Assembly (NCBI GenBank): GCA_003135415.1
Contig: PLBP01000035.1
Span: forward strand, 50,075-114,074
From: Hyphomicrobiales bacterium
GTDB lineage: Bacteria > Pseudomonadota > Alphaproteobacteria > Rhizobiales > Xanthobacteraceae
Direction: 5' to 3'
Length of the DNA stretch: 64,000 nucleotides
In this document: positions 1-64,000 of the stretch, one piece after another
How the letters are laid out: each line of letters begins with the position of its first letter
How positions within the stretch are numbered: position 1 is the stretch's first letter
The notes under the pieces: model-generated
The model's input: only the letters and a program-made list of their open reading frames with translations
The model's database searches: none
What the model was told of the DNA's origin: nothing
Translations under genes and position numbers: made by a program

Positions 1-1223
1 TCGAGCACGACGATGGCGTCGTCGACCACGAAGCCGACGCAGAGCGTCAGCGCCAGCAGCGTCATATTGTTGATCGAGAATCCGAACAGCCACATCGCCC
101 CGAAGGTGGCGACAATCGACAGCGGCAGCGCGAGCGATGGAATGATGGTCGCGCGCACGTCGCGCAGGAAAAGGAAAATCACGAACACGACGAGGCAGAC
201 CGCGAGTCCGAGGGTGAACTGAACGTCGCCGACCGCTTGGCGAATCGAAACCGAGCGATCGATCAACACCTCGATGTTGACCGCGCCCGGCACCTGCGCG
301 CGATATTCGGGCAGATGCTTTTTCACCAGATCGACGACCTCGACCGTGTTGGCATCGGGCTGGCGAAAGATCGCGAGATTGATCGCGCGCGTGTCGTTGA
401 ACCAGCCGGCGATACGCTCGTTTTCGACGCCGTCTTCGACGGTCGCGATTTCACTCAGACGGACGGGGGCGCCGTTCCGATACGCCACCACGACGTCCTT
501 GAACTTCTCCGAGCTTCTTGTCGGAAGGCCCATGTCGAGGGTGAGCGTTTGTTGCTGGCCGCCGATGACGCCGGTCGGCGTGATCGAGGAAACCGCCGCG
601 ACGGCGTTCTGCACCTCTTGCAGCGATATGCCCCGTGCCGCGATCGCATCGGGCTTGAGGCGAATGCGGACGGCAAATTTCTGGCTGCCGAAGATATTGA
701 CCTGCGCGACGCCCGGGAGCTGGGAGATCTGCTGCCCGATGATGGTGTCGGCATATTCATTGACCGCTGACTGCGGCAGCGTGTCCGACAGCACCGAGAG
801 GAATAGCACAGGCGCGTCGGCCGGGTTCACTTTCTTGTAGCTCGGCGGCGTCGTCATCTCGATCGGCAACTGCTTTTGCGCGACCGAGAGCGCCGATTGC
901 ACGTCGAGCGCGGCGGCGTCGATGTTGCGGCTCAAATCGAACTGAATGACGATCTGGCCGGTGCCGGTGGTGCTGGTCGAGGCCATCGACGAAACACCGG
1001 CGATCGTCGCGAGCTGGCGCTCGATCGGCGTCTGCACCGAAGCCGCCATCGTCTCGGGGTTCGCGCCCGGGAACGTCGTCGTAATCTGGATGGTGGGGAA
1101 ATCGACGCGCGGGAGCGCCGCGACCGCCAAGAGCCGATAGCCGAAAATGCCGGCCATGATCAGCGAGGCCATCAGCAGCGTGGTCATCACCGGACGGCGG
1201 ATGCAGAGTTCCGGAAGATTCAT
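1..1223 (-). CDS. RND-family multidrug efflux permease, N-terminal part
   Basis: This is the inner-membrane pump of a tripartite efflux system driven by the proton gradient. About 407 residues are present and the gene runs off the left edge. It starts MNLPELCIRRPVMTT, followed by the first membrane helix and a long periplasmic porter region. Near the edge it reaches the fourth helix, which reads NMTLLALTLCVGFVVDDAIV and carries the paired Asp residues used for proton relay. The ATG lies 3 bp after the stop of the adaptor gene, so the two are co-transcribed. The sequence resembles the MdtB/MdtC subgroup more than AcrB, but the substrate cannot be predicted from this part. Confidence 0.93.
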   Translation of the reverse strand, partial: MNLPELCIRRPVMTTLLMASLIMAGIFGYRLLAVAALPRVDFPTIQITTTFPGANPETMAASVQTPIERQLATIAGVSSMASTSTTGTGQIVIQFDLSRNIDAAALDVQSALSVAQKQLPIEMTTPPSYKKVNPADAPVLFLSVLSDTLPQSAVNEYADTIIGQQISQLPGVAQVNIFGSQKFAVRIRLKPDAIAARGISLQEVQNAVAAVSSITPTGVIGGQQQTLTLDMGLPTRSSEKFKDVVVAYRNGAPVRLSEIATVEDGVENERIAGWFNDTRAINLAIFRQPDANTVEVVDLVKKHLPEYRAQVPGAVNIEVLIDRSVSIRQAVGDVQFTLGLAVCLVVFVIFLFLRDVRATIIPSLALPLSIVATFGAMWLFGFSINNMTLLALTLCVGFVVDDAIVVL

Positions 1224-1226
1224 CGC

Positions 1227-2357
1227 CTAAGCTCCGGTCTGCCGCTTGATATCGACGCGCGCGCCGTCGCGGAGCGAAAGCTGCCCGTCGATCACGACGG
1301 TTTCGTCGCCGTTCAGCCCTTTGGTGACAACCGACTCGCCATCTACCGTGCGCGCGACCGTGATGTCGCGCACTTTCGCCATCCCGTTCTCCACCACGAA
1401 GACGAATGTGCCGCGCTGACCGTTTTGCACCGCGTCGCTCGGGATCGCGACCACATTCTTGTCCGTCCGGAGCGAAACGCGGACGCTTGCGAGCGTCCCG
1501 GGCCACAGCGTCTCGTCGGCGTTCTGGAACAGCGCGCGCACCAGGATCGTGCCGGTCTGCGGATCGACGGTATTCTCGATGAAGGCGACGTTGCCGCCGG
1601 TAATCAAATTGCCGCTCTGCAAGGTTGCCACCACCGTGGCGTCGTTTCCGGCCGCGCGCAGATCCGGGATGTAGCGCTCGGGCACGCCGAAGGTGACGTA
1701 GATCGGCGACATCTGATTGACGGTCGCGAGCGGCGTGCCGGTATCGGCGGCGCGCACCACGGTGCCCGGCCGCACGCCGGAGATGCCGACGCGGCCGGTC
1801 GCCGGCGACGAAATATCGTAGTAGCTGCGCTGGGCGCGAAGATTGTCGAGATTGGCCTGATCTTGCTTCACGGTCGCGGCCAGCATGTCGGCCGTCGTTT
1901 GCCCATCGTCGAGCGTGACTTTCGCGGTCGTGCCCTTGGCGACGAGGCCGGTAAAGCGCTCGACATCGCGCTTGGCTTTCACCAGCGATGCCTGATCGCG
2001 CGCGAGCGTCGCGTCGGCTTGCTCGACCATCGCGTCGATGGCGCGCGCATCGAGCTTGAAGAGAAGATCGCCCGCTTTTACGGCGGCGCCGTCCTCGAAC
2101 ATGACCTTGTCGATTTGGCTATCGACCCGCGCGCGGATTGCAACGCTCACGACCGGGAGCACCGAGCCCGGCGCCTCGACGCGATAGGGCAAGTCCTTGA
2201 TCACGGCTTTGCCGGTCGCAACCGCGATCAGGCGCGGCGGCGCGGTCTGCACGGCGGCGCCGGCGCCGACGAGCCACCAGCCGAGTCCGCCGACCAGCAG
2301 AAGCAAGACGACGCCGATTGCCGTTTGGGCCGGATCGAGTTTCTTGGTCAGCTTCAT
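1227..2357 (-). CDS. RND efflux periplasmic adaptor subunit (HlyD/MFP family)
   Basis: This membrane fusion protein links the RND permease to an outer-membrane channel. From the ATG at 2357 it has 376 residues, with one N-terminal membrane anchor (IGVVLLLLVGGLGWWLV). A barrel-sandwich/lipoyl region follows (RVDSQIDKVMFEDGAAVKAGDLLF), then a coiled-coil hairpin (EQADATLARDQASLVKAKRD), then the beta-barrel and membrane-proximal domains. A TTG at 2378 would add seven residues, but the ATG is preferred. It is the first gene of the efflux operon and sits 3 bp before the permease. No local regulator gene is visible. Confidence 0.93.
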   Translation of the reverse strand: MKLTKKLDPAQTAIGVVLLLLVGGLGWWLVGAGAAVQTAPPRLIAVATGKAVIKDLPYRVEAPGSVLPVVSVAIRARVDSQIDKVMFEDGAAVKAGDLLFKLDARAIDAMVEQADATLARDQASLVKAKRDVERFTGLVAKGTTAKVTLDDGQTTADMLAATVKQDQANLDNLRAQRSYYDISSPATGRVGISGVRPGTVVRAADTGTPLATVNQMSPIYVTFGVPERYIPDLRAAGNDATVVATLQSGNLITGGNVAFIENTVDPQTGTILVRALFQNADETLWPGTLASVRVSLRTDKNVVAIPSDAVQNGQRGTFVFVVENGMAKVRDITVARTVDGESVVTKGLNGDETVVIDGQLSLRDGARVDIKRQTGA

Positions 2358-2553
2358 GCGGTGTTTTCGACCATTCAACGGATAAACGCCGGGGTATCGC
2401 GACCTTTCCCGCAGCGCGGTTCTCGTATCATCCGTCGCCCTTCACGCGAATTAACATGGGCAAGCTGAGCTTGTCCCGCGTCCGTGCGCACAAGTGCGCG
2501 AGCGGGGTGCTACTCATAGCTCGGGTCCCGGCATGGAACCAAGGCCATGGGTT

Positions 2554-2952
2554 TCAACCCTTGAGCAGGGTAAACCCTGCGGATTCCGCGGTGCACATAT
2601 CGAAAGTAACCGTGACATCGCAACCACATGCCCGGTTGAGCGCGGCCAATAGACAATCCGAAAATGCGGTCTCGCCCGATTTAAAATTCTCCACCGCGAT
2701 GAGGGCCTCGTTGGCGTTGGGAATGGTGAATTCCGGCGCCCGTAAAATCCGTTCCAGATATTCGGCAATGGCGGGGCGTTTCAGCTTGAAGCTCCGCTCG
2801 AGCCTGGAAGCAAGTTCGACCAGCACCAGGGGGTGGACGAAGCATCCGCCTTCCGGGGCGGCGATGGTGACGAGCGCTTCGACCCGGCCCGTGAGGGCGG
2901 GTTCGCTCCGGTCGAAAAGTCGCAGCAGGATTTCGGCATCGAGCCCGATCAT
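2554..2952 (-). CDS. PIN-domain ribonuclease toxin (VapC-like)
   Basis: This is a predicted 132-residue toxin endonuclease. The start at 2952 (MIGLDAEILLRLF) was chosen because it overlaps the antitoxin stop as ATGA and begins exactly at the PIN fold. The acidic residues expected for metal binding are visible: Asp5, a Glu in VLVELASRLE, an Asp in AFSDCLLAALN and a late Asp in VTVTFDMC. PIN toxins typically cleave tRNA or rRNA; the target here is unknown. A longer frame upstream only reads through the antitoxin gene out of frame. Confidence 0.85.
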   Translation of the reverse strand: MIGLDAEILLRLFDRSEPALTGRVEALVTIAAPEGGCFVHPLVLVELASRLERSFKLKRPAIAEYLERILRAPEFTIPNANEALIAVENFKSGETAFSDCLLAALNRACGCDVTVTFDMCTAESAGFTLLKG

Positions 2953-3206
2953 GACCGCGGTTTGCGGTTTGGGCCCGAATTGCCGCCGTTTTCGGGGGCG
3001 ACGCCGCCCGCGAGCCGGAGCGGGGTGAGCTCGTCCCGCCCCTCCAGAATCGAGCGGCGGAGCCATTTGCGCAGCACCACGCGGCCATCGTCTTCGAGGC
3101 AGAAGTCGATGCAGTCTCCGGGTTTCAGGTCCCAGCGGCGGCGGAGCTCCACCGGAAGCGTGATCTGGCCTTTGCTTGTCAGGGTCGAGCGGGATTTGAA
3201 GCTCAT
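2949..3206 (-). CDS. AbrB/SpoVT-type antitoxin of a VapBC-like pair
   Basis: This 85-residue protein has an N-terminal swapped-hairpin DNA-binding domain (STLTSKGQITLPVELRRRW, then LKPGDCIDFCLEDDGRVVL). The C-terminal tail rich in Arg, Gly and Asn probably binds and neutralises the toxin. It overlaps the toxin gene by 4 bp (ATGA), the usual translational coupling of toxin-antitoxin pairs. Three direct repeats just upstream are a likely autorepression site. The AbrB fold is well supported; its role as antitoxin is inferred from the neighbour. Confidence 0.85.
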   Translation of the reverse strand: MSFKSRSTLTSKGQITLPVELRRRWDLKPGDCIDFCLEDDGRVVLRKWLRRSILEGRDELTPLRLAGGVAPENGGNSGPNRKPRS

Positions 3207-3223
3207 GTAAGTAATATATCCTT

Positions 3224-3259
3224 TCCTTACTAAATTCCTTACTTTTTTTAACTCCTTAC
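3224..3259 (-). promoter_or_regulatory. Candidate operator: three GTAAGGA direct repeats upstream of the antitoxin gene
   Basis: On the minus strand GTAAGGA occurs three times, at 3253-3259, 3236-3242 and 3224-3230, in an AT-rich leader that contrasts with the GC-rich surroundings. A GTAAG at 3207-3211 on the plus strand forms an inverted half-site with the last repeat. Toxin-antitoxin promoters are usually repressed by their own complex at such repeats. The role is inferred. Confidence 0.5.
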
Positions 3260-3344
3260 CATTATCCCACAGTGATGCCGCCCATGCAATGGCCGGTTCG
3301 GCCCGAAAAATCAGGGTAGCCCTATGCGCGAAAATTAAGGGGCG

Positions 3345-3779
3345 TCAGACCTTCACGTCGAGGGCGAGCGAGATGTCCTTCACCCCGGCGAGCGCCTTCG
3401 AGACCGGGCAGCCCTTTTTCGCGCCTTCGGCGATCTCGCGCACCTTGGCGGCATCGGCGCCCGGCACCTCGACCTTGCAGGTGAGCGCGCTTTTGGTGAT
3501 GTCGGCGCCGGCCGATCCCATCACGACTTCCACCTCGCAGCCGGTCTCGATCGACTTCGCCGACATCTTCGCGCGCATCAACCCGAAGCCGAGCGCCATG
3601 GTGTAACAACTGGCGTGGGCGGCGGCGATCAGCTCTTCCGGCGTGGTGCCTGGAACGCCGCCCTCGAAGCGGCCCTTGGCGCTGTAGGGCGCGTCCTTGA
3701 AGAGACCGCTGCCGGCGGTGATCTTGCCGGCACCTTCGGTCATCGAACCGGCCCAACTGGCCCTCGCTGTGCTTTTCAT
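3345..3779 (-). CDS. OsmC family peroxiredoxin-like protein
   Basis: This 144-residue cytoplasmic protein belongs to the OsmC/Ohr superfamily, which reduces organic hydroperoxides through a pair of cysteines. Both are present: AHASCYTMALGFGL, and KKGCPVSKALAG near the C-terminus. Other family marks are the N-terminal ARASWAGSMTEGAGKI and GVPGTTPEELIAAAHASC. The length matches OsmC. The ATG at 3779 follows a GAGGAG ribosome site. It appears to be a single gene, with about 130 bp to the next gene upstream. Confidence 0.92.
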   Translation of the reverse strand: MKSTARASWAGSMTEGAGKITAGSGLFKDAPYSAKGRFEGGVPGTTPEELIAAAHASCYTMALGFGLMRAKMSAKSIETGCEVEVVMGSAGADITKSALTCKVEVPGADAAKVREIAEGAKKGCPVSKALAGVKDISLALDVKV

Positions 3780-3912
3780 CTCGGATGCTCCTCTCCATTT
3801 GTTGCTTGGATCGTTGTCCCAAACTTACCCCAATTGCCGGATGCGTGCATGTTCGTTACGGACGCGAGCGAAACCGCGGCGGCACCCGTAACTGAAGCAC
3901 CGCCGTAAGCAT

Positions 3913-4386
3913 TCAGTGGTGATGCTCGTGCATGCCGCCCATAGCGCCCATGCGCTCGACCGCGAATTCGACGTCGACCTTGCCCGCCTTCTCGAAGACG
4001 AGCGTGCCCTTGAACGGCTTTCCCTCGACGGGCGGCGCTTTGAGATCGAGAAACATCAGGTGATAGCCGCCGGGCTCGAACTTGACGCTCTCACCGGGCG
4101 CGATCTCGAGGCCGCCCTCGAGCGGGCGCATCGTCATCGTGCCGCCATTCATCGTCATTTGGTGAATTTGAAAACGGTCGGCAATTTCGCTCGAGCCGCC
4201 GACGAGACGGTCGGGCGCGGTGCCTTTGTTCTCGATCACGAGATAGCCGCCGGCGACATTCGCGCCCTTGGGGGTGGCCCGCGACCAGGGATGCTCGATG
4301 TGAATCGAGCCGACCGTATAATCGTCGGCGGAGGCGATTGACGTGAGCGCGAAAAGGGCCGCGCCGATGATGGCTGCGAAACGCAT
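3913..4386 (-). CDS. PCu(A)C family periplasmic copper chaperone
   Basis: This is a 157-residue secreted protein with a clear signal peptide (MRFAAIIGAALFALTSIASA). Members bind Cu(I) through Met and His and deliver it to the CuA or CuB site of cytochrome oxidase. The ligand motif is visible: IHQMTMNGGTMTMRP, then GGYHLMFLDL. An extra His/Met-rich tail (MGAMGGMHEHHH) may store or capture copper. A strong AGGGAGAT ribosome site precedes the ATG. The upstream gene on the same strand is a cysteine-rich DUF2946-like protein, a pairing consistent with copper handling. Confidence 0.93.
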   Translation of the reverse strand: MRFAAIIGAALFALTSIASADDYTVGSIHIEHPWSRATPKGANVAGGYLVIENKGTAPDRLVGGSSEIADRFQIHQMTMNGGTMTMRPLEGGLEIAPGESVKFEPGGYHLMFLDLKAPPVEGKPFKGTLVFEKAGKVDVEFAVERMGAMGGMHEHHH

Positions 4387-4454
4387 GGATATCTCCCTGT
4401 TACGGAGCGCCGATTGGGCGGGCTCCGGCTCTGATCGAACGGATGGAAGCAGGA

Positions 4455-4796
4455 TCAGATGCGGGCAGGAGGTGCGCGGGCGGACGGGTGGCGATTGGCC
4501 GGCAAGCGGAAGAAATCCGTTTCATCCGCGAGCCAGGTAATACGCGCGAAGACAGGTATGGGGATCCCGGCGGCGGGAGCCGGGAGTGCCGCCGCGCCGC
4601 TGCAACAAGCGATGCAGCAGTCGAGATCGTGCCGCGCCGGTAAAACGGGCAACTGACCGCCCGCGAGGCTCGAAGCGCTGCAAAAGGAAGTGCCGAGAGC
4701 GGCCGATTGGCTCGCCGATACCGCGCCGAATACCGCCGCCAGCATCATGCCGTAGGCGGTGGCGAGCGCGATCAGCGGTCTGGTGCGGCGGCGCAT
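4455..4796 (-). CDS. Small secreted Cys/His protein, DUF2946-like
   Basis: This frame encodes 113 residues from an ATG at 4796. A basic N-terminus and hydrophobic stretch (MRRRTRPLIALATAYGMMLAAV) look like a signal or anchor. A cysteine cluster follows (FCSAS, then HDLDCCIACCSG) and then a Pro/Ala-rich tail. DUF2946 proteins have this layout and often neighbour copper genes. It lies 68 bp upstream of the PCu(A)C gene on the same strand. The ribosome site is weak and the frame is GC-biased, so the gene call is moderate and the metal role is inferred. Confidence 0.55.
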   Translation of the reverse strand: MRRRTRPLIALATAYGMMLAAVFGAVSASQSAALGTSFCSASSLAGGQLPVLPARHDLDCCIACCSGAAALPAPAAGIPIPVFARITWLADETDFFRLPANRHPSARAPPARI

Positions 4797-4884
4797 GGGT
4801 AAAATCCAACGATCCGCCACAGTTTTAGCTGATTGCAGCAATGCTTGCGAGCGGATAGGTAAGCGCCAACCAAAGGCCGATGCC

Positions 4885-5271
4885 ATGAGCAATAACGCCC
4901 AGAAAAACAAGCGCGCCGTCGTCGACTTTTACGACATGATGTTCAATCAGTCGAAGCCGATGGATGCCGTGCGGCAATTCGTCGGCAAGGAATACGCGCA
5001 GCACAATCCGAAGGTCGAGGACGGCAAGGACGGCTTCATCGCCTATTTCAGCAAGATGGCGAAGGACTTTCCGGGCAAGAGCGTGCAGTTCAAGCGGGTG
5101 ATCGCCGAGGGAAATTTCGTGGTGCTGCATACCCACCAAAAATGGCCGGGCGGCCCGGACTGGGCGGGCATCGATATCTTCCGCTTGGACGAGGATGGAA
5201 AAATCGTCGAGCACTGGGACGTGCTGCAACAGGTTCCGAAGAAATCGGCGAACTCCAATTCGATGTTTTGA
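4885..5271 (+). CDS. SnoaL-like / NTF2-fold polyketide cyclase family protein
   Basis: This 128-residue protein belongs to the SnoaL-like family with an NTF2 fold. Typical stretches are VVDFYDMMFNQSKPMDAVRQ, YAQHNPKVEDGKDGFIAYF and DIFRLDEDGKIVEHWDVLQ. Bacterial stand-alone members are generally uncharacterised small-molecule binders or isomerases. The start at 4885 matches the family N-terminus; a longer frame to 4759 would add an unlikely leader. It is transcribed away from the copper genes and converges on the hyf-like operon, so the context gives no clue to substrate. Confidence 0.85.
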   Translation: MSNNAQKNKRAVVDFYDMMFNQSKPMDAVRQFVGKEYAQHNPKVEDGKDGFIAYFSKMAKDFPGKSVQFKRVIAEGNFVVLHTHQKWPGGPDWAGIDIFRLDEDGKIVEHWDVLQQVPKKSANSNSMF

Positions 5272-5802
5272 TTAGCGCGAGGCCATCTCGATCAAGGCGA
5301 TCAGGCCGCTTAGGATCTCGACCGGCCGCGGCGGGCAGCCGGGAATGCGAAGATCGACCGGCACCACGTCCTCGACCGCGCCGATACAGGCGTAGCTGCC
5401 CTTGAAGAGGCCGCCGGTGCAGGCGCAATCGCCGAGTGCCACGACCCATTTCGGAGCGGGCGTGGCATTGTAGGTGCGCTCGAGCGCCGTTTTCATATTG
5501 GCGGTGACCGGACCCGTGACCAGAAGAACGTCGGCATGGCGGGGCGAAGCGACGAACTTCAGGCCGAAGCGCTCGAGGTCATAGACCGGATTGTTGAGCG
5601 CGTGGATTTCGAGCTCGCAGCCATTGCATGAGCCCGCATCGACCTCGCGGATCGAAAGCGCGCGGCCGAGCACGCGGCGCGCGGAATCCTGAAGCGTCTT
5701 CGCGAGTTCCTTCGCCGCCTTGTCGCCGGACGAGGGCCCCGCGATGGTGGCGGGCTTTTCCACGAGCGCCCGCAGGAGAAGCTTTTCGAGCCGCGCGCTC
5801 AT
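5272..5802 (-). CDS. hyfI: Hydrogenase-4-like small subunit (HyfI/NuoB family)
   Basis: This 176-residue subunit is homologous to HyfI/HycG and NuoB and would hold the proximal [4Fe-4S] cluster next to the large subunit. The cysteine ligands appear intact: SCNGCELEIHAL, GDCACTGGLF and PGCPPRPVEIL. Its start overlaps the large-subunit stop by 4 bp. It is the last gene of a six-gene operon, and no ferredoxin-like HyfA/HyfH gene follows. The intact cluster ligands contrast with the lost nickel ligands of its partner. The physiological redox partner is unknown. Confidence 0.88.
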   Translation of the reverse strand: MSARLEKLLLRALVEKPATIAGPSSGDKAAKELAKTLQDSARRVLGRALSIREVDAGSCNGCELEIHALNNPVYDLERFGLKFVASPRHADVLLVTGPVTANMKTALERTYNATPAPKWVVALGDCACTGGLFKGSYACIGAVEDVVPVDLRIPGCPPRPVEILSGLIALIEMASR

Positions 5803-7292
5803 AGATCGTGCCCCGAATAGGAGCAGTTGAAGGACTTATTGCAAAGCGGGAAGTCGGCGACGATGTTGCCCTCCACCGCCGCCTCCAACAGCGGCCATTG
5901 AAACCACGACGGGTCGCGCGGATGGCAGCGTAGAACCGTGCCGCCGGCGGCGAGCTTCAGCCAGACGAAAATATCGCCGCGGAAGCCTTCCACCATTGCC
6001 GTGCCCTCGCGTTCCTCGCCAACAGAAGAAATCGGGGCTTTGATTGCACCGCTCGGCAACTGATCGAGGACTTGCGCGATCAGCGCGAGACTCTGCTCGA
6101 TTTCCCGGATGCGGATCCAGACGCGGGCATTGACGTCGCCTTCCTGCAGCAGCGGAACGGCGAATTGCAACTCGTCATAGGGCGCATAAGCGAGATCGCG
6201 GCGCGCGTCGAACGCGCGGCCGGACGCGCGCCCAACATAGCCGCCCGGCGCGAAGCGACGCGCGAGCTCGGCGGTGACGATTCCGGTCGTGACCATGCGA
6301 TCTTGCAGCGAGGGCGTGTCGTCATAGATTGCCACGAGTTCGGGAAAATCCCGTGAGATCGTGGCGAGTAGCGCGCGCAGCCGCGCCTCGCCTTCCTTCT
6401 TGAGATTGACCGCGACCCCGCCCGGAACGATGCAATCGCGCATCAGGCGATGGCCGAAGGCGATGTCGGCGGCTTGCAGGACTTCCTCGCGCAGAATTCC
6501 GCAATGGGCTTGGACCGCGACGAAAGAAGCGTCGTTGCAGATCGCGCCGAAGTCGCCGAGATGATTGGCGATGCGCTCCAGCTCCGCCATCAGCGCGCGC
6601 AAATAGGTGGCGCGAGCAGGCACCGAAACGTCCAATGCGGCTTCCGCCGCGCGCGCAAACGCATAGGCGTAGGCTACGGTCGAATCGCCGGATACGCGCC
6701 CGATCAGCTTCGCGGCGTGATCGAGCGGCGCCCCCGCCATCAGCCGCTCGGTGCCCTTGTGGACATAGCCGAGGCGCTCCTCGAGCCGGACCACGGTTTC
6801 CCCGTTCGCCGTGAAGCGGAAATGGCCGGGTTCGATGATGCCCGCATGCACCGGCCCCACCGGAATCTCGTGCAAGCCTTCGCCCTCGGCCGGCAGGAAG
6901 GCGTAGCCGGTATCATGGACCACGCGCGCGAGTCGGCGCTTCTCGGCAAGCGGCATGGTGATCGTCCACTTGCCGTGATCGAGCCAGGGGCGCGTGTCGG
7001 GAAGTCCTTGCGGCTCGTGCCCGAAGAGATCGCGGATCGCACGCTCGAGCCGAATGGCGGGCGCGTGATGCGCGCCGACCGAGGGATAGCGCCCCTCTTC
7101 CACTTTCACCGTGACGATGCGCGGCTCGTCGCTTCCGATGCCGCGCAAGGCCATGTGCACGCGATCAACTTCCGCGAACAGCGCGAACAACTCGCCCTCG
7201 CCGCGGCCGAGCGCTTCGGCGCATTCGCCCCAGGCCGCCTTGTCGATTTCCTGGCGCAACCAGAGTTTCATTTCGTCAATGCGTTTTGCCAT
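5799..7292 (-). CDS. hyfG: Hydrogenase-4-like large subunit (HyfG/NuoCD family) lacking Ni-Fe cysteines
   Basis: This 497-residue protein has a short NuoC-like N-terminal part (to about residue 110) and a NuoD/HycE-like large-subunit domain (IPVGPVHAGIIEPGHFRF, YVHKGTERLM). Group 4 [NiFe] hydrogenases carry a CxxC after RV in the first metal motif; here the sequence is RVSGDST (residues 199-205), with both cysteines replaced by Ser. In the C-terminal motif only the first cysteine seems kept (FNCSYSGHDL). It therefore cannot bind a normal Ni-Fe centre. Such proteins occur in Ehr (energy-converting hydrogenase-related) complexes of unresolved function. The start at 7292 lies 4 bp after the preceding stop. 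Confidence 0.88.
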   Translation of the reverse strand: MAKRIDEMKLWLRQEIDKAAWGECAEALGRGEGELFALFAEVDRVHMALRGIGSDEPRIVTVKVEEGRYPSVGAHHAPAIRLERAIRDLFGHEPQGLPDTRPWLDHGKWTITMPLAEKRRLARVVHDTGYAFLPAEGEGLHEIPVGPVHAGIIEPGHFRFTANGETVVRLEERLGYVHKGTERLMAGAPLDHAAKLIGRVSGDSTVAYAYAFARAAEAALDVSVPARATYLRALMAELERIANHLGDFGAICNDASFVAVQAHCGILREEVLQAADIAFGHRLMRDCIVPGGVAVNLKKEGEARLRALLATISRDFPELVAIYDDTPSLQDRMVTTGIVTAELARRFAPGGYVGRASGRAFDARRDLAYAPYDELQFAVPLLQEGDVNARVWIRIREIEQSLALIAQVLDQLPSGAIKAPISSVGEEREGTAMVEGFRGDIFVWLKLAAGGTVLRCHPRDPSWFQWPLLEAAVEGNIVADFPLCNKSFNCSYSGHDL

Positions 7293-7296
7293 CGCC

Positions 7297-8742
7297 TCAC
7301 CCGAGCATTTTCGCGACCGCCTCGAACCAGCGAACGAGGGGTTGCGGCAAGTAAATTCCCGCGGCGAGCACGATGGCAAGATGCGCATAGAGCGGAAACA
7401 AGGTCGCCATGGGAATTGCTTCGGAGGGCGAGGGTTTGCCGAATAGAACGTCCTGCAAGCGGATGATGAGAGCGCCGAAGGCAATCAGTAGTCCGAAGCC
7501 GAAAATCGCTGCGAGCCACGGCTCGCGCGCAAACGTCGAGGTCGCGAGCAGGAATTCCGCCTTAAAAATCCCGAACGGCGGCAGCCCCGCGATCGCCACC
7601 ACCGCAAGCGCAAACGCGAAGGCGAGCGAAGGATTGCTCTCCGACAATCCGTGAATTTGCGCGAAGCGCTGCGTACCCTTCGCCTGCGCGATGTGACCGA
7701 CCGCGAAGAAGATCGCGGACTTGGTGAGCGAGTGCATGGTCATCTGCAGGAGGCCGGCGAAATTCGCCAGCGCCCCGCCGAGGCCGAAGGCGAAGGTGAC
7801 GATGCCCATATGCTCGATCGAGGAATAAGCAAAGAAGCGTTTGATGTCGCGGCGGCGGTAAAGCATGAATGCCGCGAAGACGAGCGAGACGAGGCCCATG
7901 ATCACCATCAGCGGCGCGGGCGCAATCGCGTTGGGATTGACCGCGAGCAGAATCTTGAATCGCAACAGCGCGTAAAGCGCGACGTTCAAGAGGAGGCCCG
8001 AGAGCACCGCGGAAATCGGCGTCGGGCCTTCGGCGTGGGCGTCGGGAAGCCATGCGTGCAGCGGCGCGAGGCCAATCTTGGTGCCGTAGCCCAGCAATAG
8101 GAATATGAAAGCGAGATTGAGAATACCGGCATCGAAGGTTGCGGCGCGCGCGACGAGCGTGGTCCACACCATCGAGTCGAAGCCAGCACCAATGACCGGC
8201 TGCGCTGCGAGATAGACCAGGATGGTGCCGAACAGCGCGAGCGCGATGCCGACGCTGCCGAGGATGAAATATTTCCACGCGGCTTCCAGCGCCTCGTGGG
8301 TGCGGTAGATGCCAACCATCAGCACCGTCGTGAGCGTGGCGATTTCTACCGCCACCCACATCAGGCCGATATTGTTGGCGACGAGCGCGAGGTTCAACGC
8401 GAACATCAGCGTCTGATACATCGCGTGATAAAAACGCAAATTGATCGGCGTGAGGCGACCGATCTTCAATTCGTGCGCGATGTAGCTCGCGCTGAAGACG
8501 CTCGTGGTGAAGCCGACGAAAGTCGTGAGCGTGATGAAAACATTATTGAGATCGTCGATGAAGAGATAGTGGTCTAGCGCCGGCCGCTGCAACAGGAGCA
8601 AGGCAGCCGCGAGAAAGGTGAAGAGCGCGGCCGCGACATTGACGGCGGCACCGATGCGGTAGTTCGGCAGAAACGCGAGCAATCCCGCGGCGAGCGCCGG
8701 GATCACAAGCACGGCCATGACGGCGGCATCCGCGATACTCAT
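7297..8742 (-). CDS. hyfF: Hydrogenase-4-like antiporter-type subunit HyfF (NuoL/M/N family)
   Basis: This 481-residue polytopic membrane protein belongs to the proton-conducting Mrp/NuoL-M-N family. Recognisable segments are MWVAVEIATLTTVLMVGIYR, GLAPLHAWLPDAHAEGPTPI and RFFAYSSIEHMGIVTFAFGL, which contain the conserved Glu, Lys and His residues of the ion channel. It is the second antiporter-like subunit of the operon, so the complex should have at least two ion-translocating modules. Its ATG overlaps the hyfE stop by 4 bp. Confidence 0.9.
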   Translation of the reverse strand: MSIADAAVMAVLVIPALAAGLLAFLPNYRIGAAVNVAAALFTFLAAALLLLQRPALDHYLFIDDLNNVFITLTTFVGFTTSVFSASYIAHELKIGRLTPINLRFYHAMYQTLMFALNLALVANNIGLMWVAVEIATLTTVLMVGIYRTHEALEAAWKYFILGSVGIALALFGTILVYLAAQPVIGAGFDSMVWTTLVARAATFDAGILNLAFIFLLLGYGTKIGLAPLHAWLPDAHAEGPTPISAVLSGLLLNVALYALLRFKILLAVNPNAIAPAPLMVIMGLVSLVFAAFMLYRRRDIKRFFAYSSIEHMGIVTFAFGLGGALANFAGLLQMTMHSLTKSAIFFAVGHIAQAKGTQRFAQIHGLSESNPSLAFAFALAVVAIAGLPPFGIFKAEFLLATSTFAREPWLAAIFGFGLLIAFGALIIRLQDVLFGKPSPSEAIPMATLFPLYAHLAIVLAAGIYLPQPLVRWFEAVAKMLG

Positions 8743-9401
8743 GCGCGATCCCCGCGGAAGCGATCGAGCGCGCCGACATCCACCGTGTCGAAGCGCTCGC
8801 GGATGCGGAAGAGAAAAATACCGATCACGATGAAGGCGATCAGGATCGAAAAGGCGACTGAAATCTCCACCACGAGCGGCATACCCTTGGCGCCTGTGGC
8901 GGCAAGCACGAGGCCGTTCTCGAGCGACATGAAGCCGATGACCTGGCTCACGGCGTTGCGGCGGGACACCATCATCAGAAGCCCAAGCAGGATCACCGCG
9001 AGTGCGAAGGCGAGATCCTCGCGCGCGAACGGATCGGCACCGCCGGTGACACGCAAGATCACCACCATCGAGAGTGCCACGAGGCCGATGCCGGCGAGCA
9101 TGGTGAGGCCGATGCCGCCCACCGTCTCGATCTCGCGATGAATCCCGAGGCGCACGATGATCCGGCGGAGCACCACCGGAATCACGATCGCCTTGAAGAC
9201 GAGCGCAATCGCGGCGGTGACGTAGAGATGCGGCGCGTCCTGCACGTAAGCCTGCCAGCCCACCGACAGCGCGAGCACGAGCGCATGCAGCGCGAAAATA
9301 TGTAGGAGCGCGGTGAGGCGGTCCTGATAGAGCTGCATGAAGCTCAGCAGCACGAGCGTGCCGGCGAGAAAATGCGCGATATCGAAGTTAAGGCCGCGCA
9401 T
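8739..9401 (-). CDS. hyfE: Hydrogenase-4-like membrane subunit HyfE (NuoK-like)
   Basis: This 220-residue membrane protein has about seven predicted helices. Its C-terminal half resembles NuoK, with the Glu-containing helix in VIGFMSLENGLVLAATGAKG. HyfE subunits combine NuoJ- and NuoK-like functions in hydrogenase-4 complexes. The ATG at 9401 directly follows the hyfC stop (9402-9404), and the 3' end overlaps hyfF by 4 bp. The placement fits the Hyf gene order B-C-E-F-G-I with A, D and H missing. Confidence 0.88.
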   Translation of the reverse strand: MRGLNFDIAHFLAGTLVLLSFMQLYQDRLTALLHIFALHALVLALSVGWQAYVQDAPHLYVTAAIALVFKAIVIPVVLRRIIVRLGIHREIETVGGIGLTMLAGIGLVALSMVVILRVTGGADPFAREDLAFALAVILLGLLMMVSRRNAVSQVIGFMSLENGLVLAATGAKGMPLVVEISVAFSILIAFIVIGIFLFRIRERFDTVDVGALDRFRGDRA

Positions 9402-10358
9402 CTAGAGGCTCCGCGATACGAACAGGAGAAGGGCCGCGAGCAGGCCAAGCATCAAGGCGCCGCCGAGAAATTCCGGCACCCGGAAGACGCGCATCTTCGC
9501 GATCGACATTTCGAAGGCGGCGAGCAGAAATCCGATGACCAGGAGCTTGGCGACATAAGCGGCAACGCCGTAGGCGTAGATTTCCGGTCCTGCGGCAGGC
9601 GTCGCAAGCCCCCATGGCACAAATACGCAGCCGATTAACGAGGCATAGAGAACGAGTTTCAATTGCGCTGCGAGATCGATCAGCGCGAGATGACGGCCGG
9701 AATATTCGAGCACCATGGCTTCGTGCACCATGGTGAGTTCGAGATGCGTCGCCGGATTGTCGACCGGAATGCGTGCGTTCTCCGCGATCGCCACCATAAT
9801 GAGCGCGATCAGCGCCAGGCCGAGCGAGACACGGAGCCCCACTTCGTTCGAGGCCATGAAGGCCGCGATGGTCGAGAGCTGGGTCGAGCCCGCGACGAGC
9901 GCGAGCGTAAACACGACCATCAGCATCGCGGGCTCGGCGAGGGAGGCGATCATCACCTCGCGCGAGGAGCCGATGCCGCCGAAGCTTGTGCCGACGTCGA
10001 GGCCGGCGAGCGCCTGAAAGAAGCGCGCGCTGCCAAGGAGCGCGATGATCGCGATGAGATCGGCCGACCAGCTGAACACCAGCCCGCGCGCGAAGGTCGG
10101 AACCAGCGCCGCCGCCACCCAGGTAATTGCGAAAACAATATAGGGCACCGCGCGGAAGAGCCACGACGCGTTCTCGGCGAGCACGGCTTCCTTGCCGAGG
10201 AGGCGCATGAGTTCGCGATAGGGCTGCAACAACGGCGGCCCGCGCCGGCGCATCAGGCGCGCCTTCACCTTGCGCACGAATCCGGTGACGAGCGGCGCGA
10301 GTGCGAGCACGAGCCCCATTTGCGCGGCTTGAATGGCGAGATCTTGGATCACAGCCAT
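9402..10358 (-). CDS. hyfC: Hydrogenase-4-like membrane subunit HyfC (NuoH family)
   Basis: This 318-residue membrane subunit is homologous to NuoH/HycD, which couples the redox arm to the ion-pumping arm. The hallmark loop is ENARIPVDNPATHLELTMVH followed by EAMVLEYSGRHLALID. An N-terminal basic loop (GFVRKVKARLMRRRGPPLLQPYREL) is also typical. The ATG at 10358 (MAVIQDLAIQ) overlaps the hyfB 3' end by 10 bp; an open frame continues upstream but only shadows hyfB. It probably forms the membrane interface for HyfG and HyfI. Confidence 0.9.
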   Translation of the reverse strand: MAVIQDLAIQAAQMGLVLALAPLVTGFVRKVKARLMRRRGPPLLQPYRELMRLLGKEAVLAENASWLFRAVPYIVFAITWVAAALVPTFARGLVFSWSADLIAIIALLGSARFFQALAGLDVGTSFGGIGSSREVMIASLAEPAMLMVVFTLALVAGSTQLSTIAAFMASNEVGLRVSLGLALIALIMVAIAENARIPVDNPATHLELTMVHEAMVLEYSGRHLALIDLAAQLKLVLYASLIGCVFVPWGLATPAAGPEIYAYGVAAYVAKLLVIGFLLAAFEMSIAKMRVFRVPEFLGGALMLGLLAALLLFVSRSL

Positions 10359-12358
10359 AGCGCGAACACCAGGAGCAAAAGGATGAGGGCGAGAAACACG
10401 AGGCTCAGATAACGGCGGATTGTGAGAAACTGCAGTCGGTTGAGTTTTTCCGCCGCATGCGCCACCGAGCCGATCGCCGGCGCGTAGAGCGCGTCCCAAA
10501 TGAGATCGTGAATGCCGGCATCGAAGCGCGCCGCCCGCATCGAGCCCGGCGGCGGCATCTCCACGGTATCGCGCGCGCGGAATACGAGCGTGCCGAACAC
10601 GCGGCGGATCGGCTGGGCGAAAGAGGAGGCGGTGTATTGCGTCGCCGGGCTTGGATCCGGAAAGCCGCAATCCCAGGCGGGCCCGCGCCGGACTTTCTTC
10701 GAGGCAAGAGCGTGAATGACGAAGGCGGTGAAAAATCCGTTGAAGGTGATGAAGAGAAGAACCAGGAGCCCGTTATAGGAGCTGCGGCCTTCCGCCACCG
10801 GCACCAGCGTGAGCCAGGGCTGCGATAGCTGCACCGGCAAGCGCTCGCCCGCGATCTGGCCGACCGCGGGCGCGAGCGCGTCGATGAAGACGCCGGAGAA
10901 GGTTCCAGCTGCGAAACAAAGTGCGGCGAGGACGAACATCGCGGCTAACGAGAACCGGTCGGTTTCCTCGGCCTCGCGCGCCGCGCGCGTGCGCGGGCGG
11001 CCGAGAAACGTGATGCCGAACGCTTTCACGAAGCAGGCGGCGGCAAGCGCCGCTGACAGCGCGAGCAAGGCGCCGACTGCCGGCACCAGAAACTTCAAAC
11101 CCCATTCGGGAAGATCGGGGCTCTGCAAAATCGCTTGAAAAGTCAGCCATTCGGAGACGAAGCCGTTCAGCGGCGGTAGCGCCGAGATCGCGACGCAGCC
11201 GACGAGAAAGGTAAAGGCAGTGAGCGGCATGCGATGGATCAGGCCGCCGAGATCCTCCAGGTCGCGGGTGCCGCTCGCGTTCTGCACCGCGCCGGCGCCG
11301 AAGAACAACAGGCTCTTGAACACCGAATGATTGAACACATGAAAGATCGCCGCGGTCGCGGCGAGTGCCGCGGCGCGCGTGAAACCGTGGGCCTTGAAGG
11401 CGAGCGCGAGGCCAAGCCCGATGTAGATGATTCCGATGTTTTCGACCGTGTGATAGGCCAAGAGCCGCTTCAGATCGTGCTGCATCATGGCGTAGAGCAC
11501 ACCGAGCACTGTCGTGATGCCTGCGAGCGCGAGCACGATCATCGCCCACCAGGGCGCGGGCGCCCCCATCAAATCGAAGACGATGCGGATGAAGCCGTAG
11601 ACCGCGACCTTGGTCATCACGCCGCTCATCAGCGCCGAGACGTGGCTCGGCGCCGCCGCGTGCGCGGGCGGCAGCCATGCGTGCAGCGGCACAAGACCCG
11701 ACTTCGATCCCGCGCCGACGATCGCCAAGAGAAGCACGACGGCGGCCTCGATCGGCGCAAGCGCGTGCCCACGCATCGCGTCAAACAGATAATTCCCGCC
11801 GCCCGCCGCCATCAAACCAAAGGCGAAAATCAGCGCCAGCGCGCCGATGAAGGCCATGACAAGATAAAGCGCGCCGGCGCGGCGGTTTTCCTCTTCGCGG
11901 TGCTTGACCACGACCAGCGCCCAGGAGGAAAGCGACATGAATTCCCAGGCGACGAGAAATGAAAAAGCGTCGTCGGCGACGAGCACGAGATTCATGCCGA
12001 GCACGAACAGGGCATAAAACGGGAGCACGCGCGCAGGCTCTTTTTCTTCGCGACCGTAACCGAGCGCGTAAAGGCTCGAGAGCGCGATCGCCACGTTGAC
12101 GATCACGATGAAGGTCGCGGAAAGCGCGTCGAGCCGGAGGCTCACGCCGGTTTCCGCGAGGCCGATCGGGAGAGAAACGACCGAGATTCCGCCCTTCCAC
12201 AGCGCGAACGCGCCGGAAGCCGCGGCTGCCACGGCGACGAGCGCGCTCAACAAATAAAAAATGAACGGGCCGCGGGCGGCTCGCGCAAGCGGCACCCCGG
12301 CGGCGGCAAGCGCGAGCAGTACCGCCGTGATGGCGCCGGCATGGTTCGCGACATTCAT
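10349..12358 (-). CDS. hyfB: Hydrogenase-4-like antiporter-type subunit HyfB (NuoL family)
   Basis: This is the first gene of the hyf-like operon and encodes a 669-residue polytopic protein. The antiporter core is recognisable in FLVAWEFMSLSSWALVVVKH, LVPLHAWLPPAHAAAPSHVS and LLAYHTVENIGIIYIGLGLA, which carry the conserved Glu, Lys and His. A C-terminal region after a cytoplasmic stretch ends in a final hydrophobic helix (LSLVFLALILLLLVFALWL). The ATG at 12358 has a GGGAGACGA ribosome site. Upstream, a perfect 12-bp palindrome (CCGCTATAGCGG, 12394-12405) lies in the leader and could be a regulatory site; that is inference. Confidence 0.9.
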   Translation of the reverse strand: MNVANHAGAITAVLLALAAAGVPLARAARGPFIFYLLSALVAVAAAASGAFALWKGGISVVSLPIGLAETGVSLRLDALSATFIVIVNVAIALSSLYALGYGREEKEPARVLPFYALFVLGMNLVLVADDAFSFLVAWEFMSLSSWALVVVKHREEENRRAGALYLVMAFIGALALIFAFGLMAAGGGNYLFDAMRGHALAPIEAAVVLLLAIVGAGSKSGLVPLHAWLPPAHAAAPSHVSALMSGVMTKVAVYGFIRIVFDLMGAPAPWWAMIVLALAGITTVLGVLYAMMQHDLKRLLAYHTVENIGIIYIGLGLALAFKAHGFTRAAALAATAAIFHVFNHSVFKSLLFFGAGAVQNASGTRDLEDLGGLIHRMPLTAFTFLVGCVAISALPPLNGFVSEWLTFQAILQSPDLPEWGLKFLVPAVGALLALSAALAAACFVKAFGITFLGRPRTRAAREAEETDRFSLAAMFVLAALCFAAGTFSGVFIDALAPAVGQIAGERLPVQLSQPWLTLVPVAEGRSSYNGLLVLLFITFNGFFTAFVIHALASKKVRRGPAWDCGFPDPSPATQYTASSFAQPIRRVFGTLVFRARDTVEMPPPGSMRAARFDAGIHDLIWDALYAPAIGSVAHAAEKLNRLQFLTIRRYLSLVFLALILLLLVFALWL

Positions 12359-12489
12359 CGCTCGTCTCCCATGCCGCGCTTCACCATTCGCCCCCGCTAT
12401 AGCGGCGCTAGGATATCACATCGCATTCCCGCATAAGCACGAATGCGCGCAGACATAGCGCTCGCGGCTGTGAAAATCCGGCGGAGGGG

Positions 12490-13377
12490 CTACTGAGTTT
12501 GCGAAGTGGGATGCGGCGGCGCCGCCAGCACGGGCCTGAGCGTATCCGAGGAAGGCCGCGGTACGGGGGCCGCTGCGGGTAAGGCGGCATCGCCGGGTTT
12601 GGGCGCGGCGACGACGGGTTTCGGCACCGCCGGACGTCCGAGCCCGAGCACGCGGCCGATCACAATTTCATGCAGGCGCGCGGATTTATCGATCGAGGTG
12701 TGACTGATATCGGAGCGAGCGCGCAGATCGACATTCGAAAGCTCGCCGTGGAAGCCGGCGCCGCGCGGCACCGCGGCGCCCCAACCGTTGTTCGATTGAT
12801 AAAGATTGACGAAACGCGCGGTGGTGCCGCCCGTCAGCGGAACCGGATGCACCGGATCGAAGGCAACGACCAGCGCCACGGGAATTCCCATCTGGCCGAG
12901 GCGGTTCGCCATGTAGATCACCGCGTCGCCGCCTAACGAATGGCCAACGACGACGATCTGCGTCCGCGACGAACGCCAGCGCGCGGCGGCGTCCTGGCAA
13001 AGCGATTCCCACTGGCCGTATTCGTAGACGTTGGCCGCGATCCCGCGCCGCTGCAGCTTGGCGGCGAGATCGTCCATGCCAAGCGAAAATACGTTGAGCA
13101 GACCGCGCAAGATGTAAACGTAGGGCCGGCCCGTATCAGCGGTCGGGGAGGCGGTCGTAACGGCGGCGCTCTGCACAGGCGCGGAATGCACAGCCGGCTG
13201 TTTCGAAGCCGGCTGGACGGTGGTGGGCTGGGTAGCAACGGGCTGGGCGGCAGCGGGCCGCACTGCCGGCTGAGGCGCAAACTCGCTGGTCTGGCTCCAA
13301 GCGCCAGCCGCACCGGCAATCGTCGTTGCCATTGCGACCGCCAGGATCGTGATCGCAATCCGCGAAAATCTGGACAT
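12490..13377 (-). CDS. Secreted alpha/beta hydrolase (lipase-like, GHSLGG)
   Basis: This gene encodes 295 residues from the ATG at 13377. A signal peptide (MSRFSRIAITILAVAMATTIAGAAGA) is followed by a low-complexity linker rich in Pro, Ala, Gln and Val (about residues 30-80). The alpha/beta-hydrolase domain has the nucleophile elbow VVVGHSLGGDAVIYMANRLG, an Asp in VVAFDPVHPVP and a possible catalytic His in SDISHTSIDKSARLHE. The C-terminus is again Pro/Ala-rich. A longer frame from 13500 would precede the signal peptide and is unlikely. The substrate is unknown. Confidence 0.8.
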   Translation of the reverse strand: MSRFSRIAITILAVAMATTIAGAAGAWSQTSEFAPQPAVRPAAAQPVATQPTTVQPASKQPAVHSAPVQSAAVTTASPTADTGRPYVYILRGLLNVFSLGMDDLAAKLQRRGIAANVYEYGQWESLCQDAAARWRSSRTQIVVVGHSLGGDAVIYMANRLGQMGIPVALVVAFDPVHPVPLTGGTTARFVNLYQSNNGWGAAVPRGAGFHGELSNVDLRARSDISHTSIDKSARLHEIVIGRVLGLGRPAVPKPVVAAPKPGDAALPAAAPVPRPSSDTLRPVLAAPPHPTSQTQ

Positions 13378-13505
13378 GATACCGAACAAAGTCCCCAAAG
13401 CCGTTCCTATCGAGCGAATATTTAGAACAAGCAAACGCAGGTTTGCCAGACCGCAATTGCCGCATTGCAAGATTGTCAAAAGATGTTGCACGAAAGACAC
13501 TTACC

Positions 13506-14111
13506 TCAATATAGGCCCGGTAAAACCCGCGACGTTCGGCGCATATAGGCGCGATATTCATCGCCGAAGGCGTCGCACATCAGCCGCTCCTCTTCTCCGA
13601 CCCGGCTGAAGAAAAGGGTGCCGAATCCGACAATCCCGGCGAGTCCAGCGACCCAATTGGGCAAAAGCAGGGCCTGGGCGATCGCCCACAGCCAAAAGGC
13701 CGAATACATGGGATGGCGCACAAGCGCATAGACGCCGCCGGTAATCAGCTTGTGGCTTTCGCGAATGTCGAGGCTCACCGACCAATTGCGCCCGAGAGCC
13801 TTATGGGTGAGGTAGAAAAGCCAAAGCGAAGCCGCGAATACCAAGACCCCGAGCCAGGCGAGCGCCGGCACGAACGGGTAGTCGGCGAAGCCCAGGAATC
13901 GGAACCGGGCGCTCTGGAATTGGCTCGCGATATAGGCAAGCGGGATGATGCCGAGGCCGGTAAGCGAGATCGCCATCAGGACCTTTTCGCGCAGACCCCG
14001 GCCACTCAATTTGACGGCGGCCTTGCGGGCGCGACGCCGCGCCGGGATGCGGATGACGAACCAAATCACCGCGCCGATCAGAAAGACGATCATGGCGAGC
14101 GTCGGCGTCAT
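13506..14111 (-). CDS. Isoprenylcysteine carboxyl methyltransferase-like membrane protein
   Basis: This 201-residue protein has about five membrane helices and the C-terminal S-adenosylmethionine-binding signature of the ICMT/PEMT/NnrU superfamily: LITGGVYALVRHPMYSAFWL, then SRVGEEERLMCDAFGDEYRAYM. Bacterial members methylate phospholipids or other small lipophilic substrates; true prenyl-cysteine substrates are not expected. It starts 3 bp after the preceding hydrolase stop, so the two are co-transcribed. It is followed by a second, secreted hydrolase. Confidence 0.85.
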   Translation of the reverse strand: MTPTLAMIVFLIGAVIWFVIRIPARRRARKAAVKLSGRGLREKVLMAISLTGLGIIPLAYIASQFQSARFRFLGFADYPFVPALAWLGVLVFAASLWLFYLTHKALGRNWSVSLDIRESHKLITGGVYALVRHPMYSAFWLWAIAQALLLPNWVAGLAGIVGFGTLFFSRVGEEERLMCDAFGDEYRAYMRRTSRVLPGLY

Positions 14112-14114
14112 CGC

Positions 14115-15350
14115 TCAATTACTCTTGCCGCCGGCGCGCGCGGCCTTGGCGGGAGCCTCAGTGCCCGCATAGGAGCCGTCTTCGGCGAAGGCCTCGCACA
14201 GGCGGTCTCGTTCAGCCACACGGCGCGCAAGCGGCGCCGGGCCGCAACAAATCTGGAAATAGTCGTAGAAATAGCGAAGCTCGTTCCCCATCCCGAACTG
14301 CCGGTGAAGGCGAAAAAAGTTGCCCCAGAAGCGCTTGTAGGTCGCGGGCTCGAGCATGCGGCGGATTTTGACCTGCTGTACGATCGGTCGTTCCCGGTCG
14401 GGCAAGCCCATCTCCACCACGGGATCGGTCTTGTAGAAGCTGATGACGTCGACGATCGCCTGGTACTCCACCCAATTGACGGAAGGCGCATCGGCGACGC
14501 GGCCGGTTGCGATGCGAATCCATTCGGCCTTGGGATGCAGCGCGATCTTCAAGAGTGAAGAGCCGGTCGACATCAACCACAGCACCGGCCCGTTCTTTCC
14601 GAGCGCGGGATCGAGCTTCAGCGCGCGATCCACGACCTCCATCATCAGCGCGCCGCCGAGGCTGTGGCCGAAAACCACCACTTCGTCATAGGAGCGGTCG
14701 CGGTCGCGCTTGACGAGCTCGCGGGCAAAGCGATCGATTCGAGCGTCGAGGCCGACACGGCTCTGGTGAACGAGCTCGTGGGCGAAAATCCAGTCGTCGA
14801 GCAGATAGTGAAAAAGAAAAAGCCGTCCCGGCCAATAAAGCGAGCCCGCAAAGACCGCGATCGCGAGCAACGCCGCGAGGGGTGCCGGAATCGGCAGGCC
14901 GACGCGGGTCAAGACGTAGGGAACTGCGGCCGCTATTGCGATTAATCCCGCGAGCAGGATAAGCGGATAGAGGAAGAACAGGAAATAGCGGACGCTCGAG
15001 CGCAAATAGCGGTAGGCGGCGCCCGAAATAATAAAGTCGCCGAAGGCGAGGATCCCGCGTGGCACGCGCTCGACATTGGAGCGGGCGAAATCGGCGATGA
15101 CAAAATCGTCCCATCGCAGCAAGACGAAATCGGTTTCGGTGCGCCAGTTCGGCCCCCTGGCATCGATCTTCCAGTTGGCGAGCCCGTCCTTGTCGGACGT
15201 GACGGGCTCGGAAACCTCAGTGGTGGCGTTCCAGGTTTTTTCGAAGCGCTCGATCTCGCGCACGAAACGCTGATGCCACCAATCAGCGTTGATCGGCTCG
15301 TAGCCCCCGACGCAGAGGAAACAACGCTTTTTGACGATCTCGGCTACCAT
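14115..15350 (-). CDS. Membrane-inserted alpha/beta hydrolase of unknown function
   Basis: This 411-residue protein has a GHSLGG nucleophile elbow (YDEVVVFGHSLGGALMMEVV, about residue 230). Before the elbow two hydrophobic helices are inserted (residues about 121-147 and 155-182), so the enzyme is probably anchored in the inner membrane. The N-terminus (KRCFLCVGGYEPINADWWHQRF) looks like the first strand of the hydrolase fold. The ATG at 15350 was chosen; a longer frame upstream would run into the acpXL promoter. It heads a short operon with the ICMT-like gene and is divergent from the VLCFA cluster. No characterised family was recognised. Confidence 0.75.
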   Translation of the reverse strand: MVAEIVKKRCFLCVGGYEPINADWWHQRFVREIERFEKTWNATTEVSEPVTSDKDGLANWKIDARGPNWRTETDFVLLRWDDFVIADFARSNVERVPRGILAFGDFIISGAAYRYLRSSVRYFLFFLYPLILLAGLIAIAAAVPYVLTRVGLPIPAPLAALLAIAVFAGSLYWPGRLFLFHYLLDDWIFAHELVHQSRVGLDARIDRFARELVKRDRDRSYDEVVVFGHSLGGALMMEVVDRALKLDPALGKNGPVLWLMSTGSSLLKIALHPKAEWIRIATGRVADAPSVNWVEYQAIVDVISFYKTDPVVEMGLPDRERPIVQQVKIRRMLEPATYKRFWGNFFRLHRQFGMGNELRYFYDYFQICCGPAPLARRVAERDRLCEAFAEDGSYAGTEAPAKAARAGGKSN

Positions 15351-15472
15351 GGCCCTGCGCGGATACCGCCCCTTTGCCCAAGCGGCAAGCTCACTAGTGT
15401 CCCGAGCCCGAATACGCAAGTTTGCGGCCTGAGGCAGCCCTTTACCGGGCCTATCCGGGATCATTCGCGGCA

Positions 15473-15501
15473 TTGAAAGGCCCCGCGCCGTCCGCTATAG
15501 G
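15473..15501 (+). promoter_or_regulatory. Putative sigma-70 promoter of the acpXL cluster
   Basis: A TTGAAA box (15473-15478) and a TATAGG box (15496-15501) are separated by 17 bp. They lie about 95 bp before the acpXL start codon, in the divergent gap between the hydrolase gene and acpXL. The spacing and sequence fit a housekeeping promoter. There is no direct evidence of use. Confidence 0.5.
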
Positions 15502-15594
15502 AGCCGCGACCCTTGGGCTACGAAACGGCCGAGCTTTCCGGCATTTTGGGCCGTATGTCGCACCGGAGTTCGCGGGCGCGACAGGAGATTTTTT

Positions 15595-15876
15595 ATGTCA
15601 TCGACCTTCGATACGGTCGCGAATATCATCGCGGAAACCTGCGATATCCCGCGCGACACCATCACACCGGACAGTCACGCCATCGACGATCTCGGCATCG
15701 ACAGCCTCGACTTCCTCGACATCGCGTTTGCGATCGACAAGGCATTCGGCATCAAGCTGCCGCTGGAGCAATGGACGCAGGAAGTGAACGAGGGCAAGGC
15801 CACGACCGAGGAATATTTCGTGCTCAAGAATCTTTGCGCACGCATCGACGGACTCGTCGCCGCCAAGAACGCCTGA
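15595..15876 (+). CDS. acpXL: Acyl carrier protein AcpXL for very-long-chain fatty acids
   Basis: This 93-residue specialised acyl carrier protein carries the 27-hydroxyoctacosanoic-type acid that decorates lipid A in Hyphomicrobiales. The phosphopantetheine Ser37 lies in [20 protein letters not shown]. The C-terminal part ([20 protein letters not shown], then [12 protein letters not shown]) is characteristic of AcpXL rather than AcpP. A strong AGGAGATTTTTT ribosome site precedes the ATG. It is the first gene of the cluster acpXL-fabZXL-fabF2XL-fabF1XL-adh2XL-lpxXL, which matches the order known from Rhizobium. Confidence 0.96.
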
Positions 15877-15886
15877 AGAAGGCGAA

Positions 15887-16357
15887 ATGCGTCTCGAATA
15901 TTTTCAGATGATCGACCGCTTCGTCGAGCTGAAGCCCGACGAGCGGAAAATCAAGGCGCTGTGCAAGGTGCCGATGGAGAGCCCGGTGTTCGAAGGGCAC
16001 TTCCCCGGCTTCCCGTTGATGCCCGGTGTGCTCCTGATCGAGTGCATGGCGCAGACAACCGGCTGGCTCGTGAGCGTGATCACCGGATTTGTTGGGCTGC
16101 CGCTCCTGGTCGGCGTCAAGGAGGCTAAAATCAAGGGCATTGTTTCGCCCGGAGCCGAACTCACCTTCGACGGCGCCATCATTCATGAGGGCTCGGGCTA
16201 CGCGATCGCGGAGGCGAAAGGTTATTCGAACGGCAAGCCCGTGTGCGAGGCGCGCCTCACCTTCAGCCTTACGCCCTATCCCAACGAAGAGTTCCGCAAG
16301 ATCATGATCGAGATGGGGCATAAGGTCGGCATTTCGGTCGAGGAGTATTCGAAGTGA
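15887..16357 (+). CDS. fabZXL: 3-hydroxyacyl-ACP dehydratase of the VLCFA cluster
   Basis: This 156-residue hot-dog-fold dehydratase removes water from 3-hydroxyacyl-AcpXL during elongation. The catalytic His is in PVFEGHFPGFPLMPGVLLIE, with the acidic partner in the helix that follows. Its length is normal for FabZ. It starts 10 bp after acpXL and its stop overlaps the GTG of fabF2XL, so translation is coupled. Confidence 0.94.
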   Translation: MRLEYFQMIDRFVELKPDERKIKALCKVPMESPVFEGHFPGFPLMPGVLLIECMAQTTGWLVSVITGFVGLPLLVGVKEAKIKGIVSPGAELTFDGAIIHEGSGYAIAEAKGYSNGKPVCEARLTFSLTPYPNEEFRKIMIEMGHKVGISVEEYSK

Positions 16358-17544
16358 GCCCGCGCCGCGAGGTCTGGATCACGGGCGTTGGTTTCATTTC
16401 GAGTCTCGGCGAAGGACTCGAAGCGAATTGGGCGCGGCTTTCCGCCGGCAATTCCACCCCCTCCTACGACGACCAGAAATTCGCACCCTTCATCGTGCAC
16501 CCGCTCGCGCCGGTGAGCTTCGACTCGCAGATTCCGAAAAAAGGCGATCAGCGCCAGATGGAATTATGGCAGCGGATCGGTGTCTATGCCGCGGGGCTCG
16601 CACTCTCTAACGCCGGCGTCGCCGGCAACGCCGAGATTCTCGATCGCATGGACATGATCACGGCCGCCGGCGGCGGCGAGCGCGACATTGCTGTCGACAG
16701 CGCGATCCTGAGCGGTATCCGGACGGCGGCGAATCCGGGTGCGTTCCTGAACGAGCGGCTGTTGAGCGACCTCCGCCCTACCCTTTTCCTGGCGCAACTG
16801 CCGAATTTGCTCGCCGGCAACATTTCGATCGTCCATGGTATCGTCGGTTCTTCCCGCACCTTCATGGGCGAGGAAGCGGCGGGCGTCGACGCGATGCGGC
16901 TCACCTTCGAGCGCGTCGCCGCAGGCCAGAGCGATATTTCGCTCGTCGGCAGCGCCTTTCACGGCACGCGGTGGGATCTCTTGCTCGTCACCGAGCTTGC
17001 CGGGAACCTGCTGAAGGACAAATTCGCACCCGTGTGGGACCGCGGCCAGCATGGCGGGCTTGCGCTCGCCTCGATGGGTGCCTCGCTTGTGGTCGAGAGC
17101 AAGGAGCACGCGGAGAAACGCGGCGCAAAACCGCTCGCGCGGATCGTCGCGATCCAATCCGACCGCAACCGGCGCAAGCCCGGCGAAATCGAAGCCACCA
17201 TTGCGCGCGAATGGGCCGCCATCGAGCCCAAGGTCAAGCGCAGCGAGGCCGTCGTCATTTCAGGCGCCTCGGGCCTTGAGCCCCCGACCGCGGAAGAAAA
17301 AAACGCGCTCAAGAAAATCGGTCTTCCGGTACGCGCGACCGGTACCCATATTGGTCATGGCTTCGACACGCAGTTTCTCGCTAATCTCGCCATCGCCTGC
17401 GAAACCTTGCGCCAGGGCAAGCTGTTCCCGGCGTCGGGGTCTGGCGATACGGGCGAAAGTCCGGGTAAAATTACCCAGGTGGCGGTGACGAGCGTGGGCA
17501 ATTGGCGGGGTGAAGGAATTGGGTTGATCGAGAAGATCGCCTGA
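16354..17544 (+). CDS. fabF2XL: Ketosynthase-like protein FabF2XL lacking the catalytic Cys
   Basis: This 396-residue protein has the beta-ketoacyl-ACP synthase fold (ITGVGFISSLGEGLEANWAR at the N-terminus, GTHIGHGFDTQFLANLAIA near the end). At the nucleophile elbow, where active enzymes read TACASG, it has ISIVHGIVGSSRTFMGE (about residues 157-173) with no cysteine, and the usual NAHGTSTP His motif is also missing. Only the later His (about 335) remains. It should therefore be unable to condense acyl chains alone and may act like the chain-length factor of type II polyketide synthases. The start is a GTG overlapping fabZXL. Confidence 0.92.
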   Translation: MSPRREVWITGVGFISSLGEGLEANWARLSAGNSTPSYDDQKFAPFIVHPLAPVSFDSQIPKKGDQRQMELWQRIGVYAAGLALSNAGVAGNAEILDRMDMITAAGGGERDIAVDSAILSGIRTAANPGAFLNERLLSDLRPTLFLAQLPNLLAGNISIVHGIVGSSRTFMGEEAAGVDAMRLTFERVAAGQSDISLVGSAFHGTRWDLLLVTELAGNLLKDKFAPVWDRGQHGGLALASMGASLVVESKEHAEKRGAKPLARIVAIQSDRNRRKPGEIEATIAREWAAIEPKVKRSEAVVISGASGLEPPTAEEKNALKKIGLPVRATGTHIGHGFDTQFLANLAIACETLRQGKLFPASGSGDTGESPGKITQVAVTSVGNWRGEGIGLIEKIA

Positions 17545-17558
17545 CCAGGAGAACGGCC

Positions 17559-18842
17559 TTGGCATACGCAACGAAAGATAAAGCAGGACGGCCGGTCATC
17601 GCGGTGACGGGCATCGGCATCATCACTTCGCTCGGCACAGGCAAGGAAGACAACTGGAAAAAGCTCGTCGCCGGCCAATCGGGCATTCGCCGCATCACGC
17701 GCTTTCCGACCGACGGCTTGCGCACCACCATCGCCGGCACCGTCGATCACGAATATGAACCCGGCATGGCGCCCTCGGTGATGACCGAGAAGATCGCGCG
17801 CACCGTCGGCGAAGAAGCGATCGCGCAAGCCGGCATCGGCAGCAAGGGCCGCTTCCCGGGGCCGCTCTTTCTCGCCATGGCGCCGATCGAGCTCGAATGG
17901 CCGCATCGCTTCGACCTCGCCGGCGCCACCGGCGCCAACGAAACCGTGAGCTACGCCGACCTCGTGCGCGTGGCGACGCAACCGCGCTTCGCGCCCTATT
18001 TCGAAATGTCGAAATACGGCATCGTCGGCGAGCATCTGGCCGACCATTTCGGCACCGAGGGCTCGCCCATTTCGCTCACCACCGCCTGCGCTTCGGGCGG
18101 CACCGCGATCCAGCTCGGCGTCGAAACCATTCGTCGCGGCGACTGCGAAGTGGCGCTCGCGATCGGCGCTGACACATCAGTAACGCCGGAATCGCTCGTG
18201 CGCTTTTCGTTGCTCTCGGCGCTGTCGGCGCAAAACGACCCGCCGGAGCAGACCTCGAAACCCTTTTCCAAGAACCGCGACGGTTTCGTGCTGGCGGAAG
18301 GTGCGGCGGCGCTCGTGCTCGAGAGCATGGAGCATGCGCAGGCACGCGGCGCCAAGATTCTCGGCATCGTCCAGGGCTGTGGCGAGAAGTCGGACAATTT
18401 CCACCGCACGCGCTCGAGCCCGAACGGCCGGCCGATCATCGGCTGCATGCAAAACGCATTTACCGACGCCGGCATTTCGCCCGACGATGTCGATTACATC
18501 AATGCCCACGGCACTTCGACGCCCGAGAACGACAAGATGGAATACACCGGCGTTGCCGCCGTGTTCGGCGAGCGCGCGCAGAGAGTGCCGATTTCTTCTA
18601 ACAAGTCGATGATCGGGCACACGCTCACCGCCGCCGGCGCGGTCGAGGCAGTATTCACGCTACTCACCATCCAGAACCAGCGCATTCCGCCCACGATCAA
18701 TCACAAGGTGCCGGATCCGGCGATTCCGCTCGACGTGGTTCCCAATGTTGCGCGCGACGCCAAGATCAGGACCGCGATCTCCAATTCCTTCGGCTTCGGC
18801 GGGCAGAATGTATGCCTCGTGCTCGCGGGCGAGCCGGCCTAA
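17559..18842 (+). CDS. fabF1XL: Active beta-ketoacyl-ACP synthase II FabF1XL
   Basis: This 427-residue condensing enzyme extends the very long acyl chain on AcpXL. The Cys-His-His triad is complete: Cys177 in ISLTTACASGGTAIQLGVET, His in YINAHGTSTPENDKMEY and His in NKSMIGHTLTAAGAVEAVF. The start is a TTG behind an AGGAGAAC ribosome site, 14 bp after fabF2XL. It is probably the catalytic half of a FabF1XL/FabF2XL pair; the pairing is inferred from adjacency and from the loss of catalytic residues in FabF2XL. Confidence 0.94.
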   Translation: MAYATKDKAGRPVIAVTGIGIITSLGTGKEDNWKKLVAGQSGIRRITRFPTDGLRTTIAGTVDHEYEPGMAPSVMTEKIARTVGEEAIAQAGIGSKGRFPGPLFLAMAPIELEWPHRFDLAGATGANETVSYADLVRVATQPRFAPYFEMSKYGIVGEHLADHFGTEGSPISLTTACASGGTAIQLGVETIRRGDCEVALAIGADTSVTPESLVRFSLLSALSAQNDPPEQTSKPFSKNRDGFVLAEGAAALVLESMEHAQARGAKILGIVQGCGEKSDNFHRTRSSPNGRPIIGCMQNAFTDAGISPDDVDYINAHGTSTPENDKMEYTGVAAVFGERAQRVPISSNKSMIGHTLTAAGAVEAVFTLLTIQNQRIPPTINHKVPDPAIPLDVVPNVARDAKIRTAISNSFGFGGQNVCLVLAGEPA

Positions 18843-18941
18843 GGTCCGTGCGAATTTCGTGAGCCATCGAGGTTGACGGCGGGCGGTCAGAGGCTTTAGC
18901 CCTCTCGCACGCCCATTCCCCTTACCGCCGGAAATTCCCGT

Positions 18942-19964
18942 ATGCGTGCGCTTCGCCTTGTCTCCGACCGAAAGCTCGAAATCTCCGAGGTCGACCTGCC
19001 GCCGCCGCCGGGCGAAGGCGAGGTGCAGGTCAAGACGCACGCCATCGCGCTCAATCATATTGACGTATGGGGCTGGCGCGGCATGGCCTTCGCCAAGCGC
19101 AAGCTGCCGCTGGTGGTGGGCGCCGAGGCCGCGGGCGAAATCGCGGCGGTGGGCGCGGGCGTCAAAGGTTTTGCGGTCGGCGATCCGGTCACGCCCTATG
19201 GCGCGCTCACCTGCGGCAAGTGCAAAGCCTGCTTGGAGGGCCGCGATAATCTCTGCGAAGTGGTGAACGGCGTTAACGGCTTCCACGTCGATGGCTTCGC
19301 CCGCGACTTCTACAATCACCCGGCGCGGCTCACGGTGCGGGCGCCGAAGGCCATCTCGCCGACCGACGCTTCCTGCGCGCCGCTCACATTCGCGACTGCC
19401 GTGCACATGCTGTTCGACAACGCGAAGCTGCAAGCCGGCGAAATCGTGCTCGTGCAGGCGGGCGGCTCAGGCATCGGCTCGGCGGCAATCAAGCTCGCCA
19501 AATACGTCGGTGCGACGGTGATCACGACCGTGGGCGACGACGAGAAGACGGCGAAGGCCAAGGCGATCGGCGCCGATCACGTCATCAACTACAAGACCGA
19601 CCGCTTCGAGCACCTCGTGCGCAAGATCACGCAGAAGAAGGGCGTCGATGTCGTGTTCGAGCACACCGGCGCCGATACCTGGGACGGCTCCCTCTTGTCG
19701 ATGAAGCGCGGCGGAAGGCTCGTCACCTGCGGCGCGACCTCGGGCCCGGCCGGCAAGATCAATTTGATGCAGCTGTTCCAGCAGCAATATAAAATCTTCG
19801 GCTCGTTCGGCTTCACCATCCGCAACGTCGCGGAGGCGCTCGACTACATCGCCAAGGGTGTGAAGCCGGTTATCGATTCCGAAGTTCCGCTCGCCGAATT
19901 CCAGAAGGGCCTGGAGCGCTTAGAGGGTCGACGCGTATTCGGCAAGATCGTTGTGCGTTTTTAA
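18942..19964 (+). CDS. adh2XL: Zinc-type alcohol dehydrogenase family protein of the VLCFA cluster
   Basis: This 340-residue medium-chain dehydrogenase/reductase has a GroES-like N-terminal domain with a structural zinc site (CGKCKACLEGRDNLCE). The Rossmann motif is VLVQAGGSGIGSAAIKLAKY. In Rhizobium the equivalent gene lies between fabF1XL and lpxXL and is thought to act in VLCFA synthesis, possibly as an enoyl reductase; the exact reaction is not settled. About 100 bp separate it from fabF1XL, and lpxXL begins 15 bp downstream. Confidence 0.92.
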   Translation: MRALRLVSDRKLEISEVDLPPPPGEGEVQVKTHAIALNHIDVWGWRGMAFAKRKLPLVVGAEAAGEIAAVGAGVKGFAVGDPVTPYGALTCGKCKACLEGRDNLCEVVNGVNGFHVDGFARDFYNHPARLTVRAPKAISPTDASCAPLTFATAVHMLFDNAKLQAGEIVLVQAGGSGIGSAAIKLAKYVGATVITTVGDDEKTAKAKAIGADHVINYKTDRFEHLVRKITQKKGVDVVFEHTGADTWDGSLLSMKRGGRLVTCGATSGPAGKINLMQLFQQQYKIFGSFGFTIRNVAEALDYIAKGVKPVIDSEVPLAEFQKGLERLEGRRVFGKIVVRF

Positions 19965-19979
19965 CGGCGGGGCGTTGCT

Positions 19980-20938
19980 TTGAGTATCGCGGTCCACGGC
20001 TTTCGCTGCACGGCGCGCAAGAGCTTGCGCAAAATCTACCGGCCGCTTCTGCGCCCCGTCGGAATCGTGCTCGACTACATTCTGGCGATCCTCGTGCGCT
20101 TCGTGGTGCGCGGGTTGAAAAAACTCGAGCCGATGCGAGTTCCGACGTTGTGGGCAAAGCCGCGCGCGCGCTCGGCCCGTGGATGTCCGCGAACCGCACC
20201 GGTCTCGCCAATTTGCGCGCCGCCTATCCGGAGAAAAGCGAGGCCGAGATCGCGGAAATTCTCGGCGGCGTGTGGGAAAATCTCGGACGCGTTGCCGGCG
20301 AGTTCGTGCATCTCGAACAATTGTGGGACTACGATTTCTCACGCCTGACCGCCGGCCGGGTCGAGACCAGCGACGCGCCCAAATTCGGCGAGATGCGCGA
20401 CGACGGCAAGCCCGCCCTCATCTTCTCCGCGCATCTGGCGAATTGGGAACTCGAGGCCGTTTGCGCCGCCGCGCATGGATTAGACGCCGCTGTGCTGTTC
20501 CGCGCGCCGAATAACCGTTTCATGGCGGAACTCATCCACGAGACGCGCACGAAGCTCGTGCCGACCGGATTTCAGTCGGTGTTTGCCATGGCTGGCATGA
20601 TCGAGCGCGGCGGCCATGTCGGAATGCTGGTCGACCAATTTTATCACGAGATCCACGGCGCGGTACGCGCGAACTTCTTCGGCCGCTCGGCCCCCTCCAA
20701 TCCCACGCTCGCGCGGCTCGCGCGCCAGTTCGACTGTCCGGTCTATGGCGTGCGGGTGGTGCGGTTGCCGAAGAACCGCTTTCGAGTCGAGCTTGTCGGC
20801 CCGGTCGATTTGCCGCGCGACGCGGAGGGGCGCATCGACATTCAGCCCGCGACGCAGAAAATCATGTCGATCATCGAGGGCTGGGTGCGTGAGCATCCCG
20901 AGCAATGGCTCTGGCTGCATCGCCGCTGGCGGGACTAG
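19980..20938 (+). pseudogene. lpxXL: Lipid A VLCFA acyltransferase LpxXL, split by a frameshift
   Basis: LpxXL transfers the VLCFA from AcpXL to lipid A. The N-terminal anchor starts at a TTG (19980, MSIAVHGFRCTARK) and reads through a hydrophobic segment (YILAILVRFVVRGLKK). The catalytic part lies in the -1 frame and carries the acyltransferase HX4E motif (FSAHLANWE) and the end (EHPEQWLWLHRRW). An A6 run at 20118-20123 is at the junction. One extra A would give GLKKTRADASSDVVGKAARA and an intact product of about 319 residues, the normal length. Without the shift, only a 262-residue product from a GTG at 20150 is possible. This could be a true mutation, phase variation or an assembly error. 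Confidence 0.8.
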
Positions 20939-20956
20939 CGGATTCCGCCTGCTCGC

Positions 20957-22057
20957 TTACTTGCCGGTCTTGAACCTCGTCCACACCCGCGTGATGACCC
21001 GCTGCAGGTCCTGCGGATTGCTGGTCACGGTGTAGAGCTTCGCGAGTACCGCCGGTGGCGGATAGACCGACGGGTTGTTCAAGATGTCCTTGTCGATTAG
21101 TTTCTGCGATTCGAGATTGCCGTTGGCATAGGCCATCGCGTTCGAGTTCCGCGCCGCGATCTCGGGCCTGAGCATGAAATTGATGAAGGTATGCGCCTCC
21201 TCGACGTGCTCGGCGTCCTTGGGGATGGCGAAGGAATCGAACCACATCAGCGTGCCCTCTTTCGGCAATGCGTAGTCGACCTCGACCGGTTTCTGCTTGG
21301 TGTTCTCCGCTGCTTCAATCGCGCGTTTCTTGGCCTGGAAAACGTCGCCCGACCAGCCGACGGTGAGGCAGATCTCGCCGCCGGCGAGTGAATTGATGTA
21401 TTCGGAAGAATTGAACTTCTTGATGAAAGGGCGAATTTTCTCCAAGAGCGCGCTCGTCTTCTCGATGTCCTCGGGTTTTTTCGAATCCGGATCGAGGCCG
21501 AGATAGTTCATCGCCGAGGGAATGAGCTCCTCCGATGCATCGAGCATGTTGATGCCGCAATCCTTGAATTTCGAGATCAGCTCCGGCTTGAAGATGATAT
21601 TCCAGCTATCGAGCGGCTCTCCGCCGAGAAGCTCTTTCGCCGCCTTGACGTTGTAGCCGATGCCGGTCGTGCCCCACATGTAGTTTACGGCGTATTCGTT
21701 GCCGGGATCGTAGGTCGCGAGCCGCGTCGTAACGAGCGCCCAGGCGTATTTCAGGTTCGGCAATTTCGACTTGTCGAGCTTGCGAAGAATGCCGGCTTGA
21801 ATTTGGCGTTGCAGAAAGCTTGCGGAGGGCACCACCACGTCGTAGCCGCTTTTCCCCGCCAAGAGCTTCGTCTCCAGCACCTCGTTCGAATCGAAGGTGT
21901 CGTAGACGACCTTGATGCCGGTTTCCTTGGTGAAGTCTTCGAGCGTCGCGGGGTCGATATAGTCGGACCAGTTATAGACGTTGACGACGCGCGGTTCTGC
22001 CGCGGCCTGCAAAGCGAGAAGCAAAAGGGCAATCGGAAACAGCAGACGGCGCATCAT
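20957..22057 (-). CDS. PotF-like polyamine-binding periplasmic protein
   Basis: This 366-residue protein has a signal peptide (MMRRLLFPIALLLLALQAAA) and the family opening VVNVYNWSDYIDPATLEDFT. Other PotF-like segments are YAVNYMWGTTGIGYNVKAA and EGTLMWFDSFAIPKDAEHVE. Such proteins deliver putrescine or spermidine to an ABC importer. No permease or ATPase genes lie nearby, so it is an orphan here. The ATG at 22057 overlaps the stop of the rhodanese gene, which suggests coupling. It converges on lpxXL. Confidence 0.9.
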   Translation of the reverse strand: MMRRLLFPIALLLLALQAAAEPRVVNVYNWSDYIDPATLEDFTKETGIKVVYDTFDSNEVLETKLLAGKSGYDVVVPSASFLQRQIQAGILRKLDKSKLPNLKYAWALVTTRLATYDPGNEYAVNYMWGTTGIGYNVKAAKELLGGEPLDSWNIIFKPELISKFKDCGINMLDASEELIPSAMNYLGLDPDSKKPEDIEKTSALLEKIRPFIKKFNSSEYINSLAGGEICLTVGWSGDVFQAKKRAIEAAENTKQKPVEVDYALPKEGTLMWFDSFAIPKDAEHVEEAHTFINFMLRPEIAARNSNAMAYANGNLESQKLIDKDILNNPSVYPPPAVLAKLYTVTSNPQDLQRVITRVWTRFKTGK

Positions 22058-22380
22058 CCGCTCTCGGTTTCGAAGCCCGCCGCCTTCCACGCCTTGAGGC
22101 CGCCCGCCATGTGCGCGGCGTAGGGCAGCGCCGCCTCCTGCGCCAGCAGTGACGCGGTGACGGAGCGATTGCCGGAGCGGCAAGAGAATACGAGGCGCTT
22201 GTCGCCGGGATCCGGCAATGCCGCGGGATCGAAGCTTTTCAGCGGCATCTCGACGGCGCCGGGAATGCGCTCGACCGCGAGCTCGTCGGGCTCGCGCACG
22301 TCGACGAGCAGGATTTTGCCGGCGTCCATCCCGGCTTTTACCTCTTCGACGCTAAGATCTTCGACCGAGGGGTGCGCCAT
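22054..22380 (-). CDS. Single-domain rhodanese-like protein
   Basis: This 108-residue cytoplasmic rhodanese domain has the catalytic Cys in VFSCRSGNRSVTASLLAQ. Other family features are ILLVDVREPDELAVERIPGA and AGGLKAWKAAGF. Single-domain rhodaneses transfer sulfane sulfur. The start at 22380 follows a GGGAGAAG ribosome site; a frame extending to 22407 is less likely. It overlaps the PotF-like gene by 4 bp (ATGA), although a functional link between the two is not obvious. Confidence 0.9.
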   Translation of the reverse strand: MAHPSVEDLSVEEVKAGMDAGKILLVDVREPDELAVERIPGAVEMPLKSFDPAALPDPGDKRLVFSCRSGNRSVTASLLAQEAALPYAAHMAGGLKAWKAAGFETESG

Positions 22381-22442
22381 GGGCTTCTCCCTATTCCGGG
22401 AGGACATGTAGGCCGCACGCAGCGCCGGTCAAGCGAAACGGG

Positions 22443-22760
22443 TCAGGGCTTGATGCCGAACGGCGCCGGCGGCGCTTCTTTCATCAGCGTGATCGAAACG
22501 CGCCGGTTAGCGGGCAGATACGGGTCTTCGGGAAAGAGCGGCTCGGTATCGGCGCGACCCGCCACCGCATAGAGTTGCGCCGGCGCGACGCCCTCTTCTT
22601 GCAGAATTTAGCGCACGGCATTGGCCCGGTCGGCCGAAAGATCGAGGGCGCCATAGCCCGGCCGCGGCGGCTGCTTGCTCGCCGCGGTGTGGCCGGTAAC
22701 GGAAACGCGGTAGGGCATCTTGCGAATTTGCTCGGCGAGCTTGGCGACGATCCGGCGGGC
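22443..22760 (-). pseudogene. motB: Remnant of the C-terminal OmpA domain of flagellar motor protein MotB
   Basis: On the minus strand the text reads RRIVAKLAEQIRKMPYRVSV, TGHTAASKQ, LDLSADRANAVR, then a TAA stop (22605-22607). It continues in the same frame with ILQEEGVAPAQLYAVAGRAD and RRVSITLMKEAPPAPFGIKP to a TGA. This is the peptidoglycan-binding OmpA-like end of rhizobial-type MotB. The TAA sits where a Gln codon (CAA) would be expected. The N-terminal membrane and linker parts are missing, and no motA or flagellar genes are near. Confidence 0.8.
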
Positions 22761-22959
22761 ATGCCGTGGCGAGCAACGCCTCTGCGGAAAATAATCAAGT
22801 AATATCAATGCATTACGCGCTGGCGGAAATACATGCGTCGGAGCTTCAAGCGCTTGTCGCCTGAAGTCTTTCGCGTGGTGCTACGCTGCGCTAGGAGATT
22901 TTGACGGAACGGAATGGCCCGCGGGCCTTTTCCCCAAAAAAAAGATCAGGGAGGATGGA

Positions 22960-24456
22960 ATGCGCGAAATCGGACACTTCATCGGCGGCAAGAATGTGAA
23001 AGGAACCTCCGGCCGCACGGCCGACGTGTTCCAGCCGATGACCGGCGAGGTGATCGCCAAAGTCGCGCTCGCCTCCAAGGCCGAGGTACACGCCGCGGTC
23101 GAAAACGCCAAGGCCGCGCAGCCGGCCTGGGCCAACACCAATCCGCAGCGCCGCGCGCGCGTCCTGTTCAAGTTTCTCGAACTGATGCAGCGCGACCACA
23201 ATCAACTCGCCGAACTCTTGGCGCGCGAGCACGGCAAGACCATCGCCGACGCCAAAGGCGACATCCAGCGCGGCGTCGAAGTCGTCGAGTTCGCTTGCGG
23301 CATTCCGCATCTGATGAAGGGCGACTTCACCGAAGGCGCCGGACCCGGCATCGACCTCTATTCGATGCGGCAGCCGCTCGGCGTCGTCGCCGGAATCACG
23401 CCGTTCAATTTCCCGGCGATGATCCCGATGTGGAAGTTCGGCCCGGCGATCGCCTGCGGCAACGCGTTCATCCTCAAGCCCTCGGAGCGCGATCCCGGTG
23501 TGCCGATGAGGCTCGCGGAGATCATGATCGAGGCGGGGCTTCCGGCCGGCATCCTCAACGTCGTCAACGGCGATAAGGAAGCGGTCGATGCGATCCTCGA
23601 CGATCCCGACATTCGCGCCATCGGCTTCGTCGGCTCGACGCCGATCGCCGAATACATTTACACGCGAGGCACCGCGACGGGAAAACGCGTGCAGTGTTTC
23701 GGCGGAGCCAAGAACCACATGATCATCATGCCCGACGCCGACATGGACCAGGCGGTCGATGCGCTGGTGGGCGCGGGTTACGGCTCGGCGGGCGAGCGCT
23801 GCATGGCGATCTCGGTCGCCGTTCCCGTCGGCAAGAAGACCGCGGACACGCTCGTGGAAAAACTCATCTCGCGGGTGGAGAGCCTGAAGATCGGGCCCTC
23901 GACCTCGGCCGATGCCGACCTCGGCCCGATGGTGACAAAGCAGCAGCTCGAAAAGGTAAAGAACTACGTCGAGATCGGCATCAAGGAAGGCGCCAAGCTC
24001 AAGGTCGACGGCCGCGGCTTCAAGATGCAGGGCTACGAGAACGGCTTCTACATGGGCGGCTGCCTGTTCGACGAAGTGAAGCCGTCGATGCGCATCTACA
24101 AGGAAGAGATTTTCGGGCCGGTGCTCTCGGTCGTGCGCGCTGATAATTACCAGGAAGCGCTCGAGCTGCCGAGCAAGCACGAATACGGCAACGGCGTCTC
24201 GATCTTTACCCGCGACGGCGACGCCGCACGCGATTTCGTCTCCAAGGTCGAGGTCGGCATGGTCGGGGTGAATTTCGCGATCCCCGTTCCCCTCGCCTAT
24301 CACACCTTCGGCGGCTGGAAGCGCTCGGGCTTCGGCGACCTGAACCAGCACGGGCCGGATTCGATCCGCTTCTATACCAAGACGAAAACCGTGACCGCGC
24401 GCTGGCCCTCCGGCATCAAGGACGGCGCCGAATTCGTCATTCCGACGATGAAATAG
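22960..24456 (+). CDS. mmsA: CoA-acylating methylmalonate-semialdehyde dehydrogenase
   Basis: This 498-residue aldehyde dehydrogenase oxidises methylmalonate semialdehyde to propionyl-CoA in valine and thymine breakdown and can also act on malonate semialdehyde. The catalytic Cys is in GSAGERCMAISVAVPVG, and the NAD-binding region includes IPMWKFGPAIACGNAFILKP. The opening MREIGHFIGGKNVKGTSGRT is typical of MmsA. The ATG follows an AGGGAGG ribosome site. It stands alone between two gene remnants (motB and an MFS gene), with no other valine-catabolism genes in the window. Confidence 0.94.
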   Translation: MREIGHFIGGKNVKGTSGRTADVFQPMTGEVIAKVALASKAEVHAAVENAKAAQPAWANTNPQRRARVLFKFLELMQRDHNQLAELLAREHGKTIADAKGDIQRGVEVVEFACGIPHLMKGDFTEGAGPGIDLYSMRQPLGVVAGITPFNFPAMIPMWKFGPAIACGNAFILKPSERDPGVPMRLAEIMIEAGLPAGILNVVNGDKEAVDAILDDPDIRAIGFVGSTPIAEYIYTRGTATGKRVQCFGGAKNHMIIMPDADMDQAVDALVGAGYGSAGERCMAISVAVPVGKKTADTLVEKLISRVESLKIGPSTSADADLGPMVTKQQLEKVKNYVEIGIKEGAKLKVDGRGFKMQGYENGFYMGGCLFDEVKPSMRIYKEEIFGPVLSVVRADNYQEALELPSKHEYGNGVSIFTRDGDAARDFVSKVEVGMVGVNFAIPVPLAYHTFGGWKRSGFGDLNQHGPDSIRFYTKTKTVTARWPSGIKDGAEFVIPTMK

Positions 24457-24462
24457 CCGGCG

Positions 24463-24624
24463 CTAACTTTCGCGCCGCAACGCGTCGTCGCGAATGAAGA
24501 AGAGCGCGACGACGGTACCCAATAACTCGCTGGCCGCGGCGCCCCACATGGCGTAGCGGAAACCTTCGACGATTCCGGCCGCGAAAGGCGAGCGCGGGCT
24601 ATTGGAGATATTCGGGCTTTCGCT
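24463..24624 (-). pseudogene. C-terminal remnant of an MFS-type transporter
   Basis: A minus-strand frame bounded by stops reads SPFAAGIVEGFRYAMWGAAA then SELLGTVVALFFIRDDALRR. This resembles the last helix and tail of a major facilitator transporter. No start codon or other helices are present, and the frame is closed upstream by a TAG at 24625-24627. The family call rests on a short segment and is tentative. Confidence 0.4.
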
Positions 24625-24664
24625 CTAAAATGGGGTTTCTGGTTTCCAATCAGAGCGAATATCC

Positions 24665-25306
24665 ATGTCCGAATACAAACTCTACTGCTTCGCGCAGTCG
24701 GGAAATTCCTACCGCGCGGCCCTCATGCTTAATCTGATCGGCGCCAAGTGGGAGCCGGTTTGGGTCGATTTCTTCAAGGCCGGCGAGACGCGAACGCCGA
24801 AATATCGCGAAGAGGTCAACGAGATGGGCGAGGCGCCCGTGCTCGTCGACGGCAAGAAAAAGCTTTCGCAATCCGGCGTCATCATTACCTATCTCGCCGA
24901 GAAGAGCGGCAAATTCCTGCCGCAAGGCGACGAAGAGCGGCTGGAGGCGTTGCGCTGGATGATTTTCGACAATCAGAAGATCAACGGCTTTCTCGCGCCT
25001 TATCGCTTCTTGCGTAATTGGGCGAAGGGCGCCGATCCCGCCGTCATCGCCTTCTTTAAGGGCCGGCTCGACGGCAATCTGGCGATCCTGAACAAGCGGT
25101 TAGAGGGCCGTAAATTCCTGCTCGGCAACCGCCCGACCGTCGCCGACGTTTCCATGTGCGGATACATGTATTACCCGGCCGAGGAATTCGGCTTCGATAT
25201 CGTCAAGGATCATCCCGCTATCGGCGCGTGGCTGGAGCGCATCAAGCTGTTGCCAAACTGGGTGCATCCTTACGAATTGATGCCCGGCCACCCGCTGGCG
25301 GCGTGA
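24665..25306 (+). CDS. Glutathione S-transferase family protein
   Basis: This 213-residue protein has an N-terminal thioredoxin-like domain (YKLYCFAQSGNSYRAALMLN) with the glutathione contacts EAPVLVDGKKKLSQSGVIIT. An all-helical C-terminal domain follows and contains the conserved N-capping region GNRPTVADVSMCGY. The active residue is probably the Ser or Cys near CFAQSGNS. The substrate cannot be inferred from the neighbours. The ATG at 24665 directly follows the MFS remnant region. Confidence 0.92.
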   Translation: MSEYKLYCFAQSGNSYRAALMLNLIGAKWEPVWVDFFKAGETRTPKYREEVNEMGEAPVLVDGKKKLSQSGVIITYLAEKSGKFLPQGDEERLEALRWMIFDNQKINGFLAPYRFLRNWAKGADPAVIAFFKGRLDGNLAILNKRLEGRKFLLGNRPTVADVSMCGYMYYPAEEFGFDIVKDHPAIGAWLERIKLLPNWVHPYELMPGHPLAA

Positions 25307-25324
25307 CGCGCATAGCGGCCTGTC

Positions 25325-26095
25325 TCAACCCCGCTTAAAGGCGAACGGCCCGAAGGCCTGCATCGTCGCCATCGACTGGATGCGGTTGATGTTGACGTGG
25401 CGGGGCAGCGTGCAGCAGAAGAAAATCTGCTCGGTGACGTCATCAGCGGTCATCGGCGCGATATTTTGGTAGGGCACCTTGGCCTTGTCCGCATCGCCCT
25501 TGAAGCGCACTAGCGAAAATTCCGTCTCGGCGAGCCCCGGCTCGACATTGGTCACGCGTACATTGGCACCGAGAAGGTCGGCGCGAAGGTTCAGCGCGAA
25601 CTGCTTCACGAAGGCTTTGGTCGCGCCATAGACGTTGCCGCCGGGATAGGGGTAATCGCTCGCGACGGAGCCGAGCAAAATCACGTGGCCCTCGTCGCGC
25701 TCCACCATGCCGGGCAGGAACGCGCGCACGGTGTAGAGCAAGCCATTGATGTTGGTGGCGATCATCTGCTCCCAGTCGCTCATATTGGCTTTTTGCGCGG
25801 GCTCGAGGCCGAGCGCGAGGCCGGCATTCGCCACCACGACATTCACCTTGGCGAAACCGGCGGGAAGACTCGTAACCAGCGCATCGACCGCTTTCTTGTC
25901 GGTGACGTCGAGGACAGCAGTGTGGCAATGGGCCCCGAGTTCCTTTTTCAAGGCGTCGAGCCGGTCCTTGCGGCGGCCGGTGGCGATCACCTTGGCGCCC
26001 GCACCGGCAAAGCGGCGGCACATGGCAGCGCCGAAACCCGCGGTCGCTCCGGTGACCAATACGGTGAAGGTCTTGGGGTCGAGCATCTTGATCAT
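25325..26095 (-). CDS. Short-chain dehydrogenase/reductase (YdfG-like)
   Basis: This 256-residue NAD(P)-dependent oxidoreductase has the cofactor motif VLVTGATAGFGAAMCRRFAG, NAG in VVVANAGLALG, the catalytic Ser in VILLGSVASDY and the YxxxK in NVYGATKAFVKQF. The sequence is closest to YdfG-type enzymes that oxidise 3-hydroxy acids or serine-like alcohols. The ATG at 26095 has a perfect AAGGAGAG site. It follows the sugar ABC operon on the same strand with a 93-bp gap, so it might oxidise an imported polyol; that is inference. Confidence 0.92.
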   Translation of the reverse strand: MIKMLDPKTFTVLVTGATAGFGAAMCRRFAGAGAKVIATGRRKDRLDALKKELGAHCHTAVLDVTDKKAVDALVTSLPAGFAKVNVVVANAGLALGLEPAQKANMSDWEQMIATNINGLLYTVRAFLPGMVERDEGHVILLGSVASDYPYPGGNVYGATKAFVKQFALNLRADLLGANVRVTNVEPGLAETEFSLVRFKGDADKAKVPYQNIAPMTADDVTEQIFFCCTLPRHVNINRIQSMATMQAFGPFAFKRG

Positions 26096-26188
26096 TGGCA
26101 ATTCTCTCCTTGCGAGGCGCAGTCGATAGCCTTTTGCGCGCCGCTCGTCCACGCACGGGACGGCGAAAAACGATTGTGAATGGGCGCC

Positions 26189-27286
26189 CTAGAGCGCGAG
26201 GTTGGTGGCGGGATCGATCAGGTGCATGTGGTTGAGGTTGGCGCGGAGCCGCATCGGCTGACCGGGGCCGCCCGCGCTCGTGGGCTCGACGCGACCGCAG
26301 ACCTCGGTGCCCTCGATGCGGAAGAACACCATCGTCTCCATCCCCATCGGCTCCACCACGTCGAGATTGGCGGTGAACTCGCTCTTCTCGCCGGGCGCGC
26401 CGCCGCGCGGCTCGGTGATGTGCTCGGGGCGGAGACCAAAGATCATCGGCTTGCCGACGGCTTTGCCGTAGCGGGCGCTGAGGTCCGCCGGCATCGGAAA
26501 CGACAGGTTCTCGGCGAGGTTCAGCACCAAACCCGCGCCGTTCCGCTCGACCTTGCACGGCAGGAAATTCATCGCCGGCGAGCCGATGAAGCCCGCGACG
26601 AAGCGGGTCCTCGGCGAGTGATAAAGCTCGTGCGGCGTGCCAACCTGTTCGATGCGGCCGTCGTTCATCACCACGACGCGGTCGGCGAGCGTCATCGCCT
26701 CGATCTGGTCGTGGGTGACGTAGATCGTCGTGGTTTTCACTTTTTGGTGCACGCGCTTGATCTCGGTGCGCATTTGTACGCGGAGCTTGGCGTCGAGATT
26801 GGAAAGCGGCTCGTCGAACAGAAACACCTTTGGGTTCCGCACGATGGCGCGGCCCATGGCGACGCGCTGGCGCTGACCGCCGGAAAGCTGTTTCGGCCGC
26901 CGCTCCAGAAGATCGGTGATGTCGAGAATTTGCGCCGCCCGCTCGACTCGCGCTTTGATCTCGGCCTTGGGAAAACGCCTGAGCTTCAGTCCGAACGACA
27001 TGTTGGCGGCGACCGTCATGTGCGGGTAGAGCGCGTAATTCTGGAATACCATCGCGATGTCGCGATCCTTTGGCGGCACGTCGTTCACCACCTCACCGCC
27101 GATGGAGATTTCGCCCTCGGAGATTTCCTCAAGCCCCGCGATCATGCGGAGCGTCGTGGTTTTGCCGCAACCCGAAGGGCCGACCAGCACGACGAACTCC
27201 TTGTCGGCGACATTGAGGTTGATGCCGCGCACGGCGATCACCTCGCCATAGCGCTTGATGATGTTGTTGAGCGAGACTTCGGCCAC
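26189..27286 (-). CDS. Carbohydrate ABC transporter ATP-binding protein (UgpC/MalK family)
   Basis: This 365-residue ATPase energises the importer encoded upstream. Walker A is GPSGCGKTTTLR, the signature is LSGGQRQRVAMGRAIVRNPK, and Walker B ends in VFLFDEPLSNLD. The C-terminal OB/TOBE domain (MIFGLRPEHIT, TANLDVVEPMGMETMV) is typical of UgpC/MalK. The start is a GTG 3 bp after the permease stop. Such ATPases are often shared between several sugar importers. Confidence 0.93.
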   Translation of the reverse strand: MAEVSLNNIIKRYGEVIAVRGINLNVADKEFVVLVGPSGCGKTTTLRMIAGLEEISEGEISIGGEVVNDVPPKDRDIAMVFQNYALYPHMTVAANMSFGLKLRRFPKAEIKARVERAAQILDITDLLERRPKQLSGGQRQRVAMGRAIVRNPKVFLFDEPLSNLDAKLRVQMRTEIKRVHQKVKTTTIYVTHDQIEAMTLADRVVVMNDGRIEQVGTPHELYHSPRTRFVAGFIGSPAMNFLPCKVERNGAGLVLNLAENLSFPMPADLSARYGKAVGKPMIFGLRPEHITEPRGGAPGEKSEFTANLDVVEPMGMETMVFFRIEGTEVCGRVEPTSAGGPGQPMRLRANLNHMHLIDPATNLAL

Positions 27287-27289
27287 GGC

Positions 27290-28189
27290 TCAGCCCTTGG
27301 TCGCGCCCGACGTGAGGCCGGCGATATAGTAGTCCATCAAAAACGCATAGATGACGAGCGGAGGTGCGGCGGCGAGCAGCGCGCCCGCCATCAAGCTCCC
27401 CCACTGGAACACGTCGGCGCGGACGAGGCTCGTCACCGTGCCGACGGTGAGCACGAGCTGGTCGGAGCGGTAGAGAAACGCCATCGGATAGATGAAGGCG
27501 GCCCATGAAACCGTGAAAGCGAAGATCATCGCCGCGATGATGCCGGGAAAGGCCACCGGAATGAAAATGCGGAGCAATATCTGCATGTAGCCGGCACCAT
27601 CGATCAGCGCCGCCTCGTCGAGCTCCTTCGGGATCGACGTGAAGTAGCCGATCATGATCCAGGTGCAAAATGGCACCGTGAGCGTGGGATAAACCAGCAC
27701 CATTCCCCAGTAATTGTTGAGCAGGCCAAAGGACTTCACGACCTGAAACAACGGGATGAAGAGGAGCGAATCCGGAATGAGATAAGTGAGGAACACGCCG
27801 GTCGCGATCGCGGTCGAGCCGAAGAAGCGCATGCGCGAGAGCGAGAAAGCCGCGAGCACCGAAATCACCATGGTGATGGCGACGACACAAAGCGTCACGA
27901 TGATCGTGTTCTTGAAGAAAATCAGGAAATCCGTGTTCTCGATCAGGTTCTTGTAATGCTCGAGCGTGAAGCCCTGCATGATGAGCCAGGGATTGCTCGT
28001 GATCTCCACCATCTCGCGGTTCGTCTTCAGCGAAGTGACCACCATGTAATAGGGCGGCGCGAGAAAGAAGATCGCAAACAAAATCAAAAAGAAATAGGAA
28101 AAGATCAGCGCCCAGCGGCGATCACGCGCAAGGCTGCGGCGCCTTTTCAGCGGCTTCGCCGCGGGTGCCACGGCGGCGATTGTCGTCAT
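27290..28189 (-). CDS. Carbohydrate ABC transporter permease (MalG type)
   Basis: This 299-residue inner-membrane permease has six predicted helices and a long cytoplasmic N-terminus. The EAA coupling loop reads IPKELDEAALIDGAGYMQIL. The ATG at 28189 overlaps the stop of the first permease (ATGA). Together with the preceding permease, the ATPase and the binding protein it makes a complete CUT1-type importer. Confidence 0.93.
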   Translation of the reverse strand: MTTIAAVAPAAKPLKRRRSLARDRRWALIFSYFFLILFAIFFLAPPYYMVVTSLKTNREMVEITSNPWLIMQGFTLEHYKNLIENTDFLIFFKNTIIVTLCVVAITMVISVLAAFSLSRMRFFGSTAIATGVFLTYLIPDSLLFIPLFQVVKSFGLLNNYWGMVLVYPTLTVPFCTWIMIGYFTSIPKELDEAALIDGAGYMQILLRIFIPVAFPGIIAAMIFAFTVSWAAFIYPMAFLYRSDQLVLTVGTVTSLVRADVFQWGSLMAGALLAAAPPLVIYAFLMDYYIAGLTSGATKG

Positions 28190-29130
28190 TGCATCTCCCG
28201 GCTGCGCTTGGCGACGCCGCGCAGGATGAAAATGGCGGAGATGCCGAGGATCGGGAACATGAACAGAGACACCGAGGCGCCGAGCGGAATGTCGCCTGAT
28301 TGAATCCCGAGCTTGAACGCCCAGGTCGCGAAGATGTGCGTCATGTCGCGCGGGCCGCCCTGGGTCATGACCCAGATGATGTCGAAATTGGCGAAGGTGA
28401 CGATCAACGAGAACAGCACCGTGATCGAGATAATGCTTTGCATCATCGGCAGCGTGATGTGGACGAATTTCTGCCAGGCGTTGGCGCCGTCGATCGAGGC
28501 CGCCTCGTAGAGATCGGTGGGGACGGAGCGAAGGGCGGCGAGATACATGATGAGAAAGAACGGCGCGCCGTACCAGACATTGTCGAGGATCACCGAGAAG
28601 CGCGCCCAATAAGGATCGGAGAGCCACGCCACTTTCCCGATGCCGAACAGCGCCAACAGCCAGTTGAAGGCGCTGTAGGTGGGATCGAACATCCACCACC
28701 AGCCGAGCGTCGAGAGTGAAAGCGGCATCACCCACGGCACCAGCAGCATGCCGCGCCATTTGCGCTGGCCTTTCGCCGGCAAATTGTTGACGAGATGCGC
28801 GGTGATGAGCCCGATCAACGCTTTGAAGAACACGGCGGTGAGCGCGAAGATCGCCGACTGTGAGACTACCATCCAGAAGGTCTCGCGCGTGAACAGAAAG
28901 GCGAAATTGTCGAAGCCGATGTGCTTCGTCATCGCCTTGTTCAGAGTGGCAAGATTGATGGCGTAGAGCGCGGGATAAACGACCAGCCCGCCGATCACCG
29001 TCAGGAGCGGCAGGCACATAAAGAAGGCGATGGTCGAGCGCCGGCGCAGCACGCGGGCGATGCGCCCGCGCCGCCATGGGATGACGGACGTGAGTGCCGG
29101 AGCGTATGCGCTTTGTGTCGCTTCGACCAT
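28186..29130 (-). CDS. Carbohydrate ABC transporter permease (MalF type)
   Basis: This 314-residue permease has an N-terminal helix (STIAFFMCLPLLTVIGGLVV) and five more. The EAA loop is VPTDLYEAASIDGANAWQKF. An AGGGAAGG ribosome site precedes the ATG at 29130. It is the first permease of the operon, 78 bp after the binding-protein gene. Confidence 0.93.
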   Translation of the reverse strand: MVEATQSAYAPALTSVIPWRRGRIARVLRRRSTIAFFMCLPLLTVIGGLVVYPALYAINLATLNKAMTKHIGFDNFAFLFTRETFWMVVSQSAIFALTAVFFKALIGLITAHLVNNLPAKGQRKWRGMLLVPWVMPLSLSTLGWWWMFDPTYSAFNWLLALFGIGKVAWLSDPYWARFSVILDNVWYGAPFFLIMYLAALRSVPTDLYEAASIDGANAWQKFVHITLPMMQSIISITVLFSLIVTFANFDIIWVMTQGGPRDMTHIFATWAFKLGIQSGDIPLGASVSLFMFPILGISAIFILRGVAKRSREMQ

Positions 29131-29208
29131 CCGTCCTTCCCTTCCGGGTGAAGCGTGAAACGGGTCGCGCGCGCCCCCCGCCCATCAGCGAGGCGGAGCG
29201 CGCAATCT

Positions 29209-30558
29209 TTAAGCCCTCAGATAGCCCTCAAGCTCGCGCTCGGCCCATTTGATGGCGCTCTCGATCGACTCGCCGCCCTGGGTCACCCGCGAAACCATGT
29301 TGACCATGACCGCGGAATTATAGACCTGCGCCGCGACGTCGGGCCGCGCCGGATAGCCGGCGATGCTCACCTGTTCGTCGCCACGCGGCGGGTAGTTGTA
29401 GACCGAACCCTTGGGGGGACCCGCTTCCTTCCAGGTATCGAAGTCGTAATAGGACTTGAACGAGGGCAAATCGTAGCCGGAGGACGCGGCAACGAATTTG
29501 CGTGCCTGGTCCTTCTCGGACAGGAAGCGAATGAGGTCTTTCGCCGCTTCTTTGTTTTGCGAGAATTTCCACAGGCCGAAGAAAATCGGCAGATGGCCGA
29601 CGAAGCGCCCCGCGGGACCCCGCGGCATATCGTGCGTCCAGCATTGCGCGCCCACGCTCGGATTGTCGCGATTGGCGACGACCCAGGCCGAGGGCGGGTT
29701 CATGATGCCGGCACCTTTGCCGGAAATCAACCAGCGATTGTTGCCGGCATCGTCCCAGGCATAAACTTCGGGCGGCATCTGCGGGGTGAACTTCTTCATG
29801 TATTCGAGCACCTGACGGGTGGCGTCCGAACTGATCTTGATGTTGTCCTTCTCGTCGATGGCGACGACGCCGTGGGAGCGGAACAGCGCACCGACCCAGT
29901 CGATAGCGTCGCTCGTCTGCCCGAGCGGGTTGCCGACAGGAAAGCCCGCCTTCATCAGTTTTTCCGCACTCGACAGATAAAGATCCCAGTTCCAGCTATC
30001 GATCAGCGCCTTGTCGCGATTGTCGCCGGCCGGGAACATGGCCTGCAGATCGATGCCGCAATGCTGCTTGTAGAGATCGACCCGCGAGCAGCACGGTTTC
30101 ACCTGGCTGCCGGTGCAGGTCGGAATGCCGTACCAATGGCCGTCGACCATGGCGAGATAATTGGCGATCTCGTTCGCGGGGCCGCCCTGTTTCTCGAGCG
30201 AGGCCATCACCTCGTCGAGCGGCTCCAGCATCCGGCGGTGAACGACGATCTGCCAGCTGCGGTGGGTCATGATGTCGTGACCCGCGCCGGCCTGGGACTC
30301 CGCCGTTGCCGTGATCATGTCCTTGTCGCCGACCGAGGTGATGTAGTCGATCTGGACCTCGACCTTGTTCTTCTCGCCCCACTCCTTGCAGAGCTTGTTC
30401 ATGTTGTCGTTGGCGCCGGGCACCCAATGGTCCCAGACGCCGAGCGAAAGCTTGCCGGCGGCGTGTGCGCCTCGAATATAGGGAGCGGCGACGACCGAGG
30501 CGGTGGCGAGCGCCGTGGTTTTCAGCAGAGTCCTTCGATTGATGGATGTGCGCAGCAT
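29209..30558 (-). CDS. Tat-exported extracellular solute-binding protein of the sugar ABC importer
   Basis: This 449-residue periplasmic protein heads the operon. It carries a twin-arginine signal (INRRTLLKTTALATASVVAA) and a family 1 binding-protein fold. The start at 30558 was chosen because GGGGAGG lies just upstream; a start at 30582 would add eight residues. The ligand is probably a carbohydrate or polyol. The Cys pairs (CTGSQVKPCCSR) are unusual and might form disulfides, although Tat export allows folding in the cytoplasm. Confidence 0.9.
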   Translation of the reverse strand: MLRTSINRRTLLKTTALATASVVAAPYIRGAHAAGKLSLGVWDHWVPGANDNMNKLCKEWGEKNKVEVQIDYITSVGDKDMITATAESQAGAGHDIMTHRSWQIVVHRRMLEPLDEVMASLEKQGGPANEIANYLAMVDGHWYGIPTCTGSQVKPCCSRVDLYKQHCGIDLQAMFPAGDNRDKALIDSWNWDLYLSSAEKLMKAGFPVGNPLGQTSDAIDWVGALFRSHGVVAIDEKDNIKISSDATRQVLEYMKKFTPQMPPEVYAWDDAGNNRWLISGKGAGIMNPPSAWVVANRDNPSVGAQCWTHDMPRGPAGRFVGHLPIFFGLWKFSQNKEAAKDLIRFLSEKDQARKFVAASSGYDLPSFKSYYDFDTWKEAGPPKGSVYNYPPRGDEQVSIAGYPARPDVAAQVYNSAVMVNMVSRVTQGGESIESAIKWAERELEGYLRA

Positions 30559-30727
30559 TGGAACCTCCCCTTGGCTGATCAACGTGCCATCGGCGTTTTT
30601 ATTTGAGGTGGCGCTGGCAAAGCATACACCAACCGCGCTCGCTGTCAGCGGCGTCGTGCAAACGCAATTTCAATGCGGGAACCGGCGCCCGTGTTGCGGC
30701 GCGGCAAAGCCGATGGCGCGTTTTTGG

Positions 30728-31591
30728 TCAGTTCAAACGATTTGGCCGCTCGGCTTCCTCGGCATCAGGGGCGTGCGGTATGCCCCCGGGGACGGCGGCC
30801 AAATGCGCGCGCTCGAGCTTCTTGTAGTGCATGTAAGCGAACGGGATGCAGCCGAGATAGGCGAGGGTGCCGGCGGTGAGCAATTCCCAGGGATAGCTCA
30901 CCAAGAGTGCGACCAGAAGCACGACCAAGACGAAGATCGGCAGCACATAGTCGCGCGGCACGCGGGCGGTGACACGCTTTCCCGACCAGGTGGGAAACGA
31001 GGAAACCATCAGGAGTGCTATTCCGATGACATAGACGAGCGCGAAGGCGGGGCTCACCCCCGTGCGCGGCAGACCGATCAATTCGAGATAAACCGGCAGC
31101 ATCACGATCAAGGCGCCGGCCGGCGCGGGAACGCCGACGAAGAAATTTCCGGCATAGGGCGGCTTGTTAGGATCGTCGAGCATCACGTTGAAACGCGCGA
31201 GCCGCAGCGAAGTGCAGATCGCGAACACGAGCACCGCGATCCAGCCGACCGAGTGCAACGCGCTCAACCCCCAGAAATAGAGAATGATCGCGGGCGCGAC
31301 ACCGAAGTTGACGAAATCGGCGAGCGAATCGAGCTCGGCGCCGAAGCGCGAGGTGCTCTGCAGGAAGCGCGCGATCCGGCCATCGAGCGCGTCGAGGATC
31401 GCGGCGAGGACGATCGCCGCGATCGCAAGCTCAAGCTTGCTCTCGACCGCAAGCCGGATCGCCGTGAGCCCGAGACAGAGCGAGAGCAGCGTGACGAGGT
31501 TCGGCAACAGCACGCGCACCGGGATCGGTTTAAAGCGGCGGCGGCGCGGCTCCTCCCTGTCGGGATCGAAGGGCGCGAAAAGGTTCGACAT
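30728..31591 (-). CDS. pssA: CDP-diacylglycerol-serine O-phosphatidyltransferase
   Basis: This 287-residue membrane enzyme makes phosphatidylserine from CDP-diacylglycerol and serine. The CDP-alcohol phosphotransferase motif is complete: DALDGRIARFLQ followed by FGAELDSLADF, giving the DxxDGxxAR...GxxxDxxxD pattern. About eight hydrophobic segments are visible. It lies 45 bp downstream of psd on the same strand, so the two steps to phosphatidylethanolamine are in one transcription unit. Confidence 0.95.
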   Translation of the reverse strand: MSNLFAPFDPDREEPRRRRFKPIPVRVLLPNLVTLLSLCLGLTAIRLAVESKLELAIAAIVLAAILDALDGRIARFLQSTSRFGAELDSLADFVNFGVAPAIILYFWGLSALHSVGWIAVLVFAICTSLRLARFNVMLDDPNKPPYAGNFFVGVPAPAGALIVMLPVYLELIGLPRTGVSPAFALVYVIGIALLMVSSFPTWSGKRVTARVPRDYVLPIFVLVVLLVALLVSYPWELLTAGTLAYLGCIPFAYMHYKKLERAHLAAVPGGIPHAPDAEEAERPNRLN

Positions 31592-31636
31592 GGGCGGAGA
31601 GTACTCCTTGCCGCCCGCACGCGGAAGCGGGCCTGT

Positions 31637-32335
31637 TCAATCGGCGCGGAAGGTTAATGCGCGCGATTGCGCCGAAAGATCGGCGATCACGGTTTCGCCC
31701 GCGAGCGCCGTCTGACCCTCGGAAACGAGCGGCTTGACGCCGCCGGGGAGATAAACGTCGACGCGCGAGCCGAAGCGAATCAGGCCGATGCGCTCACCGA
31801 CGGCGACGCTCGTTCCCTCGCGCACGAAGCACACGATCCGGCGTGCAATGAGGCCCGCGATTTGCACGACCGCGATCGGACCGGCGCTGGTGCGCAACAA
31901 CAGGCTATTGCGCTCGTTGTCCTCGCTCGCCTTGTCGAGATCGGCGTTGATGAATTTTCCGGCCCGATAAACGATGCGGCGCACCTCGCCCGCGATCGGC
32001 GCACGATTCACGTGCACATCGAGGACGTTCATGAAAATCGAGACGCGCACGCGCTGCTCCGGCCCCATTTCAAGCTCGGGCGGCGGCATGGCGAGTGCCA
32101 CCTGCGAGATGCGGCCGTCGGCGGGCGACACCACGAGCCCCTCGCCGACCGGCACGACGCGCTTCGGATCGCGGAAAAAGTAGGCGCACCACAGCGTCGC
32201 AATCACGCCGATCCAGCCCAAGGGCCTGGCGAGCCAAAAGAGGAAGATCGCGACGAGCGCGAAGCCACCGATGAAAGGGTAGCCCTCAGGGTGAATCGGC
32301 GCGAAGTTTTTCTTGATCGAGTCGAGGAGGGACAT
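31637..32335 (-). CDS. psd: Phosphatidylserine decarboxylase proenzyme
   Basis: This 232-residue protein is the short form of the pyruvoyl enzyme that converts phosphatidylserine to phosphatidylethanolamine. The self-cleavage site is the Gly-Ser in [16 protein letters not shown], and the catalytic region includes [19 protein letters not shown]. The ATG at 32335 ([11 protein letters not shown]) was preferred over a TTG at 32362. It lies 47 bp after the Atm1-type exporter gene and upstream of pssA. Confidence 0.94.
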
Positions 32336-32382
32336 GACTTCGGATTCGCTTTTGCTGTTCAATCGGTTTTGGCTTGAATCGT

Positions 32383-34428
32383 TTACGTTCCCTCTGCCCT
32401 TATGGGAGATGCGACAAGATTTTCAAAGTCATTATTTGAATCCTTGCCGCCGTCCACGCCAGCGACGATCTTCACCGGCACGACAGCTTCTACCGCATCT
32501 TCTCCGGCAAGGCGCAGCCTCTCTCGCGCTTCCTCGGCCTCACGCTGGCGGTTCCACATGCCGGCATAAAGGCCGCCCTGCGCCAAGAGTTCCGCATGTC
32601 TGCCGCGCTCGACGATTCTACCCTCGTCGAGCACGATGATCTCGTCGGCGCCGACCACGGTCGAAAGCCGGTGCGCGATCACGAGCGTGGTGCGGCCCCG
32701 CGACATGCGGTCGAGCGCGTCCTGAATCTCCCGCTCGGTATTGGAGTCGAGCGCGGAGGTGGCTTCGTCAAGCACGAGAATCGGCGGCCCCTTGAGGATC
32801 GTGCGGGCAATGGCGACGCGCTGTTTCTCGCCACCCGACAATTTCAGCCCGCGCTCGCCGACCTCCGTCTCGTAGCCCTTCGGCGTCGAGCGGATAAAAT
32901 CGTCGATCTGCGCGAGCGCCGCTGCTTCCTCGACCTCGGCCTCGCTCGCATCCCAGCGGCCGTAGTGAATATTGTAGCGAATGGTGTCGTTGAACAGCAC
33001 AGTATCCTGCGGAACCATGCCGATCGCGGCGCGCAACGAAAGCTGCGTCACGTCGCGGATGTCCTGGCCGTCGATCAAGATGCGGCCTGACGAGATCTCG
33101 TAAAAACGAAACAGCAGGCGCGAAATCGTCGACTTGCCGGCGCCCGAGGGACCGACGATCGCGAGCGTTTTTCCCGGCGGTACCTCGAACGAAACGCCTT
33201 TCAGGATTTCCCGGCCCTGTTCGTAGGTGAAGCGCACGTTGTCGAAGCGCACCGCGCCCTCGCGCACGTCGAGCGGCTTCGCGCCGCTCCTATCCTCGAT
33301 CTCGGGATTGCGCGACAGAATGGTGAACATGATCTCGATGTCGGTGATCGCCTGCTTGATCTCGCGGTACAGCATCCCCATGAAATTGAGCGGGATGTAG
33401 AGCTGGATCAGCATGGTGTTGACCATGACGAAATCGCCGATGGTGCGCTTGCCGGCTTGCACGTCGAACACGGCGAGCAGCATTACGGCGGCAAGACCGA
33501 AGGTGAAAATCACGGCCTGCCCCGCGTTCAGCACCGCGAGCGAGGTATAGGTCGAGGTTGCCGCCCTTTCATAGCGCGCCATGGTGCGGTCGTAGCGCTC
33601 GGTCTCGCGCGCCTCGGCGCCGAAATATTTCACCGTCTCGTAGTTGAGAAGCGAGTCGACCGCCTTGGCATTGGCTTCGGTGTCGGACTCGTTCATGCGC
33701 TTGCGAATGGTGATGCGCCACTCGGTCGCACGATAGGTATAGGCCATGTAGACAAGGATGGTGACCAGCACCGCGAGCGCATAGCGCCAATCGAACACGA
33801 ACAGAAGTACGCCCATCACGAGACAAAGCTCGACGATGGTGGGCGCCATCTGTAAAATGACGAGCCGCACCAATTCTTCGATGCCGTTCCGCCCGCGCTC
33901 CAACACGCGTGTGAGGCCGCCGGTCTTGCGCTCGAGGTGAAAGCGGAGCGACAGCGCGTGCATGTGCTCGAAAGTGAGATGCGCAAGCCGGCGCACCGCA
34001 TGCAACGCGACCTTGGCGAAGAGACCGTCGCGGAGCTGCGTGAGCGAGGACATCGCGATGCGAAGGGCCGCGTAGGCGAGCACCAGTGCGGCGGGTGCCA
34101 GCATGATCGTGGCGATCGTGCCGGTGTTGTTGGGCGCCCGGCCTTCGGAGACCGCCACCAGCGCGTCGGTTACCCACTTGAAGCTGAACGGGATGACGAT
34201 CGTCACGAGCTTCGCCGCGACGAGCAGGAAGAACGCCATCATGACGCGAAGCTTGAGATCGGCGCGCGCGGCCGGCCACATATGCGGCCACAGGCCGACG
34301 ATGGTGGAAAAGAGCGTGCCGCCTGTCGCCGAAAACGCGCGCGCGCGGCGCGTATCGGCCGTGGCCGCCGCGGGTTTGCGTGCGCCGGGCGCGGCGGCGT
34401 GGTTCAGTTCTTTATCGTGAATGTTCAT
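32383..34428 (-). CDS. Atm1-type ABC exporter (half transporter, heavy-metal or glutathione conjugate)
   Basis: This 681-residue half transporter has six membrane helices and one nucleotide-binding domain. Walker A is [20 protein letters not shown], the signature is [20 protein letters not shown] and Walker B is [13 protein letters not shown]. The membrane domain contains the Atm1/HMT1 segment [20 protein letters not shown]. Family members export glutathione-linked sulfur or metal species. It is the first gene of a run with psd and pssA, but a functional link to phospholipid synthesis is not evident. Confidence 0.93.
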
Positions 34429-34495
34429 TTCGGCTGGCCGGTGACTATATATAGAGCGGTCGCGCGCCGCCCGCCACGCCGAAAAATAGGCCTAT

Positions 34496-34523
34496 TTCAA
34501 AGCGATAGATGTTCTCCTATATC
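34496..34523 (+). promoter_or_regulatory. Putative promoter for the secreted hypothetical protein at 34552
   Basis: TTCAAA (34496-34501) and TATATC (34518-34523) are separated by 16 bp and lie about 30 bp before the start codon, in the divergent gap with the exporter gene. The match to sigma-70 boxes is moderate. Confidence 0.3.
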
Positions 34524-34551
34524 AGTGCCGATTCCCGAAAATGGAGCGTTT

Positions 34552-35103
34552 ATGCCGCGGATCGTCCTTGCCACGTTTTTCTTTCTCGCAACCGCGCTGC
34601 CGGCCGCAGCGCAAAGTGCCACCGCGACCGCCCGCCTCGGGCCGGGCCAGACGGTGACCGTCACCGCGGTGAGGGCGAGCGGCGAGTCCGCACGGCTTGA
34701 AATCGCGACGCCCAGCGGCACGCAGCGTTTCGACGGAATCGGCGAGCAATTCTTGACGATAAAATCAGGTGGCAAGGACAGCATCATCGTGGTCGCCGAT
34801 TTGAACGGCGATGGCATCGACGAAATCATCGTGCGCGGCTCGGTGACTTCCGATGCGAGCGCCGTGATCGTCTATCAGTGGAACGGCGCACGCCGTGAAT
34901 ATCTCCCCCTCGATTTCACCGCCGACAATCAGGACGAGGGCAAGCCATTCCTGTTCGTGGACGCCGCGAGCACGGTCACGGTCGTCCGTCCGGGCACGAT
35001 CGAGGTCAGCGCCACGCGCACGGACCAGAGCGGGCGCACGAACGCCGTCGTCGAGCGCTATCGCTGGGACGGCGACGGATTCAAATACGTCGCCGATAAC
35101 TAA
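34552..35103 (+). CDS. Secreted protein with a calcium-type D-x-N-x-D-G loop, function unknown
   Basis: This 183-residue protein begins with a signal peptide (MPRIVLATFFFLATALPAAA). The mature part has a single DLNGDGIDEIIVRG motif, as in FG-GAP/VCBS or EF-hand-like calcium loops. The rest seems rich in beta strands. I do not recognise a characterised family. It lies 8 bp before the LOG-family gene, so the two may share a transcript. Confidence 0.75.
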   Translation: MPRIVLATFFFLATALPAAAQSATATARLGPGQTVTVTAVRASGESARLEIATPSGTQRFDGIGEQFLTIKSGGKDSIIVVADLNGDGIDEIIVRGSVTSDASAVIVYQWNGARREYLPLDFTADNQDEGKPFLFVDAASTVTVVRPGTIEVSATRTDQSGRTNAVVERYRWDGDGFKYVADN

Positions 35104-35111
35104 ACCCGAAA

Positions 35112-35717
35112 ATGGCGGAGCTGAAAAACGTCTGCGTCTATTGCGGCTCTTCGAAGGGCGGCAACCCGGCCTATTTGCAGGCGGCGCGGGCGTTGGGGAC
35201 CGTGCTCGGGCGCGAAAAAATCCGTCTCGTCTATGGCGGCGGCGGCGTCGGCATGATGGGCGAAGTCGCGCGCGCGGCCGAGGATGCCGGCGGTAAGGTG
35301 CTCGGGATCATTCCCGATTTTCTCGTGGCGCGCGAGCACGCGGATCAGGGCGCGCGTGAAATCGTCACGGTGCGCGGTATGCACGAGCGCAAGCGTACGA
35401 TGTTCGAGCGCGCCGACGCCTTCGTGGCGCTACCGGGCGGAATCGGTACGCTCGAGGAACTCGTCGAACAGCTCGCCTGGGTGCAGCTCGGCCGCCACAA
35501 GAAGCCGGTGCTGGTGGCAAACGTGCTCGGCTTCTGGGACCCTTTGCTCGTCCTGTTCAAGCATCTCGGCGCGGAAGGCTATCTCTACAACGACCCGAAT
35601 TTCCTCGTCGCCAAGCGGATCGAGGACGTGGTGCCGAAATTGCGCGCGGCTTTGCGCTCCGTTTCGGAAGCCGAGCTGCATGGCGAGGAAGCGAAAGTCG
35701 TCGCCGAGGGCATGTAG
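35112..35717 (+). CDS. LOG family protein (TIGR00730-type nucleotide phosphoribohydrolase)
   Basis: This 201-residue Rossmann-fold protein has the family motif LPGGIGTLEELVEQLAWVQL (PGGxGTxxE) and the N-terminal VCVYCGSSKGGNPAYLQAAR. Members hydrolyse nucleoside monophosphates or release cytokinin bases from cytokinin ribotides; older annotations call them lysine decarboxylases. The biological role in bacteria is often unknown. A strong terminator follows about 90 bp downstream. Confidence 0.94.
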   Translation: MAELKNVCVYCGSSKGGNPAYLQAARALGTVLGREKIRLVYGGGGVGMMGEVARAAEDAGGKVLGIIPDFLVAREHADQGAREIVTVRGMHERKRTMFERADAFVALPGGIGTLEELVEQLAWVQLGRHKKPVLVANVLGFWDPLLVLFKHLGAEGYLYNDPNFLVAKRIEDVVPKLRAALRSVSEAELHGEEAKVVAEGM

Positions 35718-35808
35718 AACTGCGGTTTTTCGCGCGTTTTCTTCAAAAAATAGCCGTGAAACTTTTTCGGCGCTGCCGCGTTGAACTGCGTGGCGTAGCG
35801 TAAGTGCG

Positions 35809-35845
35809 GCAAAGCCTGAGCCTGGAGCTCAGGCTTTGCTTTTTT
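35809..35845 (+). terminator. Rho-independent terminator after the LOG-family gene
   Basis: A perfect 13-bp stem (GCAAAGCCTGAGC, 35809-35821, pairing with 35827-35839) encloses a 5-nt loop and is followed by six T residues. The T tract lies only on the plus-strand side, so it acts on rightward transcription. Confidence 0.9.
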
Positions 35846-35941
35846 GTTTCTCTTTTTGACGGCGCTCCAACACACTTTTCACGAGTTCGGCGTGGTCGTG
35901 GTGGCGCTCGGCGTGCACAAGGCATGGCCATGACCGGGCCA

Positions 35942-36328
35942 TTAGTTGTTGAGAAACGTCACCGCCTCGATTTTGTTGCCGTCGAGGTCGCGGATGAAGG
36001 CGGCATAATATTTCTCGCTGTATTCCCGCCGCGCGCCGGGCTCGCCGTCGGAGGTGCCGCCCGCTTTGAGCGCCGCCGTGTGGAAGGCATCGACCGCCTC
36101 GGTGTCGAGCATCCGTAGGCAAATATGGATGCCGCTATCCGCCGCCGCCGATTTCATTCCCGGGCGCGCGTTGATCCAGAATTCCGCGTGCGTTTTGCCG
36201 GAACGCGCCCACCCCACGGTCTTTTCGCGGATGTGCATTTTCACATAGCCGAGCGGCGCGAGTGCCGCATCGTAGAAGCGGGTGCTTGCGGCGAGGTCAC
36301 GGACGCCGATGGAGACGTGATCGATCAT
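35942..36328 (-). CDS. VOC family protein (glyoxalase/bleomycin-resistance fold)
   Basis: This 128-residue single-domain VOC protein opens with MIDHVSIGVRDLAASTRFYD. Later segments are AVDAFHTAALKAGGTSDGEP and YYAAFIRDLDGNKIEAVTF. The fold binds a metal with His and Glu residues and catalyses varied reactions on small molecules; the substrate is unknown. It starts 2 bp after the cimA stop, so it is co-transcribed with cimA and cysS. Confidence 0.92.
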   Translation of the reverse strand: MIDHVSIGVRDLAASTRFYDAALAPLGYVKMHIREKTVGWARSGKTHAEFWINARPGMKSAAADSGIHICLRMLDTEAVDAFHTAALKAGGTSDGEPGARREYSEKYYAAFIRDLDGNKIEAVTFLNN

Positions 36329-36330
36329 CT

Positions 36331-37923
36331 TCAGGCCGGAGCGTTGCTCTTCAGAAGCTTCCAGGTGATGGAGTCGACCAGCGCCTGGAACGAGGCGTCG
36401 ATGATATTGGGCGAGACGCCGACCGTGGTCCAGCGCTCGCCCGATTCGTCGGAGGACTCGATCAAAACCCGCGTCACCGCCTCGGTGCCGCCGTCGAGGA
36501 TACGCACGCGATAATCGGTGAGGTGCAGTCCTTCGATGAAAGGCTGGTACTTGCCGAGATCCTTGCGGAGTGCCACGTCGAGCGCATTGACGGGGCCGTT
36601 GCCCTCGCCGGCGGAGATCATCGTTTCGCCGCCGACCTTCACCTTGACGGTCGCCTCAGCCACCGTGACGAGTTCGCCCTTGGCGTTGTAGCGGCGCTCG
36701 ACATTGACGCTGAAGCGCTCGACATCGAAGTAGTCCGGCACCTTGCCGAGGATGCGGCGGGCGAGCAGCGCGAAGGAAGCATCGGCCGCCTCATAGGCAT
36801 AGCCCTTGGCCTCGCGCGCCTTCACCTCTTCGAGCAGACGGACGAGCCGCGGATCGTTCTTGTCGACCGCGACCCCGAGGCGCTCGAGTTCGGCGAGCAC
36901 GTTCGAGCGGCCAGCCTGGTCGGAGACGAGAAGCTTGCGGCGGTTGCCAGTGGCCTCGGGCGCGACATGCTCGTAGGTCTTCGGGTCCTTCATGATGGCG
37001 GAAGCGTGGATGCCCGCTTTGGTCGCGAAGGCGCTCTCGCCGACATAGGGCGCGTGGCGATCGGGCGCGCGGTTCAGCATCTCGTCGAGCGTATGCGAGA
37101 CATGGGTGAGCGCGGAAAGCGCCTCGGGCTTCACCTTGATGTCGAAGCGCTCAGTGTAATCGGGCTTCAGCAACAGCGTCGGGATAAGCGAGCAGAGATT
37201 AGCGTTGCCGCAACGCTCGCCGACGCCGTTGAGCGTACCCTGGATTTGGCGCGCGCCCGCGCGCACGGCGGCGAAGGAATTGGCGACGGCCTGATCGGTG
37301 TCGTTATGGGCGTGGATGCCGACGTGATCGCCGGGAATGATTTTCGTCACGGCGCCGACGATTTCCTCGACCTCGTGCGGCAGCGTGCCACCATTGGTGT
37401 CGCACAGAACGACCCAGCGGGCACCGGCGTCGAAGGCCGTCTTGGCGCAGGCGAGCGCGTATTTCGGATCGTCCTTGTAGCCATCGAAGAAATGCTCGCA
37501 GTCGATCATCACCTCGCGGCCCGTCGCCTTGGCGGCCTCGATCGATTCCTTGATCGCGGCGAGATTTTCCTCCGGCTTTATCTCGAGCGCGACGCGGACA
37601 TGGAAAGCCGAGCTTTTGCCGACGAGACAGATGGCGTCGGCCTTGGCCGCGAGCGTGGCGGCAAGCCCCGGATCGTTGGAAGCCGAGCGGCCGGAGCGCT
37701 TGGTCATGCCGAAGGCGGTGAACTTCGCCTTGAGCCCGCGCGGCTCGGAAAAGAGCGCGGTATCGGTCGGGTTGGCGCCGGGATAGCCGCCCTCGACGTA
37801 ATCGACGCCGAGATCGTCCAAGAGCCGCATGACCCGGAGCTTGTCGGCAAGCGTGAAGTCGACGCCGTTCATCTGCGCACCGTCGCGCAGCGTAGTGTCG
37901 AAGAGATAAAGCCGCTCTTTCAT
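36331..37923 (-). CDS. cimA: Citramalate synthase
   Basis: This 530-residue enzyme condenses pyruvate and acetyl-CoA to (R)-citramalate, giving isoleucine without threonine. The DRE-TIM motif is LFDTTLRDGAQMNGVDFTLA, and metal ligands are in VGIHAHNDTDQAVANSFAAV. The C-terminal regulatory domain (about 400-530) resembles the isoleucine-sensing LeuA dimer domain. The ATG at 37923 overlaps the cysS stop as TGATG; an upstream GTG at 37926 is also possible. The sequence fits the CimA branch rather than LeuA or homocitrate synthase. Confidence 0.93.
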   Translation of the reverse strand: MKERLYLFDTTLRDGAQMNGVDFTLADKLRVMRLLDDLGVDYVEGGYPGANPTDTALFSEPRGLKAKFTAFGMTKRSGRSASNDPGLAATLAAKADAICLVGKSSAFHVRVALEIKPEENLAAIKESIEAAKATGREVMIDCEHFFDGYKDDPKYALACAKTAFDAGARWVVLCDTNGGTLPHEVEEIVGAVTKIIPGDHVGIHAHNDTDQAVANSFAAVRAGARQIQGTLNGVGERCGNANLCSLIPTLLLKPDYTERFDIKVKPEALSALTHVSHTLDEMLNRAPDRHAPYVGESAFATKAGIHASAIMKDPKTYEHVAPEATGNRRKLLVSDQAGRSNVLAELERLGVAVDKNDPRLVRLLEEVKAREAKGYAYEAADASFALLARRILGKVPDYFDVERFSVNVERRYNAKGELVTVAEATVKVKVGGETMISAGEGNGPVNALDVALRKDLGKYQPFIEGLHLTDYRVRILDGGTEAVTRVLIESSDESGERWTTVGVSPNIIDASFQALVDSITWKLLKSNAPA

Positions 37924-39296
37924 CACGCTACCTTTTTTACTTTCCAGCTTGTCGTACCATCCTTGCGGTCTTCCAATTCCACGCCCATCGCCGCGAGCTC
38001 GTCGCGGATGCGATCGGATTCCTTGAATTTCTTCGCCTTGCGCGCAGCATTGCGGGCGTCGATCAGTTTATTGATTCCGGCTTCGTCAATCGCGAGCGAC
38101 GCCGGCCGCCACGCCGCCCATTCGGCGGCGGTGGGCTGCAGAAGACCCATTATCTGCGCGCCGGCCTTGAGGCACGCCGCCGCGCCCTTGGCGCCCTTGG
38201 CGGCTTCGCTCCGCAACTCGTGCAAGGCGGCGAAGGCCTTCGGCGTATTCAAATCGTCCGCCAGCGCATCGATCATATCCGCGCACAGCATACCCGGTTT
38301 GGCGTCCGCCGTGAGCGACTGCCAGTGATCGAGCGTGCGCTTGGCCTCGCGCAGGCCCGCCTCGGTCCAATTGATCGGCTGCCGATAGTGCGATTGCAAC
38401 ATCGCGAGCCGGATCGCTTCGCCCGGCCAATCGGCGAGAAGCTCGCGGATGGTGACGAAATTGCCAAGCGACTTCGACATCTTCTCGCCCTCGACCTGCA
38501 AGAAGCCGTTATGCATCCAGAACTGCGCCATGATTTTGGTGTGAAAAGCAGAGCGCGATTGCGCGAGCTCGTTCTCGTGATGCGGAAAGACGAGGTCGAT
38601 GCCGCCGCCATGAATATCGAAAGTCTCGCCGAGATGCTTCCAGCTCATCGCCGAGCACTCGATGTGCCAGCCGGGGCGCCCGGGCGTCTTGATCCCGCAC
38701 GGTGACGGCCAGGCGGGCTCGCCCGGCTTCGAGGGCTTCCACAGCACGAAATCCATCGGGTCGCGCTTGTAGGGCGCGACTTCGACGCGGGCGCCCGCCA
38801 TCATCTCGTCGAGCGTGCGGTGCGCGAGCTTGCCGTAGTCCGGCATCGCGGCGACGTGAAACAGTACGTGGTCCTCGGCGATATAGGCGAAGTCCGCTGC
38901 CCGCAGCCGCTCGATCAGCGTCTTCATTTCCTCGATATGATCGGTCGCGCGCGGCTCGACATCCGGCGGCAGGCAGCCGAGCGCCGCCACGTCTTCCTTG
39001 AAGTTGTTGTAGGTCTCCTCGGTGAGTTCGCGGATCGGCACACCGCGCTCGGCGGCGCGCGCGTTGATCTTGTCGTCGACGTCGGTGACGTTGCGGACGT
39101 ATTTGACGTGATCCGGCCCGTAGAGATGGCGCAGGAGCCGGTAGAGCACGTCGAAGACAATCAGCGGCCGCGCATTGCCGATATGGGCGAAATCGTAGAC
39201 CGTGGGTCCGCACACATACATACGCACGCGCGAAGGATCGAGGGGCCGGAAGGCCTCCTTCGTCCGCGTCAGCGTGTTGTAAAGCTTGAGTTCCAT
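37923..39296 (-). CDS. cysS: Cysteinyl-tRNA synthetase
   Basis: This 457-residue class I synthetase charges tRNA-Cys. The HIGH motif appears as [20 protein letters not shown] and KMSKS as [13 protein letters not shown]. The zinc ligands include the [12 protein letters not shown] cysteine and the region [15 protein letters not shown]. It is the first gene of the cysS-cimA-VOC operon and the ATG at 39296 is unambiguous. Confidence 0.97.
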
Positions 39297-39705
39297 TGAA
39301 CGTCCCTCGCCCGGCGGGCCAGAACGTTCGTCTCTGAGTGTTGAGAGAAAACGATCCCGCCCGCGCCCCTTAGGCGCAGATAATCTCGCGGCAAATGCCG
39401 AAGAAACGGTTGCGGGCAGTCGTCATGGTCTAACCATGCGAGCGAGGCCTTGCGTCGTCAAGGGTCCGCGTCTCGGGACCGGACATTCTGCTCAAGGCCC
39501 GGGTAGGCTGCGGCGCGGAAGCCACAGAAAGCGAGAACATAGCGCTTGCGACGAAGGGCGTTCTTGAAAGCGCGCCGCGTCACGGCTATCGAAATTTACA
39601 AGCTTGTTCATCGCCTTATCGCAACCGGTCCGCGCGTTAACGCCGGATCAACCCTGTGGGCGCATCTTTCGCGCCTTGGGGCCGTGTCGCTGGGGAATTT
39701 CGATC
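39297..39705 (+). other. Intergenic region without a recognised gene
   Basis: About 410 bp between cysS and the small secreted protein. Short open frames here have no recognisable protein content. I see no tRNA, strong terminator or repeat. It presumably contains the divergent promoters of cysS and the 39706 gene. Confidence 0.6.
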
Positions 39706-40014
39706 GTGAAGCTCGGTATTGCGCTTGTAGCGCTCGTAGGCCTTTTGGCAGCCTCACCGGTCCGGGCCGAGACGCATATCTTCCTCGTCGATTCCTCCGA
39801 CGGCTACGGCATCGATCGCTGCCTTGCCTCCGGCGAGCCGTGCGGTGCGGCCGCCGCTTCCGCGCTCTGCCAGGCGCGCGCATACACCAAGGCCGTCGAT
39901 TTCGGGCGTATTGATCCCACCGAGATCACCGGCGGCGTGCCGGCGGGCTCCCAGGTCAGCGCCTGCAAGGGCCGCTCCTGTCCCGACATGGTCGCGATCA
40001 CCTGCAGCCGCTAG
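39706..40014 (+). CDS. Small secreted cysteine-containing protein, function unknown
   Basis: This 102-residue protein begins at a GTG (39706) behind a GGGGAA site, with a signal peptide (MKLGIALVALVGLLAASPVR). The mature part has six cysteines (DRCLASGEPCG, SALCQAR, SACKGRSCPD, ITCSR), which could form three disulfides in the periplasm. I recognise no characterised family. A longer frame from 39604 would precede the signal peptide and is unlikely. Confidence 0.7.
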   Translation: MKLGIALVALVGLLAASPVRAETHIFLVDSSDGYGIDRCLASGEPCGAAAASALCQARAYTKAVDFGRIDPTEITGGVPAGSQVSACKGRSCPDMVAITCSR

Positions 40015-40061
40015 ACGCGAAGCGCGTCCGCTACCCTTCGGCCCTTCAATACGTCAGCCCC

Positions 40062-40093
40062 AAAAGCAAAACGGCCGCCCGATGTGGCGGCCG
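40062..40093 (-). terminator. Rho-independent terminator of the porin gene
   Basis: An 8-bp GC-rich stem (CGGCCGCC, 40072-40079, pairing with 40086-40093) with a 6-nt loop. On the minus strand it is followed by TTTTGCTTTT. It lies about 25 bp after the porin stop codon. A weaker T run on the plus side could also serve the small secreted gene. Confidence 0.75.
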
Positions 40094-40119
40094 CTCGCAA
40101 TTTTTGATCTAGCCGATGC

Positions 40120-41022
40120 TTATTTCAGCTGCGAAGCGAGAACGTCGAAGGAGAGCTTCGCGGCGAAGGCGCCTTTGCACCAATTATTGAGGCTGGTCGC
40201 AACATTCGGATCCGCGTTCCAGAACTCGATGCACTGATTCCCGTGAATGCTCGTATCGCTGTACCGCAGGTCAAGCGTGAAGACCTTGTAGGTAAAGGCG
40301 AGGCCCGCGTTCCAGGTGTTGTAGCTCGGGATCGAGAAGCCGGTGAAGGGCAAAGCTACGCCCGAGCTGAAAGTCGTCGCTCCCTTGTCGACATTGAAGC
40401 GGCCATAAGCACCGGAGATATACGCACCCCAATCCTTCGCGAAATAGCTGCTCGGGATTACGTACTTCGCATTGATCTCGTAGTACTCGCTGGCCTTGTG
40501 ATAGTTCAGCAGGTTCGGCGAGTAATAGATGGCGCCACCGATCGAGAGAGCGTCGGTAACGGCATAGGTCGCCTTGCCGTAGACTTCGCCGAAGTCGCTG
40601 GTGAATCCGCCGAGCGCAGCCGGCAGGCTCTTCGGATAGAGATAATAGATGTAGCCGAGGTCGAAGCTCCACTTGCCGACGGTCGGACGCCAACCGCCGT
40701 AGAGATCAACTTCCGCGCTCGGGCTGTTCAAGCAGTAACCGGGGCAAGCCGACACGAAGTCGATGCCGGTGCCGGCGACGCCGAGGTAGAGTTCCTTGTA
40801 GTGCGGCTCGAAGTAAGCCGTACCCGTCGCGCCGTGGTTCGACTGCGTGATGCCACGGAAAATGTAGTCGCTCATGATGCCGCCGCCGAAGGCGATATCC
40901 CAATCAGGTGCAGCAGGCGCGGGCGCCGCTTTCACGGGCATGTCCGCCGCGAGCGCCTGTCCAGAAAGTGCCAGCGCGAACGCACCGGCCCCCAAAATTG
41001 CCGTCAAACCAGTCTTGCGCAT
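40120..41022 (-). CDS. TorF family putative outer-membrane porin
   Basis: This 300-residue beta-barrel protein has a signal peptide (MRKTGLTAILGAGAFALALS, then GQALAADMPVKAAP). The family opening is WDIAFGGGIMSDYIFRGITQ, and the C-terminus has repeated aromatic beta strands (FTYKVFTLDLRYSDTSIHGN). Four cysteines (CPGYC; CIEFW; WCKGAF) may form loop disulfides. The ATG at 41022 follows a GGGGG site; a TTG four codons upstream is possible. It probably forms a channel for small solutes. Confidence 0.85.
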   Translation of the reverse strand: MRKTGLTAILGAGAFALALSGQALAADMPVKAAPAPAAPDWDIAFGGGIMSDYIFRGITQSNHGATGTAYFEPHYKELYLGVAGTGIDFVSACPGYCLNSPSAEVDLYGGWRPTVGKWSFDLGYIYYLYPKSLPAALGGFTSDFGEVYGKATYAVTDALSIGGAIYYSPNLLNYHKASEYYEINAKYVIPSSYFAKDWGAYISGAYGRFNVDKGATTFSSGVALPFTGFSIPSYNTWNAGLAFTYKVFTLDLRYSDTSIHGNQCIEFWNADPNVATSLNNWCKGAFAAKLSFDVLASQLK

Positions 41023-41548
41023 GATGACCCCCAAGTTCTTAACTCGTGACGGAGCTGGCCGGACCGAAAACTACGCCAAACAAAACGGCCGATTGACCCC
41101 GTCTTTCACCGGCAAAGTTCGAATAATGGCGCGATTTCAGCAACCGCAGAATTTGATCAACCTGCTTATTTCGCGGGCAAAAGGGCCCTTTCGGCGATGG
41201 TTTCCAAAACGCGTGACAAAAATGACACAGAAAACGCTCGGAAATCGTAGACTTATGGCCGGTCCAGGGGCTGCGGCCCGGCTATCCACAGGCTTCGCAG
41301 CCATTCTCGCAAGTCCATTCCGTCGAATCGTCCGGTAAGCCCCTTAGCGGTCTCATTGCCGGATCTCGGCCGCGATCATCAGCTGGCTCGTCACGTAGCT
41401 CGATGGCCGGGCTCGCCGTGACGACAAACGAAGAGGAAAAGCCGGCCATGATGGGAGAATCGGCGCCGCTTCCCGCATCCTTGCCTTCATACTTCGGTCA
41501 ATGTTTGCTGCGCTCCTTCGGCCAACTGACGCGGAATCCGACCGGCGC
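41023..41548 (+). other. Intergenic region between divergent porin and DUF2865 genes
   Basis: About 525 bp without a convincing gene. It must hold the promoter of the porin on one strand and of the DUF2865 gene on the other. A CTATCCACA sequence near 41281 is one mismatch from a DnaA box but is single, so it is not taken as an origin. No repeats or RNA gene were recognised. Confidence 0.6.
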
Positions 41549-42727
41549 ATGAACCCGACCCGCCTCGCAAATCTCACGGCTGTTTGTCTGCTCGCCCTCC
41601 TCGGCGAAGCTGCGGCGCAGCCGATGCCGCCCGGCAATGTTCCAGGCGGCGCGCCGCCCGGCGTCTATGTGCCGCCACCGCTTCCCGGGCAGCCGGGTAC
41701 GACCAATTCCGCCTGCGTCCGGCTCGAAACCGAGCTCGCGCGGATCGACGGCGGAAACGCCGGTTCCGACAACGCCCGCAGCTACGAGGACGCAATCGCC
41801 CGCCAACGCTTCGAACTCGATCAGACCACCGCGCAGGGACGCCGCGTGGGATGCGATTCCGGCGGCGGCTTCTTCCTGTTCAGCAGCCCGAAGCCGCCAC
41901 AATGCGACCAGATCAACGCGCAGATCACGCGCATGCGCAGCAATCTCGACCGCATGATCTCGGAGATGAACCAGAGGCGCGGCGGCGGCATGGATTTGAA
42001 CCGCGACCAGCAGCGCCGGCAGATCGTCGCGGCCCTGCAGCAGAACAATTGCGGCTCGCAATACCGGAGCGCGCCGCCGCAGCAGGCCACGCGCCAGCGC
42101 GGCTTCCTCGAGACGCTGTTCGGCGGCTGGCGCGAGGAGAGCGACATCAACGCATCCCCGCTCGATCTTCCCTCCTCCTCCGGCTCTACCTTCAAGACCG
42201 TATGCGTGCGGACCTGCGACGGCTATTATTTCCCGATCAGCTACGCCACCGTCGTCTCGCGCTTCGGGGAAGATGAGCGGACCTGCAAGCGCCTCTGCCC
42301 GGCGGCGGATGTCGTGCTCTACACGCATCGCAATCCGGGCGAGGAGATCGAGCAGGCGGTATCGATCAGCGGCAGGCCCTATACGGAATTGCCGACGGCC
42401 TTCAAATACCGGCAGGAATATAATTCGGCCTGCTCGTGCCGCGCGGCGGGGCAGAGTTGGGCGGATGCGCTGGGTGTCGGCCGCGACGCCACGGTACAGC
42501 AGGGCGACATTGTCGTCACCGAGGAGCGAGCGAGGCAATTGGCGCAGCCGCGCGCGGCAAGCCAGCCCGTCCGTGGCGGCACGGCGAACACACCCGGCCA
42601 GCCTGCCGGCTCCGGCCAGCCGTCGACCGGCGGCGACGCGGCGCAGCAGGCCCAACCGGATCAAGCGGCGCCCACGGGCGAGCGCAAGGTGCGCACGGTC
42701 GGTCCGCAATTTTATCCGGTGCGTTGA
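41549..42727 (+). CDS. Secreted DUF2865 domain protein
   Basis: This 392-residue protein has a signal peptide (MNPTRLANLTAVCLLALLGE) and a Pro/Gly-rich linker. A coiled region follows (ARQRFELDQ, QINAQITRMRSNLDRMISEM). The DUF2865 core is TVCVRTCDGYYFPISYATVV then RTCKRLCPAADVVLYTHRNP, with conserved cysteine pairs. The tail is rich in Gln, Pro and Ala. DUF2865 is largely confined to Hyphomicrobiales and has no known function. It converges on gltX with a 4-bp gap. Confidence 0.88.
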   Translation: MNPTRLANLTAVCLLALLGEAAAQPMPPGNVPGGAPPGVYVPPPLPGQPGTTNSACVRLETELARIDGGNAGSDNARSYEDAIARQRFELDQTTAQGRRVGCDSGGGFFLFSSPKPPQCDQINAQITRMRSNLDRMISEMNQRRGGGMDLNRDQQRRQIVAALQQNNCGSQYRSAPPQQATRQRGFLETLFGGWREESDINASPLDLPSSSGSTFKTVCVRTCDGYYFPISYATVVSRFGEDERTCKRLCPAADVVLYTHRNPGEEIEQAVSISGRPYTELPTAFKYRQEYNSACSCRAAGQSWADALGVGRDATVQQGDIVVTEERARQLAQPRAASQPVRGGTANTPGQPAGSGQPSTGGDAAQQAQPDQAAPTGERKVRTVGPQFYPVR

Positions 42728-42731
42728 TCCT

Positions 42732-44093
42732 CTAAACCTTTTTGCCCTGAAGCCTCGCGGCCGTACGCGTGCGACCGATAAACGGCAAAAGCGCGCGCAG
42801 TTCCGGCCCCCTCTCCTCACCGGTGAGCGCGATGCGGAGTGGATGAAACAACGCCCGCCCGCTCTTTCCCGTCGCCTTTTTGATCGCTTCGACGAAGGCG
42901 TCCCAGTTTGCTTTTTCCCAGGTCACCTCGTTCCAAGGCTCCGGCGGCAGTGCTGCGGCGGCGCTTTTGCAAATTTCGAGATCCGCAGGCGAAAGCACCG
43001 GCGAAATCGCTTCGTTCGCCACCCGCCACCACAGGGCGGCTTCCGCAAAGCGGGAAAGATTACCGCGCACCGCCTCCCAGAAGCTGCTTCCGCCACCGAC
43101 TCCGAGCTTCTCGAGCCGGGGGGCGGCGCTGTCGTAGGCCATTGCATGCAGCGTGCGAGCGGTGAGCGCTTCGAGATCGGCGGGGTCGAAGCGCGCGGGG
43201 CCGTGAGAAATGCGGGCGAAGTCGATTTTCGAAGCAAGCGCGTCCAAACTTTGCACGGGCTCGACGGCCCCGGCCGTGCCGACCAGCACCGCGGCACTCG
43301 CCACCGCGAGCGGCTCCAGGCCCGACGCGCGGAGCGCCTGCAACGACAGATGCCCGAGGCGTTTCGACATCCCCTCACCGCCCGGCAGCGTCAGCAGGTT
43401 ATGGTGCGCGAAGCGCGGGGGCTTGGCGCCGAGGGATTCGAACATTTCGATTTGTGCAGCACTATTGGTGAGATGATCCTCGCCGCGGATGATGTGGGTG
43501 ACGCCCATCTCGATATCGTCGATCACCGAGGTGAGCGAATAGAGCCAGGTGCCGTCGGCGCGGCGGGCGACCGGATCGGAGAGCGAGGCGGTGTCGATCT
43601 CGACGTGTCCGCGCACGAGATCGTCCCAGGCGATTTTTTTTCGCTCGAGCTTGAAGCGGAAATAGGGTTTCTTGCCTTCGGCTTCCAATTTCGCGCGCTC
43701 GGCATCGGTGAGCTTCAGCGCCGCACGGTCATAGACCGGCGGCTGGTGCGCGGCGAGCTGGCGGCGGCGGCGGAATTCCAGTTCCTCTTCGGTTTCAAAG
43801 CAGGCGTAGATCCGGCCCTCGGCGCGCAGGCGATCGAAGGCCGCGTCATAGAGCGCGGTGCGCGCGGACTGGCGCTCTACGCGATCCGGGGGAATGCCGA
43901 GCCAGGCGAGATCCTCGCCGATGGCGGCGACAAAGCGCTCCTCCGAACGCGCGCGGTCGGTATCGTCGAGGCGAAGGATAAACGTCCCCCCCTCGCGCCG
44001 GGCGTAAAGCGCATTCAGAAGCGCGGTGCGCGCATTGCCCACATGCAGGAGTCCGGTCGGCGACGGGGCGAAGCGGACGATCGGGGGCGGCAT
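42732..44093 (-). CDS. gltX: Glutamyl-tRNA synthetase
   Basis: This 453-residue class Ic synthetase has the HIGH motif in RFAPSPTGLLHVGNARTALL and the KMSKS equivalent in GEGMSKRLGHLSLQALRASG. The start MPPPIVRFAPSPTG at 44093 fits the family; a longer frame to 44129 is unlikely. Alphaproteobacteria often have two GltX copies, one acting on tRNA-Gln for later amidation; which copy this is cannot be told from the window. Confidence 0.94.
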   Translation of the reverse strand: MPPPIVRFAPSPTGLLHVGNARTALLNALYARREGGTFILRLDDTDRARSEERFVAAIGEDLAWLGIPPDRVERQSARTALYDAAFDRLRAEGRIYACFETEEELEFRRRRQLAAHQPPVYDRAALKLTDAERAKLEAEGKKPYFRFKLERKKIAWDDLVRGHVEIDTASLSDPVARRADGTWLYSLTSVIDDIEMGVTHIIRGEDHLTNSAAQIEMFESLGAKPPRFAHHNLLTLPGGEGMSKRLGHLSLQALRASGLEPLAVASAAVLVGTAGAVEPVQSLDALASKIDFARISHGPARFDPADLEALTARTLHAMAYDSAAPRLEKLGVGGGSSFWEAVRGNLSRFAEAALWWRVANEAISPVLSPADLEICKSAAAALPPEPWNEVTWEKANWDAFVEAIKKATGKSGRALFHPLRIALTGEERGPELRALLPFIGRTRTAARLQGKKV

Positions 44094-44250
44094 GGGGCGG
44101 GGATAACAGCCGGGCTGCGCGGGTTCCACTCTTCTTTTTCAGCGGGGGCGGCAGCCCTTCGCCGGCTGTGCGTATTTTGCCCCATTGAACTATTTCAAGG
44201 ATGCGTGTGAATTTCTGAAATTCTTGGGATGACGTTTGTAGGGAGCGTCT

Positions 44251-44691
44251 ATGGGAACCAGATCGAAAAACCGCAAGGCCGGAATTTTTGCCGCAACGAT
44301 CTTGCTTGCGCTGTTGACCGGGCCCGCCTATTCGCAGGAAAATCCCGATTCAAAGGTGGTGATCGATCCCGACACCCTCTATCAGAACAGGGAACTCGAC
44401 CGCCGCTATCACGAAATCCTCAACCGCCAGCCTGACGGAAAAGAGGCTCATGATCCGTGGGGAAGCGTGCGCGCCTCCGAGACGAAGCCGAAGGACGATA
44501 AAAACATTCGACGACGGGGACGAAGTAGAAGCTTTCCGAAGAGACCGCCCGCAGGCAGCTTCGTAGATTTTTTTCAATACGAACCCGTACCGCGTTCACC
44601 CGGAGTGCCCCCGCCCTGCGAGCCACCATTGCCGGATTTTTTTGGCGCGGAATTCGTCGTCTTCTTCTTGGCGCTCGCCGTCCCATCTTGA
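44251..44691 (+). CDS. Small secreted protein of unknown function
   Basis: This 146-residue frame has a signal peptide (GIFAATILLALLTGPAYSQ). Its mature N-terminal part (YQNRELDRRYHEILNRQPDG, then KEAHDPWGSVR) resembles small exported proteins common in Hyphomicrobiales. The basic, Pro-rich C-terminus overlaps a convergent small gene by more than 100 bp and may not be original coding sequence. Function unknown. Confidence 0.6.
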   Translation: MGTRSKNRKAGIFAATILLALLTGPAYSQENPDSKVVIDPDTLYQNRELDRRYHEILNRQPDGKEAHDPWGSVRASETKPKDDKNIRRRGRSRSFPKRPPAGSFVDFFQYEPVPRSPGVPPPCEPPLPDFFGAEFVVFFLALAVPS

Positions 44692-44771
44692 TTTTGCGCC
44701 CAAGCGGCGGGGGCGGCGCTCAAGAGTAGAAGAGCAACGCACGACGATGAAATGACGGCACGAAATGACAT
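44574..44771 (-). CDS. Small secreted Ser/Gly/Lys-rich protein
   Basis: This 65-residue frame starts at 44771 with a clear signal peptide (MSFRAVISSSCVALLLLSAA, cleavage after PAAWA). A short low-complexity tail follows, rich in Lys, Gly, Ser and Thr. It overlaps the 3' end of the convergent gene at 44251. The signal peptide supports a real gene; no function can be assigned. Confidence 0.5.
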   Translation of the reverse strand: MSFRAVISSSCVALLLLSAAPAAWAQNQDGTASAKKKTTNSAPKKSGNGGSQGGGTPGERGTGSY

Positions 44772-44864
44772 GATTAGCCTCCCTGCATCGGCGCCTGTGC
44801 CGGCACCATTCATCATCAAGTTAGCACTGCAATCCACGCGATCGAAACAAAAAGCGCCGTTTCG

Positions 44865-46598
44865 CTAAAAATCCACCACCTCGTTCCGCGTCGGCACCGC
44901 GCCCGCAACCAGCGAATGATCCGGCTTCGCCGGCGCCGTTCCGGGATCGCGGAATTTGTTCACGATCGGATAGCGGCGGTCACGGCCGAAACTCTTCAGT
45001 GTCACCTTGACGCCGGGCGCGGCCTGGCGCCGCTTGTACTCGGCGGAGTAGAGCATCCGCTCGACGCGCTTCACCGTTTCCACGTCGAAGCCCGCGGCCG
45101 CGATCTTGGCGACCGATTCTTCGTGTTCGACGAGCCGCTGCAAAATGCCGTCGAGCACCTCGTAGGGCGGCAGCGAATCCTGGTCCTTCTGGTTCTCGCG
45201 CAATTCCGCCGTCGGCGCCTTGGTCAGAATGTTTTGCGGGATCACCGCGCCCGTGGGCCCAAGCGCGCCGTGGGGCCGCCAGCGGTTGCGGAGCGCCGCC
45301 AGGCGAAACACCTCGGTCTTGTACAAATCCTTGATCGGGTTGAAGCCGCCGTTCATGTCGCCATAGAGCGTGGCGTAGCCGACCGACATTTCCGACTTGT
45401 TGCCGGTTGTCACCACCATCGGCCCGAACTTGTTCGAGATCGACATCAGGATGGTGCCGCGCGCGCGCGCCTGCAAATTCTCCTCGGTGGTGTCGCGCTT
45501 CTGGCCCTTGAATTGGGCGGCGAGTGCCGCCTCCAACCCCTCCACCGCCGGTGCGATCGGAATCGTGTCGTAGCGGAGACCCAGCGCCTTGGCGCAACCT
45601 TCCGCGTCGGCGAGAGAGGCGCGCGAAGTAAACTTGTAAGGCAGCATCACAGCGTGCACGCGCTGCGGCCCGAGCGCATCGGCGGCGAGCGCCGCGCAAA
45701 GTGCGGAGTCGACGCCGCCGGAAAGCCCGAGCACGACGCCGGGAAAGCCGTTCTTCTCGACATAGTCGCGAAGGCCCATGACGCAGGCGGCGTAGTCGGC
45801 CTCGTCCGCTTCCAGGAGCGGTGCCTGCGGGCCGGCCGTGCATTTCCACGCGCCACCCTCGCGCCGCCATTCGGTGAGCGCGACTTCCTCCTGGAAACCG
45901 GAAAGCTGGAAGGCGAGCGAGTGGTCGGCGTTGAGCCCGAAGGACGCGCCCTCGAACACGAGTTCGTCCTGGCCGCCGAGTTGGTTGACGTAAATGAGCG
46001 GCAGACTCGACTCGACGACGCGGGGCACGGCGATGTTGAGGCGCTCGTTGACGACGCCGCGGCGGTAGGGCGAGGCGTTGGTGACGAGCAGGATTTCGCC
46101 GCCGGTCTCGGCGATGCACTCGACCGGCTCCGGCCGCCAGATATCCTCGCAAATCGGAATGCCGATGCGCACACCGCGAAAATTCACCGGCCCCGGCAAG
46201 GGGCCAGGCTGAAACACGCGCTTTTCATCGAACACGCCGTAGTTCGGCAGATCCACCTTGAAGCGCAGTCCCGTGATTCGGCCTCCGTCCAAAAGCGCCA
46301 CGGCGTTGTAGAGCTTGCCGTCCTGCAGCCACGGCGTGCCGATCAGCATCGCCGGGCCGCCGTCCTTTGTTTCGCGCGCGAGCTGCTCGATGGCGCTCCG
46401 GCATGCCGCCTGGAAGGCGGGCTTCAGCACCAAATCCTCCGGCGGGTAGCCCGCGATAAACAGCTCGGAGAAAATTACGAGATCGGCGCCTGCTGCCCGC
46501 GCGCGCGCGCGGCGCGCTTTCTCGGCGTTGCCGGCGACGTCGCCGACGACGGGATTGAGCTGCGCAACCGCGAGCTTGAGCGTGGTGGGCTCGTTCAT
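44865..46598 (-). CDS. nadE: Glutamine-dependent NAD+ synthetase
   Basis: This 577-residue enzyme makes the last step to NAD. It has an N-terminal nitrilase-like amidotransferase domain (about 1-270, with the catalytic Cys in RIGIPICEDIWRPEPVECIA). The C-terminal synthetase domain has the PP-loop VLGLSGGVDSALCAALAADA. Both halves are intact and the length is normal for the two-domain form. It appears monocistronic; the region upstream holds a palindromic repeat element. Confidence 0.96.
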   Translation of the reverse strand: MNEPTTLKLAVAQLNPVVGDVAGNAEKARRARARAAGADLVIFSELFIAGYPPEDLVLKPAFQAACRSAIEQLARETKDGGPAMLIGTPWLQDGKLYNAVALLDGGRITGLRFKVDLPNYGVFDEKRVFQPGPLPGPVNFRGVRIGIPICEDIWRPEPVECIAETGGEILLVTNASPYRRGVVNERLNIAVPRVVESSLPLIYVNQLGGQDELVFEGASFGLNADHSLAFQLSGFQEEVALTEWRREGGAWKCTAGPQAPLLEADEADYAACVMGLRDYVEKNGFPGVVLGLSGGVDSALCAALAADALGPQRVHAVMLPYKFTSRASLADAEGCAKALGLRYDTIPIAPAVEGLEAALAAQFKGQKRDTTEENLQARARGTILMSISNKFGPMVVTTGNKSEMSVGYATLYGDMNGGFNPIKDLYKTEVFRLAALRNRWRPHGALGPTGAVIPQNILTKAPTAELRENQKDQDSLPPYEVLDGILQRLVEHEESVAKIAAAGFDVETVKRVERMLYSAEYKRRQAAPGVKVTLKSFGRDRRYPIVNKFRDPGTAPAKPDHSLVAGAVPTRNEVVDF

Positions 46599-46664
46599 GG
46601 CTTGGGTTTAAACCCGCGTCCCGCGTGCAGCAATGGCACTCAAAACACGGCGGTCGCTTCTTAT

Positions 46665-46794
46665 CCCTCCCCTTGCAGGGGAGGGTAGCGAGCGGCAAAT
46701 GCCGCGAGCAGGGTGGGGTGAACCGCATGCGATTTTGATCCCCACCCGGCCGCTCGCTTTGCTCGCGGCCACCCTCCCCAAAAAATGGGGAGGG
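46665..46794. repeat. Compound palindromic repeat element, about 130 bp
   Basis: The element is bounded by two hairpins with the same arms: CCCTCCCC/GGGGAGGG at 46665-46685 and again at 46772-46794. Between them GGGTGGGG pairs with CCCCACCC, flanked by GC-rich GAGCGGC/GCTCGC arms. The whole is a nested inverted repeat between nadE and the propeller pseudogene. Intergenic palindromic units of this kind are frequent in alphaproteobacteria. It may form RNA hairpins that end transcription from either side. Confidence 0.8.
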
Positions 46795-46801
46795 ATGATC
46801 A

Positions 46802-47736
46802 TCAGTGATCCGCTGTCCGCATTCCCGCAGGGCCAGCTTTCAGCTTGATCTCGCCGGTGCGCCGCAGGCTGTCGCCGGTAAAGCGGAAGACCTGCAATTC
46901 CTTCTCGACCATGCACTGCACAAGGATCGTCTTCTGGTCGCGGCTCCATGCCACCCCCTGACACCAATGACCGACCGATGCTTCCGCAACGAGCGAGAGC
47001 CGCGTGCCCTCCATGGCGAAGACTTTGAGCAGGCCGTTGTCGTGGAAGAAGGGCGAGGACTTCGGCTTGTCCGAGCCGTTCATCGCGGTGACGGCGACGA
47101 AGTCGCCCTTCGGCGACATCGAAATGCCCTCGGGCGTTTGCCCGACCGAGATGGTGTCGACGATGCGCGGCGGCAGCGCATTCATATCGACGACGCTGAT
47201 CACGTCGATGTCGCCCTGCCTGCCGCCCGAATTGCCGATGACGGCGACGTCGCCCTTCGGCGAAATTCCGATGCCGTAGGGGCGAAAGCCGCCCGTCATG
47301 TCGCGCTTGGTGTATTCGACATTATTGCCGTCGATCTTCAGGATCGAAATCTTGTGATCGTTTTCACGGGTGACGAGTGCCGTCTTGCCGTCGGGCGAAA
47401 ATGCCACGTTGCAGGTGCCGGACTTCTCGTCGCCGAGCGAAATCTTGCCGGCGGCGCGGCGACGACGAGCGCATAGGTCTCGTCATGGGAGACGGCGACC
47501 GATTGCGGCGGACCGACCACGCTCACGGGCGCCGGCACCTCGCCCACCACCCTGGACGGCGAGACGCCGAGGTCGATGACCGTGACGTAATCCGGCACGA
47601 TCTCCGCCGGCACGCTATTGACGCCCTCGACAAGCACGGCGTTGCCGTCATTGGCGGACACCGCGAGCTGCGCCAGTGCGCCGGATGAGAGCAATGGAAC
47701 GATCGCGAGCGCGCCCGCGATCAAGCGGATATGCAT
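46802..47736 (-). pseudogene. Periplasmic beta-propeller (YncE-like) protein, frameshifted and shortened
   Basis: The first part (ATG 47736, GGGAGGAATT site) has a signal peptide (MHIRLIAGALAIVPLLSSGA) and propeller text such as PPQSVAVSHDETYALVVAA. The second part continues in another frame from about 47460: GKISLGDEKSGTCNVAFSPD, then HWCQGVAWSRDQKTILVQCM. Full-length homologues as I recall them have about 60 more residues between these parts, so an internal deletion with loss of frame is likely. A single missing base could also join the frames but would leave the protein one blade short. Confidence 0.7.
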
Positions 47737-47913
47737 GGAATTCCTCCCGCCCGGTTTTCGTTGACCCAGGCGGAAGGGCCGGGCCCCCGACCGCTCGCCT
47801 AACTGTAACACCGCCAACGCCGCCGGGCTTCCCTCACCCACGCTTCAGCGCGAAAACAGCGGTGAAGCGCACGAGGCGCCGTGCTAGGCTTCGGAAAAAT
47901 CGGGAGACTGGGG

Positions 47914-48507
47914 ATGCTCAAGAAGCTTTCGGCGCCAAAAGCGGCGCTCTTTCTCGCGGCACTCGCGGTTGGCTCCGCGCTGTTGACGAACTATGTCACT
48001 TACATCCCGAATACCAACGATTTCCCCGCGCTCGGCGGCACGCCGCTCCTGCCTGGCATTTATTTTGGGCTCGTGATCTGCCTCGGTATTTTTCTATGGG
48101 AAGAAAGAAGGCCGCTCGAGCTTCTCGTTGTTCTCGTTGGCGTGGTGATCGCGTGGATCCTCGCCTACCGGACGGCGCTTTCGGTCCACGATTTCCTCAA
48201 CCAAACTCGCGCGGCAACGCCGGGCGTCGCCGAGTCCCCCTACAACTTCGCGATCACGGGACTGGTGTCCGGGTTGGTGGGAAGCCTCGGCACGGTAATT
48301 GCCGTCTCGCTCGCGAGCCCCGACTTTCGCGAGCAAAGCGATTGGCTGCGCACGATCGCGCTCGGCACCGTCGCCGGCGCGCTGCTGCACTTCGGCGATG
48401 CGAAGCCAGGGACTTTTCTGCCGCTGTTCATTGTCTGGCAGGCCGCGGTGGCGGCTTCCGTCGCCTACGGCCTCGTCACGAAGCCGAGGCCAAAGCGCAA
48501 GCGCTGA
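47914..48507 (+). CDS. Multi-pass membrane protein of unknown function
   Basis: This 197-residue protein has about five hydrophobic segments, for example ALFLAALAVGSALLTNYVTY, LPGIYFGLVICLGIFLW and LLVVLVGVVIAWILAY. The ATG at 47914 follows a GGGAGACTGGGG site; a GTG at 47881 is a weaker choice. The tail is basic (TKPRPKRKR). No characterised family was recognised. It lies between the decayed propeller gene and the second palindromic element. Confidence 0.7.
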   Translation: MLKKLSAPKAALFLAALAVGSALLTNYVTYIPNTNDFPALGGTPLLPGIYFGLVICLGIFLWEERRPLELLVVLVGVVIAWILAYRTALSVHDFLNQTRAATPGVAESPYNFAITGLVSGLVGSLGTVIAVSLASPDFREQSDWLRTIALGTVAGALLHFGDAKPGTFLPLFIVWQAAVAASVAYGLVTKPRPKRKR

Positions 48508-48540
48508 TTCGTCATGGCTGGGTTTGTCCCGGCAGCACCA

Positions 48541-48816
48541 CTTCCCCTCTCCCCTTGTGGGAGAGGGTGATCGCGAGCGCGCAGCCAATTTTGCGCAGGC
48601 TGCGTAAACTTGCCTACGCGTGAGCGATCGGGTGAGGGGTCCGCGAGCGGAGCGAGCGAAAAAAATCCAACGAAAAACAGTGCCCCCTCACCCGATTCTC
48701 GCTTGCTGACGCAAGCTCGAACCACCCTCTCCCAGCAGAAGTCGGATGTTTCCGACTTCTGCCATTTAAAGTTTGCCGAACTTGGGAACACCCAAGTTCG
48801 GCTGGGAGAGGGGAAG
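48541..48816. repeat. Large nested palindromic repeat element, 276 bp
   Basis: Perfect 13-bp terminal inverted repeats (CTTCCCCTCTCCC at 48541-48553 and its complement at 48804-48816) enclose further inverted repeats. These are GGGTGAGGGG with CCCCTCACCC, and two strong hairpins: a 12-bp stem at 48735-48762 and a 12-bp stem at 48775-48802. It ends 5 bp from the DAHP synthase stop codon. Its G/C-run composition resembles the element at 46665, so the two are probably related. Confidence 0.8.
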
Positions 48817-48821
48817 AAGTG

Positions 48822-50207
48822 TCAGAGCCCGCTCGCCGCCGTGAGCAGGCGCGCGTGCCCGGCGCGTCCCTTCTTGAGGAGATCAGCGACGAGGAAAGCC
48901 ATCTCGATCGCCTGCTCGGCGTTGAGCCGCGGGTCGCAGAAGGTGTGATAGCGATCCGATAGATCCGTCTCGCCGATCGCGCGCGCGCCGCCCATACACT
49001 CCGTGACGTTCTGGCCGGTCATCTCCAGGTGAATGCCGCCCGCATGCGTTCCCTCGGCGGCGTGAACGGCGAAGAACTCCTTCACCTCTTGCAGAATCTG
49101 CTCGAAGCGCCGGGTCTTGAAGCCGTTCGCGGTCACCGTATTGCCGTGCATCGGATCGCACGACCACACGACATGGCGCTTCTCCTTCTTTACCGCGCGG
49201 ATGAGCGCCGGGAGCGACGCCTCGACCTTGCCCGCGCCGAAGCGGCAGATCAGCGTCATGCGCCCGGGCTCACGCTCGGGATCAAGAATATCGAGGAGCT
49301 TCAAGAGCCCATCGGCGGGGAGCGATGGCCCGCACTTGATCGCGATCGGGTTTTTGACGCCGCGGAGAAACTCGACATGGGCGTGATCGGGCTGACGCGT
49401 GCGGTCGCCGACCCAAACGAGATGGCCGGAGGTGTCATACCAATCGCCGCTGGTGGAATCGACGCGCGTCATCGCCTGCTCGTAGCCGAGCAACAGCGCC
49501 TCGTGGCTCGTGTAGAAATCGGTCGTCCGCATTTCCGGATGCGTCTTGGGATCGATGCCGCAGGCGCGCATGAAATCGAGCGCCTCGGTAATGCGCGCCG
49601 ACAATTCCTCGTAGCGGTGCGATTGCGGGCTGTCCTTGACGAAGCCGAGCATCCATTGATGCGCGTTCGAAAGGTTCGCGTAGCCGCCGGTCGAGAACGC
49701 GCGCAGCAAATTCAGCGTCGCCGCCGACTGGCGATATGCGTCAAGCTGTCGGCGCGGATCGGGCGTGCGGCCTTCCTGGGTGAAGGCGGTGTCGTTGACG
49801 ATGTCGCCGCGATAGGCGGGAAGCTCCACGCCGTCCTGCTTCTCGGTCGGCGACGAGCGGGGCTTCGCGAACTGACCGGCGACGCGGCCGAGCTTCACCA
49901 CCGGCAGGGCGCCGGCGAAGGTCATCACCACCGCCATTTGCAAGAAGACGCGGAAGAAATCGCGGATGTTGTTGGCGCTATGCTCGGCGAAGCTCTCGGC
50001 GCAATCGCCGCCCTGCAACAGGAACGCTTCGCCTTTCGCCACATGCGCGAGCGTGCGCTTGAGCGCCCGCGCTTCGCCCGCGAAAACGAGCGGCGGGAAG
50101 GTCGAGAGTTGCTTCTCGACCTCGGCCAGGACTTTCTGATCGGAATATTCCGGCATCTGCACGATCGGTTTCGATCGCCAGCTATCCGGGGTCCAACGCG
50201 CGGCCAT
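48822..50207 (-). CDS. Class II 3-deoxy-7-phosphoheptulonate (DAHP) synthase
   Basis: This 461-residue enzyme makes DAHP from phosphoenolpyruvate and erythrose 4-phosphate, the first step of aromatic amino acid synthesis. It is the plant-like class II type: [20 protein letters not shown], then [20 protein letters not shown] and [20 protein letters not shown], with the metal-binding Cys, His and Glu. The ATG at 50207 was preferred to a TTG six codons upstream. It appears monocistronic. Confidence 0.95.
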
Positions 50208-50296
50208 TTCTTGCCCAGTCTCCAAAGGAGGCGGGGTTATACACTCAAGAAGTTACCGGATGCCAGTTGCCGCCTGATCGCGGGAAACGGCGATTT

Positions 50297-51073
50297 TTAA
50301 AGCCCGCTGAACCAGTTGTAGCCCTGATTTTCCCAATAGCCGCCGGGATAGTCGTTGGTGACGACCATCTCGATCACGTGCTTCGGATTCTTGAAGCCGA
50401 GCTTGGTGGGAACGCGGATTTTCATCGGGAAACCGTAGGAGCGGGGCAGGGTCTGGTCGGCGAATTTGAAGGTCATCTGCGTCTGCGGCTGCATTGCCGT
50501 CGGCATGTCGAGCGAGCTCCAGTAGCCCTCGGCGCAGACGAAGTTGATGAATTTCGCGTTGGTGTCAGCGCCGACGCGCGCAAGAAAATCCGAAAGCCGC
50601 GCCCCGCTCCAGCTGCCGATCGCGCTCCAGCCTTCGACGCACACATGCCGCGTAATCTGCTTTTCCTGCGGCAGCGCGTAAAGCTCGGGGAGGGTCCAGG
50701 ATTTTTTCTCCTGCACAAGCCCGCCGACTTTCAGCGCGTAGCTTTTGCCGTCGACATCGGGCGCGTCGTCCTCGGCGTAATAAGCATTAAAGGGAAACGG
50801 CCGGGTGATGGCGCTTTCGGGGAAGACCGGCGCGAGCCGGTTCGGGTTGAATAGAAGCGCTTGCGCACGATCGTTAAAGCGCGAGATCGCGCGGAGCGCA
50901 TTCTCGGCCGAGGCGCCGTCGATCACGTCGCAGCCGGCGAGAAAGGCGACTGCGCCCAAACTCGCGCCGCCGCGGAGGAAAGCACGGCGCGGGGGGTCCG
51001 GCAGGAGTTGTGCTGCCTCTTTGATGAGATGTTTCGGATCGACGCCCGGAACTCCTTTTCGCTGGCGCGGCAT
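50297..51073 (-). CDS. Tat-exported molybdopterin oxidoreductase lipoprotein (MsrP/YedY-like)
   Basis: This 258-residue protein has the sulfite-oxidase fold. The Mo-ligating Cys is in RHVCVEGWSAIGSWSGARLS. The N-terminus has a twin-arginine motif (RRAFLRGGASLG) followed by a lipobox ending at Cys48 (VAFLAGCD), so it is probably a membrane-attached lipoprotein. It is shorter than MsrP (about 300 residues) and its partner is a cytochrome b561-like protein rather than MsrQ. The substrate could be methionine sulfoxide or another S- or N-oxide; this is not established. Confidence 0.88.
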   Translation of the reverse strand: MPRQRKGVPGVDPKHLIKEAAQLLPDPPRRAFLRGGASLGAVAFLAGCDVIDGASAENALRAISRFNDRAQALLFNPNRLAPVFPESAITRPFPFNAYYAEDDAPDVDGKSYALKVGGLVQEKKSWTLPELYALPQEKQITRHVCVEGWSAIGSWSGARLSDFLARVGADTNAKFINFVCAEGYWSSLDMPTAMQPQTQMTFKFADQTLPRSYGFPMKIRVPTKLGFKNPKHVIEMVVTNDYPGGYWENQGYNWFSGL

Positions 51074-51082
51074 GGCTTTCTC

Positions 51083-51718
51083 CTAGCGGCCTATGACCAT
51101 CGCGCGCAGGCTTTTCGGCACGAGGATCGCGAGCACGACGTGGATCACGAGGAAAGCGGCGATCGCGCTCATGGCGAGGAAATGCACGATGCGCGCATTG
51201 TCGTAGCCGCCGAAGATCAAAGTGAGTTCCTGAAGCTGCACCGGCTTCCAGATCGAAAGCCCGGAGAGCACGATGACGATGGCCGCGAGAATGACGCCGA
51301 GATAAAGAATCCGCTGCACGGAATTGTAAACGGACAAGTCCTCGTGCGAGAGCCGGAACGTGAGCGCGGCCTTGATGTCGGCAATCACCTCGCGCGGGCG
51401 GATCGGCAGGAGCTTCCGCTTGAAGCGGCCGGTCGAAAGGCCGAGCACGAGATAGACGAAGCCGTTCGCCACCAGGAGCCACATCGCGGCGAAGTGCCAC
51501 ATGATACCGCCGGCGAGCCAACCGCCGATGGTGGCCTGCTCGGGAAACTCGAAATTGAAAATCGGCGAGGCGTTGTAGATCTGCCAGCCCGAGCCGATCA
51601 TGACGATCATGGCGAGCGCATTAATCCAGTGGGTAACTCGCACCCATAACGGATGGATGACCCGGCCATCGGGGTGCTTAGCTTGCGAGCTTGACGCTAC
51701 GGCTGCGCTGGTCGCCAT
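51083..51718 (-). CDS. Cytochrome b561-like membrane subunit
   Basis: This 211-residue protein has four membrane helices with heme-ligand histidines: WVRVTHWINALAMIVMIGSG, GIMWHFAAMWLLVANGFVYL and IVHFLAMSAIAAFLVIHVVL. It probably passes electrons from the quinone pool to the molybdopterin lipoprotein encoded 9 bp downstream. The ATG follows a GGGGAGGG site. It heads the two-gene operon. Confidence 0.92.
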   Translation of the reverse strand: MATSAAVASSSQAKHPDGRVIHPLWVRVTHWINALAMIVMIGSGWQIYNASPIFNFEFPEQATIGGWLAGGIMWHFAAMWLLVANGFVYLVLGLSTGRFKRKLLPIRPREVIADIKAALTFRLSHEDLSVYNSVQRILYLGVILAAIVIVLSGLSIWKPVQLQELTLIFGGYDNARIVHFLAMSAIAAFLVIHVVLAILVPKSLRAMVIGR

Positions 51719-51860
51719 CCCTCCCCATAGCAGAAACAGGCGCGGGTGGCAGATCAGTTTCGCGTGACGAAAGCGTGATCGCCCGAAGTCGCGTTGCGAG
51801 CGAAGAAATTTTGCGCCTATGGATGGCCGCTATGATGATCCTGGGATCGATGGAGCGGAT

Positions 51861-52724
51861 ATGAGCGACCGCAGCGCGGAATCTGATTTTCGCTTTGCCG
51901 CCACCGACGGCTATTCGCTTGGAGCGACCTTACGCCGTCCCGCCGCCGGGCAGTCGAAAGGATTCGTTCTGATCGCTTCCGCCACCGCCACGTCACGGCA
52001 CTATTACGGCAGGTTCGCGAGCTACCTAGCCGGGCGCGGCTTCAGCGTGATGACCTTCGACTATCGCGGCATCGGCGACTCGAGGCCACCGTCGCTCCGT
52101 GGCTTCGAGTGCCGCATGCGCGACTGGGCGGCGCTCGATATTAGCGCCGCCGTCGATTTCGCCGCGCGCGAGGCGGGGGCGCCGCTTCTCTATGTCGGCC
52201 ATTCCTTCGGTGGACAGGCGCTCGGGCTCTTGCCGAACAACCAGAAGGTCGCACGCGCACTTTTTATCGCAGCGCAGGTCGGCTACTGGCGATTGTTTCC
52301 GCCACCGGAAAATTGGCGCGTCTGGTTCATGCTGAATGTCGCGGGACCTCTGGTGGCGCAACTATTCGGCTACGTGCCGGGGCGCATTGGCATCGGCGAG
52401 GATTTGCCGAAGGGCGTATTTCTTGAATGGGCAAGCTGGTGCATGAAGCCGAATTACCTCTTCGACGACGAGACGTTGGATGCGCGCAAGTATTTTCCGA
52501 ACTATCGCGGCGCCTTGCGCGGCATCGGAATGGCGGACGATTCCTGGGCGCCGCCGATCGCGATCGAGAAATTATTGGCGGGCTACACCGGCACCCAGCC
52601 CGAGCACGTCACGATCGCGGCCGCCGATATCGGCGAGACGAAAATCGGCCATTTCGGTTATTTCCGCCAGCAAGCGGGCGAGAAGCTGTGGCCCGCCGCC
52701 GCCGATTGGCTCGGCAAAAGCTGA
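51861..52724 (+). CDS. Cytoplasmic alpha/beta hydrolase
   Basis: This 287-residue hydrolase has the elbow LLYVGHSFGGQALGLLPNNQ, an oxyanion region (FVLIASATATSRHYYGRFAS) and a late His (ETKIGHFGYFRQQAGEKLWP). It resembles the predicted serine hydrolases of COG4757. The ATG at 51861 follows GGAGCGGAT. It has no signal peptide. It diverges from the cytochrome b gene and converges on gor. Substrate unknown. Confidence 0.85.
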   Translation: MSDRSAESDFRFAATDGYSLGATLRRPAAGQSKGFVLIASATATSRHYYGRFASYLAGRGFSVMTFDYRGIGDSRPPSLRGFECRMRDWAALDISAAVDFAAREAGAPLLYVGHSFGGQALGLLPNNQKVARALFIAAQVGYWRLFPPPENWRVWFMLNVAGPLVAQLFGYVPGRIGIGEDLPKGVFLEWASWCMKPNYLFDDETLDARKYFPNYRGALRGIGMADDSWAPPIAIEKLLAGYTGTQPEHVTIAAADIGETKIGHFGYFRQQAGEKLWPAAADWLGKS

Positions 52725-52731
52725 AGTCGCT

Positions 52732-54087
52732 TTACTTTTTATTGTGAAGCGTGACGAGTTCCTCGGCCGCAGTCGGATGCAGCGCGACGGTGGCGTCGAA
52801 GTCGGATTTCTTCGCGCCCATCTTCACCGCGATCGCCGCGAGCTGCGCCATCTCGGCCGCCGCCTCGCCGACGATATGCACCCCGAGCACGCGCTCGCTG
52901 GCACGATCGACGACGAGCTTCATCAGCATCGAGGTCGCGCGGCCCGAGAGCGTCGCCTTCATCGGCCGGAATTGCTCGCGATAGATATCGAGCGCGAAAC
53001 CTTTTTCCCTCGCCTTCATCTCGGAGAGACCGACGACGCCGATTTCGGGTTCGGAAAAAACCGCGCTCGGAACGTTGTCGTGATCGGCCTTATGCGGCTT
53101 GTTGCCGAATACGGTATCGGCGAAGGCATGGCCCTCGCGGATCGCGACCGGCGTCAGCGCCAGCCGGTTGGTGACGTCGCCGATCGCATAAATCGACGGC
53201 ACGCTCGATTGCGAATATTCATCGACCGCGACGGCACCGCCCGCGTTCGATTTCACGCCGACCTCTTCGAGGCCCATGTTCTTGGTGTTGGGCACGCGGC
53301 CGATCGCGGACATTACTTGATCGGCGGGATGACATTCGCCGTTCGTGAGGGTCGCCTGCAACGAATGTCCCTTCTTTTCGATCGAGGCGACGGTCTGGCC
53401 GAGGATGACCTTGAGGCCGCGCCCGACCATCTCCGAGCGCAAATGCCGGCGGACGTCATCGTCGAAGCCGCGCAGGATCTCGTCGCCGCGATGAACGAGC
53501 GTCACGTCGGCGCCGAGGCCGTGAAACAGGCAGGCGAATTCCACCGCGATGTAGCCGCCGCCCTGGATCACGATCCGCCGCGGCAACTCCTTGAGTTGAA
53601 ACGCCTCGTTCGAGGTGATCGCATGTTCGGCGCCGGGAATTTGCGGCAGCACCGGATGGGCGCCGTTCGCGAGCAGGATCGTCTCGGCGCGCACACGCGC
53701 GCCGCTTTTCAGGAGCCGGATCGTGTGCGCGTCCTCGACGATCGCGCGCGTCTCCGCGATCTCGACCGAGAGGCGCGCGAGATTGGCGCGATAGGCCGCC
53801 TCCAGCCGCGCGATTTCCTTGTCCTTGTTCGCGATCAAGGTCGGCCAATCGAACTTGGCACCGGAAACCGTCCAGCCGAAACCGGCGGCATCCTCGAACT
53901 CGCCCGAGAAGCGGCTGGCGTAAACCAACAGCTTCTTCGGAACGCAGCCGCGGATCACGCAGGTGCCACCGACGCGGTATTCCTCGGCGATCATGACGCG
54001 CGCGCCGTGCCCAGCTGCGACGCGCGAGGCGCGCACGCCGCCGGAGCCCGCACCGATCACGAACAGATCGACGTCGTATTCGGCCAT
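52732..54087 (-). CDS. gor: Glutathione-disulfide reductase
   Basis: This 451-residue flavoenzyme reduces glutathione disulfide with NADPH. The redox-active disulfide is in GGTCVIRGCVPKKLLVYASR. The FAD site is VIGAGSGGVRASRVAAGHGA and the C-terminal catalytic His is in VALHPTAAEELVTL. It is closest to the plant/proteobacterial glutathione reductase branch. No peroxide-response gene is adjacent. Confidence 0.95.
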   Translation of the reverse strand: MAEYDVDLFVIGAGSGGVRASRVAAGHGARVMIAEEYRVGGTCVIRGCVPKKLLVYASRFSGEFEDAAGFGWTVSGAKFDWPTLIANKDKEIARLEAAYRANLARLSVEIAETRAIVEDAHTIRLLKSGARVRAETILLANGAHPVLPQIPGAEHAITSNEAFQLKELPRRIVIQGGGYIAVEFACLFHGLGADVTLVHRGDEILRGFDDDVRRHLRSEMVGRGLKVILGQTVASIEKKGHSLQATLTNGECHPADQVMSAIGRVPNTKNMGLEEVGVKSNAGGAVAVDEYSQSSVPSIYAIGDVTNRLALTPVAIREGHAFADTVFGNKPHKADHDNVPSAVFSEPEIGVVGLSEMKAREKGFALDIYREQFRPMKATLSGRATSMLMKLVVDRASERVLGVHIVGEAAAEMAQLAAIAVKMGAKKSDFDATVALHPTAAEELVTLHNKK

Positions 54088-54144
54088 TGTCTATCGCCCG
54101 GACGCAAGTCCGGCTATAGCCGACTTGCGCAATCAATAGTGTGG

Positions 54145-54675
54145 TCAGATCGTGTAGCCGCGCTTCTTCATCTCCGCGCGCACCGCGGCGATGAATTCGT
54201 CCGAGACCTTCGCGCCCCATTCGCGCGTGCGCCCGAAGCTTTCCTCGAGCACGGCCGGGAGCTCAGTGACGAGCTTCTTGCCCGTCGGCGAGCGGTAAAA
54301 CGTGACGAGTTCTTGCAGCTCCGCCTCGGTGAAATGACTGGCATAAGCCTGCGCCATGATCGCGACGAGCTCAGGCTGACGCTTTTCGAAATCGCCGCGG
54401 ATCGCGGTGATCGCCTCGACGAGCGGCTTCTGCAGATCGGGGTTTTGCTGCAGGAACGAACCGTAGGCCTGCTGCATGATGGAGGGAATGATCCCGTCGA
54501 AAGCGCGCGCGGCCTTCGAGGCATCGATGATATCGCGCGCGAGCTGCAGCTGCCCGGCGGAAGGCGGCGGGCCTTTCGGGGCCGGCTGCTGGGCGCCGGC
54601 GCCGGTCGCAAGCATTCCCAAGGCAATGGTCAGCGCACCGGCGCGAAGCGCGCGGGCAATGGTGGGGCGGTTCAT
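54145..54675 (-). CDS. Secreted DUF2059 domain protein
   Basis: This 176-residue exported protein has a signal peptide (TIARALRAGALTIALGMLAT, cleavage after AGAQ). The DUF2059 helical region includes HFTEAELQELVTFYRSPTGK. The ATG at 54675 follows AAGGAGATCGAG. DUF2059 proteins are periplasmic and of unknown function. It lies 25 bp after rpiA on the same strand, so it may be in one transcript with it. Confidence 0.88.
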   Translation of the reverse strand: MNRPTIARALRAGALTIALGMLATGAGAQQPAPKGPPPSAGQLQLARDIIDASKAARAFDGIIPSIMQQAYGSFLQQNPDLQKPLVEAITAIRGDFEKRQPELVAIMAQAYASHFTEAELQELVTFYRSPTGKKLVTELPAVLEESFGRTREWGAKVSDEFIAAVRAEMKKRGYTI

Positions 54676-54700
54676 CTCGATCTCCTTTGCAAGACTGATT

Positions 54701-55384
54701 TTAGGACCGCTCGATGACACGAACGCCCTTGCTGCCAGCGAGGACCGCCCGACGAGCCAGCCCAATGAATAGGCCGTGTTCGACAACGCCGGGAATCCTG
54801 GAAAGACCCTGCGCGAGCTTGCGCGCATCGGGGATCGATCCAAGTCCGGCGTCGAGAATGAGGTGTCCCTGATCCGTGACGAAAACATGGCCGTCCGGCT
54901 TGTGCCTTAGCCGGATAGGCCCGGGGCAGCCCGACTCCAATACCACCGCCGCGATCGCCTTTTTAGTGGCGCCGAGGCCGAAATCAACAACTTCGATCGG
55001 AAGCGGAAAACGGCCAAGCCGGCTCACCTGTTTACCTTCGTCCGCGATCACGACCATGTCGCGCGAGGCCGCGGCCACGATCTTCTCGCGCAACAGCGCC
55101 CCGCCCCCGCCCTTGATCAGGTTGAGTTCTCGATCGATCTCGTCGGCACCATCGATGGTCAAATCGAGCTCGGGCTCGTCATCGAGCGTCGTGAGCGGCA
55201 CGCCGAGGCGTTCGGCCTGGGCCCGCGTCGCTTCCGAGGTCGGCACGCCGACGACATCGAGGCCTTGCTTCACCCGCTCGGCGAGGAGATCGACGAAGTG
55301 GGCGGCTGTCGAACCGGTACCGAGGCCGAGACGCATGCCCGGGCGCACGAAATCGAGCGCGCGGCGCGCGGCTTCGCGTTTCAT
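54701..55384 (-). CDS. rpiA: Ribose-5-phosphate isomerase A
   Basis: This 227-residue enzyme interconverts ribose 5-phosphate and ribulose 5-phosphate. Family marks are [39 protein letters not shown] and [20 protein letters not shown]. The ATG at 55384 ([10 protein letters not shown]) fits the family length; an ATG at 55447 would add 21 residues and cannot be excluded. It diverges from gph. Confidence 0.95.
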
Positions 55385-55553
55385 GGCCTCAAGGTTGTCG
55401 CTCGCGGCGGCCTGCGGCACTGTGCGTGTCCGTAAATCCAGCGGCATAAAATGCGGCGCGGTCCTAGCACGCGGCCTGAGGCTCTGCCAGCACCGGAGGT
55501 AAAGCTGCGGCCCAGTGGACTTTCGTCCGGTTCGATTGTAGGCGGAGGGCGAG

Positions 55554-56246
55554 ATGACGGCTCGTCCGACCATCGCCTTCGACCTCGATGGCACCCTCGT
55601 CGATACCGCGCCCGATCTCGTCGCCACGTTGAACCTCGTTCTCCAGGAAGCGGGGCTCGATCAGGTTCCCTACGATGAGGCGCGCAATCTGGTGGGGGGT
55701 GGCGCGCGCGCGTTGATCGAGCGCGGACTTGCCTTCGAGCACGAAAGACTTCCCGCGGCCAAAGTGGACGGACTATTGGCGCGCTTCCTCGTTCATTATG
55801 AAGCGCACCTCGCCGATCGCTCGCGCGCCTTTCCCGATGTTGGGGCCGTGCTCGACGTGCTTGCGGCAAAGGGCGCGCTCCTGATCGTATGCACGAACAA
55901 GCTCGAGCGCTTTTCGGTGAAGCTCCTGCAAGCACTCGGGCTCGCCGATCGCTTCGCGCTCATCGCCGGCGCCGACACGTTCGAAGTGCGGAAGCCCGAC
56001 CCGGGTCACCTGCTCGGCGCGGTCGCCCGCGCCGGCGGCCGCTCCACCGCCGCACTGATGGTCGGCGATTCCGAGACCGACGTGCTCACGGCCCGGCGGG
56101 CCAAGGTGCCGGTGGTGGCGGTGAGTTGGGGGTATTCGCGAACCCCCGCAGCCGAACTCGGTGCCGACCGGCTGATCGAGCGAATGAACGACCTGCCGCA
56201 GGCCGTCGAGGAGCTCCTCGATCTCGCGGCAAACGCCAGGAAATAG
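55554..56246 (+). CDS. gph: Phosphoglycolate phosphatase (HAD superfamily)
   Basis: This 230-residue HAD phosphatase has motif I in [20 protein letters not shown], motif II in LIVCTNK, and motif III/IV in [18 protein letters not shown] and [17 protein letters not shown]. The cap domain is type 1, as in Gph. It removes phosphate from 2-phosphoglycolate formed during DNA repair or photorespiration-like oxygenation. The ATG has a GGAGGGCGAG site. Confidence 0.9.
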
Positions 56247-56379
56247 CTTCGCGCCGACCGCAGGGCGCTACATTAGCCCCTCGTTAACCATGCTCCGGCA
56301 ACAGTCGGCGAGAAGGACCGCGAATAAAGACGCCGCCCGCCGGCGTCCTCGCCTGTCTCTCCGCAGGACGCCCCGCCGA

Positions 56380-58164
56380 ATGTCATTGCTCGCCCGGATC
56401 GCCCGCCGCATCGAAAGACGAGCGCCCGAACTCGACGAGCCGGCGCCGGCGCTCGCGCCTCCGCTGCCCGCGGCGCAAGACCGGAGCGAAGCGCTCAACC
56501 ACGCTTCGCTCACCACCGTGCGGGAATCGCTCGATCTCCTGGAGGCCGACCTCACGAAGTTGATCGCCGAGGTCGGACGGGCCGCCGACCAGGTTCATGT
56601 CGGCATTGGCTCCTCGACGCAATCGCTCGAGGCGATCCGCGGCCGGACGGAAGCGCTTGCCGAACTCGTCAATGTCGCCAATGGCGATGCGCGCCAGCTC
56701 GCGGCGGCGACCGAGGAGCTTGCGCGCTCCTCGAGCGAGATCGGCCGCCAGGTTCAGGTCGCCGGCGATCTCACCGACCAGGCGACGAGTGCCGCGCGCG
56801 ACGCCGGCCAAAGTATCGAAGGGCTCAATTCATCCTCTTCCGAGATCGGCACGGTCGTCGGCCTGATCGCCAAGATCGCCAAGCAAACGAACCTACTTTC
56901 GCTCAACGCCACCATTGAGGCGGCGCGCGCCGGCGAGGCCGGCCGCGGCTTCGCTGTCGTCGCCAACGAGGTGAAGGCGCTTTCAGTCGAAACCCAGAAG
57001 GCGACGGACGAGATCGGCCGCCGCGTCGACAAGCTGCAACGCGACGCACAGGCTTCGATCGAGGCGCTGGCGCGCATTTCCACGGTGATCGACGGGATCC
57101 GCCCGGTCTTCACCGTGATCGCCGCCGCCGTCGAGGAACAGATCGCGACGGCCGAAAATCTTTCGCAAAACGCAGCGACGACCTCGCAATTCATCGAACA
57201 GGTTTCCGCCGGAACCGACGAGATCGCGAGCGCCGCCGATATGGCCTCGCGCGAGAGCCACGAGATCGACCGCTCGGGCAAGACCGCGGCGAGCCTCGTC
57301 ACCAAGCTTCGGGCGCGGCTCGCGATCTTTCTCCGTCAAACCGAAATCGGCGACCGGCGCCAGTTCGACCGCATGCCGTGCGACTTGCCGTTCACGCTTG
57401 AACGCCCGCAAGGGGCGATCGCCGGCAAGACGGTCGACCTCAGCGAGGGCGGCGCGCTGTTCCAGCCCGAGGCCGGAAAAAGCGAGGTCGAAATCGGCCG
57501 CAACTACGCGATCGAGATCTCGGGTGTCGGACGTCTCAAAGCCGCCGTCGTCAGCCGCTCAAACCTCGGCATTCATCTCAAATTCGCCGACCTCGACGCG
57601 GCATCGCGCGCGCGGCTCGACGACAAGATCGCGGATATACGGGAAGAGAACCGCGAGTTCATCGATCGCGCGATGAAAACTGCGGCGGAAGTTTCGGCCT
57701 GCATGGAACGGCTGATGACGTCGGGCCGTCTCACCGCAGCCGCCCTCTTCGACAATGATTACGTGCCGATCCCGAACACCGATCCGCAACAATACCGCAC
57801 GCTTTATCTGGAAGCGCTCGACGAAGTGCTGCCCGCGATTCAGGAACGCGAACTCGCCGCCGACAAGCGTATGATTTTCTGCGCCGCCGTCGACCGCAAT
57901 GCATACCTGCCGGTGCACAATTTAAAATATTCGCACCCGCAGCGCCCCGACGATCCAATCTGGAACGTCGCCAATTGCCGCAACCGCCGAATCTTCGACG
58001 ACCGCGCGGGGCTCGCCGCCGCCCGCAGCGCCCGGCCCTATCTCATCCAGAGCTATCCGCGCGACATGGGCAACGGCGTGATCATCATGATGAAGGAAAT
58101 CGATGCGCCGATCCGCGTGCTCGGCAAGCACTGGGGCGGCTTTCGCATGGCCTACCAATTATAA
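56380..58164 (+). CDS. Soluble methyl-accepting chemotaxis protein with PilZ and C-terminal sensor domain
   Basis: This receptor has 594 residues from the ATG at 56380; a start at 56290 would add a basic leader. There is no membrane helix, so it is cytoplasmic. The signalling hairpin tip is [21 protein letters not shown] PilZ domain follows with the cyclic-di-GMP motifs RRQFDR and DLSEGG. The C-terminal part ([27 protein letters not shown], then [20 protein letters not shown]) resembles a PAS/Cache-like sensor. It would couple cyclic-di-GMP or an internal ligand to CheA. No che genes are nearby. Confidence 0.85.
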
Positions 58165-58185
58165 TGTGGCCGGGCGGCGCTTTGC

Positions 58186-58214
58186 TTGACACTTAGACGC
58201 GGCGATCCTTACAA
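58186..58214 (+). promoter_or_regulatory. Putative promoter of the tRNA-Val gene
   Basis: TTGACA (58186-58191) and TTACAA (58209-58214) are separated by 17 bp and end 19 bp before the tRNA. The -35 box is a perfect consensus. Confidence 0.6.
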
Positions 58215-58233
58215 CCACGGCGACAGGCGGCAC

Positions 58234-58308
58234 GGGCGCTTAGCTCAGCGGGAGAGCGTCCCCTTCACACGGGGAAGGTCACAGGTTCAATCCCTGTAGC
58301 GCCCACCA
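58234..58308 (+). tRNA. tRNA-Val (anticodon CAC)
   Basis: The 75-nt cloverleaf has a GGGCGCT/AGCGCCC acceptor stem, a D arm (TAGCTCAGCGGGAGAGC), an anticodon stem TCCCC/GGGGA with loop TTCACAC, and a T arm with GGTTCAATCC. The anticodon CAC reads GUG valine codons. The 3' CCA is encoded. Confidence 0.97.
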
Positions 58309-58324
58309 GTCTTCGCTCTTCAGG

Positions 58325-59575
58325 CTAGCGGCGTTTTTTACTTTTCTGCAAAAGTCCGAGCTTGCCCCCCAGCCATTTTGTCGTCGGCGCCTGGATCAAG
58401 ATCGTCATCAAAATAGCGATGAAAGTGACCGACGCGATCATTTGCGCGCCGGGCGCTTTCATCCCGAGCAACAAACCGGCGAGTGCCGCCGGAATGACGC
58501 CGGTCTCGCGCGTCCAGCACATGAACAGCATCTCGTTGAAGCTCCACTTCGCGCGCCGGTCAGGCCACGCGCAGAGGAACACGGTCACCGGGCGCGCGAT
58601 CAACATGAATATGGTCACGACGATAATACCGCCCATGAGATAGCGGCTCATCAGGCCGAAATCGACCTGGGCGCCGAGTAGGATGAAAATGAACAAGCGC
58701 ATGATGAACGCGATGGTCGAAACATATTCGTCGAGCTTCCGCGCCTCGCCCTTTTCCATCTTGAAGCCGAACGCATCCTTGTTGCCGAGCATGATACCAA
58801 AGACGAACACCGCCATGAAGCCGCTCGCTTGCAGGCCGTCGGCGGCGAAATAGGCGCCGATGACGGCGGCGAGCGTCACCACCGGCGCGTATTCCGCGAG
58901 GAATGCCCATCGCTCATGCGCGATCAAGAACGCCGCGAAATAGCCGAGCAGAATACCGGCGACCAGGCCGATGATCGATTGCTTGAAGAGATCGAGCAAG
59001 GATGAGGCGAGCGAAAAATCGCCGCTTCCCATAGCCACGCCCAGCACGCCGAAGGTAATGATCGCGCCCGTGGCGTCGTTGAACGCCGACTCGCTCACCA
59101 CCGTTTGCGCCACCCGGTCGCGAATTTTTACCTGCCGGAAAATAGGAACGAGCGTTGCCGGGTCGGTTGAGCCGAGTGCCGCGCCCAAGAGCAGCGCCAC
59201 GATCCATGGAACACCGAGAATGAGATAGGCGGCGAGCCCCGTGATGGCCGCGGTGATCACTACACCGATCGTGGCGAGCACGACGATCGTGATCCAAACC
59301 TGCTTCAGGACGTTGAATCGCAGCGACGCGCCGCCGTCGAATAGAATGTAGCTGGCGCCGAAGAGAAGGATGATCTGGTTCAGCGCCGAATCCGCCGCAA
59401 TGTCGATCAAGCCGAGCGCTGCCGGGCCGATCGCCATGCCGACGAGCAAAAATACGGCAATATCGGGAATCTTGATCTTTTGCGCCACGAGGCCGGTGAC
59501 GGTGCCGATGGCGAGAATAAGCCCGCAGGACAGTAAGGTGTGTTTGGCGATTTCAATCGCAGTTTGCGTTTCCAA
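58325..59575 (-). CDS. CPA1-type cation:proton antiporter (NhaP-like)
   Basis: This 416-residue protein has about twelve helices. Typical segments are LLLGAALGSTDPATLVPIFR and QTVVSESAFNDATGAIITFG, which carry the Asp pair region of CPA1 exchangers, and a late conserved CWTRETGVIPAALAG. No C-terminal TrkA or CNMP domain is present. The start is a TTG (59575) behind a GGGGGGAAGAA site, chosen because no suitable ATG precedes the first helix. It probably exchanges Na+ or K+ for protons. Confidence 0.88.
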   Translation of the reverse strand: METQTAIEIAKHTLLSCGLILAIGTVTGLVAQKIKIPDIAVFLLVGMAIGPAALGLIDIAADSALNQIILLFGASYILFDGGASLRFNVLKQVWITIVVLATIGVVITAAITGLAAYLILGVPWIVALLLGAALGSTDPATLVPIFRQVKIRDRVAQTVVSESAFNDATGAIITFGVLGVAMGSGDFSLASSLLDLFKQSIIGLVAGILLGYFAAFLIAHERWAFLAEYAPVVTLAAVIGAYFAADGLQASGFMAVFVFGIMLGNKDAFGFKMEKGEARKLDEYVSTIAFIMRLFIFILLGAQVDFGLMSRYLMGGIIVVTIFMLIARPVTVFLCAWPDRRAKWSFNEMLFMCWTRETGVIPAALAGLLLGMKAPGAQMIASVTFIAILMTILIQAPTTKWLGGKLGLLQKSKKRR

Positions 59576-59871
59576 TTCTTCCCCCCCGGAAATCAGTGAC
59601 GGACGTGCCTTTTTCTTGGGCGGCGGCGCGCCGCTATGTTGCGAAAGCTGCCCGACGAGTAAAAAAATGGCAAGGTCGGCGCCACCGTCCCTGATTGATC
59701 GCGCGATAAATCCGACCAAAGTGAACCTTGCACGCTCGTAGGGCGGGTGCCATACGGGCGCCGCATAGGAAAAGCAGGTTTCGTCATCGGCCAAACACGG
59801 CCTTCGCGCGGGATCGATTGCAGACTTAATCCCAGCAGCAACCACCATCGATCCTGGATCGGGAGACAGAA

Positions 59872-60744
59872 TTGAAACGACGCACCTTCATGACCGGCTC
59901 GGCGGCTATCCTCGCCGGCGCCGCATTACCGCGCCAAGCGAGCGCCAATGTGCCCGTGCCCTATAGCTGGCAGCAGTCGCCGCCGACCACGAGCCGCGAG
60001 GCCTTCATCAGCTGGATGGTGGCGAACCGCGGCGAAGACCCGAAGATCGTCGCCATGCGCTGGGACCGCTATTTGTTCCTGAAGACGAACCACGATTTCG
60101 TCAACGACCGCAACGGCCGCGCCTTCCTTCTGAATCCGCGCGACGAATTCGTGATGAAGCGCGACATCGCGCGCGCCTACGACCGCGACTTCCACGATAT
60201 CGGCTTCGGCGTAACGATCTCGGGGCCGCTGGTGGTGAGCCGCATGACCTCCACCATCGACGTGCAGTTCGGCGAAAAAGTACTCGAGATCGGCACCGGC
60301 TCCGGCAACCAATCGGGATATCTAGCCAACCTCACCGACAAGGTGTGGACGATCGAGATCATCAAACCGCTCGCCGAGCGCACACGCGGCATCTACGACA
60401 ATCTGATTTCGCGCGGCTACACCGAATTCAAGGCGATCAATACCAAGCAGACCGACGGCTATTACGGCTGGGAAGAAGCGGGCCCCTTCGACAAGATCAT
60501 CGTCACCTGCGGCATCGACCACATTCCGCCGCCGCTTCTCAGCCAGCTACGTCCGAACGGCCTCATGGTGATTCCGGTGGGCCCGCCCGGCGCCCACGTC
60601 ATCCTGAAGATCGTGAAGCAGCAAAACCCCGACGGATCGATCCGGGTCGCGCGCTCGAACGTCTATAACAAGGTCGTGCCCTTTGTCCCCTTCACCAAGC
60701 TGCAAGACGATGTGGTCAAGGGCACGCACGACGGCCCGCGCTAG
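59872..60744 (+). CDS. Exported protein-L-isoaspartate O-methyltransferase-like protein
   Basis: This 290-residue protein has the PCMT S-adenosylmethionine site (EKVLEIGTGSGNQSGYLANL) and the later GPFDKIIVTCGIDHIPPPLL. Unusually, it begins with a twin-arginine signal (MKRRTFMTGSAAILAGAALP, then RQASA), so it should be exported. An N-terminal extension of about 100 residues precedes the catalytic fold. The start is a TTG after a GGGAGA site. How a periplasmic enzyme would obtain S-adenosylmethionine is unclear. Confidence 0.85.
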   Translation: MKRRTFMTGSAAILAGAALPRQASANVPVPYSWQQSPPTTSREAFISWMVANRGEDPKIVAMRWDRYLFLKTNHDFVNDRNGRAFLLNPRDEFVMKRDIARAYDRDFHDIGFGVTISGPLVVSRMTSTIDVQFGEKVLEIGTGSGNQSGYLANLTDKVWTIEIIKPLAERTRGIYDNLISRGYTEFKAINTKQTDGYYGWEEAGPFDKIIVTCGIDHIPPPLLSQLRPNGLMVIPVGPPGAHVILKIVKQQNPDGSIRVARSNVYNKVVPFVPFTKLQDDVVKGTHDGPR

Positions 60745-60757
60745 CGCTTCGCACTTT

Positions 60758-61144
60758 TCACGAATGCTTTGACGGCTCGCGCGAAAGGCCTTTCGACGCG
60801 AGATCGTCGAGATATTTTTGAAAGCGCGTTCCCTGCTCGCGGCCGAGTTCGTACAGGTAATCCCACGTGTAGATTCCGGTGGAGTGCATGTCGCCGAACA
60901 CGAGCCGCACGGCGTAATGGCCGACCGGAAGCACCTCCAGAATCTCCACTTCGCGCTTGCCGGGGACGGTCTTGCGCTCGTCGGGTCCGTGGCCCTGCAC
61001 CTCGGCGCTCGGACTTTCGACCCGAAGATATTCGGCGGGCAGCGTGAAATTCGCGCCGTCATCGAAGGCGACCTGGAGGCCGCGGCGATCCTTTTGCAGC
61101 CGCACTTCCGTGGGCCAGGGACGATTCTCTTGGGTTGATGCCAT
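60758..61144 (-). CDS. DUF971 domain protein
   Basis: This 128-residue protein is a stand-alone DUF971 (gamma-butyrobetaine hydroxylase-like N-terminal) domain. Key parts are [39 protein letters not shown] and [20 protein letters not shown]. The start at 61144 follows GGAGATTTCG; another ATG at 61165 is possible. Such proteins are often near Mrp/ApbC or molybdenum cofactor genes, in line with divergent moaA. Confidence 0.9.
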
Positions 61145-61250
61145 CGAAATCTCCAGAGTCCCCATGAACCTAGCGCCCGCGCGAGGCCGCGCAAGCGCTG
61201 GACGGGGCGTGTTGTCTCCGTCAGAGTCCTACCCCAGATACAGGCAAGCA

Positions 61251-62297
61251 ATGGTGGACATTCATACCGTGGATCGGGACGGCTCGGCGAAAGCGGCGCT
61301 TTCGCCGCTCGTCGACAAGTTCGGCCGCGCCATAACCTATTTGCGAGTCTCGGTCACCGACCGTTGCGATTTCCGCTGCGTCTATTGCATGGCGGAAAAC
61401 ATGACCTTCCTGCCCAAGCGCGATCTGTTGTCGCTCGAAGAACTCGATCGCCTCTGTTCCGCCTTCATCGCGCGTGGCGTCAAGAAACTGCGTCTCACCG
61501 GCGGCGAGCCCTTGGTGCGGCGCGACATTATGCTTTTGTTCCGCTCGCTGTCGCGCCACCTTGCGAGCGGTGCGCTCGATGAATTGACGCTGACAACCAA
61601 TGGCTCGCAGCTCTCGCGCTTCGCCGAGGAGCTCGCCGCCTGCGGCGTCAAGCGCATCAACATTTCGCTCGACACCTTGGATGCCGAAAAATTTCGCGAA
61701 GTGACCCGCTGGGGCGATCTTGCCAAGGTGATCGAGGGCATCGACGCTGCCCAAGCGGCGGGCCTCCAGGTTAAGATCAACGCGGTCGCGCTGAAGGGCG
61801 TGAACGAGGACGAGATCCCGACGCTGATCGAATGGGCGCATGGGTGCGGCATGGATTTGTCGCTGATCGAGGTGATGCCGCTCGGCGACATTGGGCCCGA
61901 GCGCGTCGACCAATACCTGCCGCTTTCGCTCGTGCGCGCGCGCCTCGCGCAGCGCTATCATCTCGAAGACATCGACTACCGTACCGGCGGCCCTGCCCGC
62001 TACGTGCGGGTGAGTGAGACCGGCGGCCGGCTGGGCTTCATCACCCCGCTCACGCATAATTTCTGCGAAGGCTGCAACCGTGTACGCGTCACCTGCACCG
62101 GCACGCTGTTCATGTGCCTGGGCCAAGAGGATTCCGCCGACCTCCGCACGCCTCTCCGCGCTTCGGAAGCCGACGGCCTGTTGCAGGCCGCGATTGATGA
62201 AGCGATTTCGCGCAAGCCGAAGGGGCACGATTTCGTCATCGACCGCCACACCCGGCAGCCGGCGCTCGCCCGCCACATGAGCATGACCGGCGGCTGA
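61251..62297 (+). CDS. moaA: GTP 3',8-cyclase MoaA (molybdenum cofactor synthesis)
   Basis: This 348-residue radical SAM enzyme starts molybdopterin synthesis from GTP. The N-terminal cluster motif is [20 protein letters not shown]. The C-terminal cluster ligands are in [19 protein letters not shown]. The expected C-terminal glycine pair is present (SMTGG). The ATG at 61251 was chosen; an open frame continues upstream but overlaps the DUF971 gene. Its product would supply the molybdopterin lipoprotein at 50297. Confidence 0.96.
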
Positions 62298-62348
62298 TCC
62301 GGGCGACTTTCGACGCTGTCTGTTTGAAATCCGGTTCGGAAGCAGAAC

Positions 62349-62531
62349 CTAGAATGGACGGTTCACAATCAAAAAGGTCACGCCAATCACGCCCATGATC
62401 ATCGCGCTCATCACGTATAGCTGGCCGACGATATAGACTTGCAGGAAAGGCGCGAGCAGACCCCTGGGGCGGCCCAAGAAGACCATAATCAGCGCCACGA
62501 CAATCAACACGACGCCCTCTGAAATCCCCAT
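62349..62531 (-). CDS. Small two-helix membrane protein
   Basis: This 60-residue protein has two hydrophobic helices (VVLIVVALIMVFLG and MSAMIMGVIGVTFLIV). A strong GAGGGGGAAAAT ribosome site precedes the ATG at 62531, which supports a real gene despite its size. No family was recognised. It lies alone between moaA and the TRAP operon. Confidence 0.65.
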   Translation of the reverse strand: MGISEGVVLIVVALIMVFLGRPRGLLAPFLQVYIVGQLYVMSAMIMGVIGVTFLIVNRPF

Positions 62532-62647
62532 ATTTTCCCCCTCTACTTTTATCTCTCTTCAATACACCCAATCCCCGGTATTGCCCAGAACGCGCTTGAG
62601 GCGTGCGGCAATTTTGGCCTCATAAGCATGATGCGTCGGCAGCGATT

Positions 62648-62670
62648 TGCCACATTAAATAATTGTGGCA
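62648..62670. promoter_or_regulatory. Perfect inverted repeat upstream of the TRAP operon, candidate operator
   Basis: TGCCACA (62648-62654) and TGTGGCA (62664-62670) flank a 9-bp AT-rich spacer, about 90 bp before the dctQ start. The symmetry and position fit a dimeric repressor such as the GntR or IclR types that often control TRAP genes. The regulator is not in the window. Confidence 0.5.
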
Positions 62671-62760
62671 GCTACAAGTTTCGATTGACGTAGAGTTCGG
62701 ATTAAGTTTGGTTGGATCTAAGGGAAGACCGCGATCGCGCGCGACGCAAGGGGGACTGAT

Positions 62761-63366
62761 TTGCAGGCGTTACTTGCATTCAGCCGTGTCATCGACGCGA
62801 TCAATACCCGAATTGGCAAATGGCTCGCGTGGGCGCTTTTGGCGGCGGTGCTGATTTCCGCCGGCAACGCCATCATTCGAAAATTGTTCGATATGAGCTC
62901 GAACTCATGGCTCGAGCTGCAATGGATCCTGTTTTCGGTCGTTTTTCTTTTGTGCTCGCCTTGGACCTTGCTCAACAACGAGCACATCCGCATCGACATC
63001 GTGAACAATATGCTTCCGAAGCCCGTGCGCAATTGGATCGAGGTGTTGGGGCATTTGTTTTTCCTGCTGCCGTTTACGATCGTCATGGTAATCACCGGCT
63101 GGCCGTTTTTTATCGCCTCTATTCGCATCAACGAGCAGTCCTCGAATGCCGGGGGTCTCGCGCAATGGCCGGCGAAGTTTCTCGTTCCGGCCTGCTTTTT
63201 CTTGCTGTTCTTCCAGGGGATTTCCGAGCTGATCAAGCGCATCGCCATCATGCGCGGAATGATCCCCGACCGACACGCGGAAGTGCACCATCCGGCTGAA
63301 GCCGAGGTGGAAGAATTGATCCAGGCGATCGCGAGCGCGGATCGCAAGACGGAAGGCAAACCATGA
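62761..63366 (+). CDS. TRAP transporter small permease subunit (DctQ family)
   Basis: This 201-residue membrane protein has four helices and typical DctQ text (SWLELQWILFSVVFLLCSPW, NNEHIRIDIVNNMLPKPVRN). It works with the large DctM subunit and a periplasmic binding protein to import carboxylates or related acids with sodium. The start is a TTG after GGGGGACTGAT. Its stop overlaps dctM by 4 bp. Confidence 0.92.
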   Translation: MQALLAFSRVIDAINTRIGKWLAWALLAAVLISAGNAIIRKLFDMSSNSWLELQWILFSVVFLLCSPWTLLNNEHIRIDIVNNMLPKPVRNWIEVLGHLFFLLPFTIVMVITGWPFFIASIRINEQSSNAGGLAQWPAKFLVPACFFLLFFQGISELIKRIAIMRGMIPDRHAEVHHPAEAEVEELIQAIASADRKTEGKP

Positions 63367-64000
63367 CCGCCTTCCTCATCCACAACATGGCTCCGCTCAT
63401 GTTCGCCTCGCTGATCGTGGTCTTGTTGATCGGATATCCGGCGGCATTTTCGCTGGCCGCAGTTGGCCTTATTTTCGGCCTCTTGGGCATCGGACTCGGC
63501 TTGTTCCAGCCGAATTTCCTGCAGGCGCTGCCCGAGCGCGTCTACGGCATCATGAGCAACGACACGCTGCTGGCGATTCCGTTCTTCACCTTCATGGGCC
63601 TGATCCTCGAGCGCTCGGGCATGGCGGAGGACCTCCTCGACACCATCGGGCAGTTGTTCGGGACCGTTCGCGGCGGCCTCGCCTATGCGGTGATCTTCGT
63701 GGGCGCGCTGCTCGCGGCGACGACAGGCGTCGTGGCGGCATCGGTGATCGCTATGGGGCTGATCTCGCTCCCAATCATGCTGCGTTACGGTTACGACCGG
63801 CGGGTCGCTTCCGGCGTCATCGCCGCCTCGGGCACGCTCGCACAGATCATTCCGCCCTCGCTCGTGCTGATCGTGATGGCCGACCAGCTCGGCCGCTCGG
63901 TCGGTGACATGTACGAGGGCGCCTTCGTTCCCGGCATTACGCTCGCCGCGCTCTATGCCGTCTACATCTTCCTGATGACCATTATGTTTCCGAAGACGGC
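63363..64000 (+). CDS. TRAP transporter large permease subunit (DctM family), N-terminal part
   Basis: About 212 residues are present before the right edge. The DctM signature is clear: LLIGYPAAFSLAAVGLIFGL, NDTLLAIPFFTFMGLILERS and GTLAQIIPPSLVLIVMADQL. It is the main transport subunit. The binding protein is not seen upstream and may lie beyond the edge. Substrate unknown. Confidence 0.93.
   Translation, partial: MTAFLIHNMAPLMFASLIVVLLIGYPAAFSLAAVGLIFGLLGIGLGLFQPNFLQALPERVYGIMSNDTLLAIPFFTFMGLILERSGMAEDLLDTIGQLFGTVRGGLAYAVIFVGALLAATTGVVAASVIAMGLISLPIMLRYGYDRRVASGVIAASGTLAQIIPPSLVLIVMADQLGRSVGDMYEGAFVPGITLAALYAVYIFLMTIMFPKT

Follow-up and report, generated by a model that had tools for sequence, protein, structure and literature searches.

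Locus and gene content

The window, meaning the whole stretch of 64,000 nucleotides analysed here, carries at positions 5272-12358 of the minus strand an operon, hyfBCEFGI, whose six genes overlap or abut and are all open throughout (Table 1). The first-pass annotation had described six tightly linked HyfB, C, E, F, G and I homologues, and the Pfam and NCBIfam names agree with this assignment, some of the scores being under the curated cut-offs. For HyfE, no solved relative was found at E 1. An alternative 561-aa ORF for HyfG, starting from TTG, would overlap hyfF, and the 497-aa form was used. The gene order B-C-E-F-G-I was seen in all 64 complete named loci, as well as in the 22 complete loci from 26 others picked outside the window's order.

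Table 1 Genes and replaced ligand motifs of the hyf operon.
Feature	Position	Strand	Description	Basis
hyfB	10349..12358	-	669 aa, large antiporter-like membrane subunit	Pfam Proton_antipo_M 4.3e-56; NCBIfam hydrogenase 4 subunit B 835.7 bits (cut-off 667); solved structure FHL HycC 7z0s_C 3e-66
hyfC	9402..10358	-	318 aa, NuoH-like membrane anchor; ATG at 10358; 10-base overlap with hyfB	Pfam NADHdh 1.4e-38; FHL HycD 7z0s_D 4.8e-42
hyfE	8739..9401	-	220 aa, NuoK-like membrane subunit	NCBIfam hydrogenase 4 membrane subunit 5e-25, under its cut-off
hyfF	7297..8742	-	481 aa, second antiporter-like membrane subunit	NCBIfam hydrogenase 4 subunit F 806 bits (cut-off 533); NuoM 1.4e-32
hyfG	5799..7292	-	497 aa, EhrL-type large subunit with NuoC-like and NuoD/HycE-like parts; none of the four Ni-Fe ligand Cys kept	HycE 7z0s_E 6.6e-80 using family profile
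HyfG Ser201-Gly-Asp203-Ser204 codons	6681..6692	-	replace first CxxC	
HyfG Asn489-Cys490-Ser491-Tyr-Ser493-Gly494 codons	5811..5828	-	replace D-P-C-x-x-C	
hyfI	5272..5802	-	176 aa, small subunit; one hydrogenase-type [4Fe-4S] site (C59, C62, C126, C156)	Pfam Oxidored_q6 5.7e-35; MbhJ 6cfw_J 3.6e-37

Replacement of the Ni-Fe ligands in HyfG

When HyfG was aligned with HycE and NuoD, Ser201 and Ser204 occupied the positions of the first CxxC, as had been read from the sequence at first. The other half of that reading, which put Ser493 on a C-terminal cysteine, did not hold: the ungapped register (SFNCSYSGHD over SLDPCYSCTD), anchored by the invariant Asp480, Ser487 and Asp496, places Ser491 and Gly494 on the two cysteines and Cys490 on the proline. 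All four ligand cysteines are thus gone, and four ligand cysteines elsewhere in HyfG were looked for and not found.

Among 158 homologous HyfG rows (141 distinct), S201 is present in 154, S204 in 140 and S491 in 151, while D203, G494 and D496 are each present in all 158, the ligand sites being mostly S-G-D-S and N-C-S-Y-S-G. The window's HyfG keeps none of the four ligand cysteines and every row keeps at most one, compared to 10 of the 11 mid-scoring control rows with Cys at all four positions. The hydrogenase-type Glu154, which is the Glu of the EPGHFR motif and aligns with MbhL E21 (its role is described in the part of PMC7684303 drawn on here), is kept in 156/158 rows. Together with Asp203, Glu435 and Arg438, it is one of 45 charged residues kept in 93% or more of those rows that have a letter at the position (106 rows). 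The invariant list drawn from a separate HyfG alignment leaves out the fragment L033. HyfG has neither the His nor the Tyr by which NuoD binds quinone: the corresponding columns 153 and 202 hold I153 and G202. In the AlphaFold model of HyfG, pLDDT is below 50 at 105-179 and 466-497, that is, in the pocket.

The loss of catalytic ligands is what a decaying remnant of a hydrogenase operon would display. This explanation is very improbable and is refuted by the uniformity of the replacement, with nearly identical residues in all these distinct sequences, a kept gene order and six open genes in the window; the replaced ligands thus appear to be a family trait and not decay.

The C-terminal extension of the hydrogenase-4 or group 4a [NiFe] large subunit is removed at maturation. 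HyfG has one residue beyond Asp496 versus 33 in 6/6 FHL rows, and this short C-terminus was considered as proof against nickel maturation. It was rejected because 5/5 Ech-type rows with all four cysteines also have one residue, so that C-terminal length separates Ehr (see below) from FHL only.

Small subunit, ferredoxins and membrane arm

The four cluster cysteines of HyfI, noted as retained in the first-pass annotation, are present in 102/102 rows, and the motif C59-N-G-C62 is a hydrogenase-type CxxC without the adjacent Cys pair of NuoB. The absence of a HyfA/HyfH ferredoxin gene was equally confirmed: no ferredoxin-type ORF (CxxCxxCxxxC, at least 60 aa) was found within 3 kb of the window's operon, where the same search returned two or three such ORFs in each of four FHL-type control loci. 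A ferredoxin-type ORF lay close by in one of 106 Ehr loci (L081). Genome G150 encodes a divergent Cys-less relative in which HyfI carries fused Fer4 domains. This relative was seen in one genome only, its branch is very long (2.98), and it may not be Ehr proper.

In the membrane subunits, HyfB E139/K219/K250/E403, HyfF E133/K222/E396, HyfE E161/E179 and the acid chain of HyfC are each kept in no fewer than 93% of rows, which supports HyfB, C, E and F as a complete putative ion-pumping (antiporter-like) arm. HyfF Asn253, which replaces the usual TM8 Lys in 100/101 rows, was dropped as a special trait, since of the three HyfF stretches read from FHL controls one also has Asn there.

HyfB is close to the Mrp antiporter subunits (6z16_A 1.3e-47), which would fit a redox-gated cation/proton antiporter in which HyfB and HyfF are Mrp-like and HyfGI only sense the redox state and open or close these two, without catalytic turnover. 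The presence of one cluster only, the lack of a widely linked electron partner, and a pocket devoid of both Ni-Fe and quinone residues are consistent with such gating. Yet the 45 conserved charged residues of HyfG suggest pocket chemistry, and, judged by subunit names, none of the six genes corresponds to a small Mrp subunit. We consider this antiporter unlikely.

Relation to the Ehr family and other systems

In the tree, the HyfG-type large subunits group in a single clade with 100/99 support, which lies near formate-hydrogenlyase HycE and shares the FHL side of a split supported at 96/90. Cys-less subunits fall on two separate sides of the Ni-Fe enzymes, which suggests two or more losses of the ligands and has a bearing on the origin of complex I, with a long-branch warning attached to this tree. 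As the ligand residues are replaced alike across many species, the sequences place the complex in the known Ehr (energy-converting hydrogenase-related) family; ligand columns and clade both support the initial view of the large subunit as Ehr and not a nickel hydrogenase. The large subunit is homologous to group 4 [NiFe] enzymes, has no CxxC...CxxC ligands, and is clustered with antiporter-like and small subunits. Gene-set identity with named reference Ehr (e.g., Geobacter EhrL) was taken from papers.

In the portions of the literature drawn on here, Ehr is reported in Cupriavidus metallidurans CH34 and C. necator H16, Nitrospira, Sulfobacillus, Geobacter (GSU0739-45) and mycobacteria (within Rv0081-Rv0087). 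Those same portions give the six genes hyfBCEFGI for Cupriavidus and Nitrospira, and a group-4-like large subunit without Ni-Fe ligands for Sulfobacillus and Nitrospira. Compared by these descriptions, no difference between the reported complexes and that of the window could be named. PMC2864759 gives the six genes of C. necator H16 as H16_A2196-A2201, and Rhizobium johnstonii 3841 has the set on plasmid pRL11 (L069). The portions drawn on also agree with the earlier statement that Ehr complexes have no settled function, and a search of one open-access literature collection found no Ehr mutant or activity data among the records listed.

FHL/hydrogenase-4 (HycE, HyfG; 7z0s) is the best solved match for HyfG, HyfB and HyfC, with the same subunit kinds and a shared EPGHFR Glu, but the window complex lacks the four Cys ligands to nickel, the C-terminal extension and HyfA/HyfH-like ferredoxins, and its genome lacks HypD. 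Respiratory complex I (NuoB, D, H, K, M/N, L) shares the subunit ancestry, the ion-pumping arm and the absence of Ni-Fe cysteines; in contrast, the window complex has only six genes, with no NuoI-like ferredoxin ORF close by, a hydrogenase-type CxxC in HyfI in place of the NuoB adjacent pair, and no NuoD His/Tyr quinone pair in HyfG. The MBS sulfane reductase of Pyrococcus (6u8y) is a group-4 relative that has lost Ni-Fe and still pumps, a precedent for new cavity chemistry. According to part of PMC7684303, MBS keeps two of the four cysteines, E21 is missing from it, its cluster has three Cys, and hydrophobic substrates use the cavity that remained when the Ni-Fe site was lost. Ehr differs from this MBS/MBX pattern, as it keeps none of the four cysteines (rarely one) but retains the Glu and all four cluster cysteines.

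Maturation genes, neighbors and co-occurrence

No HypD, the Hyp family looked for genome-wide, was found in the window's genome (95% complete). It is present in 19/35 Ehr carriers and 14/45 related Ehr-free genomes, and absent from 16/35 carriers. The first-pass annotation had singled out hyp genes dedicated to the locus as evidence against its reading. The HypD search showed none in the window's genome, but in six of the 35 carriers, which belong to a single genus, hypD is directly upstream of hyfB, at a distance of 6.5-6.7 kb from hyfG. The HyfG of these hyp-linked carriers has zero ligand cysteines. Of the hyp-linked regions L215, L216 and L217, the scan covered part of L216 and a single protein for L215, and L217 was left out. 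In the hyp-linked carrier followed further (G223), the hyp genes continue into an uptake hydrogenase cluster. This continuation, with a HyfG lacking ligand cysteines, makes the hyp linkage no evidence for nickel in Ehr. The genes hypCDE adjoin the operon in 2/106 loci searched. HypE is beside hyfB in L110 and L119, a neighbor that does not appear among the 25 commonest neighbor families described below.

A working [NiFe] hydrogenase with unusual ligands would agree with these adjoining hyp genes, and with the family names and automatic annotation, which read hydrogenase 4. Given that all four cysteines are replaced, in the hyp-linked genomes too, that HypD is missing from the window's genome and nearly half of the carriers, and that the linked hyp genes of G223 belong to a run into an uptake hydrogenase cluster, it is refuted as far as sequence can refute it and seems extremely improbable.

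The survey of homologue neighborhoods proposed at the outset called 235 flanking ORFs, 126 of which went to Pfam (nearest on each side, >115 aa, <900 aa). A small XRE regulator gene lies upstream in 35/60 loci. The commonest neighbor families have four members each; one of them, Tex, comes from four Azospirillum loci. No widely linked ferredoxin or other partner gene was found in cis among the 25 commonest of 179 neighbor families and the ferredoxin ORFs of 106 loci.

A formate- or CO-linked complex, in which a separate formate dehydrogenase (FDH) or CO dehydrogenase (CODH) feeds HyfI, has precedents in the parts of the reports cited: Geobacter Ehr subunits go up on formate (PMC7894505), an FDH-Ehr was proposed for Margulisbacteria (PMC6349859), and Ehr adjoins CODH in one Nitrospira (PMC5596200). 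The window's genome itself encodes FDH-alpha and CoxL-like proteins elsewhere, along with its own NuoD. Against such a link, no FDH- or CODH-type family is among the 25 commonest neighbor families. FDH-alpha is above its cut-off in 25/35 carriers versus 43/45 Ehr-free genomes, leaving 10/35 carriers below, and CoxL exceeds its cut-off in 7/35 carriers. Four near-complete carriers of one genus have two weak FDH-alpha matches each (best E ~1e-15) and no CoxL match at 1e-150. The link is weakened as a universal rule, and we find it improbable.

A reverse pump, in which the proton gradient drives electrons from quinol up to ferredoxin and thereby supplies nitrogenase or other reductions at low potential, is in line with the occurrence of nifH in 17/35 Ehr carriers versus 7/45 related Ehr-free genomes (Fisher p 0.003), counts that are confounded by kinship, two genera accounting for 10 of the 17. 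With no nifH match at 1e-80 in 18/35 carriers, including the window's genome, this direction appears distinctly unlikely. Since kinship confounds the HypD, nifH and FDH-alpha counts alike, they are used only to show dispensability: from these genomes, Ehr carriers appear to have no need for FDH, CO dehydrogenase, nitrogenase or HypD.

A possible ferredoxin-fed pump

Sequence conservation indicates strong selection on the membrane arm, the four-Cys site of HyfI and the Cys-less large subunit. Ehr is a six-subunit relative of FHL and complex I without their hydrogenase relatives' hydrogen chemistry. Our leading proposal, to which we give somewhat less than an even chance, is that it acts as a ferredoxin-fed, redox-driven proton pump. 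As the complex has no ferredoxin subunits of its own, HyfI would be the direct docking site of a low-potential, diffusible one-electron carrier, most likely ferredoxin. The electron would pass from the single HyfI cluster to a small or lipid-soluble acceptor in the cavity left by the Ni-Fe site, most likely a quinone, which is only a guess as the NuoD His/Tyr pair is absent. A change of conformation and charge where HyfG, HyfI and HyfC meet may then move protons via HyfC, E, F and B. Donor, acceptor and direction are the weakest steps.

The uniform ligand replacement, the kept Glu154, the conserved pump residues and the fixed gene order speak for this pump, as do ferredoxin subunits missing family-wide that the FHL loci possess, the Fer4-HyfI fusion of G150 and, by analogy, the reused cavity of MBS. 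The lack of a widely linked ferredoxin or partner gene and the hyp genes abutting the operon in the one-genus carriers speak against it. Going further, the nearly invariant S-G-D-S / N-C-S-x-x-G pocket with Glu154 might represent a further active-site type of the complex I superfamily, neither Ni-Fe, quinone-dyad nor MBS-type, running an undescribed ferredoxin-driven ion pump spread through soil and plant-associated Proteobacteria, a broader reading that we regard as possible but doubtful.

Significance for the Ehr family

This analysis adds to the known Ehr family a replacement signature, a strict gene order, the lack of a widely shared cis partner, the dispensability of FDH, CODH and nitrogenase, the upstream XRE gene, and a divergent relative whose HyfI carries a fused ferredoxin. 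Large subunits of the Ehr type are common, occurring at 455 bits or more in 62/398 sampled genomes of the phylum, yet they are variously annotated and their function is unsettled in the literature drawn on. Plasmid records of Cupriavidus, Rhizobium and Azospirillum that match HyfG (by sequence match, ligand motif aside) name the large subunit NADH dehydrogenase subunit C, hydrogenase large subunit or even HypE. The strict order, the fixed signature and the apparent lack of need for FDH, CODH, nitrogenase or HypD narrow the possible functions of Ehr and indicate genomes suited to clean tests.

Operon structure and assignment to a known family

The six hyf genes of the window, transcribed in the order HyfB, HyfC, HyfE, HyfF, HyfG and HyfI, likely form one operon, because adjacent genes overlap or sit only a few bases apart. 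Long frames of HyfG and HyfC starting at TTG were rejected, as they run into upstream genes; ATG starts fit better, and the one for HyfG recovers the Ser201/Ser204 numbering of the first-pass annotation. The B-C-E-F-G-I order on one strand was found in all 64 complete named loci and in 22/22 complete loci among the 26 from outside the order, and the incomplete loci (16 named, 4 outside the order) were consistent with it as far as their sequence reaches. In a few loci hyf genes are separated by extra sequence, for example by 2.2 kb from hyfG to hyfI in L093. A tandem pair of hyfB matches precedes hyfC in L194 and L198 (genomes G328 and G351), which suggests a putative extra pumping module.

Coordinates of the operon, its revised gene starts and related features
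Feature	Location	Position	Strand
Operon hyfBCEFGI	window	5272-12358	minus
HyfG start (ATG)	window	7292	minus
HyfC start (ATG)	window	10358	minus
XRE-like gene (example)	L097	4586-4852	
Second, divergent Cys-less six-gene complex	L208 (G150:C22:154000-173999)	6929-14329	minus

Coppi 2005 and Marreiros 2013 are reportedly part of the literature on energy-converting hydrogenase-related (Ehr) complexes. In the passages cited here, an identical six-gene set is described in Cupriavidus (PMC2864759) and Nitrospira (PMC5596200), the CxxC or Cys is missing in Sulfobacillus, Nitrospira, ammonia-oxidising archaea and CPR bacteria, a mycobacterial Ehr operon is induced during anaerobic adaptation (PMC2799521), and Ehr of Geobacter is raised by formate (PMC7894505). 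Since the gene set or the missing ligands have already been described in these organisms, the window complex belongs to a known kind, and its identity as Ehr is near certain. The cited Ehr passages mention neither the S-G-D-S/N-C-S-Y-S-G register nor the XRE link nor the dispensability tests, all of which may be published elsewhere.

Loss of the Ni-Fe ligands

The large subunits of 173 loci were scored against a family profile, 158 exceeding 430 bits and 15 falling below. RVSGDS of HyfG aligned to R-x-CGIC of E. coli HycE (7z0s) and Pyrococcus MbhL (6cfw), and SFNCSYSGHD to SLDPCYSCTD of HycE. Among the 158 Ehr rows, the ligand columns held S201 in 154, S204 in 140, S491 in 151 and G494 in all; D203, S487, N489, G494 and D496 were invariant. 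Three rows had a single ligand-column Cys and none had two. The alignments and these counts thus confirm the loss of ligands first noted from the sequence and show it to be complete, while placing Ser493, earlier assigned to a C-terminal ligand Cys, off register. Among the 15 low-scoring rows, whose type names we assigned from motifs and the tree, all four Cys were present in six formate hydrogenlyase (FHL)-type and five Ech-type rows, two in two MBS-like rows, and none in NuoD and the G150 row.

FHL-type large subunits carry a C-terminal stretch that is cut off upon nickel insertion. Each Ehr row ends one residue past Asp496, where the six FHL rows continue for 33 residues; the short C-terminus tells Ehr from FHL only, because the five four-Cys Ech-type rows stop at the same point.

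Distribution and phylogeny

Close relatives were found in 35/297 genomes of the order (E up to 2.3e-140, own genome counted) and, at 455 bits or more, in 62/398 genomes of the phylum sample; the 11 matches ranking next reached at most 272 bits, four that were read having all four Cys and one being a fragment. The eighty named loci, the best 80 of at least 580, include Mesorhizobium, Bradyrhizobium, Rhizobium, Azospirillum, Rhodopseudomonas and Acetobacteraceae, among others. HyfG also matched 61 plasmid records at 1e-60, counted on similarity alone, ligand motif aside. Plasmid records H12 and H13 name the Ehr large subunit hydrogenase expression protein HypE, and others name it NADH-quinone oxidoreductase subunit C; both names are misleading.

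The 28 Ehr rows of a 43-row tree formed a single clade (100/99), and a split (96/90) placed them with the FHL-type rows, away from those of the NuoD, MBS-like and Ech types. Placement beside the FHL-type enzymes is tentative, since the tree analysis warned of long branches that meet. Large subunits reading RICVPDPVP and SLDACPPEVDR (L176 and L177, at G086:C100 and G012:C1, and L209), from two genomes of the order, have two of the four ligand Cys, as does the Pyrococcus sulfane reductase MBS; in the tree they group with NuoD.

Maturation genes and genomic partners

No HypD was found in the window's genome (95% complete), which encodes just one further protein of the 49-kDa type, a NuoD on a separate contig, and HypD was absent from 16/35 Ehr-bearing genomes of the order sample. 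The separation of Ehr and hyp is not clean. Six carriers, all of one genus (G180, G203, G223, G243, G260, G292), have hypD just ahead of the Ehr operon, 6.5-6.7 kb away from hyfG. In L110 and L119, hypC, hypD and hypE directly precede hyfB on its own strand; none of the other loci among the 106 searched had such a match. In G223, the hyp run continues with hypF, hypB-/hypA-type genes, HupH and cytochrome b (a hup-hyp cluster) and reaches the large- and small-subunit genes of a true Ni-Fe hydrogenase, so that these hyp genes have a client of their own. HyfG of the hyp-linked genomes reads SGDS and NCSYSG as elsewhere, with no ligand Cys, and the nearby hyp genes did not change the weight of the readings.

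Formate dehydrogenase alpha was above cut-off in 25/35 carriers vs 43/45 Ehr-free relatives, CoxL in 7/35 carriers, and nifH was present in 17/35 vs 7/45, a difference much explained by kinship. In four near-complete carriers of one genus, formate dehydrogenase alpha was matched only twice per genome (best near 1e-15) and CoxL not at all at 1e-150. Judged by gene content, none of the three is obligatory for Ehr. In genomes G027 and G266 an Ehr operon occurs alongside a true FHL-type hydrogenase (L204/L205 with L016/L021); the FHL genes are accompanied by ferredoxin ORFs and share their contig with a formate dehydrogenase alpha match, and these genomes would be useful for paired experiments.

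Besides an XRE-like regulator, no widely shared non-core gene was found near the Ehr loci: the largest clusters, whose members looked by eye like an ABC ATPase (in 12 loci) and like an SDR (in 8 loci), lay at scattered distances, and no Pfam family occurred in more than four of the 126 nearest neighbours. Of the 60 loci with enough sequence, 35 have the XRE-like HTH gene (PF01381) ahead of hyfB, in the same orientation and at most ~0.65 kb away, and L058, L064, L065 and L072 have a second copy downstream of hyfI; the gene had no significant match in the window or the 26 loci outside the order. On one side, the window operon is bordered by RND adaptor, OsmC, PCu(A)C and SnoaL genes; on the other stand genes for a protein that matched nothing, for an isoprenylcysteine methyltransferase and for a protein weakly matching alpha/beta hydrolases. 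None of these flanking genes suggests a partner for the complex.

Probable electron entry and the remodelled pocket

Two or three two-motif ferredoxin ORFs accompany 4/4 FHL-type loci, and a CxxCxxCxxxC ORF lies within 3 kb of 6/106 Ehr loci, some limited by short contigs; of these six, the one at L081 alone looks like a real ferredoxin-type protein. In the distant complex of G150, the HyfG-like row reads RVSAVGG, the order is C-E-F-G-I-B, with hyfB at the opposite operon end, and HyfI (265 aa) has Fer4 domains fused in front, which suggests electron entry at HyfI from a ferredoxin. The fusion occurred in no other of 60 genomes at 1e-40 among the matches listed, the five others being of the HyfI part only, and four genomes of the same genus have an ordinary Ehr instead.

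The four cluster Cys of HyfI were kept in 102/102 rows with CxxC spacing of the hydrogenase type. Conserved in the membrane arm were E139, K219, K250 and E403 of HyfB, E133, K222 and E396 of HyfF, E161 and E179 of HyfE and a chain of acids in HyfC. The roles of E21, H38 and Y87 are described in PMC7684303. In complex I, His and Tyr of NuoD hold the quinone, residues equated with those of the window genome's NuoD by motif alone, whereas HyfG has Ile and Gly at those columns. Because HyfG nevertheless keeps Glu154 (156/158 rows, aligned to MbhL E21) and Glu435/Arg438 (158/158), its pocket is remodelled rather than ruined. In the preferred reading, Ehr would be a redox-driven proton pump, and pumping is likely; that it is fed by ferredoxin, and that the acceptor in its pocket is probably a quinone, are guesses.
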